DNA of 32,549 bases, from assembly GCA_945905295.1 (NCBI GenBank), contig CAMDPX010000065.1:1-32549 (forward strand), given 5' to 3'. Within the stretch, counting starts at the first letter, position 1; the number at the start of each line of letters is the position of its first letter. The notes beneath the pieces are model-generated. The model was not told the origin of the DNA. It was given only the letters and a program-made list of their open reading frames with translations, and searched no databases. Source of the DNA: Planctomyces sp. SH-PL62. GTDB taxonomy: Bacteria; Planctomycetota; Planctomycetia; Planctomycetales; Planctomycetaceae. Both the position numbers and the translations under genes were made by a program. Of the stretch, positions 1 through 32,549 are shown piece after piece.

Positions 1-57
1 CAGCCCCCCGGTGGGTTTGTCGCAGAACCGGGGGGCTGACGCCGCCCCGCTCGCCTG
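1..57. repeat. Family C inverted-repeat element, cut by window edge
   Basis: This GC-rich inverted element has lost part of its left arm at the window edge. The right arm runs from ACCGGGGGGCTGACG to CGCTCGCCT. The same element recurs at 7603-7676 and at 32496-32549. Its outer edge continues into the trpF stop codon: read on the minus strand, TAAGACAGGCGAGC here compares with TGAAACAGGCGAGC at the 7603-7676 copy. It may serve as the trpF terminator (inference). Confidence 0.8.
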
Positions 58-59
58 TC

Positions 60-749
60 TTATTCGCGAATGAGTTCGGCGAAAGCCTGTTTGGCGTCAG
101 CCACGAAACGTGCGATGAGTTTAGTGTCCTTCACTCCGGGAGACGACTCCACGCCGCTGGCGGTATCGACGCCGTCCGGCCTAACTGCGCGGATCGCATT
201 CGTCACGTTCTCGCAGGTCAATCCTCCGGCCAGGATCAACGGCGGCCAGTTCGCGCGGTCGTACTGATTCGCGATCAATTCCCACGGAGCCACCTTGCCC
301 GTCCCGCCGAACTCACCCTCCACGCGAGCGTCCAACAAGCAGCCCGCGAGCGGCACGCCCAGTCGTCGGCATTCGGCGACGAACTCTCCGATTGGGCGCA
401 AGCTGTCAGCGACACGAAACGCTTTGAGGATGTGCCAATCGGGATGTCGCTCGTGAATCGCGTGGAGGTCTTGTGGCGTTTCGTCGCCATGGAGTTGAAG
501 GGCAGTGAGACCGACTTGTCTCGCAATCGCATCCATCTCAACCGCTGAGTGATTGACGAAGAGGCCAATCGCCTGAATCAATTGCTTTGCGACGATGACC
601 GCCGCTTGATCCGGCGCGATCGAGCGGGGCGATTTCGCGAAAAAGTTCAATCCAATGGCGGATGCACCGGCCGACGCGACAGCCACAGCCGAGTCGGCGT
701 CACGAATGCCACAGACTTTGATCCAGCCGGGCGTGATCAATGAGGCCAC
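60..749 (-). CDS. trpF: Phosphoribosylanthranilate isomerase (TrpF)
   Basis: TrpF isomerises N-(5-phosphoribosyl)anthranilate in cytoplasmic tryptophan synthesis. The family signature IKVCGIRDADS lies near the N-terminus and holds the catalytic Cys. LLDARVEGEFGGTGK carries the catalytic Asp and the G-GT-G motif. LILAGGLTCENV and GVDTASGVESSPGVKD form the phosphate-binding end of the TIM barrel. The frame stays open to 1037, but residues upstream of 749 are Arg/Ser-rich and read through a palindromic repeat and the neighbouring gene. I therefore choose the GTG at 747-749, giving 229 residues, close to the usual 200-220. A purine stretch (GAGAG) lies about 12 bases upstream. No other trp gene is nearby, so it is a stand-alone trpF. 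The TAA stop abuts a family C repeat. The function is secure; the exact start is less so. Confidence 0.93.
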   Translation of the reverse strand: MASLITPGWIKVCGIRDADSAVAVASAGASAIGLNFFAKSPRSIAPDQAAVIVAKQLIQAIGLFVNHSAVEMDAIARQVGLTALQLHGDETPQDLHAIHERHPDWHILKAFRVADSLRPIGEFVAECRRLGVPLAGCLLDARVEGEFGGTGKVAPWELIANQYDRANWPPLILAGGLTCENVTNAIRAVRPDGVDTASGVESSPGVKDTKLIARFVADAKQAFAELIRE

Positions 750-773
750 GATGATCCAACTCTCTGCTCGGAC

Positions 774-826
774 GTGGAGCACGTTTTCAACGTGCTCGTC
801 ACGGGCACGTTGAAAACGTGCCCCAC
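774..826. repeat. Family A nested palindrome, copy A1
   Basis: Two 22-bp arms, 774-795 and 805-826, are inverted copies with one mismatch around a 9-base loop. Each arm is itself a hairpin: GCACGTT-TTC-AACGTGC in the left arm and GCACGTT-GAA-AACGTGC in the right. It ends 2 bp before the stop codon of the downstream lipoprotein gene and lies upstream of trpF. Other copies are at 8884-8936, 21727-21789 and 25226-25289. Confidence 0.92.
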
Positions 827-828
827 GA

Positions 829-1791
829 TTACTTCGTTTCCTGCATCGCCTCGAACTTGGCGATCCATTTTTCGGGGTCTTCCTCGAACGCCGCTTTGCA
901 GCCGGAGCAGCAGACCCAGTACGACTTTCCTTTGTGGCTGACTTGAATCGTTCCCAAGCCCTGCGAGATGACGCAGGTCTTCTCCTTGAAGTCGCTGTCA
1001 TTGAGAGCGAACGACGTCCCCTCACGCTGCGTTGCAATCGTGTCGAAGCGAACGAAGTTCTTGCCGCGAGCTTTCGACAACTCCAGCAAGTAGCGGTTGT
1101 TTTCCTGCTGGTTCATCACGACCTGCCAGCGGTCCTTCGCGTCGCCGTTCTCCGTGAGCTTCAACTTGTAGGTCCGTTGCGGTGTTTGCTTCTTGTCTTC
1201 ACCCGGCTTTTCGGAAGGCTCTTCGGTGAAGACCCCTTGCAGGACGCGCTTCTGGCCATCTTTTTCTTCGATGGTCATTTGAAATTGCTCCGCGTCGGTC
1301 AGATACGTCAGCCGCACCGATTTGAAAAGCACGCCGTCGCCAACCGTCTTCATCGCCAGTGCGGGTTGAGCCCGATCGGTCTTCCAATCCCAGACCCAAT
1401 TCAGGTCTTCGTATTCTTTGGACTTGTCGATGATCCCGTGCCACTGCCCCAGCACGACCTGAATCGGCTTGAGAGCTTTCTTGACCTCGTCGATTTGCTT
1501 CTCCGGCGGGAGCTTTGGCTTTGCGGCAGAGTTCGTTGCCGTCGCGGAACCGCCACCTCCGCCGAGCTTCACCGGTGCGAACGGTTTTGAGGACGTGTCG
1601 TCGTTCGACGCAGTTGAGGCCGAATCGTCGGCCGGCTCTTCAGCTTTGCTCGCAGTTGGAGCCGGCTTCTTTGAGCCGCTGCTGGCGGTCTTGTTCGTTT
1701 CCGGTTCGGCTGTCCCACCGCAACCGGCGATCCAGGCGGCAATGAGCGTTGAGGTCAGCAAGGCGGACGAGCGTGAAGATCGTTTGAGCAT
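829..1791 (-). CDS. Lipoprotein with C-terminal YHS/TRASH-like metal-binding domain
   Basis: This is a probable membrane-anchored lipoprotein of 320 residues. The N-terminus has a signal peptide with lipobox IAGC, with the lipid-bearing Cys at residue 24. It is followed by about 80 residues of Ser/Ala/Pro/Lys linker and then an unrecognised middle domain of about 170 residues. The C-terminus resembles YHS/TRASH metal-binding domains: Cys273, then GKSYWVCCSGC (Cys294, 295 and 298) and FEEDPEKWI, a typical YHS ending. Such domains bind copper, iron or other soft metals; the metal here is unknown. I start at the ATG at 1791 because it puts the signal peptide at the very N-terminus and has an AGAGA stretch 5-10 bases upstream. 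In-frame starts at 1809 and 1851 would only add residues before the signal. The gene is alone on its strand, with repeat A1 just past its stop. Confidence 0.75.
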   Translation of the reverse strand: MLKRSSRSSALLTSTLIAAWIAGCGGTAEPETNKTASSGSKKPAPTASKAEEPADDSASTASNDDTSSKPFAPVKLGGGGGSATATNSAAKPKLPPEKQIDEVKKALKPIQVVLGQWHGIIDKSKEYEDLNWVWDWKTDRAQPALAMKTVGDGVLFKSVRLTYLTDAEQFQMTIEEKDGQKRVLQGVFTEEPSEKPGEDKKQTPQRTYKLKLTENGDAKDRWQVVMNQQENNRYLLELSKARGKNFVRFDTIATQREGTSFALNDSDFKEKTCVISQGLGTIQVSHKGKSYWVCCSGCKAAFEEDPEKWIAKFEAMQETK

Positions 1792-1858
1792 GGCAAGTCT
1801 CTGAGACATAAGGTTTGGGATAACGGCCATCGGCTTTCGGCCCACAGCCATCGGCCGG

Positions 1859-3382
1859 TCAGTTCACCCAGCCGCCGTCGCACCAGTTCGCGTCATTTGG
1901 TGAGGCGAGCGAGTTTTTCGGCCACAACGGTCGAGTGATCTTGTCGAAGTTCATCTCGTCCCAGTGCGGCGACGCGCAGCCGGGACAGTCGGCGAGGAAC
2001 GTCCCGGCGACGAACGGATCATAGTCGGCTCGGAACCCGGAGGGCGACTTCGCCACCACGATTCCACAGGTCCGCGGATCGAGCCCGACTGACTCGTACA
2101 GCCGCGGCGAACTGCCGGGTCCGCCTCGTTCGACCAACAGGATTTGCACGTCGCCGGAGCGGACGATCGCGCCGCGGCCCATGTTGACCGGCAGGTTCTT
2201 GCTGATGTGACCGCTCAGGATCCATTCGACGTTTTGCAGCTTCTCGACGACGCCGCGCACGCGGACCGGCGAGGAGTATTCGGGGGCGAGGCGGCCGCCG
2301 ATTTCGAAATCGAATGGGCTGCCGATTCCGAGGCGGGACGCCTCGGCGACGGCGATCGGATCGACCATGAACGTGATTGCTCCGTGCGGGATCTGCGGTG
2401 CGGCGAGCAACTCGCGCAGCAGGCAGGTCGAGTCGCCTGGGCTGCCGCTGTTCGTCGCGTCGGCTCCGTCGCCGATCACGATGGGATGTTTTCCGAGGGC
2501 GAGTGCTCGCTTCACGACCTCGGTCGGTGGGAAGCGTTCGACCGCTTCGAGTTCGTGGCGGATGCTCCAACACTTCTCGCAAAGCTGATCGACGGTCTCT
2601 TCCCAGCGTGATTCCTTGCGAGCGGTCGTCAGCATGACCGACCAGCCCAACTGCGGAGCATCAAACCACGGCATGGCCATCGCTACGTTCGCGGCCAACA
2701 CGCCCTCCTCGGCTTCAAGCTGCTTGAGGCGTTCGTAAATCGGAGCGGGCGGGCCGGTGAAGGTGTTGTGGTATTCGGCGGCGGTGAACATCGGCAGCTT
2801 GCGCCACACGGTGTGAGTGCGGACTCCCTGTTTCAGAATCTTCCACAACTGACTGGCTGCCCGTTCGCCGCGCTGCCACGAGTCCAGATGCGGGCAGGTG
2901 TGATAGCCGCAGAGCAAGTCGGCATTCGCCAGCATCCGACGAGTGAGGTTCGCGTGCAGATCGAACGTGCCGACGATCGGTACTTCGGGGCCGACGGCCG
3001 CTCGAACTCGTTCGAGCAACGCGCCGCTGAGATCCGGTTCATCTTCCGCCGCCATCGCGCCGTGCAGCACCAGGCACACGGCATCCAGCGGTCCGGCGAT
3101 GCGCAACTGTTCGTCGAAAGACTCGAAGATCCGTTTCGAGGTCGCGGCCTCGACGGCTCCCCACGGCCAGCAGACGAACCGCGAGAGACCGATCAACTCG
3201 CTCGGTGGCTGCGGCCATTGACGCAATGCCGACAAGAGGCCGCCGATCTCCCCCGTTTGTCCGTACTTCTCAAAGATCTGCGGGCCGACGGCGATTCCCC
3301 AGTTCTCGAAGTCCGACCACTGCGTCAGATTGCGATTGAACGTGTTCGACTCCTGCCACATCTGGCCGATGGCGATTCGCAT
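1859..3382 (-). CDS. M81-family metallopeptidase, MlrC-like
   Basis: The 507-residue protein resembles the M81/MlrC family (DUF1485 plus MlrC C-terminal domain), named after the microcystin-degradation protein. Visible family motifs are the N-terminus MRIAIGQMWQESNTF, LHGAM at 107-110, GTFDLHANLT (Asp141, His143), GYHTCPHLD (His161, His165), and a Gly/Asp-rich segment DGADATNSGSPGD at about 305-317 that starts the C-terminal part. The Asp and His residues are the likely zinc ligands. No signal peptide is evident, so it should be cytoplasmic. The natural substrate in planctomycetes is unknown; microcystin degradation should not be assumed. The ATG at 3382 starts directly on the conserved N-terminal motif, with a purine-rich AGGAAAGTAGAG upstream. 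Confidence 0.88.
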   Translation of the reverse strand: MRIAIGQMWQESNTFNRNLTQWSDFENWGIAVGPQIFEKYGQTGEIGGLLSALRQWPQPPSELIGLSRFVCWPWGAVEAATSKRIFESFDEQLRIAGPLDAVCLVLHGAMAAEDEPDLSGALLERVRAAVGPEVPIVGTFDLHANLTRRMLANADLLCGYHTCPHLDSWQRGERAASQLWKILKQGVRTHTVWRKLPMFTAAEYHNTFTGPPAPIYERLKQLEAEEGVLAANVAMAMPWFDAPQLGWSVMLTTARKESRWEETVDQLCEKCWSIRHELEAVERFPPTEVVKRALALGKHPIVIGDGADATNSGSPGDSTCLLRELLAAPQIPHGAITFMVDPIAVAEASRLGIGSPFDFEIGGRLAPEYSSPVRVRGVVEKLQNVEWILSGHISKNLPVNMGRGAIVRSGDVQILLVERGGPGSSPRLYESVGLDPRTCGIVVAKSPSGFRADYDPFVAGTFLADCPGCASPHWDEMNFDKITRPLWPKNSLASPNDANWCDGGWVN

Positions 3383-3460
3383 GAGGGGCTCTACTTTCCT
3401 TGGGGCTGGCGAGTTGTCGATGTCGTGTCAAAAGTTGGCAGAGTCGAACTCGATGCGCTT

Positions 3461-3563
3461 CGCACACGGATGCGAGGGGCGCACACGGATGGGGGCAGAG
3501 CGAACGATTTTGTGATCCGCACGCCCCTCTCCCATCCGTGTGCGCCTCTCGCATAAGTGTGCG
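3461..3563. repeat. Family H inverted repeat with internal direct repeats
   Basis: The left arm carries CACACGGATG twice, separated by CGAGGGGCG. The right arm is its inverted copy, ending in CCCATCCGTGTGCGCC and GCATAAGTGTGCG. About 30 bp pair, with a few differences. It fills most of the gap between the MlrC-like gene start and the ferrochelatase stop. No other copy was seen in the window. The remaining bases of this 267-bp gap (3383-3649) show nothing recognisable. Confidence 0.8.
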
Positions 3564-3649
3564 TAGTCCCAGCGCAATACTTTCCGAACCGCAATTCCAA
3601 CCCAGAAGCCGCCGTCATCTTTCCCATGGCCAGAGGAACTCCTCGCGGG

Positions 3650-4693
3650 TTATGAGCCAACAGGACGTGTGAACGGATAGGGGCAGCAATCCGCCGGACA
3701 GAGATCGTGATTGGGGCCGAACGTACCGATCGCACGGCGTTCGCAAGTTGCGGCCGATTCGTTCGCGAGTCGCTCGGCGATCAGGTCGACGATCATCGCC
3801 ACGAATTTCGGATGCGTGCCGACCGTCCCGGCTCGGACCATCGTCAGGCCGAGTTCCTTCGACAACGTAAACGCTTCGTCGTCGAGGTCGTACAGCACTT
3901 CGATGTGATCGGACAGAAAGCCGATCGGTGCGACGACGACTTGCGAGACCGACTGCTCCTTCAAGGCTCGCAGATGATCGAGGATGTCGGGTTCGAGCCA
4001 GGGATCGGTCGGCCGGCCACTGCGGCTTTGATAGACCACTCGCCAGTGATCGGGCGGGACACCCACTCGCTCGGCGACGAGCCGGGCCGTCTCATTGAGT
4101 TGCGCGGCGTACTGGCAGTTGTCGGCCATCAGCATCGGGATGCTGTGAGCGGTGAAGGCGATGTGTGCCAATTCCCGATCCTCGGTCGGCAGCCGAGCGA
4201 GGGCGTTGGCCGTCCGGTCGGCGGTCGCCTCGATAAAGTCGGGGTGATTGAAGAAGACTCGGACCTTGTCGATCACCGGAGCCGACGATCCCACGCCTTG
4301 TCGAGCTGCCTCAATGTTCTCTCGATACTGTCGGCAACTCGAATACGAACTGTAGCCCGCCAGCACGAACGCGAGGACTCGCTGAATTCTGATATCGACC
4401 ATCGCCTCGACCGTCTCGGTCAGCAGCGGATACCAGTTGCGATTCCCCCAGAAGATCGGCAGGTCGATCCCGCGTCGAATCAGTTCTGGCCGCAAGACCT
4501 GGATCAAGTCACGCACCTGCTGGTTGATCGGACTGATGCCGCCGAATTGATGGTAATGCTCGGCAACTTCCAGCAGCCGTTCGCGCGGGACCGGCTTGCC
4601 GCGTGTAACGTTTTCCAAAAATGGCATCACTTCGTTCGGACCCTCTGGTCCGCCGAAGCCGACGATCAACAACGCGTCATAAGAACTGGGCAT
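3650..4693 (-). CDS. hemH: Ferrochelatase with probable [2Fe-2S] cluster cysteines
   Basis: Ferrochelatase inserts Fe2+ into a porphyrin (protoporphyrin IX, or coproporphyrin III in the CpfC branch). From the ATG at 4693 the protein has 347 residues and starts MPSSYDALLIVGFGGPEGP. Visible landmarks are FGGISPIN (50-56), FTAHSIP with the metal-binding His183, YQSRSG (221-226), and PIGFLSDHIEVLYDLD with catalytic Glu265. Cys120 in YSSYSSCRQYREN, plus Cys317, Cys332, Cys336 and Cys337 near the C-terminus (CPADCCPYP), resemble the four-Cys [2Fe-2S] arrangement of actinobacterial enzymes. That hints at a coproporphyrin-type enzyme, but it is not proved by sequence alone. The open frame reaches 4789, but the extra 32 residues lack family similarity and an AGAGAGAC stretch precedes 4693. 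Confidence 0.93.
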   Translation of the reverse strand: MPSSYDALLIVGFGGPEGPNEVMPFLENVTRGKPVPRERLLEVAEHYHQFGGISPINQQVRDLIQVLRPELIRRGIDLPIFWGNRNWYPLLTETVEAMVDIRIQRVLAFVLAGYSSYSSCRQYRENIEAARQGVGSSAPVIDKVRVFFNHPDFIEATADRTANALARLPTEDRELAHIAFTAHSIPMLMADNCQYAAQLNETARLVAERVGVPPDHWRVVYQSRSGRPTDPWLEPDILDHLRALKEQSVSQVVVAPIGFLSDHIEVLYDLDDEAFTLSKELGLTMVRAGTVGTHPKFVAMIVDLIAERLANESAATCERRAIGTFGPNHDLCPADCCPYPFTRPVGS

Positions 4694-4827
4694 GAGGTCT
4701 CTCTGGAAGGAAACGTATCGGACGGAGAGTGTATCTCGCTTGCCTGTCTCATTCATGGCTGCGAGAGGTATAAACTCATCCGCCGTCACTCCGCGCTTTT
4801 AGACTGTGCGCGGCGGGCGGACAGACC

Positions 4828-4927
4828 GGGGTCGGGTGTTCGGTTTTTCGGAATTGGCGGGTATCAAGTCTGGTTCGCGAATCACGCTTTCTTTCCGCCA
4901 ATTCCGAAAAACCGAATACCCGACCCC
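4828..4927. repeat. Family G long inverted repeat (REP-like)
   Basis: Two 33-bp arms lie around a 34-base loop. They run from GGGGTCGGGTGTTCGG to GGAATTGGCGG on the left and from CCGCCAATTCCG to ACCGAATACCCGACCCC on the right. They pair at all but about one position. Unlike the other families, I do not see each arm folding on itself. The element lies in the divergent space between hemH and the DUF1501 gene, where it could affect both promoters. GGGGTCGGG-type ends recall REP sequences (inference). Only one copy is in the window. Confidence 0.9.
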
Positions 4928-4952
4928 TGACTCATCAGTGAGGTTTCTTGTG

Positions 4953-6392
<1,440 letters not shown>

Positions 6393-6496
6393 GCTTGTAG
6401 TGACCCGATTTATCGGGTCGAGTCGCGCGTTCGCTTGTAGTGACCCGATTTATCGGGTCGAGTCGCGCGTTCGACCCCATAAATGGGGTCACTACG
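6393..6496. repeat. Family E hairpins with perfect 40-bp tandem duplication
   Basis: A 40-bp unit starting GCTTGTAGTGACCC occurs twice without a mismatch (6393-6432 and 6433-6472). It is followed by an inverted hairpin at 6473-6496. The forward hairpin is GACCCGAT-TT-ATCGGGTC and the inverted one is GACCCCAT-AA-ATGGGGTC. One base pair is exchanged on both sides of the stem, so each hairpin stays perfect. The element starts at the base after the DUF1501 stop and ends near the stop of the convergent peptidase gene. It may work as a bidirectional terminator (inference). Confidence 0.93.
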
Positions 6497-6502
6497 AGCG
6501 CG

Positions 6503-7450
6503 TCATCGGCCGATGTCTTCTGGGACTTGCTGCAACCACGTCAGCAGCACGCGGCCGACTTTGACGAGGCTCGCACCGCTGCACTGCTGCGGCGTGTCTT
6601 TCGTCGTGTGCCAGTGCGGATATTCGAAGTCGATCAAGTCGGCTGTGGGAATCTTCGCAATCTCGTTGAGCGGCACATGGTCGTCGTTGATCTCGTGCGG
6701 ATGCGACTTCGAAACGAACTCCTTGATGCCCAACGTCCGCGCCGTGTCCCACACGCTGCGGACCACTTTCGGAGCGAACTTCCGGCTGTTGGGTTCGATG
6801 GGGATCTTCAGATTCTTGTCGCCGATCATGTCGACGAGCACTCCGCAGACGTAGCGATACGGCGGCGGCCGGTCGCGGTATTGCTGAGCGAAATGCTCGC
6901 TGCCCAAAAAGAATTTGCCGCCGTCGCGCTGGAAGATGAACTCTTCTCCGTCGAAGAAGACCATGTCCACGCCGAACGTCGGCTTGATCGCCGGCAGCGA
7001 GTGCCCCATTTCCATGAACAACGCCACGCCGCTGCCGCCATCGTTCGCGCCGAGAAAGATCCCCTTCGGGCGGAATTCGTCGCGGTCGGGATACGGCCGC
7101 GTGTCGTAATGGCAACAGAGCAGCACACGCTCTTTCGCTTGCGGGCGCCACGAGACGATCAGATTCTTCATCCGCACCGGCACCCCCGTCTTCGGGTGCG
7201 GCGTGACGAACTCCTGAAAGCCGGATTCAGCGCCCAGTTTTTTGAAATGCGCGACGAGCAAGTCTTGTTGATCCGTCATACCCTTCGACTCGCTGGGCCG
7301 ACGCCCCAGCTTGCAGATGTCTTCGAGGTAGCCAAACGCGCGACGCTCATCGAGATTGATTGCCGGCTTGGCTGCGGCCGGTTCTTCGGCAGTGACGAGT
7401 GCGGTGACAAAAACGATCTGCGCCGTCACAAGGAGAATTGTTTTAAGCAC
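6503..7450 (-). CDS. Secreted M28 metallopeptidase, glutaminyl-cyclase-like
   Basis: The 315-residue zinc enzyme has an N-terminal signal peptide (hydrophobic 4-20, AEEPAA after it), so it is likely periplasmic or secreted. M28 ligands are all visible: His114 in CCHYDTRPYPDRD, Asp137 in GANDGGSGVALF, Glu169/Glu170 in FFDGEEF, Asp207 in LVDMIGD, and His281 in PHWHTTKDTP. The combination of HYDTRP, the IPTADLIDFEYPHWHTTKDTP region, and the conserved DDHVPLNE resembles glutaminyl-peptide cyclotransferases more than aminopeptidases. It may therefore cyclise N-terminal Gln rather than hydrolyse peptides; motifs alone do not settle this. The start is GTG at 7448-7450, with GGAG eight bases upstream. 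It diverges from the sialidase-like gene and converges on the DUF1501 gene. Confidence 0.88.
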   Translation of the reverse strand: MLKTILLVTAQIVFVTALVTAEEPAAAKPAINLDERRAFGYLEDICKLGRRPSESKGMTDQQDLLVAHFKKLGAESGFQEFVTPHPKTGVPVRMKNLIVSWRPQAKERVLLCCHYDTRPYPDRDEFRPKGIFLGANDGGSGVALFMEMGHSLPAIKPTFGVDMVFFDGEEFIFQRDGGKFFLGSEHFAQQYRDRPPPYRYVCGVLVDMIGDKNLKIPIEPNSRKFAPKVVRSVWDTARTLGIKEFVSKSHPHEINDDHVPLNEIAKIPTADLIDFEYPHWHTTKDTPQQCSGASLVKVGRVLLTWLQQVPEDIGR

Positions 7451-7602
7451 CGTTGAACTCCATGACTCGATGCGTGAATTGACAATGCGGTTGGCTGACG
7501 GCTGCGATTCTGGTCGCCTGAGTTTCTCAGGGTCAATTGGTAGGATGGCATTCGATTCAATCTTCGAGTTTTGTACGTCGCACGGCCAGCCGTGAGACCC
7601 CT

Positions 7603-7676
7603 AGGCGAGCGGGGCGGCGTCAGCCGCCCGGTCCAGCGACGAATCCACCGGGGGGCTGACGCCGCCCCGCTCGCCT
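7603..7676. repeat. Family C inverted-repeat element, complete copy
   Basis: The left arm begins AGGCGAGCGGGGCGGCG and the right arm ends CGCCGCCCCGCTCGCCT; they pair almost completely over about 29 bp. The left arm also folds on itself as GGGCGGC-GTCA-GCCGCCC. It lies in the 250-bp divergent space between the M28 peptidase and the sialidase-like gene, ending 24 bp before the latter's ATG. The rest of that space (7451-7602) shows nothing recognisable. Confidence 0.9.
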
Positions 7677-7700
7677 GTTTCATTCATGAGAGAATCTGCG

Positions 7701-8882
7701 ATGCCAACTCAAAGCACACGACGCGAGTTCTTGGCGGCCAGTGCGACTGCCGCTTTCGGAGCAACGATGGCTGCATCGCGAACGGCTCCTGCGGCCGCTC
7801 CGACGATTGCGGTGTTGGAGCGACGAATCATCAGTTGGAAGCCGCCGCTGTATCACGGATGGCCGACGTTGGCTCGGCGGAAGAATGGCGAGTTGTTGTT
7901 AGTCTTTTCTGGCGGACGCGAAACGCATGTGTGTCCGTTTGGCCGCGTCGAGTTGATGCGGTCGCATGATGACGGCCAGTCGTGGGGGTGGCCGCAGGTG
8001 TTGATCGACGGGCCGATTGATGATCGCGATGCGGGTGTGGTCGAGACGGCGAATGGTTCGATCTTGGTGACGACGTTTACGTCGCTGGCGTATGAGGCTG
8101 CTCTGCAAAAGATGGAGAAGGCCACGCCTGCACCGGGCAAGGTGAAAGAGGAACATGACAAGCTGTTGGCCGAGTGGCGGGCGGCTCACAATCGCGTCAC
8201 GGCAGAGCAACGACAGAAGGAAATCGGGACGTGGATGATTCGTTCGACCGACGGTGGCGTGACGTGGTCGGCGCGGTATGCGGTGCCGGTCAACAGTCCG
8301 CATGGGCCGGTGGTGCTGCGCGATGGGCGGCTGATTTATGCGGGCAAAGCGTTGTGGAAAGATGACCGCGTCGGCGTGTGTGAATCGAAAGACGACGGCG
8401 TGACTTGGGAATGGTTAGCGACCATCCCCGCGCGGCCGGGAGATGATCCGAAGAACTATCACGAGTTGCATGCGGTCGAGGCGTCGGACGGGACGTTGAT
8501 CGCGCACATTCGCAATCACAATCAACCGAACGCGGGTGAGACGCTGCAATCGGAATCGACGGACGGCGGTCGGACTTGGTCGGTTCCGCATTCGATTGGC
8601 GTGTGGGGCTTGCCGTCGCATTTGTTGCGGCTGCGCGACGGACGATTGCTGATGAGCTACGGTCATCGTCGCAAGCCCATCGGCAATCTCGCGCGAGTCA
8701 GCAGCGATCACGGCCGCACATGGAGCGAACCGCTGACGATCAGTGATGACGCGAAGTTCGGTGACATGGGATATCCCTCAACCATCGAGTGCGCGGACGG
8801 CATGTTGGTGACGGTGTGGTATGAGGTGCTGGTCGATTCGCCGAACGCTCAATTGCGACAGGCCCGCTGGAGATTGAGCTGA
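7701..8882 (+). CDS. Tat-exported sialidase-fold (BNR/Asp-box) protein
   Basis: The 393-residue protein has a six-bladed propeller-type sialidase/neuraminidase architecture. Five Asp-box motifs (S-x-D-x-G-x-T/S-W) are visible at about 88-95 (SHDDGQSW), 182-189 (STDGGVTW), 229-236 (SKDDGVTW), 286-293 (STDGGRTW) and 334-341 (SSDHGRTW). A twin-arginine signal (STRREFLAASA) at the start predicts folded export. I chose the ATG at 7701 over the one at 7686 because GAGAGAA lies six bases upstream of 7701 and the Tat motif then starts near residue 6. Related planctomycete proteins are annotated as exo-alpha-sialidases, but the glycan substrate is unknown. The TGA stop merges with the edge of repeat A2. 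Confidence 0.85.
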   Translation: MPTQSTRREFLAASATAAFGATMAASRTAPAAAPTIAVLERRIISWKPPLYHGWPTLARRKNGELLLVFSGGRETHVCPFGRVELMRSHDDGQSWGWPQVLIDGPIDDRDAGVVETANGSILVTTFTSLAYEAALQKMEKATPAPGKVKEEHDKLLAEWRAAHNRVTAEQRQKEIGTWMIRSTDGGVTWSARYAVPVNSPHGPVVLRDGRLIYAGKALWKDDRVGVCESKDDGVTWEWLATIPARPGDDPKNYHELHAVEASDGTLIAHIRNHNQPNAGETLQSESTDGGRTWSVPHSIGVWGLPSHLLRLRDGRLLMSYGHRRKPIGNLARVSSDHGRTWSEPLTISDDAKFGDMGYPSTIECADGMLVTVWYEVLVDSPNAQLRQARWRLS

Positions 8883-8883
8883 C

Positions 8884-8936
8884 GTGGAGCACGTTTCCAA
8901 CGTGCTCGTGACGGGCACGTTGAAAACGTGCCCCAC
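8884..8936. repeat. Family A nested palindrome, copy A2
   Basis: This 53-bp copy matches A1 except for one base in the left arm (CGTTTCCAACG) and one in the loop. The edge TGACGTGG also occurs at the outer edges of the two longer copies at 21.7 kb and 25.2 kb. Here its TGA is the stop codon of the sialidase-like gene. Confidence 0.92.
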
Positions 8937-9018
8937 TTTATCTTCGGCAACATTTGCCGTGCTTTCTTGCGTTTTTGCGAATCCAATAAAAACGTGTCGA
9001 AAAGCTGAATAAGACCCG

Positions 9019-9048
9019 TTGACCCTACTCGCGAGGATGTCATAGGTT
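9019..9048 (+). promoter_or_regulatory. Possible sigma-70-type promoter for secretin gene
   Basis: TTGACC and TAGGTT are separated by 18 bases, about 200 bp before the secretin start. The -10 match is weak. A similar TTGACA/TAGGTT pair precedes flp2, which is the main reason to list it. Confidence 0.22.
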
Positions 9049-9233
9049 CCCGCCGCACATCTCTTCGGCGAGGGCACCCCGCTCGCGCCGCCAATTCTCT
9101 GCTGTGAATTTCCTTCCCTTCCTGCCCCCAGAACCTCTCCCCCCGCGGCGATTCGCCGGCATCACGCACACCCTGAGACTGTCTTCGTTGACCGTCGATG
9201 CACGAATCACTGCGTCTCCCGCCAGTTGGTTTC

Positions 9234-9240
9234 AAGGAGG
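9234..9240 (+). promoter_or_regulatory. Strong Shine-Dalgarno deciding a TTG start
   Basis: AAGGAGG lies eight bases before an in-frame TTG at 9249-9251, and the signal peptide LRKALGLLAWTSLAAAG begins there. The in-frame ATG at 9198 has no such site and would add 17 residues before the signal, so TTG is preferred. Confidence 0.8.
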
Positions 9241-9248
9241 AACTTACT

Positions 9249-12200
9249 TTGCGTAAGGCACTCGGACTTCTCGCCTGGACGTCGTTGGCCGCAGCCGGCC
9301 TGTGGGCCGCTCTCCCCGGAGGCACCACACGACCCGTGTCGGCCGATCAACCGGCGACGAACAATCGTGGCACCACCATTGGCCGTTTGAATCCGTTCAC
9401 GCGGTCCAAGCCCAAGAGCAACGACGGCTCGTACCGCGAGTCGGCGGAGAAGCTGATGAAGGACGCGCAAGCCCTAGCGGCACGCGGCGACGTCATCGGT
9501 GCTCGCAAACTTCTGGAGCGGGCGCAGTCGTTCCCCGTCGATTGGGGACCGGACGAGCGCACTCCGGAAAAGTTCATGGCGCAGTTGGACGCGAGCACGA
9601 CCTCACGCACGCCTGAGACGTCGATTGCGGGACGGGCTGGTACAAAGCCCAACGGCAATTCACCGGCGACGACCGGAGCCGCGGATCTCGAGAGTCCCGT
9701 CGCGAAGACTCCCAAGGCCAACGGGACGGCACGATCTTCGATTCAACAAATCAACAACGAGCAAGGGCTCGACCAGCCGGCCGAAGAGCGTGCTTCGATG
9801 AAGCAACGCATGGCCGGAGTCTCGCCCGCTCAGAAGTTGGCGACTGCCAAATCTCTGTTGCAGCAAGCTCGCCGAGACCTCCTCAACGGAGACGTCGCGG
9901 AGGCTCGCGAAAAGGCCGAGCAGGCCGCCGAGATCGACGTCGCTTACGGCGCGTTCGATGAGCGGCCGGAACAAGTCCTGGCCGAGATCGACCGCCGCGA
10001 AAGCGTCGTCGGTGAAGAGACGCCGCGGACTCGGAACACGGCGCAGAAGTCGAAAGCGAAATCGCCCGTCACGGAAGCCACGTTCGACGAAGACGAACCA
10101 CGGAAGCCGCGCACGGCCGGAACCTCGGCTGCGGAAAAGTTGGCGAACGCCAAGTCCCTGCTGCAGCAAGCTCGCCGAGACCTCGCCAACGGAGACGTCG
10201 CGGCGGCTCGCGAGAAGGCCGAGCAAGCGGCGGAGATCGACGTCGCTTACAGCCCCTTCGATGAGCGGCCGGAACAACTCCTGTCTGAGATTGGCCGACG
10301 CGAAGGGAGCAGTCGTGCTGGCAACAGTGGTGAAGCTGCGCCGAAAAATCGGAACACCGCGCAGACTCAGAAGCCGATGTCGAAGTTCACGGAATCTCCG
10401 TTGGATGAAGACGAACCACTTCCGATCAAGAAGCTGACAGCGGCCCCAACGAAGCCTGCCGCTTCTTTGGTCGAGGAAGTTCCGTTCGACGACGAAGCTC
10501 CGGAAATGACGAAGCCGCCGGTCGAGACTGCGGAAATCGCCCCCTCCGCGAACGACAAGCAACTCGCTCAACAATTGTTGAAGCAAGCTCAGGCGGCGAT
10601 CGCCAAGGGTGACATCGAGCAGGCCCGCTCGCTCGCGTTGGAAGCCAGTGAGTTAGAGGTCACGTATGGTCTGTTCGATCTGCAACCGCGGCAGGTGCTG
10701 GCTCAAATCGACCGCACCACGAACAACCTGACGATCACGAAGAACGCTGCGAAGGCGAAGACCGCCGCGAAAGAACTGCTGAACTCCGTCCCCGCGACGA
10801 AATCGACGTTCAGCAAGGAAATGCCCGTTGAAGAAGACGACTTGCCAGTCACGAAGCTGGCCGATTCGGCCAAGGCGAAAGCCTCGGCCGTCGCCGAACG
10901 GACCAACAAGGCGGTCCGCACGGAAGTCGAAGCGGCGAAGACGGCGACCGAAGAGATTGAGGCCCAAGCCCAACAGTCGGCGTCTCGCATCGCGGCGGCT
11001 GACAAAGCGGCGGCGAACATCGCCAACAAAGCGAATGCCGACGATGACGAAGCCACGGCCAAAGTCCGTCAGCAGGCGGTGATCGTGTTGCAACAAGCTC
11101 GGAAAGAGATGCAGGCCGGGCGGATCGAAACGGCTCGCGAGAAAGCGCTCGCGGCGCAGAAGCTCAACACGACGTTCGGACTGTGGGACGATCGTCCGGA
11201 AGCGCTGCTGGAAGAGATCGACCGGCTGGCCGAGGCCAAGAAGCCCGCACCGACGAAGAACAATGCGGCCAACAACGACACCAAGGCCCATGCCGTCGCG
11301 CTGCTGAAGCAGGCTCGCGCTGACATGGCGGCGGGCAACGTTGACGACGCACAAGACAAAGTCACGCAAGCCGCAGGGATGAACGTGGCCTTCGGTGTCT
11401 TCGATGATCGTCCGGAACAAGTTCAGATGCTGATCGATCGTGCGAAGTCACCGCAGACAGCTCGCAATACAGCGGCGAAGCCGAAAGCACTCGTCGATGA
11501 GCTGGAAGAGCCGACGAAGCCCGCGCTGCAATCGGAGCAACCGAACTCCTCCAAACAGAATCCGACCAAGCCGCAGCCTGCGACGACTCAGACCGCGTTC
11601 ACTGAAGATGAACCAGAGCCGACCGACGTTGCCGTGATTCATCCCGAAGGCCCGTCCGCCGAACAGCTCTTCCGCGAAGGTCAGAATCATCTGCAAAGCG
11701 GCAACAAGGCCGCAGCGCATCAAGCGTTCGTCCGAGCGTATCAATCCGGCCAGAAGTTGGACGCTCGCCGCAGCCAGCAGTTGCAGGACTATCTGCGAGA
11801 ACTGAATCCGCGCCGCGGCAAGCCCATTCAAATGGTGAGTGCCGAGGAAGGCTCGGCCGACGATTCCGTTGAGCCGCGCACGCTCGACCCACAACGACCC
11901 ATCGACATCGCTTCCGAGCGACAGAAGGTGCAACTCGACCGGCTGCGCAGCGAAGTGCTCAACGCCGTGTCCCGCGCCGAACGAGTGCGCGAGAAGGATC
12001 CCGCGAAGGCGATCGAGGTGCTCGACCAGGCGATGGCCAACGTCGAAACGTCGCCGCTGGAGAAGAAACTGACGGCCCCTCTCACGTCGTCGCTGCGGAA
12101 GACACGCTCGGAGATCGAAGGCTTCCAGAAGCAAATGGAGCCGAACCTGATTCAGGCGAAGCTCAACGACGAGGTCAAAGCCTCCATCACCCGAGATCGC

Positions 12201-14708
12201 AAGGCCAATGTGAGAAGAGAACAGGAATTCGCCAAGCTCGTGAAAACGTACAACGAGTGCCTGGATCAGAAGCGCTATGCCGAAGCGGAAGTCTGTGCCA
12301 AGCAGGCCAAGGAACTCGACCCAGACAATCCGGTTGCGGAAACGATGGTCTGGAAGGCGAAGTTCGCTAAGCGTGTCGACAACATCGCGAATCTGAAGGA
12401 CGCAAAGGAAGATGGCTTCTTGCAGCAGTTGGATAGCGTGGAATGGTCGGCCGTGCCGTTCGATGACCGCGATCCGATCCGCTTCGGTAAGGATTGGAAG
12501 GACATCACCGCTCGTCGCAAAGGGAAATACAACACAGACACGCGACTCCGCTCGCCGGAAGAGCAACGTATCGAGAACAGCCTCTCTCGGCCGATTACGT
12601 TGCAATTCGAGAACGTGCCGCTCAACAAAGTCATCGACCACATCGCCCATTGGGCGGACGTGAACGTCGTGATCGACAAGGCGGGACTCGAAGACGTGAA
12701 CCTGACCATGAGCTCGCCGGTGTCGATCAATGTGGACGGCATCCCGTTGAAAGATGCTCTGTATCTGGTACTGCACCCGATGGAACTCGGTCACACGATC
12801 AATCACTCGGTGCTGAACATCACCAGCGAGCAACGCCTGCAAGGCCAAGCCATGCTGGCGACGTATTCGGTGGCCGACCTGGTCGTGCCGATTCAACCCG
12901 GTCAGCCAAACATGAACGTGTTCGGCAACGTGGCGGGCATTGGTGCCAGCGTCGGGGGGCAACTGAGCGTTCCCTCGACGGGCGGTCCGCAGGGTGGTCA
13001 GTTTCAAGTGGGTCAGCCAGGCAACACGATGGCTTCCCCCGTCACGAATCCCTGGGTCAACAACTCGAATAACTGGAACGTCAACGGCGGATCGTCGCAT
13101 GACTTCCGCAACCTGATCGACCTGATCGTCTCCGTTTGCGAACCCAATTCGTGGGAAGAAGTCGGCGGTGGCGGACACATCAAAGGGAACGAGACCACGT
13201 TGAGCTTGGTCATCCGGCAAACACAAAAGGTGCATGACGAAATCCGCGACCTGCTGGAGCAGCTTCGCCGCTTGCAAGACCTGCAAGTGACGATCGAAGT
13301 CCGGTTCGTCTCAGTGTCTGACAACTTCTTTGAACGCATCGGTGTCGATTTCGACTTCGACCTGCAAGACAGCATCGGCGGCCCGAATTTGTTTAGCGGT
13401 GGCGGCGGTCAACAGGGCCAACAGGGAGGGCAGGGTGGTGGTCAAGGCGGTCAGCAAGGTGGTGGTTTGATCCCGCTCCCGCCGTTCGGCACGCAGCTAC
13501 CCTCGCAGCAGCAGGGTCAACAAGGTCAGCAGGGACAACAAGGGCAACAGGGTCAGCAGCAGGGTGGCCAGGCGGCGGCGGGCGGAACGTTCTTCACCGC
13601 ACCTGGACAGCGCGAATTCACGGATCGCGACAACTACGGCAAAGGCCCGACGGTGCTCGGATTGGGGAGCTCGCAAGCCTTTACCCAAGACTTGGACATC
13701 GCGTTTCGGCAAGGCTCGTTCGGCATCGGTGTGCCAGACTTCGGCCGGTTCGACGCCAACGCCGGTGTGAATATCGGCTTCGCGATCCTCAGCGACATCG
13801 AAACGTTCTTCTTCATCAATGCCGCTCAGGGCGATCGCCGCAACAACATCATGAGCGCTCCCAAGGTGACGCTGTTCAACGGCCAGACCGGCTCGGTGTT
13901 CGATGGTGCTCAACGTCCGTTCGTGACCCAGTTGATTCCCGTCGTCGGCGCGTTCGCGGTCGGCTATCAGCCGGTCATCACGCCCGTCTTTGAAGGGGTC
14001 GGCATGAGCGTGCAGGCGGTGATCTCTGCCGACCGCCGCTACGTGCGCTTGGCGGTGACGCCGAGTTTCTCCGTGATCCGCGAAGTCCAAGCCTTCACGT
14101 TCGTGTCCGCAGGTGGCCAGCAAGGTCAAGGCGGCCAGCAAGGCCAGCAAGGTGGTGGCCAGCAAGGTGGTGGCCAAGGTGGTGGCCAGCAAGGCTTCGG
14201 CGGAATCGGTGGTGGCGTGGGTGCGGGATACGAAGGAATTTACAACCACGGAATGTTCGGCCAGGCGATGGGTGATCGTGCGGATCTGGCGGTCGCCGCT
14301 CAATCCGGTTTCGGTGGCATCGGTGGTGGCGGCGGCTTCGGTGGTGGTGGCGGCCAAGGCGGCGGTGGCTTCGGTGGTGGTGGTGGCCAAGGCGGCGGCC
14401 AACAAGGCGGCGGCTTTCAGGCGGCGGGTGCCGGCGAAGTCACCGTGCAACAACCCATCGTGGCCAGCACGACCGTGTTGACAACTGTGGCGGTCCCCGA
14501 TGGCGGCACCGTCCTGCTGGGTGGTGTGAAACGGCTCAGCGAAAGCCGCAACATGGCCGGCGTGCCGATCCTCAACAAGATTCCCTACATCAGCCGTCTG
14601 TTCAAGAACACCGGCGTCGGTCGCGAAACACAAAGCTTGATGCTGATGGTTACTCCCCGCATCGTCATCCTGGAAGAAGAGGAATCGCTGCTGGGCATCC
14701 CGAACTAA
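9249..14708 (+). CDS. Giant secretin (GspD-like) with tandem helical repeats
   Basis: This outer-membrane secretin of about 1819 residues is far longer than typical GspD/PilQ (600-750). Numbered from the TTG: signal peptide 1-33; six helical repeats at about 62-114, 191-251, 292-352, 435-490, 604-662 and 677-733, plus a degenerate seventh at 802-853. Each repeat ends like FDERPEQVLAEIDR. Linkers rich in Ala/Lys/Pro carry a recurring acidic motif such as FDEDEP. A charged helical region spans 883-1053, and an STN-like domain (ITLQFENVPLNKVIDHI) spans 1115-1195. The secretin core spans about 1344-1808 with VTIEVRFVSVSDNFFERIG, IMSAPKVTLFNGQTG and VPDGGTVLLGGVKRLSESR near the end. Gly/Gln-rich stretches interrupt the core at about 1383-1443, 1621-1659 and 1688-1723. 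The repeats probably span the periplasm or bind peptidoglycan or a partner (inference). It converges on the Tad block and has its own terminator downstream. Confidence 0.9.
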   Translation: MRKALGLLAWTSLAAAGLWAALPGGTTRPVSADQPATNNRGTTIGRLNPFTRSKPKSNDGSYRESAEKLMKDAQALAARGDVIGARKLLERAQSFPVDWGPDERTPEKFMAQLDASTTSRTPETSIAGRAGTKPNGNSPATTGAADLESPVAKTPKANGTARSSIQQINNEQGLDQPAEERASMKQRMAGVSPAQKLATAKSLLQQARRDLLNGDVAEAREKAEQAAEIDVAYGAFDERPEQVLAEIDRRESVVGEETPRTRNTAQKSKAKSPVTEATFDEDEPRKPRTAGTSAAEKLANAKSLLQQARRDLANGDVAAAREKAEQAAEIDVAYSPFDERPEQLLSEIGRREGSSRAGNSGEAAPKNRNTAQTQKPMSKFTESPLDEDEPLPIKKLTAAPTKPAASLVEEVPFDDEAPEMTKPPVETAEIAPSANDKQLAQQLLKQAQAAIAKGDIEQARSLALEASELEVTYGLFDLQPRQVLAQIDRTTNNLTITKNAAKAKTAAKELLNSVPATKSTFSKEMPVEEDDLPVTKLADSAKAKASAVAERTNKAVRTEVEAAKTATEEIEAQAQQSASRIAAADKAAANIANKANADDDEATAKVRQQAVIVLQQARKEMQAGRIETAREKALAAQKLNTTFGLWDDRPEALLEEIDRLAEAKKPAPTKNNAANNDTKAHAVALLKQARADMAAGNVDDAQDKVTQAAGMNVAFGVFDDRPEQVQMLIDRAKSPQTARNTAAKPKALVDELEEPTKPALQSEQPNSSKQNPTKPQPATTQTAFTEDEPEPTDVAVIHPEGPSAEQLFREGQNHLQSGNKAAAHQAFVRAYQSGQKLDARRSQQLQDYLRELNPRRGKPIQMVSAEEGSADDSVEPRTLDPQRPIDIASERQKVQLDRLRSEVLNAVSRAERVREKDPAKAIEVLDQAMANVETSPLEKKLTAPLTSSLRKTRSEIEGFQKQMEPNLIQAKLNDEVKASITRDRKANVRREQEFAKLVKTYNECLDQKRYAEAEVCAKQAKELDPDNPVAETMVWKAKFAKRVDNIANLKDAKEDGFLQQLDSVEWSAVPFDDRDPIRFGKDWKDITARRKGKYNTDTRLRSPEEQRIENSLSRPITLQFENVPLNKVIDHIAHWADVNVVIDKAGLEDVNLTMSSPVSINVDGIPLKDALYLVLHPMELGHTINHSVLNITSEQRLQGQAMLATYSVADLVVPIQPGQPNMNVFGNVAGIGASVGGQLSVPSTGGPQGGQFQVGQPGNTMASPVTNPWVNNSNNWNVNGGSSHDFRNLIDLIVSVCEPNSWEEVGGGGHIKGNETTLSLVIRQTQKVHDEIRDLLEQLRRLQDLQVTIEVRFVSVSDNFFERIGVDFDFDLQDSIGGPNLFSGGGGQQGQQGGQGGGQGGQQGGGLIPLPPFGTQLPSQQQGQQGQQGQQGQQGQQQGGQAAAGGTFFTAPGQREFTDRDNYGKGPTVLGLGSSQAFTQDLDIAFRQGSFGIGVPDFGRFDANAGVNIGFAILSDIETFFFINAAQGDRRNNIMSAPKVTLFNGQTGSVFDGAQRPFVTQLIPVVGAFAVGYQPVITPVFEGVGMSVQAVISADRRYVRLAVTPSFSVIREVQAFTFVSAGGQQGQGGQQGQQGGGQQGGGQGGGQQGFGGIGGGVGAGYEGIYNHGMFGQAMGDRADLAVAAQSGFGGIGGGGGFGGGGGQGGGGFGGGGGQGGGQQGGGFQAAGAGEVTVQQPIVASTTVLTTVAVPDGGTVLLGGVKRLSESRNMAGVPILNKIPYISRLFKNTGVGRETQSLMLMVTPRIVILEEEESLLGIPN
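9819..10304 (+). repeat. Recently duplicated repeat units inside the secretin gene
   Basis: The units at 9819-10001 and 10122-10304 encode almost the same 61 residues and share long identical DNA stretches, for example around GAGATCGACGTCGCTTAC and GATGAGCGGCCGGAACAA. The other four units (from 9432, 10551, 11058 and 11277) are more diverged. This looks like recent unit duplication in an expanding array. Confidence 0.88.
13395..14417 (+). repeat. Gly/Gln-rich low-complexity tracts within secretin core
   Basis: Three tracts, at 13395-13577, 14109-14225 and 14310-14417, repeat triplet patterns of CAG/CAA and GGT/GGC/GGA. They encode runs of Gly-Gln and Gly with occasional Phe. They fall between conserved secretin motifs, so they are likely flexible loops of the channel. 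Triplet slippage would change length without breaking frame. Confidence 0.88.
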
Positions 14709-14720
14709 TCCTCACACAAG

Positions 14721-14821
14721 CGACCGCACTGAGCTTGTCTCAGTGGGTCGCGGGCTTTGCGACGTTGAAACCGAATCGTCGTGCAGAAGCTCGATCTCCA
14801 CCGAGACAAGCTCGATGGGGT
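14721..14821. repeat. Family D paired-hairpin element, copy D1
   Basis: The left arm holds hairpin CACTGAG-CTTGT-CTCAGTG and the right arm holds CCACCGAG-ACAAG-CTCGATGG. The two loops are exact reverse complements. The middle contains GGGCTTTGC and GTGCAGAAGC, shared with copy D2 at 19820-19931. It starts 12 bp after the secretin stop codon. Confidence 0.88.
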
Positions 14822-14912
14822 TTACGAACATCGCATGATTGAGGACTAGAACCAATCAGTTCGACAATTTGAAACAACCCTGAGGCCAACTGTCTCAATG
14901 CCACTCAGGGTC

Positions 14913-14957
14913 GGGCCGTCGCGGATGGCGGGAGTTCGCGGCGGCCCTTTTTGTTTT
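14913..14957 (+). terminator. Rho-independent terminator after secretin gene
   Basis: An 11-bp stem, GGGCCGTCGCG with CGCGGCGGCCC (one G-T pair), is followed by TTTTTGTTTT. It lies 205 bp past the secretin stop codon and would stop transcription before it enters the tadZ antisense strand. Confidence 0.8.
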
Positions 14958-15053
14958 CACAGACCAAGCGGTCACGCCGCAGGCACGCTTGCTCGGAAAC
15001 GCACCTGCCAGCGGGGTGCGGTCAACCCGCGCGGCAAAGCCGCAAGCCAGCAT

Positions 15054-15170
15054 TCCATTTCCAATCTCAAGTTTTCCAATCCTCAATTTCCAATTTCCTG
15101 GACAGAGTCGCGTTTCAAGCGTGCAACTCATTGAAAATTGAGGATTGGAAATTTGAGATTGGAAATGGGA
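15054..15170. repeat. Family I AT-rich long inverted repeat
   Basis: Two arms of about 41 bp (15054-15094 and 15130-15170) pair with a few mismatches. They are built from TTTCCAATCTCAA and CCAATCCTCAATTT units. The sequence is far more AT-rich than its surroundings, which suggests a separate origin. It lies downstream of the tadZ stop codon; a role as a terminator is possible. One copy is in the window. Confidence 0.9.
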
Positions 15171-15225
15171 TCAAAACGCGCGCACGCCGAAAAGAATCTG
15201 CGAACTCGTAGTACGCACGGCGTCA

Positions 15226-16440
15226 TCAGCGAGACGCGCTCGACAAGAAGCTGAACAGCCCCTTCTTGGCCTTGGCGGGTTCGGACGACTTCTTCTCGTC
15301 ATCATCGACCGGCGGGTCGAGTAGCTGGGCGAGGTTTTCGATCGCTTTCGTGATTCGCGATTTAGGAGCGTGCGTCAACAACGGGACGCCGTTGTTGCGC
15401 GATTCGACCATCGAAACGTAATCGTTCGGCAGTTGGAAATAGATTTCCCGGCCAATCGTTTCCAGCGCTTTGTTGAGGCTGATGTTCGCATCTTGCAAGC
15501 CCATGCGGTTGACGACGATCTTGACCTTCTCCGGCAAACCGGGCCGCTGGTCGAAGAATTGCATCAAGCGGACAACGTTCCGCAGACAAGGCAGATCGAG
15601 CTGCGTGATCAGCAGCACGTTGTCCGAGCACTCCATGGCGGCAATGTCCAAGGGACTGAAACTCTTGCTGGTATCCAGAATCAAGTGCGTGAATGTCGCC
15701 TTGAGCAATGAAATGACACGCCGCAATTCGTCCGGAGAAATCGCCGGGCGTTCGTCCATCTGGACGGGCCGAGGCAGCAGGTACGCGCCGCTGGAATGCT
15801 TCGTCAGCGAGCGTTTCAACAGGGCGTAATCCAGGCGGCTGATGTTGTCGGCGACATCTTGAATCGTGTAGTCGGGAATGACGTCCAGCCAGACGTCAGC
15901 ATCACCGAGCGACAGGTTGAGGTCGATGATCGCGACGTTGTTGCGCTGGTTCTGAGCCAACATGCAGGCCAGGTTGACGGCGATCGCCGTACAACCGACT
16001 CCGCCGCACACGCCGGCGAGCGTCACTACTTGCGCGGATTTCACCCGGCCTTCGTCGGTACGACTGTGCGTCGTTTGCTGGATGCGGTCCAACGCGGACA
16101 GAAAATCTTCCAGACGCAGCGGCAGGCTGAGGTATTCTCGCGCGCCGTTCCGCATGGCGCGCAGGATCAGGCTCCCTTCCTGCGACCCGCTGATGACCAG
16201 CGCGGCACAGCCCGGCAGGTTGGCGGAGATTTGCGAGATCAGGTCCAAGCCTTTGGTCGGATCGGAATCGATCGCGATCAGCGCGATGTCCGGCTGAGTC
16301 TGCGTGACGACATCAAAGAAGTAGTCGTAGCTGGAGCATTCCGCCTCTAGCCAGACGGCATCAATGCCCAGCAGCAAATTCTTCAATGACGCGCGGCTGG
16401 AATCCTTGGGATCCACCAGAGCGAGTCGGACGACTTTCAT
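15226..16440 (-). CDS. tadZ: TadZ/CpaE-like pilus localisation ATPase-fold protein
   Basis: The 404-residue protein combines an atypical receiver-like domain (about 4-121) with a MinD/ParA-like domain (about 135-375), the TadZ/CpaE layout. In the Tad system TadZ places the secretion machine at a cell pole or focus. The P-loop at 142-151 reads AGVCGGVGCT, so both lysines of the usual KGGVGKT motif are replaced by Cys (145 and 150). ATP hydrolysis may be lost or altered. Other MinD-like segments are VAIIDLNLSLGDADVWL and HLILDTSKSFSPLD. The tail is Lys/Glu/Ser-rich, ending in GLFSFLSSASR. It is the last gene of the Tad block, 191 bp after cpaC; that spacer shows nothing notable. Confidence 0.87.
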   Translation of the reverse strand: MKVVRLALVDPKDSSRASLKNLLLGIDAVWLEAECSSYDYFFDVVTQTQPDIALIAIDSDPTKGLDLISQISANLPGCAALVISGSQEGSLILRAMRNGAREYLSLPLRLEDFLSALDRIQQTTHSRTDEGRVKSAQVVTLAGVCGGVGCTAIAVNLACMLAQNQRNNVAIIDLNLSLGDADVWLDVIPDYTIQDVADNISRLDYALLKRSLTKHSSGAYLLPRPVQMDERPAISPDELRRVISLLKATFTHLILDTSKSFSPLDIAAMECSDNVLLITQLDLPCLRNVVRLMQFFDQRPGLPEKVKIVVNRMGLQDANISLNKALETIGREIYFQLPNDYVSMVESRNNGVPLLTHAPKSRITKAIENLAQLLDPPVDDDEKKSSEPAKAKKGLFSFLSSASR

Positions 16441-16631
16441 GGCAACGGGTCACTTGTGATCGGGGAAGGATCTCAAATTTCAAATCGAGTCCGCCCCCAT
16501 CCAGCTTGCCTGGAAAAGGCGAACGATGGCGAATTAAAGAACGACAAACATTGCTGGCCTTCGCTGAATGGAGCCCAAACATCAGACCTGGAATTCATTT
16601 CGTATCAGCATCCAAAATCAAAAAAGCAATT

Positions 16632-18515
16632 TCACCGCGGCGGTGGCTCGATGAGTCCGGGTTTGCGGTTGCGAGTCGTATTTGAATCGGTGCTGTTGGA
16701 TGCAGTGTAATCGGGCTGGCTGCTGCGATTGTTGCTCGCAGCGGCGTTGTTGCTGGAACGAGTTGGAGGGGCGGACTTGGCCGTGGGCATCGAGCGATTC
16801 GCCGTTGCAGGGGTCGGAGCTCGGGTCGATTCACTGGCGCGAGCCTTCACCGCTGCTTCGTCGTAGCTGGTTTGTTTCACACTGGAACTGCTCTTCGGCA
16901 TTTTCTGCCGCGCAGCCATCTGAGCGGCGAAGCGGCGAGCTTTCGCCGAAGCATCGGCATCTCCGGGGGCGGGGGGTGTCACCAACTCTTTGCGATCCGT
17001 GGCCGGAGGAGCCGATGCGGGACTGTTGGCATCCTTCAGGCCCGGCACGATGTAGGGACCGGTTTGACCGGGAGCGCACGTCGGACAGCGTTCGCCGTAC
17101 TTGGGGACTTCCATTAAACCGTACAACATTAACTCGCGATCGGTGGGCGCGTCCGTGAATTGACCAGGACCACCCGGCGGGACCTGGCCGTCATCCAGTG
17201 GGGCGACTAATTCGGGGGTGACGGTGATCACGATTTCGGTTTCGGCTTCGGTCGTCTGCTTCTGGCTGAAGGCCGCACCGATATACGGCAACTCGCCGAG
17301 AAACGGAATTTTGCGCATGCTCGTCCGCTGTGTGTTCGAGATCAGTCCGGCCAGCATCAGCGTTTGGCCGAACTTCATTTCGACCTGCGTGTTGACTCGG
17401 CGCACCGTGAGCGCCGGAACGGTCGTGCCGTTGATCGTCACGCCGTGAGCGTCATCACGGTCGCTGACTTCGGGCTGTAGTTCCAACCGGAGATTGCCGT
17501 TTCCCAGCACGATCGCCACGGCTTCCATGCGGACACCAAACTCACGGTATTGAATACTGACGGTTCCCAAGCTTTGAGGAACCACGATCGGGAATTCGCC
17601 GCCGGACAACAGGGTCGCCGGGCGACCATTGGTGGCGACGATTTCCGGCTCCGCGAGAATCTTGACCAACGATTCTTCACGCAGCGAGGAAATGAAGGAC
17701 TGAAATGTCGACTGATTTCTGACAACTCCAAAGGAGGCATTCGTCAGCAAACTGTTCGCGGCGGTTGCCACGGCCGGCGTTGCTCCCGGCAGCAATGACG
17801 CCGTCCCCTGAGCGCCCACGGCTGCCGAGCCAATCGCTCCTGGATTGCTCGTGACGTACCCGCTGGGGCTGACGTAGGTGAAGTTGATCCCCAACTGACG
17901 GATCAGAGAGCGTTGAGCCTCCATCACCTTGACCTTCAGCAGAACTTGCTGGACGCCGCCCACGCGCATCTGGTTGAGCACTTTGGGATAGAATTGTTCG
18001 GCGATTTCGACGATCTGCGTGATGTGTTCGGGATGCGTGACCCAGCCACGCAGCGCGATCGCCTCGCTCACCTTGAACGCCTCGATCGACGAGTTCGGAA
18101 ACTTGCGGTCGATGATGGATTGCAGTTGGCGGGCGTCCCCTTTGACGAGGACTTCGACCGTGTAGCTGGTTCCGGCGTCGTCGGTGATCACCAAGCTGGT
18201 GACCCCTTGCAACAGTCCCCTCACGCTAATGCGGGTCGGACTGACGGCGGTGACTTCCAGGACGACGGGGTCAAAACTGCTGACGCGCTTGATGAAGCTT
18301 TTGGTCTCGAAAACTTTCGAGAACTTCTCCGTCAATTCGACCTGAGTGCGATAGGCGGTGATGGGCACGACCGCATCGCTACCGGCAGCATCTGCCGCAG
18401 CGGACTGTTCGGCGGTCTCGGGCTGCGCGTGCAGCGGTTCGCTGATCAGCCAGCCGCTCGAAAACAGCGCGATCAGCGGCCATGCGGCCGGAAATGAATG
18501 ATGAAGCCAGCGCAT
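16632..18515 (-). CDS. cpaC: Tad pilus outer-membrane secretin CpaC/RcpA
   Basis: The 627-residue secretin forms the outer-membrane pore for Flp pili. A signal peptide covers about 1-30 (cleavage near LHA-QPE). A pilus N-domain follows at about 50-125 (FDPVVLEVTAVSPTRISVRG) and a BON-like segment at about 128-180 (SIEAFKVSEAIALRGWV). The secretin core runs from about 188 (QVLLKVKVMEAQRSLIRQLGINF) to about 440 (TLMLAGLISNTQRTSMRKIPFLGELPYIG shows the terminal signature). A disordered tail of about 180 residues, rich in Ser/Ala/Asn/Pro, includes one CPTC pair and is much longer than in proteobacterial CpaC. GAGGTG upstream of the ATG at 18515 supports the start. It lies between cpaB and tadZ, as in other Tad loci. 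Confidence 0.92.
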   Translation of the reverse strand: MRWLHHSFPAAWPLIALFSSGWLISEPLHAQPETAEQSAAADAAGSDAVVPITAYRTQVELTEKFSKVFETKSFIKRVSSFDPVVLEVTAVSPTRISVRGLLQGVTSLVITDDAGTSYTVEVLVKGDARQLQSIIDRKFPNSSIEAFKVSEAIALRGWVTHPEHITQIVEIAEQFYPKVLNQMRVGGVQQVLLKVKVMEAQRSLIRQLGINFTYVSPSGYVTSNPGAIGSAAVGAQGTASLLPGATPAVATAANSLLTNASFGVVRNQSTFQSFISSLREESLVKILAEPEIVATNGRPATLLSGGEFPIVVPQSLGTVSIQYREFGVRMEAVAIVLGNGNLRLELQPEVSDRDDAHGVTINGTTVPALTVRRVNTQVEMKFGQTLMLAGLISNTQRTSMRKIPFLGELPYIGAAFSQKQTTEAETEIVITVTPELVAPLDDGQVPPGGPGQFTDAPTDRELMLYGLMEVPKYGERCPTCAPGQTGPYIVPGLKDANSPASAPPATDRKELVTPPAPGDADASAKARRFAAQMAARQKMPKSSSSVKQTSYDEAAVKARASESTRAPTPATANRSMPTAKSAPPTRSSNNAAASNNRSSQPDYTASNSTDSNTTRNRKPGLIEPPPR

Positions 18516-18543
18516 CCCTGCACCTCAATTTCTGTGTCCGCCG

Positions 18544-18741
18544 TAGCCTGACTCTCCGAGTCGGGTTCTGCGGCGGGACTCCCGACTCGGAGAGTCAGGC
18601 GACGGTCTGTTTCGATCCCGACTCGGAGAGTCAGTGAAAGAATTGGTAGCTGAACTCGCCAGAGTTCAGTTTTCTCGGCGAATTCTGAAGTCTGGCGACT
18701 TAAGCTACCAAAAAGTTCACAGCCTCAGAGAGTCAGGCTAC
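18544..18741. repeat. Family B palindrome cluster with nested element
   Basis: GCCTGACTCTCCGAGTCGGG at 18545-18564 pairs perfectly with its inverted copy at 18581-18600. A second inverted copy is at 18617-18634 and a diverged one at 18724-18741. Each contains the small hairpin GACTC-TCC-GAGTC. The last two copies flank a 93-bp element (18631-18723). The diverged copy supplies the TAG stop codon of cpaB at 18738-18740. The cluster fills the gap between cpaB and cpaC. Confidence 0.9.
18631..18723. mobile_element. 93-bp cassette-like element between 9-bp repeats
   Basis: The body starts TCAGTGAAAG and ends GTTCACAGC. It lies between CTCGGAGAG (18622-18630) and CTCAGAGAG (18724-18732), which look like a target duplication. 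The core (18645-18709) has outer ends GGTAGCT and AGCTACC and two hairpins: CTGAACTC-GCCA-GAGTTCAG and CTGAAGTC-TGGC-GACTTAAG. It has the same length and similar ends as the two long family A copies at 21713-21805 and 25210-25302, but a different core. It encodes no protein. Confidence 0.5.
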
Positions 18742-19661
18742 GTTCCCTTGGCGGTATTCAGTGTCACGGGTTCTTGGTCCGGCAGATCGACTTCTTCGAT
18801 GCGGCGGTCGGCGCCGGCGATGATTTCGATCTTCCATTTCTTGCGGCCCGAATTGGGGGCGAGATTCACTTCCGGCGCGGGCTTTTCCACCGCGACCGGC
18901 GGTGGCAGGTCTCGTTCCTCGTTGTTTTTGACGACGGCAATTTCGGCACCCCTCGGATCGAATAACTCTTTTTCGTCGATCCGATGCTTATCGTTCATGG
19001 CCCGCAGTGTCAGGTGAATCGTGCCGACGTCGCCGGCCAGCTTTAACAGCTTTGCCTGCTCGCCGGTCACTTGCAGCGACACATTCTTCATGGGGACGGC
19101 CTTGGGATCACCGGCCTTGGGAAGCAAGTTCGGGTCGCGCACGCCGTCGATCGCGAAGACCTCGACGTACTCCAACACCGTCTTCACCTCCTTGTCGACG
19201 CCGCTGACTTCTCGCGATCCCACCCTGCGGTAGGTCACGAGCACATCCACATGATCGCCCGGATGAATCAGACCGACACCCGTCATCGTTTGGTCGATGG
19301 GCACCGAGGTGATACTCATCCCGTCACGAATATCACTCGACGCGTTTCGATTTCCTTTCTTATCCAGCATCGGTTCCAGAATCTGGGAGCCAGCGAAGGT
19401 GCGAACCTTCAACGTGCGTTCCTGAAGCTGTTCCTTGCTGACAATGGCTCCTTCCGGGATGGTCCCCGCGGGAAAACTCCTGAACTCCACATTGGTGTCG
19501 TCCAGCGGTTGTCCTGGTTGGATCTCCGCTTTAGCCACCAACACCTGGCCCGATTCTGTCTTCACTCCGCCCTGATTCGACAGGACTTGTTGCACTCCCA
19601 TCATGGCCACCAATCCGCAGATCGCGGCGACAGCCAACAAAGCCAATGTCTTCGGTCGCAT
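18738..19661 (-). CDS. cpaB: Flp pilus assembly protein CpaB/RcpC
   Basis: The 307-residue protein has an N-terminal membrane anchor (MRPKTLALLAVAAICGLVA, about 5-24). An SAF-type domain follows, with VLVAKAEIQPGQPLDDTNVEF and SFPAGTIPEGAI, then the CpaB segment ITSVPIDQTMTGVGLIHPGDHVDVLVTY split across about 120-150. CpaB works with the CpaC secretin in the periplasm. I use the ATG at 19661; the longer frame to 19694 begins at a GTG and adds basic residues before the anchor. The stop codon TAG lies inside a diverged family B repeat, so the last codons may have been set by repeat insertion. Downstream cpaC follows after a repeat-filled gap. Confidence 0.9.
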   Translation of the reverse strand: MRPKTLALLAVAAICGLVAMMGVQQVLSNQGGVKTESGQVLVAKAEIQPGQPLDDTNVEFRSFPAGTIPEGAIVSKEQLQERTLKVRTFAGSQILEPMLDKKGNRNASSDIRDGMSITSVPIDQTMTGVGLIHPGDHVDVLVTYRRVGSREVSGVDKEVKTVLEYVEVFAIDGVRDPNLLPKAGDPKAVPMKNVSLQVTGEQAKLLKLAGDVGTIHLTLRAMNDKHRIDEKELFDPRGAEIAVVKNNEERDLPPPVAVEKPAPEVNLAPNSGRKKWKIEIIAGADRRIEEVDLPDQEPVTLNTAKGT

Positions 19662-19819
19662 GGGACACCAGGACTTCCTTCGTATGATCGGCACCGTCTG
19701 GGCAAACTCTTCACCCTATAACGGCTTTGCCGATGGCGGGGATTCTCGGAGGTGATTTTTCAGAAAAACTCGACTCGCGATTTCTGCCGGACGAGACCCT
19801 AACAACTAACATCGCCATC

Positions 19820-19931
19820 ACCCCACCGAGCTTGCCTCGGTGGAGTCGGGCCTTTGCACTACGAACCGCGTCACTCGAAATCACGCCGTGGTGCAGAAGC
19901 CCGCGAGCCACCGAGCCAAGCTCGGTGGGGT
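19820..19931. repeat. Family D paired-hairpin element, copy D2
   Basis: The left arm hairpin is CCACCGAG-CTTGC-CTCGGTGG and the right is CCACCGAG-CCAAG-CTCGGTGG, both with perfect 8-bp stems. Compared with D1, whose left stem is CACTGAG/CTCAGTG, a T-A pair is replaced by C-G on both sides. It lies between tadV and cpaB, 15 bp after the tadV stop codon. Confidence 0.9.
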
Positions 19932-19945
19932 CGCTTGATGGAGGC

Positions 19946-20518
19946 CTAGATCAACATGCCGTCGTACACAAACACGGCAATCGCTCCGAAGCAGATGGGA
20001 ATACCATACGGCAGCAACCGCATCGTCGGCTTACGCTCGGCCGCGATTTGAGCCACGCCGTTCATGCCCAGCTTCTTCAGATCCATCCATTCTTGGAGGA
20101 TGACCAGGAAGTTGGTCGAGTGCCGCTGCCAATCGTTCTGCATCCAGACCATCACCACGGCCATGACCGCGCCGATGATCGCCGTCGCAACGAAGACTTC
20201 CAGGATGATCGCAGGGCCGAGCCACGCGCCGATGCCAGCCATCAGCTTCACATCGCCCGCACCCATGCCGCCTAGCATCCACAACCAGAACAGCGTCGCG
20301 AGTCCCACCACGGTGCCGAGCAACGCGCCTGCCAAGCCACTGTTCCAACTCCCCCAACCGCTGACGGCCAGGTTGTAGGCCAGCCCGCTCAGCACCATTG
20401 GGAAAGTGATCCAGTTCGGCACGCGGAGTTCTTTGCCGTCAATCCAGGCGGCGACAATCAACACGATCGTGACCAGTTTGACGTGCCAGTGATTCAGTAA
20501 TAGTTCTTGCCAGTCCAT
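19946..20518 (-). CDS. cpaA: Prepilin peptidase TadV/CpaA (A24 family)
   Basis: This 190-residue membrane aspartic protease cuts Flp prepilins after the conserved Gly. The two catalytic Asp are Asp27 in AAWIDGKELRVPNW and Asp89 in GMGAGDVKLM (the GxGD motif). About five or six hydrophobic segments are visible. It is short and lacks the methylase domain of PilD, as is usual for TadV. The ATG at 20518 has AAAGG about ten bases upstream; the open frame to 20584 adds a hydrophilic stretch with no support. It lies downstream of the flp genes. Confidence 0.92.
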   Translation of the reverse strand: MDWQELLLNHWHVKLVTIVLIVAAWIDGKELRVPNWITFPMVLSGLAYNLAVSGWGSWNSGLAGALLGTVVGLATLFWLWMLGGMGAGDVKLMAGIGAWLGPAIILEVFVATAIIGAVMAVVMVWMQNDWQRHSTNFLVILQEWMDLKKLGMNGVAQIAAERKPTMRLLPYGIPICFGAIAVFVYDGMLI

Positions 20519-20632
20519 GTTAGATGGCCTTTCGTGTGAGGCTTCGAATCGAGGGGTTAATCGATGGTGCCCGCCGCTACTCATTCACGGGAGTTCGGCA
20601 CCACGTCGCACACAGGCTGGGCGGTGGCACGC

Positions 20633-20746
20633 TTACGCTCGGGCGGACAGAAACAGCCAACTGCATGTCGAGGCCATGGCGACCAGTGAGGTCGTCAGGA
20701 GTTCCACGAGTTGAGTGACTTCCAGATTTAGCCAGTACGAAAACAT
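20633..20746 (-). CDS. Possible 37-residue membrane peptide in the flp-tadV gap
   Basis: A small frame starts at ATG 20746 with CAAGGTG about nine bases upstream. It encodes MFSYWLNLEVTQ, then a hydrophobic stretch VELLTTSLVAMASTCSWLFL and a short basic end. One membrane helix is likely. It sits between flp1 and tadV on the same strand, where small Tad-associated proteins can occur. No family was recognised. It could be chance, given its size. Confidence 0.35.
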   Translation of the reverse strand: MFSYWLNLEVTQLVELLTTSLVAMASTCSWLFLSARA

Positions 20747-20770
20747 GATGCACACACCTTGCTTGAAACG

Positions 20771-20812
20771 GCCGAACCGCCTCGACCGGGCAAGCCCGGC
20801 GAAGCGTTCGGC
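20771..20812 (-). terminator. Stem-loop after flp1, possible attenuator
   Basis: GCCGAACCGC at one end pairs with GCGTTCGGC at the other, enclosing the perfect inner hairpin CCGGGC-AA-GCCCGG. It lacks a clear T tract on the minus strand, so it may stabilise pilin mRNA ends or weaken read-through rather than terminate. Confidence 0.45.
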
Positions 20813-20849
20813 GAAGAACAGGTTGATCCGAGCGAAAGCTCGCGACCGA

Positions 20850-21011
20850 CTACGGCAACGCCGTCTGAGTGGAATCAAACGAACCGTTGACCTTCGTACC
20901 AACGGCGGTGATCGTGCCAATGCAGACCACAACAATCAGGGCCAACATCACGGCGTACTCGACAGCGGTTGGGCCATCTTCCGACGCCAAAAACTTCTTA
21001 AGCAGATTCAT
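20850..21011 (-). CDS. flp: Flp pilin 1
   Basis: The 53-residue Flp/Fap-type pilin is the subunit of the Tad pilus. The leader MNLLKKFLASEDG is cut by TadV after Gly13, before PTAVEY, which matches the G-(x4)-E-Y processing motif. The mature pilin is about 40 residues with hydrophobic core AVMLALIVVVCIGTITAV. AGGGAGAG lies upstream of the ATG at 21011. It differs from flp2 at only four residues (Ala/Thr9, Gly/Ser43, Ser/Ala47, Gln/Lys49), while most DNA differences are silent. Confidence 0.95.
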   Translation of the reverse strand: MNLLKKFLASEDGPTAVEYAVMLALIVVVCIGTITAVGTKVNGSFDSTQTALP

Positions 21012-21111
21012 GGTATGTCTCTCCCTTAGAGCGATTAGAGCGAAACCCATTCGGGCCATCAGGCTCGAGTCGAGTGTGGTTTCCGCCCGATCAACGGACG
21101 GCCCGCATAGA

Positions 21112-21167
21112 GAAAAAGAAAATCCGCCGCCGCCCGGCCGAGACGAACCTCGGTAAGACGGGCGGCG
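21112..21167 (-). terminator. Rho-independent terminator between flp2 and flp1
   Basis: Read on the minus strand, a 9-bp stem CGCCGCCCG/CGGGCGGCG with inner CCGAG/CTCGG is followed by GCGGATTTTCTTTTTC. It lies about 37 bp after the flp2 stop. If partial, it would give more flp2 transcript than downstream tad transcript. Confidence 0.72.
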
Positions 21168-21180
21168 AATTTGTTTCGAT

Positions 21181-21197
21181 GTGGGTGTGGCACCCAC
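21181..21197 (-). terminator. Small perfect hairpin just after flp2 stop
   Basis: GTGGGTG-TGG-CACCCAC lies 6 bp beyond the flp2 stop codon. It is not followed by a T tract and may act with the larger stem at 21128-21167. Confidence 0.5.
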
Positions 21198-21203
21198 GCC
21201 TGG

Positions 21204-21365
21204 TTACGGCAGAGCGGTCTTGGTGGCGTCGAACGAGCTGTTGACCTTCGTGCCGACGGCGGTGATCGTGCCGATGCAGACCACAACGATCAGGGCCAAC
21301 ATCACGGCGTACTCGACAGCCGTTGGACCATCTTCCGACGTCAGAAATTTCTTCAAAAGGTTCAT
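21204..21365 (-). CDS. flp: Flp pilin 2
   Basis: This second 53-residue Flp pilin, the promoter-proximal copy, has leader MNLLKKFLTSEDG, then PTAVEY and the hydrophobic core shared with flp1. Forty-nine of 53 residues match flp1. AGAAAGTGAG lies upstream of the ATG at 21365. The open frame continues 14 codons upstream without pilin similarity. The silent character of most DNA differences between the copies points to selection on the protein after duplication. Confidence 0.95.
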   Translation of the reverse strand: MNLLKKFLTSEDGPTAVEYAVMLALIVVVCIGTITAVGTKVNSSFDATKTALP

Positions 21366-21555
21366 GGTAAACTCACTTTCTCTTTGATGATTTATGGTTG
21401 GAATCACCGAGGTCTCTCAGGCCCCGGACAGACAACCGACGTTCGATGGCCATCGAACTCCCTTGCGAATCTTGGCTGTGCCGAAATTCGCTCACTGACA
21501 CCGGCTCGTTGTGTTGGTGATCACCGTTTGAGCCGTCATCAGCGTTGTCACCCAA

Positions 21556-21583
21556 AACCTAGGTCAGCCCCGCGGGGTGTCAA
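21556..21583 (-). promoter_or_regulatory. Possible promoter of the tad block
   Basis: On the minus strand TTGACA is followed after 16 bases by TAGGTT, about 190 bp before the flp2 ATG. The -35 is a perfect match to the sigma-70 consensus; the -10 is weak. The spacer contains CCCCGCGGGG, a palindrome that could bind a regulator. Confidence 0.3.
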
Positions 21584-21712
21584 ATTCGTGCGTTGAGAAA
21601 CTGCACGAAGACTTTGCCTAAACTCACGACGCACACAAAAGCGGTACGTTCGGAATAACCCAACGGGTTCGATCGAACTGCCAGGCATTTCAACGTGGCA
21701 TGATGCGGAGAG

Positions 21713-21805
21713 GCTGTGAAGTTTTCGTGGAGCACGTTTTCAACGTGCTCGAAAATAGGCTGATTGGGCACGTTGAAAACGTGCCCCACGTCATTTATTC
21801 ACAGC
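21713..21805. mobile_element. 93-bp family A element, copy A3
   Basis: The body starts GCTGTGAA and ends TTCACAGC. It contains the family A palindrome at 21727-21789 with a longer, 19-base loop. It lies between TGCGGAGAG and CTCGGAGCG, diverged 9-bp flanks. It is nearly identical to the reverse complement of copy A4 (25210-25302). No coding content. Confidence 0.55.
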
Positions 21806-21835
21806 CTCGGAGCGTCGAACCGCACTTCGTCGCTC

Positions 21836-21880
21836 AAAAAACGAAACGAGGACCGCATGTCTCCAGGCGGTCCTCGTTTT
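21836..21880 (-). terminator. Rho-independent terminator of methyltransferase-like gene
   Basis: A perfect 13-bp stem (21844-21856 with 21867-21879, CGAGGACCGC/GCGGTCCTCG at its heart) is followed on the minus strand by a run of six T. Four T on the other side may make it work in both directions. It lies about 27 bp after the gene's stop codon. Confidence 0.85.
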
Positions 21881-21906
21881 GTAGGACGAATTGGCTCGCG
21901 CCAATC

Positions 21907-22554
21907 TCACACGATGAAGGGAATCAGTCGCCAGCGCACCTGCGCCGAGTACGCTCGGTATTCCTCGCTCCGAAGCAGCAATCGTTCTTCGGCTTGGGCT
22001 CGCAGGAAGAAGAAGACAAACTGAGCGGCATACAGCGACAGATTCCACGCCGTCGGGTGGTTGATCACGAAGCCGAGATAGCTGACGACATAGGCCGAAT
22101 AGAGCGGATGCCGGACGAACTTGTAGAGGCCCTGAGTTTTGACGCCCCGATTGGCCGCTACCGTTCCAAAACTCGTGTTGAGCGAGCACAGGGCAAAAAT
22201 CTGCATCACCATTCCGACGAACTGAATCGCCTGAGGCACGATGTGGTCCCGACCGTTGACCGACTCGTAGAACATCACGAGGTAGGTTCCGGCACATCCG
22301 ACGAGCCAGTCATAAGGGGACGTGGAAATCTCGTGGGCATAGCGGCGCATGACGGTGAAGTACGAGTCGAGCAGCAGCTTCACCAGCAGCAGCAGCGTGC
22401 TGAGCCGGAATGCCACGGTCAGACTGAGGCCATTGATCACCGCGAATCTCAAGAACAAACAGGTCATCAGCACCTTGCTCAAGATTTCAAGGACGGCCCC
22501 GCCAGCGGGACGAACCTGACTGTTGATCGCTGCGGTCTGATTGACTGTCGACAT
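21907..22554 (-). CDS. Isoprenylcysteine methyltransferase-like membrane protein
   Basis: The 215-residue polytopic membrane protein has the C-terminal ICMT/PEMT-type signature: GVKTQGLYKFVRHPLYSAY (Arg148-His149-Pro150) followed by EERLL (Glu189-Glu190) and EYRAYSAQVRWRLIPF. In this superfamily the RHP and EE motifs bind S-adenosylmethionine. The bacterial substrate is unknown; lipid or small-molecule methylation is possible. Four to five hydrophobic segments are visible. I start at the ATG at 22554 with GGAGA about eight bases upstream; the longer frame to 22674 adds residues with no membrane or domain character. It diverges from the fatty-acid-hydroxylase-like gene. Confidence 0.8.
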   Translation of the reverse strand: MSTVNQTAAINSQVRPAGGAVLEILSKVLMTCLFLRFAVINGLSLTVAFRLSTLLLLVKLLLDSYFTVMRRYAHEISTSPYDWLVGCAGTYLVMFYESVNGRDHIVPQAIQFVGMVMQIFALCSLNTSFGTVAANRGVKTQGLYKFVRHPLYSAYVVSYLGFVINHPTAWNLSLYAAQFVFFFLRAQAEERLLLRSEEYRAYSAQVRWRLIPFIV

Positions 22555-22931
22555 GCAATGTCTCCGGAATTTGGGCTGCGCCAAATAGTTCGACGCAGCA
22601 GATTTGGCGAACTCTAGCTCGCCGATTTGACGGAGCTGCCAAGTTCTCCACGAGCCTCTCCGCCTGAGAGGCATTCGCGAGCCTCCTCGTCAGAATCGTT
22701 AGAGCCGGAATCAGGTCAGTGGCGGGAGTTTTGTCGGCCTTGCAACCATCGCTTTCGCCTTCGGCGATTGGCCAACTTTTTGACCGTCGCTCGTCATCGT
22801 TCGCCGTTCGCAAACCCGATGAGTTGTTGTTGACAGTCACTTCGTCGGGCCGATATTCAGCCCGCGTTTCAGGCTCCTGGTGGAGCGTCGGGGCCAATTC
22901 TTCCAAGTTCTGACACACGCATGGAGGCGGT
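22555..22931. other. 377-bp divergent intergenic region
   Basis: This is the region between the methyltransferase-like and hydroxylase-like genes. It contains one possible promoter and no repeat family seen elsewhere. A small hairpin CGCTTTCGCCTTCGGCG near 22750 is unremarkable. No gene was found. Confidence 0.6.
22830..22859 (+). promoter_or_regulatory. Possible promoter of hydroxylase-amidase unit
   Basis: TTGACA and TATTCA are separated by 18 bases, about 70 bp before the GTG start at 22932. Confidence 0.35.
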
Positions 22932-23798
22932 GTGCTCGACTTCATCACTCAATCGATCCGTTCGGCGGGTCAATCGCTGTGGGACGCGGTCTTAGTCTTG
23001 CTGCTGGCCGCCGTCGCGTTTTGTCTTCTGGCGGTGATCGTTAAAGGCAAAGAGGCGCTCGCTGCCGGGGTTCGGGCGGCGAAGGAAATTCGGGTCAACC
23101 TCTCGCTCTATTTCTTTGACGCCGTATTCATCGCGCCGATCATTGCGCTGCTGGTCGAGTTGGTCCAGCGAACGGTGCGCGGGTTTGGCTTGATCATCGT
23201 CCCCCCTGAGCGTTGGGAATTTGTCGGCGCTTGGGGAACGGCGGTCGCTGCCGTCTTTATTGGCGACTTCTTTTCCTACTGGCGACATCGCGTGGAGCAC
23301 ACGCCGTTGCTGTGGCCCTCGCACGCGATCCACCACAGCGATACTCAAATGACGTTTCTAACCCTGTGGCGATTTCATCCAATCAACCGTGCGACGACCG
23401 CCGTCATCGATATTGCCTGCCTCTCGGCCATGGGCTTTCCACAGTGGTCGATCACGGTGGTTTTTGCGGTCCGTCACTACTACGGACAGTTCATCCACGC
23501 GGACGTACCGTGGACCTACGGACCATTGAAGTATTTGTTCGTTTCGCCTGTGATGCACCGCTGGCACCATGCGCGAGATGTGGATGGTTCCGGCAGCAAT
23601 TTCGCTACCGTCTTCTCCGTCTTTGACCAAGCCTTTCGCACGTATCACATGCCCGGACTCTGCACCGTGCCTCTGGGAGTCAGGGACGAGATGAGCCCAG
23701 GCTCGATCGGCCAATTGATCTATCCCTTCGTCGCCTGGCCCAAACGGCTCTTCCGCAGAAGAAGATCGGAGAACCGCCAGCAGTCGGGCACGACGTGA
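22932..23798 (+). CDS. Fatty acid hydroxylase/sterol desaturase superfamily membrane protein
   Basis: The 288-residue di-iron membrane enzyme has the three histidine clusters of the superfamily: HRVEH (His119, His123), HAIHH (His131, His134, His135) and HRWHH (His209, His212, His213). Hydrophobic segments at about 18-37, 62-80, 98-115 and 155-180 fit a polytopic enzyme. Family members hydroxylate or desaturate lipids, sterols or carotenoids; the substrate here cannot be told. The start is GTG at 22932 with GGAGG four bases upstream, a short but workable spacing. The next gene, an amidase, starts seven bases after its stop, so the two are probably co-transcribed. Confidence 0.85.
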   Translation: MLDFITQSIRSAGQSLWDAVLVLLLAAVAFCLLAVIVKGKEALAAGVRAAKEIRVNLSLYFFDAVFIAPIIALLVELVQRTVRGFGLIIVPPERWEFVGAWGTAVAAVFIGDFFSYWRHRVEHTPLLWPSHAIHHSDTQMTFLTLWRFHPINRATTAVIDIACLSAMGFPQWSITVVFAVRHYYGQFIHADVPWTYGPLKYLFVSPVMHRWHHARDVDGSGSNFATVFSVFDQAFRTYHMPGLCTVPLGVRDEMSPGSIGQLIYPFVAWPKRLFRRRRSENRQQSGTT

Positions 23799-23805
23799 TT
23801 GACGA

Positions 23806-25200
23806 ATGGCGGAGAGTATCAATCTGGAAACCAGCATTATGCCCGCTCCTGATTCCTTCGCCTTTGCAACGGTTGCCGATCTCGGCCGACGCCTGTGGTC
23901 GCGCGAGTTCACGTCGGTCGAGCTGACTCGATTCTTCCTCGACCGGCTGGAGCAACTCGGCCCGAAGCTGAATGCCGTCGTGACCGTGACTCGCGAGCGG
24001 GCCTTGGCAGAAGCTCAACAAGCGGACCAGGAACTCTGTTCCGGTCGTTATCGAGGCCCGCTGCACGGCATCCCCTACGGCGCGAAAGACCTGCTGGCGA
24101 CCAAAGGAATTCCCACCACATGGGGAGCGGCTCCGTTCAAAGATCAAATGTTTGACGAAGACGCCGTCGTGATCAAAAAACTGCGCGACGCCGGAGCGGT
24201 GCTGGCCGCGAAACTGGCGATGGTCGAAATCGCTGGAGGACTCGGATATCGACAAGCCGACGCAACGTTCACCGGGCCGGGACTGAACCCGTGGAACCGA
24301 ACCCGCTGGGCCGGCGGTTCGTCGAGCGGTTCCGGTGCGGCGGTCGCCGCGGGACTGGTGCCGTTCTCCATCGGCACCGAAACCTGGGGGTCGATCATGA
24401 CCCCCGCCGGTTACTGCGGAGTGACCGGACTGCGACCCACCTACGATCTCATCAATCGACAAGGAGCGATGGCTCTGACTTGGACCATGGACAAGATCGG
24501 CCCGCTGACGCGCACCGCTCAGGATTGCAGCTTCGTCCTCAATGCGATCCGCGAACCTTCTCCCGCCCCCGCTCAATCTCAATGTCCGTTCCGCATCGGA
24601 GTGCTCGACGACGCCGTGACGAAAGTGCAGCCGGAAGTCCAAGCGAACTTCGAGGCGTCTCGCAAAGTGCTCGAACGCTGCGCCACGCTCAGCGAGTTCA
24701 AGCTCCCCGATCTGCCGTATGGCTCAGTCAATTCGATCATCATCTCGTGCGAGATGGCCGCCGCGTTTGAAGACCTCGTGAAGAACGGCAAGGTCTGGGA
24801 GATGACCGCCGAAGAAGACCGCTGGGGCCTGTACTCCGCATTGACGATCCCGGCCAAGGACTACATCAACGCGATGCGCATCCGCGCGATCATCCAGCGC
24901 GAACTCGACGCCGCGATGTCACCGTTCGACGCGGTCATCAGCCCGACGCTGCCGTCGGTCGCGTATCCGATCGACCGCCCGTGGGACGAATACCGCAAAG
25001 GACTGGCCGGCAGCCAAATCGGCGGAGCCGGCAACGCGGCCGGCATCCCCGCGCTCTCGATCCCCAACGGCTTCGGCGAAGCCGGCCTGCCAACCGGCCT
25101 GCAACTCGTCGGCCGCGCGTACTCCGAAGATCGCCTGCTCGCGATCGCACAGGCCTACCAACACCAAACCGATTGGCACTGCCGGCACCCCGTCGCCTGA
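23806..25200 (+). CDS. Amidase signature family enzyme
   Basis: The 464-residue amidase signature (AS) hydrolase has the Ser-cisSer-Lys triad visible: Lys94 in YGAKDLLATKG, a cis-Ser in GGSSSGSGAA (Ser172/173) and the nucleophile Ser196 in GTETWGSI. The usual small residue before the Gly-Ser pair is Trp194, which may shape the pocket. Similarity to GatA is general, but no gatB/gatC neighbours are present and the position after a lipid hydroxylase suggests another amide substrate. There is no signal peptide. The ATG at 23806 has no good ribosome binding site; the one at 23839 is an alternative, and coupling to the upstream stop is possible. The stop TGA lies in a family B sequence (GCCTGACTCTCCGAG). 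Confidence 0.88.
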   Translation: MAESINLETSIMPAPDSFAFATVADLGRRLWSREFTSVELTRFFLDRLEQLGPKLNAVVTVTRERALAEAQQADQELCSGRYRGPLHGIPYGAKDLLATKGIPTTWGAAPFKDQMFDEDAVVIKKLRDAGAVLAAKLAMVEIAGGLGYRQADATFTGPGLNPWNRTRWAGGSSSGSGAAVAAGLVPFSIGTETWGSIMTPAGYCGVTGLRPTYDLINRQGAMALTWTMDKIGPLTRTAQDCSFVLNAIREPSPAPAQSQCPFRIGVLDDAVTKVQPEVQANFEASRKVLERCATLSEFKLPDLPYGSVNSIIISCEMAAAFEDLVKNGKVWEMTAEEDRWGLYSALTIPAKDYINAMRIRAIIQRELDAAMSPFDAVISPTLPSVAYPIDRPWDEYRKGLAGSQIGGAGNAAGIPALSIPNGFGEAGLPTGLQLVGRAYSEDRLLAIAQAYQHQTDWHCRHPVA

Positions 25201-25206
25201 CTCTCC

Positions 25207-25305
25207 GAGGCTGTGAATAAATGACGTGGGGCACGTTTTCAACGTGCCCAATCAGCTTGTTTTCGAGCACGTTGAAAACGTGCTCCACAAAAACCTCACA
25301 GCCTC
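25207..25305. mobile_element. 93-bp family A element A4, inserted in a family B repeat
   Basis: The body at 25210-25302 begins GCTGTGAA and ends TCACAGC. It is flanked by exact 9-bp direct repeats CTCTCCGAG (25201-25209 and 25303-25311). Joining the flanks restores CCTGACTCTCCGAGTCGGG, the family B arm. It is the inverted near-copy of A3. The rest of the 25201-25445 gap shows nothing recognisable. Confidence 0.65.
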
Positions 25306-25445
25306 TCCGAGTCGGGCCGTCCGCGCGAGCATGGGGTCGGGTGGAATGAAATCCATGACTGTGTCGCGCATCGCGCTGGACGCGGCCACGGCATGACGTA
25401 GGCTTGCCCGAACGTCCCGCCTCTCCCCTTGCGAAAGAGCGAATG

Positions 25446-25904
25446 ATGGGTCTCCTAAAAATGCTGCTGACCGGCGACGATGAAGAGTTTGACCAGGAGG
25501 AACTCGAAGAGCAGACGCCGCTCTGGAACGAGAACGAATTGGACCTCGATGCCGCCGAGTCCTCCGAACCGCTGACATCGTCCTACGATCCCGAACGAGC
25601 GACTCGGATCGCGCAGGACCGCGAACGCGCGGAGGTGCGTGAGCGGGACGAAGTGGTCGCGCGCGTCGGCAACTTGTTCCTCACCGTCGAGTCGCTGCTG
25701 CGGTTGCTCAAGAACAAGGGCATCATCAACGACCTCGATCTGCAGCAACTGGAGCAACAAGTCGATCGAGAAGACGGACTCGCCGACGGCGAATACCATC
25801 CCGATGGCCTGAAGATCCCCAGCCATTGCCCGCAATGCGAAGCCCGCATCCCCTCCGGCAAACGCTTGTGCCAACTCTGCGGCCACCGCTTCACAGGCGA
25901 GTGA
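25446..25904 (+). CDS. Small acidic protein with C-terminal zinc ribbon
   Basis: The 152-residue protein was not assigned to a named family. It has a hydrophobic start (MGLLKMLL) and then a very acidic stretch (DDEEFDQEELEEQ). A long helical region at about 55-115 contains a likely coiled coil (ERDEVVARVGNLFLTVESLLRLLK). A treble-clef or ribbon-type zinc site ends the protein: CPQC (128-131) and CQLCG (142-145). It is likely cytoplasmic and zinc-binding. I chose the ATG at 25446 because AAAGAG is six bases upstream; the ATG at 25443 is equally in frame. No operon partner. Confidence 0.7.
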   Translation: MGLLKMLLTGDDEEFDQEELEEQTPLWNENELDLDAAESSEPLTSSYDPERATRIAQDRERAEVRERDEVVARVGNLFLTVESLLRLLKNKGIINDLDLQQLEQQVDREDGLADGEYHPDGLKIPSHCPQCEARIPSGKRLCQLCGHRFTGE

Positions 25905-25959
25905 TGTTGCGCCGACTCCAAAAGTCACGACCCCGTTTTGAACCAAACTTGAACTACGG

Positions 25960-26388
25960 CTATTTGGTTGTCCCGAGAAATACATTAAGAGCCTGGAGTA
26001 GCCGCTCCGAGAAGAGTCCGGCCAATACTCCAATCAATAGAGCACTGCGCCACCCCACTCCCATTTTGACTTTCGTGCCCAAATCGGTGTGTTCGTAAAC
26101 ATTGAAAATCACTAAGGCGAGGATCATTCCGCCGATAGTGTTCATCGACACGGCGTCTTGAACGAGTTGGTCCCACACCGACTGCAAAGCGTGCCAGAAG
26201 CCGCCAGAGTTCACGTCATCGTTGAGAATTCGCCCGGCCTTAGCCATGGTGGATTCTGATGAATCTGCATCAGCCAACTTCGACGTGAAGTCTGCAATTT
26301 CTCCCTTCGGCGATTCCGTGTTTGGATTAGTTGCGATCTTCGGGACATTTTTCGCGGCAGATAATGCCGTCTTGAGGATTGTCCCCAA
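25960..26388 (-). CDS. Hypothetical membrane protein, probably the 3' part of a split gene
   Basis: The frame holds two membrane-type stretches (MNTIGGMILALVIFNVY and SALLIGVLAGLFSERLL) after a polar Ser/Asn/Lys-rich part. No family was recognised. The first start codon is TTG at 26386-26388 with no ribosome binding site. Upstream of that TTG the same frame encodes PPWALSLVAVFSSVLGTI, a convincing membrane helix that a TTG start would cut in half. The preceding gene ends 21 bases earlier in another frame. I think the two belong together through a frameshift at the C7 run (26431-26437). Base composition here is visibly less GC-rich than in neighbours. Confidence 0.55.
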   Translation of the reverse strand: MGTILKTALSAAKNVPKIATNPNTESPKGEIADFTSKLADADSSESTMAKAGRILNDDVNSGGFWHALQSVWDQLVQDAVSMNTIGGMILALVIFNVYEHTDLGTKVKMGVGWRSALLIGVLAGLFSERLLQALNVFLGTTK

Positions 26389-26408
26389 AACACTTGAAAA
26401 GACAGCAA

Positions 26409-27233
26409 CTAAAGAAAGAGCCCAAGGGGGGGACTGATAGTCGTTGATGTGGAAACGGCACCAGTCGTGACAGTCTCCAATTCTCCATCGTTTTCAACAT
26501 AACAAGCTTCGATAGTCACCGTGTATTTTCGGGGGTCAAGCGTGCCACGGGCAAACCGAAACACGTACGTCGTTGCCCACAACGATCCTGGTGCCAGCAT
26601 CGCAATCCCTGAATGATTTGCACCTTCGCCTGCAATTTGTTCATCAAGGATTCGCAGTTGAGTAAGTTTGGCAGTGAAAAGTCGCTTTTCCGGCGATCCG
26701 TTGGGGACGTCATCGTCATGAAACCATGTTGATAGCGCTGTTTCCGCATCGCGCATTTCCTCAATCACAAAGTCGACGGTCCTCGATGACCCGGGCGCGT
26801 CAGAGTATTGGATTACATTTGGAGGCGAGTAACTTGTTGGGGTGGAGGTAGAGTCGGTCTCGCGTGGCCGAAACAACGAAGCAATTCCACGGCTCCGGTT
26901 CCCAGGCCGCTCATTATCGAGACGTTCGAGGAACGCTTTGAGAATTGTGGTCAGTTCCTGGCAAAGTTTGTTGAATCTGAGTCTGATCGCTCGTTCTGAA
27001 GTTTCTCTGACTTCAAGGAGCGAAACTCCGTCGGCCATTCGTGGTGTCAGCGAGCGGATTTGAACGGGCGTTGTGCCCTTGTTGTCGGCTGCAAATCGGT
27101 AGGCAATCTCGTTCGATCGCAAATCTGATAACTGTTCTTCTAATTGCAAGGTGATATTAGCCACGAATCCGCCCTCGTCAAAAGGAACACAACCCAGCAG
27201 ACGCTTCTGCCCGTCCGTGAGGCCCGACTTCAT
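26409..27233 (-). CDS. Hypothetical protein, probable 5' part of a split gene
   Basis: The 274-residue protein from the ATG at 27233 (a GTG at 27245 is also possible) was not recognised. It has a predicted mixed alpha-beta composition, with segments ANITLQLEEQLSDLRSNEI and YVFRFARGTLDPRKYTVTIEA. No signal peptide or catalytic motif is visible. The frame ends TTISPPLGLFL, just after a run of seven C. In the -1 frame after the same run, the coding sequence continues into a membrane helix and the next ORF. This suggests one membrane-anchored protein of about 425 residues made by frameshifting, or else broken by a mutation or a base-calling error. The ribosome binding site is weak. Confidence 0.55.
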   Translation of the reverse strand: MKSGLTDGQKRLLGCVPFDEGGFVANITLQLEEQLSDLRSNEIAYRFAADNKGTTPVQIRSLTPRMADGVSLLEVRETSERAIRLRFNKLCQELTTILKAFLERLDNERPGNRSRGIASLFRPRETDSTSTPTSYSPPNVIQYSDAPGSSRTVDFVIEEMRDAETALSTWFHDDDVPNGSPEKRLFTAKLTQLRILDEQIAGEGANHSGIAMLAPGSLWATTYVFRFARGTLDPRKYTVTIEACYVENDGELETVTTGAVSTSTTISPPLGLFL

Positions 27234-27500
27234 TATTAAATCCACTGAGCGGACGGCTGGCTAGGAAAATGTGGAAGGGTTCGATCACTCGATCAAACAT
27301 TCGAAGTCATTCAGTTGCCGGTGTCGATCTAGACTGACCTTTAATATTGTGTTGCCGGCTTAACGCCTTGGTTGCTTTCCGTGCGACGTGTTGAGGCCTG
27401 CTCAGTGGTTGTGGCAAATCGGTGGAACCAAGCTAGACTTCGGGCTGTCGGGTAACCACTTTGTTCGACCGACATTCGCCCTAATCTTTGAGGTCATTCG

Positions 27501-30500
27501 ATGGCTGCCAACGTGGCTGGATCCGGCAAGCCCGCGCCGCGCGATCCGTCGCCGCAACGGCCGACGGGCGCGAAGCCCGCTGCTCCGAATACGGCGCAGG
27601 CTGGGGGCACTGCCGGGAAGACGGTTCCGACCGTCAAGGGGCATGGGTTGGATGGGCTGAAGCAGCTCGGCCGCTACACGATTCTTAAGAAGCTCGGCCA
27701 GGGAGGCATGGGGATCGTCTTCCTCGCCAACGACACGCAACTGCGGCGGCAAGTCGCGCTGAAAGTGCTGGCGAAAGAGAAGGCCGAGAACCCCACGCTT
27801 GTTAAACGCTTCAAGGCCGAGGCTCAGGCGGCTGCGGCGCTCAAGCACGAAAACATCGTTGCAATTCATGATGCTGGTGAAGCGGATGGTCTGCTTTACA
27901 TCGCTCTCGAATTTGTCGATGGCACGGATGCGCACACCATCGTCGCCAAGCGTGGCCCGCTGCCCGCCAAACGGGCGATGGACATCATTCGCCAAATCAC
28001 GCTCGCGCTGCAGCACGCTTACCAGCAGAAGATCGTTCATCGCGACATCAAGCCGTCCAACTTGCTGATTCGCAAAGACGGACTCGTGAAGCTGGCGGAC
28101 ATGGGGTTGGCTCGTTCCGTGGATGAAACGTTGGAGACCAACATCACCCGCGCTGGCACGACCGTCGGCACCGTGGATTACATGTCGCCGGAGCAGGCTC
28201 GTAACAGCAAAGCGGCTGACATTCGCAGTGACATGTATTCGCTGGGAGCGACTTGGTTCCATTTGTTGACCGGGCATCCGCCGTTCCCTGAAGGGAGCAT
28301 GCTCAACAAACTCAATGCGCACTCGGGAGGACTGCGGCCGGATGTGCGCGACAAGAATGAATCGGTCTCGGAAAACATCTCGGTGATGATCAAACGGCTG
28401 ATGGCGATCAAGCCGGAGGACCGCTATCAAAATCCGACCGAGTTGCTGGAGGATTTGGACAACGAAAACCTGACGCGCGGCCCGATGTCTCTGAAAGACC
28501 TCGCCGGACTGGCCGAAGAGGAAGACGACGACGAATCCGACGACGAGCCGAAGGCGTCGTACAAAAAGCCGGCCGCGAAGGAAGCGAAACAATTGGCCGC
28601 CGCGACGATGGAGATCCCCGTTCAAAAGTTGCCCTCGAACGTGCCGGCATCGGGGGGCGGCATGAATCTGGCGTCGCTGAAGCCGCTCGGCATCGGTGCG
28701 GCCGTGATCGCCGCCATTGGTTTGTTGGGCTACATCGCTTCGCAGTACGGCGGAGCCGTCGGCACCTCCACGACTCCGGGTTCCAACCCGTTCGACCGCA
28801 GCCACGATGTTGTCAGCACCAGTCCCAACACTTCTGTGAGCGAAGAGAAGAAGGCCGGCCCCAAACCGGCGACGGTGGGGATTTCCAAAGGCCCGAAACC
28901 CATCGACACAACGGACGCTCCGAAAGCCACAACCAAGAAAGACGGCACGGCCGCACCCTCGCCAGCCGGAGCGTTGTACTTTCCTCCCATCGCTCCGCTG
29001 GGACGTGACGGGGAAGTCAAACACATCCCGGAATGGATCACCGAAGCCGGGTCGCCGGCCGCCTCCAACCTCAAACGAGTGACCGTCGGCGGTGGTCCGA
29101 ATGGTTTCGAGCAAGTGGCGACAATCGAACAAGCGATCAAAGAACTCCCGGCTGCGGGGGGCATCGTGGAGTTGATCACCGACGGGCCGTACTTCCTCGG
29201 CCCGATGCAACTGACGAACCGCGCGACCATCGTCATTCGTGCGGCGAATGGCACGACGCCCGTGGTGGTCCTCGTGGCCGAACCGGATCAGCCGTATGAC
29301 TCGCTGCTGCAAATCACGAATGGCACGCTGACGCTGGAAGGTTTGCAAGTGCTCGTCTACGCGCGGCAGTTTGCGAACAACGATCCGCTGACGTTCGTCT
29401 CGGTACGCTCCGGAGATCTGGCGGTTGTGCGCTGCTCGTTCACGCTGCTGGGCAATCGCGCTGGTAAGAGCTTCACGTTCGGAGCCGAAGGGCAAGTGCT
29501 GCGCACCGATCCGAAACAATCATCGCGTGCTCGGCTGCTCGTGCGTGAGAGCGTCGTGCGCGGCGCGGCGCTCGGCGGGTTCAACCTCGATCAAACGCAG
29601 ACCGATCTCGTCGCCAGCCGGTGTGTGTTCGCGACCGGTTCCGCGCCGTTGCTGAACCTGACGAATCGCGAACAACCGGTTGATGACGCACTGCCACCGA
29701 AACCAGCCATCAGTGGAGCCAAGACCAGCGGCAACTTCAGCACCGAGGAGAAGAAGCCAGCCGGTCCGAAGTCGCTCAAGCCAGCGAGCAACCCGGCGAC
29801 GAAAACTTCGACTTCGGCGACGGCACGCAGCCTGCGGTTCTTGTCCTGCACGGTGCTGGCGGCCGGCACCGCGTTTGAGATCGCGCCCGGCGCGAATGTC
29901 ACGAAGCCACCGACCACCGAGGTGTTGATCGCCAACTCAGTGCTCGCGGGAGTCAATGCTCCGCAAGCCGCCCCGGTGTTGTTGGCCTTGCCCGGCTGGC
30001 AGCAAGCGTTGTTGCCCGGCAACGATCAGAGTCCGTATCCGAGCCTGAACTGGCAGATTGAATCCTCCGCCGTCTGCGGCTGGCAAAAGCTGATCCTCGG
30101 CGAATTGGGCGAGACAAAAGTTGTGCGCGACGGTGCCGCCTGGAAAGAAATCTGGCGCAATCAACCGTCGCTGGAGTCTTCGCAATTCCAAGCCATCAGT
30201 TGGCCGAAGACACCTCCCGTGGATTTTTCAACGCTGTCTGTAAATGAACTCGGATTGCCCAACGAACTGGGTCTGAAAGGGAGCGACGGTCAAACGCCCG
30301 GTTGCTCGCTCAACGATTTCGCGATGCCGACTCCACTGACGCTCGCGCGAGCCGATGCGCTGTCCGACCGAGCCGCTTACCCGATCACGGGCATCGAACC
30401 GTTCGCGGAGAACCGCCGCATGGAAGTCGATGCCAACTCGCAAGATCTCGGCAAGGTGCTCGGTCAGGATGATTGGCCCAGCGGCACGGTGGTCATCGTC

Positions 30501-31655
30501 AGCGGACAAGGTAGCGCCGAGATGACACCCGTCGAAGTGAAAAACAAATCGTTGCGAGTCGAGTTTCGGAGCAACGGTGAAGCACCGCTCGTTCTCAGTC
30601 CGCGCAAATCGGCCAAGATGAAAGACGACGAGGCCATGTTCATCGTCGAGAATGGTTCGCTGGAGCTGGTCGATGGGCAGTTCTATTTTCCGAACGGATC
30701 GAGTTCGCCATTGCCGAGCCATTTCCTCGCCGTGCATGACGGCAACTTCGCGCTCCGCCGCTGCCAAATCACCGGCCAGATGCTGGAGGGGACCACCAAG
30801 TTTAAAGGCTTGATCCGTTGGAAGCGCATCGAAGTCGAGCCGCGCGATCTCAACACACCTCAAGAACGGAACTCCGGCGTGATCACCGACTGTGCGCTGC
30901 TGACCTCCGGCAAGCTGTTCGATGCGGACCTGCGGAATCGCACGCTGGTGCTGCGGAATAGTTTGATGGCGTCGGTCGGAGACTTGTTCGATCTCAACGT
31001 GCAGGGTTTCAACGCCAGGATCGGCGGTACGCTGGACGCGCGCTGGTGTACCTTCGGAGCCGGCGGCAAATTCCTGTTCCAAGTCCGCGGCACCAAGGAA
31101 GCCGAGAAGACCGTTCGGCCGCTGAATGTCTTTCTGCAACACTGCACGCTGCTTTCGCTGACCGACTTGTCCAACGCGCCGACATCCCCCGTGTTGCTGT
31201 CCGCTCGTGATTTCGTGCTGAGCAATCAGCAGATCGCCTGGTGGGATCACGGCAACGGGTATTCGGCTCCGTGGACACAGTTCATTCGGGCTGCCGACAC
31301 TCCGGCCGCCGGGCCGCAATCGTTCGACAACCACTGGCGCAAACCGTGGGGCGAAACTCATGTGTTGAATTCGCTCATCGCGAACGGTGATGTGAGACTC
31401 GCCGCCAAGTTGCCACCTCGGAACAAGGTCGCGTCGCGAGACTTCTTGCTCTCCGGCAATTGTCCCGCTGCGACTTGGGGGCCGAATCAAACTCCGCTCG
31501 GATTCGACATCGACCGCTGGTCGGCGACCGTCTCGTCCCCCAGCCGTGTGACCGCTCCAGCGACCACGAAGACCGATTCCCCCAAGACGGCACCGAAGAA
31601 AAACGAACCGTTGCCGACCAACAAAAACACGAAGCCCACCAAGCCGAATTTCTGA
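27501..31655 (+). CDS. Membrane Ser/Thr protein kinase with large exported beta-rich domain
   Basis: The protein has 1384 residues. A Pro/Ala-rich N-terminus (1-50) precedes a Hanks-type kinase domain at about 58-320: glycine loop GQGGMG (66-71), Lys88, Glu107, HRD (180-182, in IVHRDIKPSN), DMG (200-202) in place of DFG, and SPE (229-231). An acidic linker (EEEDDDESDDEP) precedes a membrane helix at about 395-413 (LGIGAAVIAAIGLLGYIA). About 970 exported residues follow. Two stretches resemble right-handed beta-helix proteins, the first starting near residue 527 with EQVATIEQAIKELPAAGGIVELITDGPY and another in the C-terminal third. The tail is Lys/Thr/Pro-rich. The exported part is probably a sensor or binding domain (inference). 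GAGG eight bases before the ATG supports the start. The TGA stop lies in repeat F. Confidence 0.9.
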   Translation: MAANVAGSGKPAPRDPSPQRPTGAKPAAPNTAQAGGTAGKTVPTVKGHGLDGLKQLGRYTILKKLGQGGMGIVFLANDTQLRRQVALKVLAKEKAENPTLVKRFKAEAQAAAALKHENIVAIHDAGEADGLLYIALEFVDGTDAHTIVAKRGPLPAKRAMDIIRQITLALQHAYQQKIVHRDIKPSNLLIRKDGLVKLADMGLARSVDETLETNITRAGTTVGTVDYMSPEQARNSKAADIRSDMYSLGATWFHLLTGHPPFPEGSMLNKLNAHSGGLRPDVRDKNESVSENISVMIKRLMAIKPEDRYQNPTELLEDLDNENLTRGPMSLKDLAGLAEEEDDDESDDEPKASYKKPAAKEAKQLAAATMEIPVQKLPSNVPASGGGMNLASLKPLGIGAAVIAAIGLLGYIASQYGGAVGTSTTPGSNPFDRSHDVVSTSPNTSVSEEKKAGPKPATVGISKGPKPIDTTDAPKATTKKDGTAAPSPAGALYFPPIAPLGRDGEVKHIPEWITEAGSPAASNLKRVTVGGGPNGFEQVATIEQAIKELPAAGGIVELITDGPYFLGPMQLTNRATIVIRAANGTTPVVVLVAEPDQPYDSLLQITNGTLTLEGLQVLVYARQFANNDPLTFVSVRSGDLAVVRCSFTLLGNRAGKSFTFGAEGQVLRTDPKQSSRARLLVRESVVRGAALGGFNLDQTQTDLVASRCVFATGSAPLLNLTNREQPVDDALPPKPAISGAKTSGNFSTEEKKPAGPKSLKPASNPATKTSTSATARSLRFLSCTVLAAGTAFEIAPGANVTKPPTTEVLIANSVLAGVNAPQAAPVLLALPGWQQALLPGNDQSPYPSLNWQIESSAVCGWQKLILGELGETKVVRDGAAWKEIWRNQPSLESSQFQAISWPKTPPVDFSTLSVNELGLPNELGLKGSDGQTPGCSLNDFAMPTPLTLARADALSDRAAYPITGIEPFAENRRMEVDANSQDLGKVLGQDDWPSGTVVIVSGQGSAEMTPVEVKNKSLRVEFRSNGEAPLVLSPRKSAKMKDDEAMFIVENGSLELVDGQFYFPNGSSSPLPSHFLAVHDGNFALRRCQITGQMLEGTTKFKGLIRWKRIEVEPRDLNTPQERNSGVITDCALLTSGKLFDADLRNRTLVLRNSLMASVGDLFDLNVQGFNARIGGTLDARWCTFGAGGKFLFQVRGTKEAEKTVRPLNVFLQHCTLLSLTDLSNAPTSPVLLSARDFVLSNQQIAWWDHGNGYSAPWTQFIRAADTPAAGPQSFDNHWRKPWGETHVLNSLIANGDVRLAAKLPPRNKVASRDFLLSGNCPAATWGPNQTPLGFDIDRWSATVSSPSRVTAPATTKTDSPKTAPKKNEPLPTNKNTKPTKPNF

Positions 31656-31742
31656 GCGGAATGGCGCTAGCCACCGGTTTTGTGGAGTTGATGATCCATG
31701 CAAAACCGGCGGACAAACCGGCGGCTAGCGCCGTGCCGCTCA
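31653..31742. repeat. Family F inverted repeat between kinase and ABC genes
   Basis: The left arm starts TGAGCGGAATGGCGC and the right arm is its inverted copy, ending GCGCCGTGCCGCTCA. About 25 of 29 positions pair. Small hairpins TGGC-GCTA-GCCA and CGGC-TAGC-GCCG sit in the arms, with a T-A pair swapped for C-G on both sides. An inner CCGGTTTTG/CAAAACCGG pair lies between. The first three bases are the kinase stop codon. Confidence 0.85.
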
Positions 31743-31763
31743 CCGAAACAGGAACCCTTTCAC

Positions 31764-32465
31764 ATGGCCCTCGCTGGAGAAGTCATCGACTTGCAGAAGC
31801 ACTATCACCTCAAAGGTGGCGTGGTGGTCAAAGCGTTGTGCGGCGTCAGTATGCAGTTTCCGCAAGGGGATTGGTTGGCAATCATGGGTTCGTCCGGCAG
31901 CGGCAAGAGCACGTTGCTGAACCTGCTCGGCGCGCTCGATCGGCCCACCAGCGGCGAATACATCCTGGGTGGGCACCACGTCTCGGAACTGAGCGACGAC
32001 GATCTTTCGCACATTCGGAATCAATTGATCGGCTTTATCTTTCAGTCGTTCAATTTGATTCCGCAGTACACCGTCCTGGAGAACGTCCAAATTCCGTTGC
32101 ATTACCGTCCCGGCCGCCCTGCGTTGTCCTCACGCGACATTGCCCGCTGTGTGGAACTCTGCGAGCAAGTGGGACTGGGTGATCGCATTGAGCACCGCCC
32201 CTACCAACTCTCCGGCGGACAGCAGCAGCGTGTGGCCATCGCGCGGGCTCTTGCCAACGATCCGGAGATCATCCTCGCCGACGAGCCGACCGGTAATCTC
32301 GATTCCAAGACCGGCGAAGAGATCATGGACATGCTGAGAAAGCTCAACAAAGAAGGCCGCACGATCCTGATGGTGACTCATGAAAACGAAGTCGCCGCTC
32401 AAGCCAAACGTCAGATCTACATGAAGGACGGCCTGATCGCCGGCCACGGTATTTTCCGCGGCTGA
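31764..32465 (+). CDS. LolD/MacB-type ABC transporter ATPase
   Basis: The 233-residue ATP-binding subunit belongs to the family that powers LolCDE lipoprotein release or MacB-type export. Walker [10 protein letters not shown] is at 42-50, Q-loop Gln94 is in [10 protein letters not shown], and the signature LSGGQQQR is at 149-156. Walker B is IILADEP (169-175) with catalytic Glu174, the D-loop is GNLDS, and the H-loop is His206 in MVTHENEV. The phrase [12 protein letters not shown] is typical of the LolD/MacB subgroup. The ATG at 31764 has AGGA about ten bases upstream. The partner permease is not in the window; it could follow past the right edge. Confidence 0.9.
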
Positions 32466-32495
32466 ATTGTCTCGTGTCGGGCCACGAACGAAAAC

Positions 32496-32549
32496 AGGCG
32501 AGCGGGGCGGCGTCAGCCCGCCGGTAAGTTCGACACGGAACCGGGGGCT
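32496..32549. repeat. Family C inverted-repeat element, cut by window edge
   Basis: The left arm begins AGGCGAGCGGGGCGGCG and reads into CCGGTAAG; the right arm starts with ACCGGGGGCT and is cut by the edge. It follows the ABC ATPase gene by 30 bp. Confidence 0.8.

Follow-up and report, generated by a model that had tools for sequence, protein, structure and literature searches.

Gene-less 97-bp elements with IS1182-type ends in the loops of REP hairpins of Planctomyces sp. SH-PL62

Three copies of a 97-bp unit with 10-bp inverted ends (AGGCTGTGAA/TTCACAGCCT), lying between 5-bp direct repeats CTCCG, were found in the window, as we call the whole 32,549-nucleotide stretch of Planctomyces sp. 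SH-PL62 DNA that was analysed. These units are very probably a non-autonomous MITE derivative of the IS1182 lineage that inserts into the loops of REP hairpins, with duplication of the loop and its closing base pair, and the mover of the element is most likely an IS1182-type transposase.

Structure and copy number of the element

The units and the related sequences in the window are the following:

18629..18725 (+): element 1, core B, 97 bp, ends AGTCAGTGAA ... TTCACAGCCT, the left end with two changes
18624..18628 (+): left 5-bp direct repeat of element 1, CGGAG
18726..18730 (+): right 5-bp direct repeat of element 1, CAGAG, one change
18541..18605 (no strand): intact REP pair of the target family of element 1 (GTAGCCTGACTCTCCGAGTCGGG and its inverse), adjoining element 1
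21711..21807 (+): element 2, core A, 97 bp, 10-bp ends perfect
21706..21710 (+): left direct repeat of element 2, CGGAG
21808..21812 (+): right direct repeat of element 2, CGGAG
25208..25304 (-): element 3, core A, 97 bp, right end CTCACAGCCT, one change
25203..25207 (+): left direct repeat of element 3, CTCCG
25305..25309 (+): right direct repeat of element 3, CTCCG
771..836 (no strand): free A-type REP pair, with the core A hairpins, no element ends and a shorter linker
8881..8946 (no strand): second free A-type REP pair

Elements 2 and 3 with their surroundings (21697-21816 and 25199-25318) are 93% reverse-complementary, and the REP pair at 18541..18605 is the neighbouring unoccupied target for element 1. 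An earlier note on this DNA had placed three units at these positions, between CTCGGAGAG-like 9-mers exactly 93 bp apart; this was confirmed. An Rfam search of 18500-25400 gave no match.

The fetched parts of the host genome contain 112 copies, 109 of 97 bp and three of 98 bp. This set consists of own loci picked by similarity to core A or B or by the pattern of the ends, with each end at most two changes away from the 10-mer; decayed copies and other cores were left out, and two A-hairpin pairs at element spacing (C6:13545 and C55:12267) lie outside it. The 5-mers on both flanks are identical in 93/112 copies, CTCCG being the left 5-mer in 103/112 and the right one in 100/112, while the exact AGGCTGTGAA end is present on the left in 85/112 copies and on the right in 69/112. 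The 97-bp units thus show the features of a MITE: they are short and gene-less, with terminal inverted repeats and a target site duplication.

Across the host genome, the pattern of the ends, with total lengths of 81-111 bp allowed, had 95 matches, and a reversed control pattern had none, a result far beyond chance. Of the matches, 91 had a match length of 95 bp (equal to 93 bp between the 9-mers), three were one base longer and one was attributable to chance. The claim of a fixed length holds for this genome (109/112) and is no strict property of the system, as elements of other genomes measure 96-140 bp.

A larger own-genome element with the same ends was considered and rejected: of the 94 right-end matches in the own genome, those compared by eye belong to 97/98-bp elements, with the exception of C424:620 (L126), a truncated remnant whose core is of a third kind.

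Insertion into the loops of REP hairpins

In 101/112 copies the joined flanks restore a hairpin in which the TCC loop and its closing pair equal the duplicated CTCCG, under a rule of at least 6 stem pairs around TCC with G-U pairs and one mismatch tolerated. In the control, a stem by this rule is found at 5 of the 113 CTCCG sites of the window, its own REPs included. The rebuilt hairpin is typically a REP with a GTAG or GTGG head, and the joined 17-mers also occur intact elsewhere in the fetched own loci in 70/112 cases. Such palindromic targets have been reported for some IS1182 members. The remark in the earlier note that joined flanks rebuild a family B arm was right, and it is the key to the target. 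Against a strict hairpin rule, the stem has fewer than 6 pairs at 11/112 sites, so CTCCG without a clear hairpin serves too.

Core A was found in 24 GACTC, 9 GTCAC, 3 GAYGC and 9 other stems, and GACTC accounts for 51/112 targets when all cores are taken together. The prevalence of this one stem type would also fit a history without repeated insertion, in which a loop-occupied REP spread whole, by a RAYT or by REP-REP recombination; enlargement of the loop leaves the stem of a REP in place, and the orientation of the elements, described below, is mostly inherited. However, the same core sits in several REP stem types and at sites without a clear hairpin, and tandem elements share single CTCCG repeats, as at locus L059, where two elements are accompanied by three CTCCG repeats in all. 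We therefore consider whole-REP spread highly improbable as the general explanation, and it may be behind a minority of copies.

The 93-bp boundaries and the 9-bp target duplication that had been proposed did not hold. Although all three copies in the window lie between CTCGGAGAG-like 9-mers, the exact 9-mer is present on both sides in only 40/112. It is composed of the 5-bp repeat, two element bases and two target bases (CT/AG), and the latter, which GTCAC and other REP stems lack, are present at 50/112 copies. Where the target is a GTCAC, GAYGC or CACAC REP, the AG/CT next to CTCCG must be part of the element, since the target cannot have provided it. On these non-GACTC targets the 9-bp duplication was rejected, and the probability of a 93-bp unit flanked by one is practically negligible; the unit is 97 bp long and the duplication measures 5 bp.

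Core hairpins and orientation

Cores A and B each consist of two inverted REP-like hairpins with GTGG or GTAG heads, so that they are not unrelated in design, contrary to the previous description. The combination of a GTAG-type head and a hairpin is found in both cores and at 92/112 targets (GTNG heads), and not in the unit as a whole.

The family-A copies of the window had been described as opposite in orientation, which is correct on the + strand; relative to CTCCG they point the same way, as does core A in 45/45 copies. Core B faces one way in 47 copies and the other in 20 (the orientation of L093, with CGGAG as its left flank and CTCCG as its right, is uncertain), and on the tree its orientation changes label only 5 times, versus ~14 in shuffles. 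This non-random orientation counts against our reading, as a DDE element entering a nearly symmetric site would ordinarily be expected in both orientations. IS200/IS605 derivatives of the PATE-like kind insert in one orientation beside a fixed short target; the counts for A and B might point that way, and the inverted ends and the DDE relatives speak against it.

Related elements in other genomes

In other Planctomycetota, the same ends and CTCCG-like repeats surround ~10 other cores, in units of 96-116 bp. Counting the own genome, the same ends around other cores were detected in 8/170 genomes of the family. A GTDB-wide scan yielded 17 loci with the same ends, all under planctomycete record titles, and 21 distinct elements were listed in all, of which the own genome supplied one. 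Two loci were found in viral contigs, with CTCCG repeats at neither. GTAG or GTGG heads are present at both ends of the core in 14/23 elements across the ~10 unrelated cores, the 23 being those with flanks alike at no fewer than 4/5 bases (L159 drops out) plus three common own copies.

A full-length relative, G001:C191:150-1855, is 1706 bp long and encodes an IS1182 transposase (NF033551, 348 bits against a cut-off of 270, for the G001 copy only) between ends AG(C/T)CTGTGAA, left and right alike at 15/17 bases, with CTCCG on both sides; there is no gene in the 97-bp units. G001 and G009 have open transposase frames together with both ends, and G010 and G005 have partial copies. Since IS1182-family elements of congeners have such ends and 5-bp duplications, we assign the 97-bp unit to the IS1182 lineage as a MITE. 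The earlier idea of a mobile unit with an exchangeable core and an enzyme encoded elsewhere is borne out by the variety of cores on the same ends and by these full-length relatives.

Scoring covered the best four candidates per genome. Of 41 IS1182-related loci, three gave no alignment and six had one end only. Among the remaining 32 with both ends assigned by rule (including L267, with inverted rather than direct flanks, and L250, cut at a contig end), the 5-bp flanks were identical at 19 and alike in at least four bases at 23. Matching flanks were absent at 9/32, a figure that includes wrong pairs because the flank rule forces a best pair. A stem of at least 5 pairs was found at 13 of the 23 loci, the other 10 having fewer than 5. 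The target rule of the 97-bp elements is common to many full-length relatives, other loop sequences included: G402 carries four IS1182 copies at GTAGGGTCCG[CTGTG]CGGACC or one-base variants, and L261 and L263 are copies at CTCCG loops.

A close transposase is absent from the own assembly (97% complete, 476 contigs), where the best IS1182 match is 27% identical and lacks these ends. An autonomous partner with such ends was found in relatives and not in the own assembly. The search for a transposase or RAYT-like gene between these ends, as proposed earlier, gave no case in the own genome at 13 Y1 loci or at the best IS1182 match, and gave IS1182 elements in the relatives.

The 13 Y1_Tnp genes, some of which lie near GTAG REPs with TCC loops, bring up a different mover. 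RAYT (Y1/HUH tyrosine) transposases would carry the units as oriented single-strand hairpins, with CTCCG as the cleavage site at the target and at the right end and no true duplication; cores that are REP pairs and an orientation relative to CTCCG that is mostly inherited would agree with this. We nevertheless regard it as very unlikely: full-length DDE elements of the IS1182 family, flanked by 5-bp direct repeats, have these inverted ends, ~10 unrelated cores occur between them, some without GTAG/GTGG heads, and the exact AGGCTGTGA end is present at none of the 13 fetched Y1 loci. REPs, BIMEs and REPINs mobilised by RAYTs are not bounded by DDE-type inverted ends or a target duplication, and both are seen here.

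Proposed mechanism of mobility

Under the IS1182 reading, a DDE transposase acting in trans would bind ends of ~17 bp (AGGCTGTGA followed by A/T-rich sequence) and join them to either side of a REP hairpin loop, 5 bp apart. The loop and the closing base pair (CTCCG) would be duplicated, with the REP stem staying on both sides. The target hairpin may be recognised as a cruciform or as a single strand, and the transposase was probably formerly present in the host genome. The proposal builds on what was observed directly: the ends, the 5-bp repeats, the target loops, the copy number, the variety of cores and the full-length IS1182 relatives. The core would be free to vary; here it is an inverted REP-like pair (A or B), so that hairpin repeats come to lie within the loops of other such repeats. 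Two mobility systems are thereby nested, REPs inside a DDE-type MITE inside other REPs, which offers a second possible route of REP spreading.

A more tentative reading, which in our view falls somewhat short of an even chance, treats the transposon ends as a chassis with swappable REP cargo. REP families would have been captured repeatedly at near-constant size, and the IS1182 transposase would read a one-strand hairpin and duplicate exactly the loop and closing pair, whatever the loop (TCC, TGT, CGA or AAA). If true, REPs would have a second, DDE-driven way of spreading, which would take them for the most part into loops of other REPs, with inherited orientation.

The elements also bear on how IS1182-type transposases read structure, as the studied member, IS1272, deletes the hairpin that it targets. 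More than 100 insertions in a single genome follow one rule, duplication of loop and closing pair, as do some of the full-length relatives, which makes structure-directed target choice testable with defined substrates.

Relation to known systems

Bacterial foldback MITEs, the Correia element among them, resemble the 97-bp element in being short, gene-less, self-folding and present in high copy number with inverted ends; their ends, target and enzyme differ. They are generally known with one core sequence per family, in contrast to the ~10 different cores on the same ends here. ERIC, NEMIS and RUP, named in PMC3733652, also belong to these MITEs.

The IS1182 family (IS1272/TnSha1) shares with our system the transposase family of the full-length relatives and the choice of inverted-repeat or hairpin targets. 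As described in PMC5678879 and PMC4923244, insertion of IS1272 removes or replaces the target hairpin, and no duplication results; pathway c in the Fig 13 legend of the IS1272 paper allows loop duplication, and its abstract reports no TSDs. In contrast to this stem-loop replacement, the 97-bp element keeps the stem and duplicates the loop and closing pair.

The earlier note knew of no described system of this form, which was too strong: the unit belongs among the MITEs of a known IS family, and REPs are known as insertion sites of IS elements. Among the best-ranked open-licence PMC papers we found no earlier description of these elements, and an existing entry for these ISs is possible. ISPsy8, ISPa11, ISPpu9/10, ISRm22, ISRm19, IS1397, ISKpn1 and IS621 use REPs as targets, as PMC1525189 reports. 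Like the 97-bp element, they insert into the REP, at a fixed point where one is described, and for ISPsy8 joining the flanks likewise rebuilds the REP (PMC1525189). The ISs named there are of the IS3, IS110, IS4, IS256 and IS5 families, with 0 occurrences of IS1182 in that text; unlike them, the 97-bp element has no gene, and its insertion point is the loop itself.

REP dimers inside palindromes are described in PMC3733652 for A. variabilis GTAG-15 and H. neapolitanus CGTC-1, which are likewise REP pairs within a longer inverted repeat. Section 7 of that paper mentions neither a flanking duplication nor a transposase or a REP-loop target. In our case the ends are like those of an IS1182 element, and REP loops are where the enclosing unit is itself inserted.

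A 97-bp unit with 5-bp direct repeats

The three cassettes proposed in the earlier note, each with 93 bp between CTCGGAGAG-like 9-mers (18631-18723, 21713-21805 and 25210-25302), are present as claimed, and the second and third units are reverse-complementary to each other (93% over 120 nt). With the boundaries established below, they correspond to the following elements:

18629-18725: element 1, core B
21711-21807: element 2, core A
25208-25304: element 3, core A

A search of the window's assembly (G000; 8.6 Mb, 476 contigs) with a pattern of the ends, permitting a total length of 81-111 bp, returned 95 matches, including one place on contig C117 read twice, once per strand; a control pattern gave none in the same genome. 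The length preference that had been proposed as a check was evident: 91 matches shared a single length, three were one base longer and one was a chance match. Among the 112 unique copies in G000, 109 are 97 bp long and three are 98 bp. The length is strict in G000 and frequent in relatives, and is not a law; searches with both ends fixed reached lengths up to about 120 bp only.

The flanks of many copies revealed several target families (GTAGCCTGACTCTCCGAGTCGGG, GTAGACGAGTCACTCCGTGACTCG, GTGGCACGACGCTCCGCGTCGTG and GTAGCAGGCACACTCCGTGTGCCG), whose sole common sequence at the insertion point is the 5-mer CTCCG. The AG and CT beside CTCCG persist in targets that lack these dinucleotides and therefore belong to the element, which makes the unit AGGCTGTGAA-77-TTCACAGCCT, 97 bp long with 5-bp direct repeats outside. 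CTCCG stands on the left in 103 of the 112 copies and on the right in 100, and the two flanking 5-mers are identical in 93. The suggestion that 9-bp flanks form the repeat unit did not hold: an exact 9-mer was found on both sides in just 40/112 copies, target bases able to complete it were present in 50/112, and the repeat is 5 bp. Locus L059 has a tandem of one A and one B element with three CTCCG repeats altogether, the arrangement expected if one element had used the other's repeat as its target. Within the element ends, position 3 (AGNCTGTGAA) is more variable than the adjacent bases, most markedly on the right.

REP hairpins as targets

When the two flanks were joined, TCC was enclosed by a stem of 6 or more pairs in 101 of the 112 copies, compared with 5 of the 113 CTCCG sites of the window, its REPs counted in; CTCCG therefore comprises the hairpin loop, TCC, and the C-G pair that closes it. 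Stem and GTNG head occurred together in 92/112 targets. One unoccupied target adjoins element 1:

18541-18605: intact REP pair

G000 contains 13 Y1 transposase matches, at least three of them with GTAG REPs bearing a TCC loop nearby. At loci L148, L149 and L150, Y1 genes lie close to GTAG REPs whose loops are TCC or TCT, and could plausibly be the partners of the REP families used as targets.

Core A has the same orientation relative to CTCCG in all 45 copies counted in G000, and two A copies in the related genomes G005 and G006 agree with them; for core B the split is 47 versus 20. On the tree, B orientation changed label 5 times versus 14 in shuffles, a control limited by near-copies and weak branches. 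With respect to CTCCG, orientation is mostly inherited, and a putative recognition step dependent on the folded strand would explain the bias. Full-length ISs occur in both orientations (e.g., L255 versus L277).

Interchangeable cores

As read from the sequence, core A is an inverted hairpin pair with GTGG heads and core B one with GTAG heads. A-type hairpins form a separate repeat family with 227 exact matches in G000. Of the first 100 of these, head-to-head pairs with the element spacing of 39 account for 42, known elements contain another 5 as singles, and 53 were matched to no element; the remaining head-to-head pairs are spaced 29-38.

With the ends fixed and the core free, copies were found in 8 of 170 family genomes and, own genome counted, in 7 of 12 of the genus. 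A scan of GTDB species genomes, which may omit the window's own, gave 17 loci, all under planctomycete record titles. The 21 distinct elements, one from the own genome, measure 96-116 bp and include about ten cores that, judged by eye, are unlike A and B, bearing out the proposed exchangeable core. One further element is 140 bp long, and a few have one altered flank (CACCG, CTTCG, CTCTG or CTCAG). Folding was better than in shuffles for 21 of 23 cores (z -3 or below), and 14/23 carry GTAG/GTGG-type heads at both ends. Elements also occur at L188 and L193, in records titled Candidatus Kuenenia stuttgartiensis that look mislabelled.

A truncated relic in G000 (contig C424, L126 about 566-636) has a third core, GACAGGCTGGAAGCCTATCCCAC, as in G007, G010 and KLAP164. 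Another dispersed palindrome family, GCGAGCGGGGCGGCGTCAGCC, lies at window 1-56, 7603-7685 and 32491-32545. In L209 (G003) and L226 (G002), a similar string, GAGCGGGGCGGCG, comes next to a CTCCG-AGTCTGTGAA end, on its inner side of the repeat, and a search for a partner end found none; this palindrome may also be used as a core. Window 6387-6466 holds two 40-bp tandem repeats, 95% alike, with the palindrome CCCGATTTATCGGGT inside.

An IS1182-family relative

Searching 19 genomes for the ends in either orientation yielded many without a near partner. In the related genome G001, two ends lie 1.7 kb apart:

G001 IS: 1706 bp, ends AGCCTGTGAAACAATTG and AGTCTGTGAATCAATTG, CTCCG on both sides

Its transposase belongs to the IS1182 family (DUF772 and DDE domains in Pfam; NF033551 at 348 bits, cut-off 270). 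Relatives that likewise start with AGGCTGTGA occur in G009, where both ends are present, and in G010 and G005, with one end each. The transposase was matched at 1e-60 in 22 of 397 genomes of the class. Both ends could be assigned by one rule in 32 of 41 IS1182-related loci; the 5-bp flanks are identical in 19 of these 32 and alike in at least 4/5 bases in 23, and the flanks of 13 of the 23 form a stem of 5 pairs or more. The duplicated 5-mer varies, being CTGTG in four G402 copies, CCGAG in L255, CAATG/CAAAG in L256 and CTCCG in L261, and in all of these it equals the loop plus its closing pair. No stem was found at L258, L271 and L275 (CTCAG or CTGAG) or L268 (CAATG), and the flanks of the G001 copy form one of 3 pairs only. 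A transposase flanked by the same ends, sought in the own genome as the earlier note had suggested, was not recovered there; in G000 the IS1182 family is represented by no more than a distant gene (27%) that lacks these ends. The source transposase may have been lost, unassembled or never resident.

The IS1182 members IS1272 and TnSha1 are reported to use hairpin targets that are deleted wholly or partly, leaving no duplication (PMC5678879, PMC4923244), whereas the IS1182 lineage described here duplicates the loop; one route in the IS1272 authors' scheme would do so (PMC5678879). REPs are reported as targets of five other IS families (PMC1525189), and for A. variabilis and H. neapolitanus REP dimers within palindromes have been noted (PMC3733652). 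Among the papers listed in searches of the open-licence literature, none had a title or start of abstract on an IS1182 MITE with REP cores. The observation is genuine and largely accounted for by a MITE family of IS1182 lineage whose members nest in the loops of REPs; as far as the literature searched shows, the loop-duplicating rule for this family and the interchangeable REP-type cores are new.

Genomic surroundings

The window contains a Tad/Flp pilus cluster:

15226-21369: genes for an ATPase/response-regulator protein, secretin, CpaB (TIGR03177), an A24 prepilin peptidase and a Flp pilin (PF04964), with a DNA copy of that pilin (86%)

Element 1 occupies the gap between the secretin gene and the CpaB gene, and element 2 lies directly beyond the copy of the Flp pilin.
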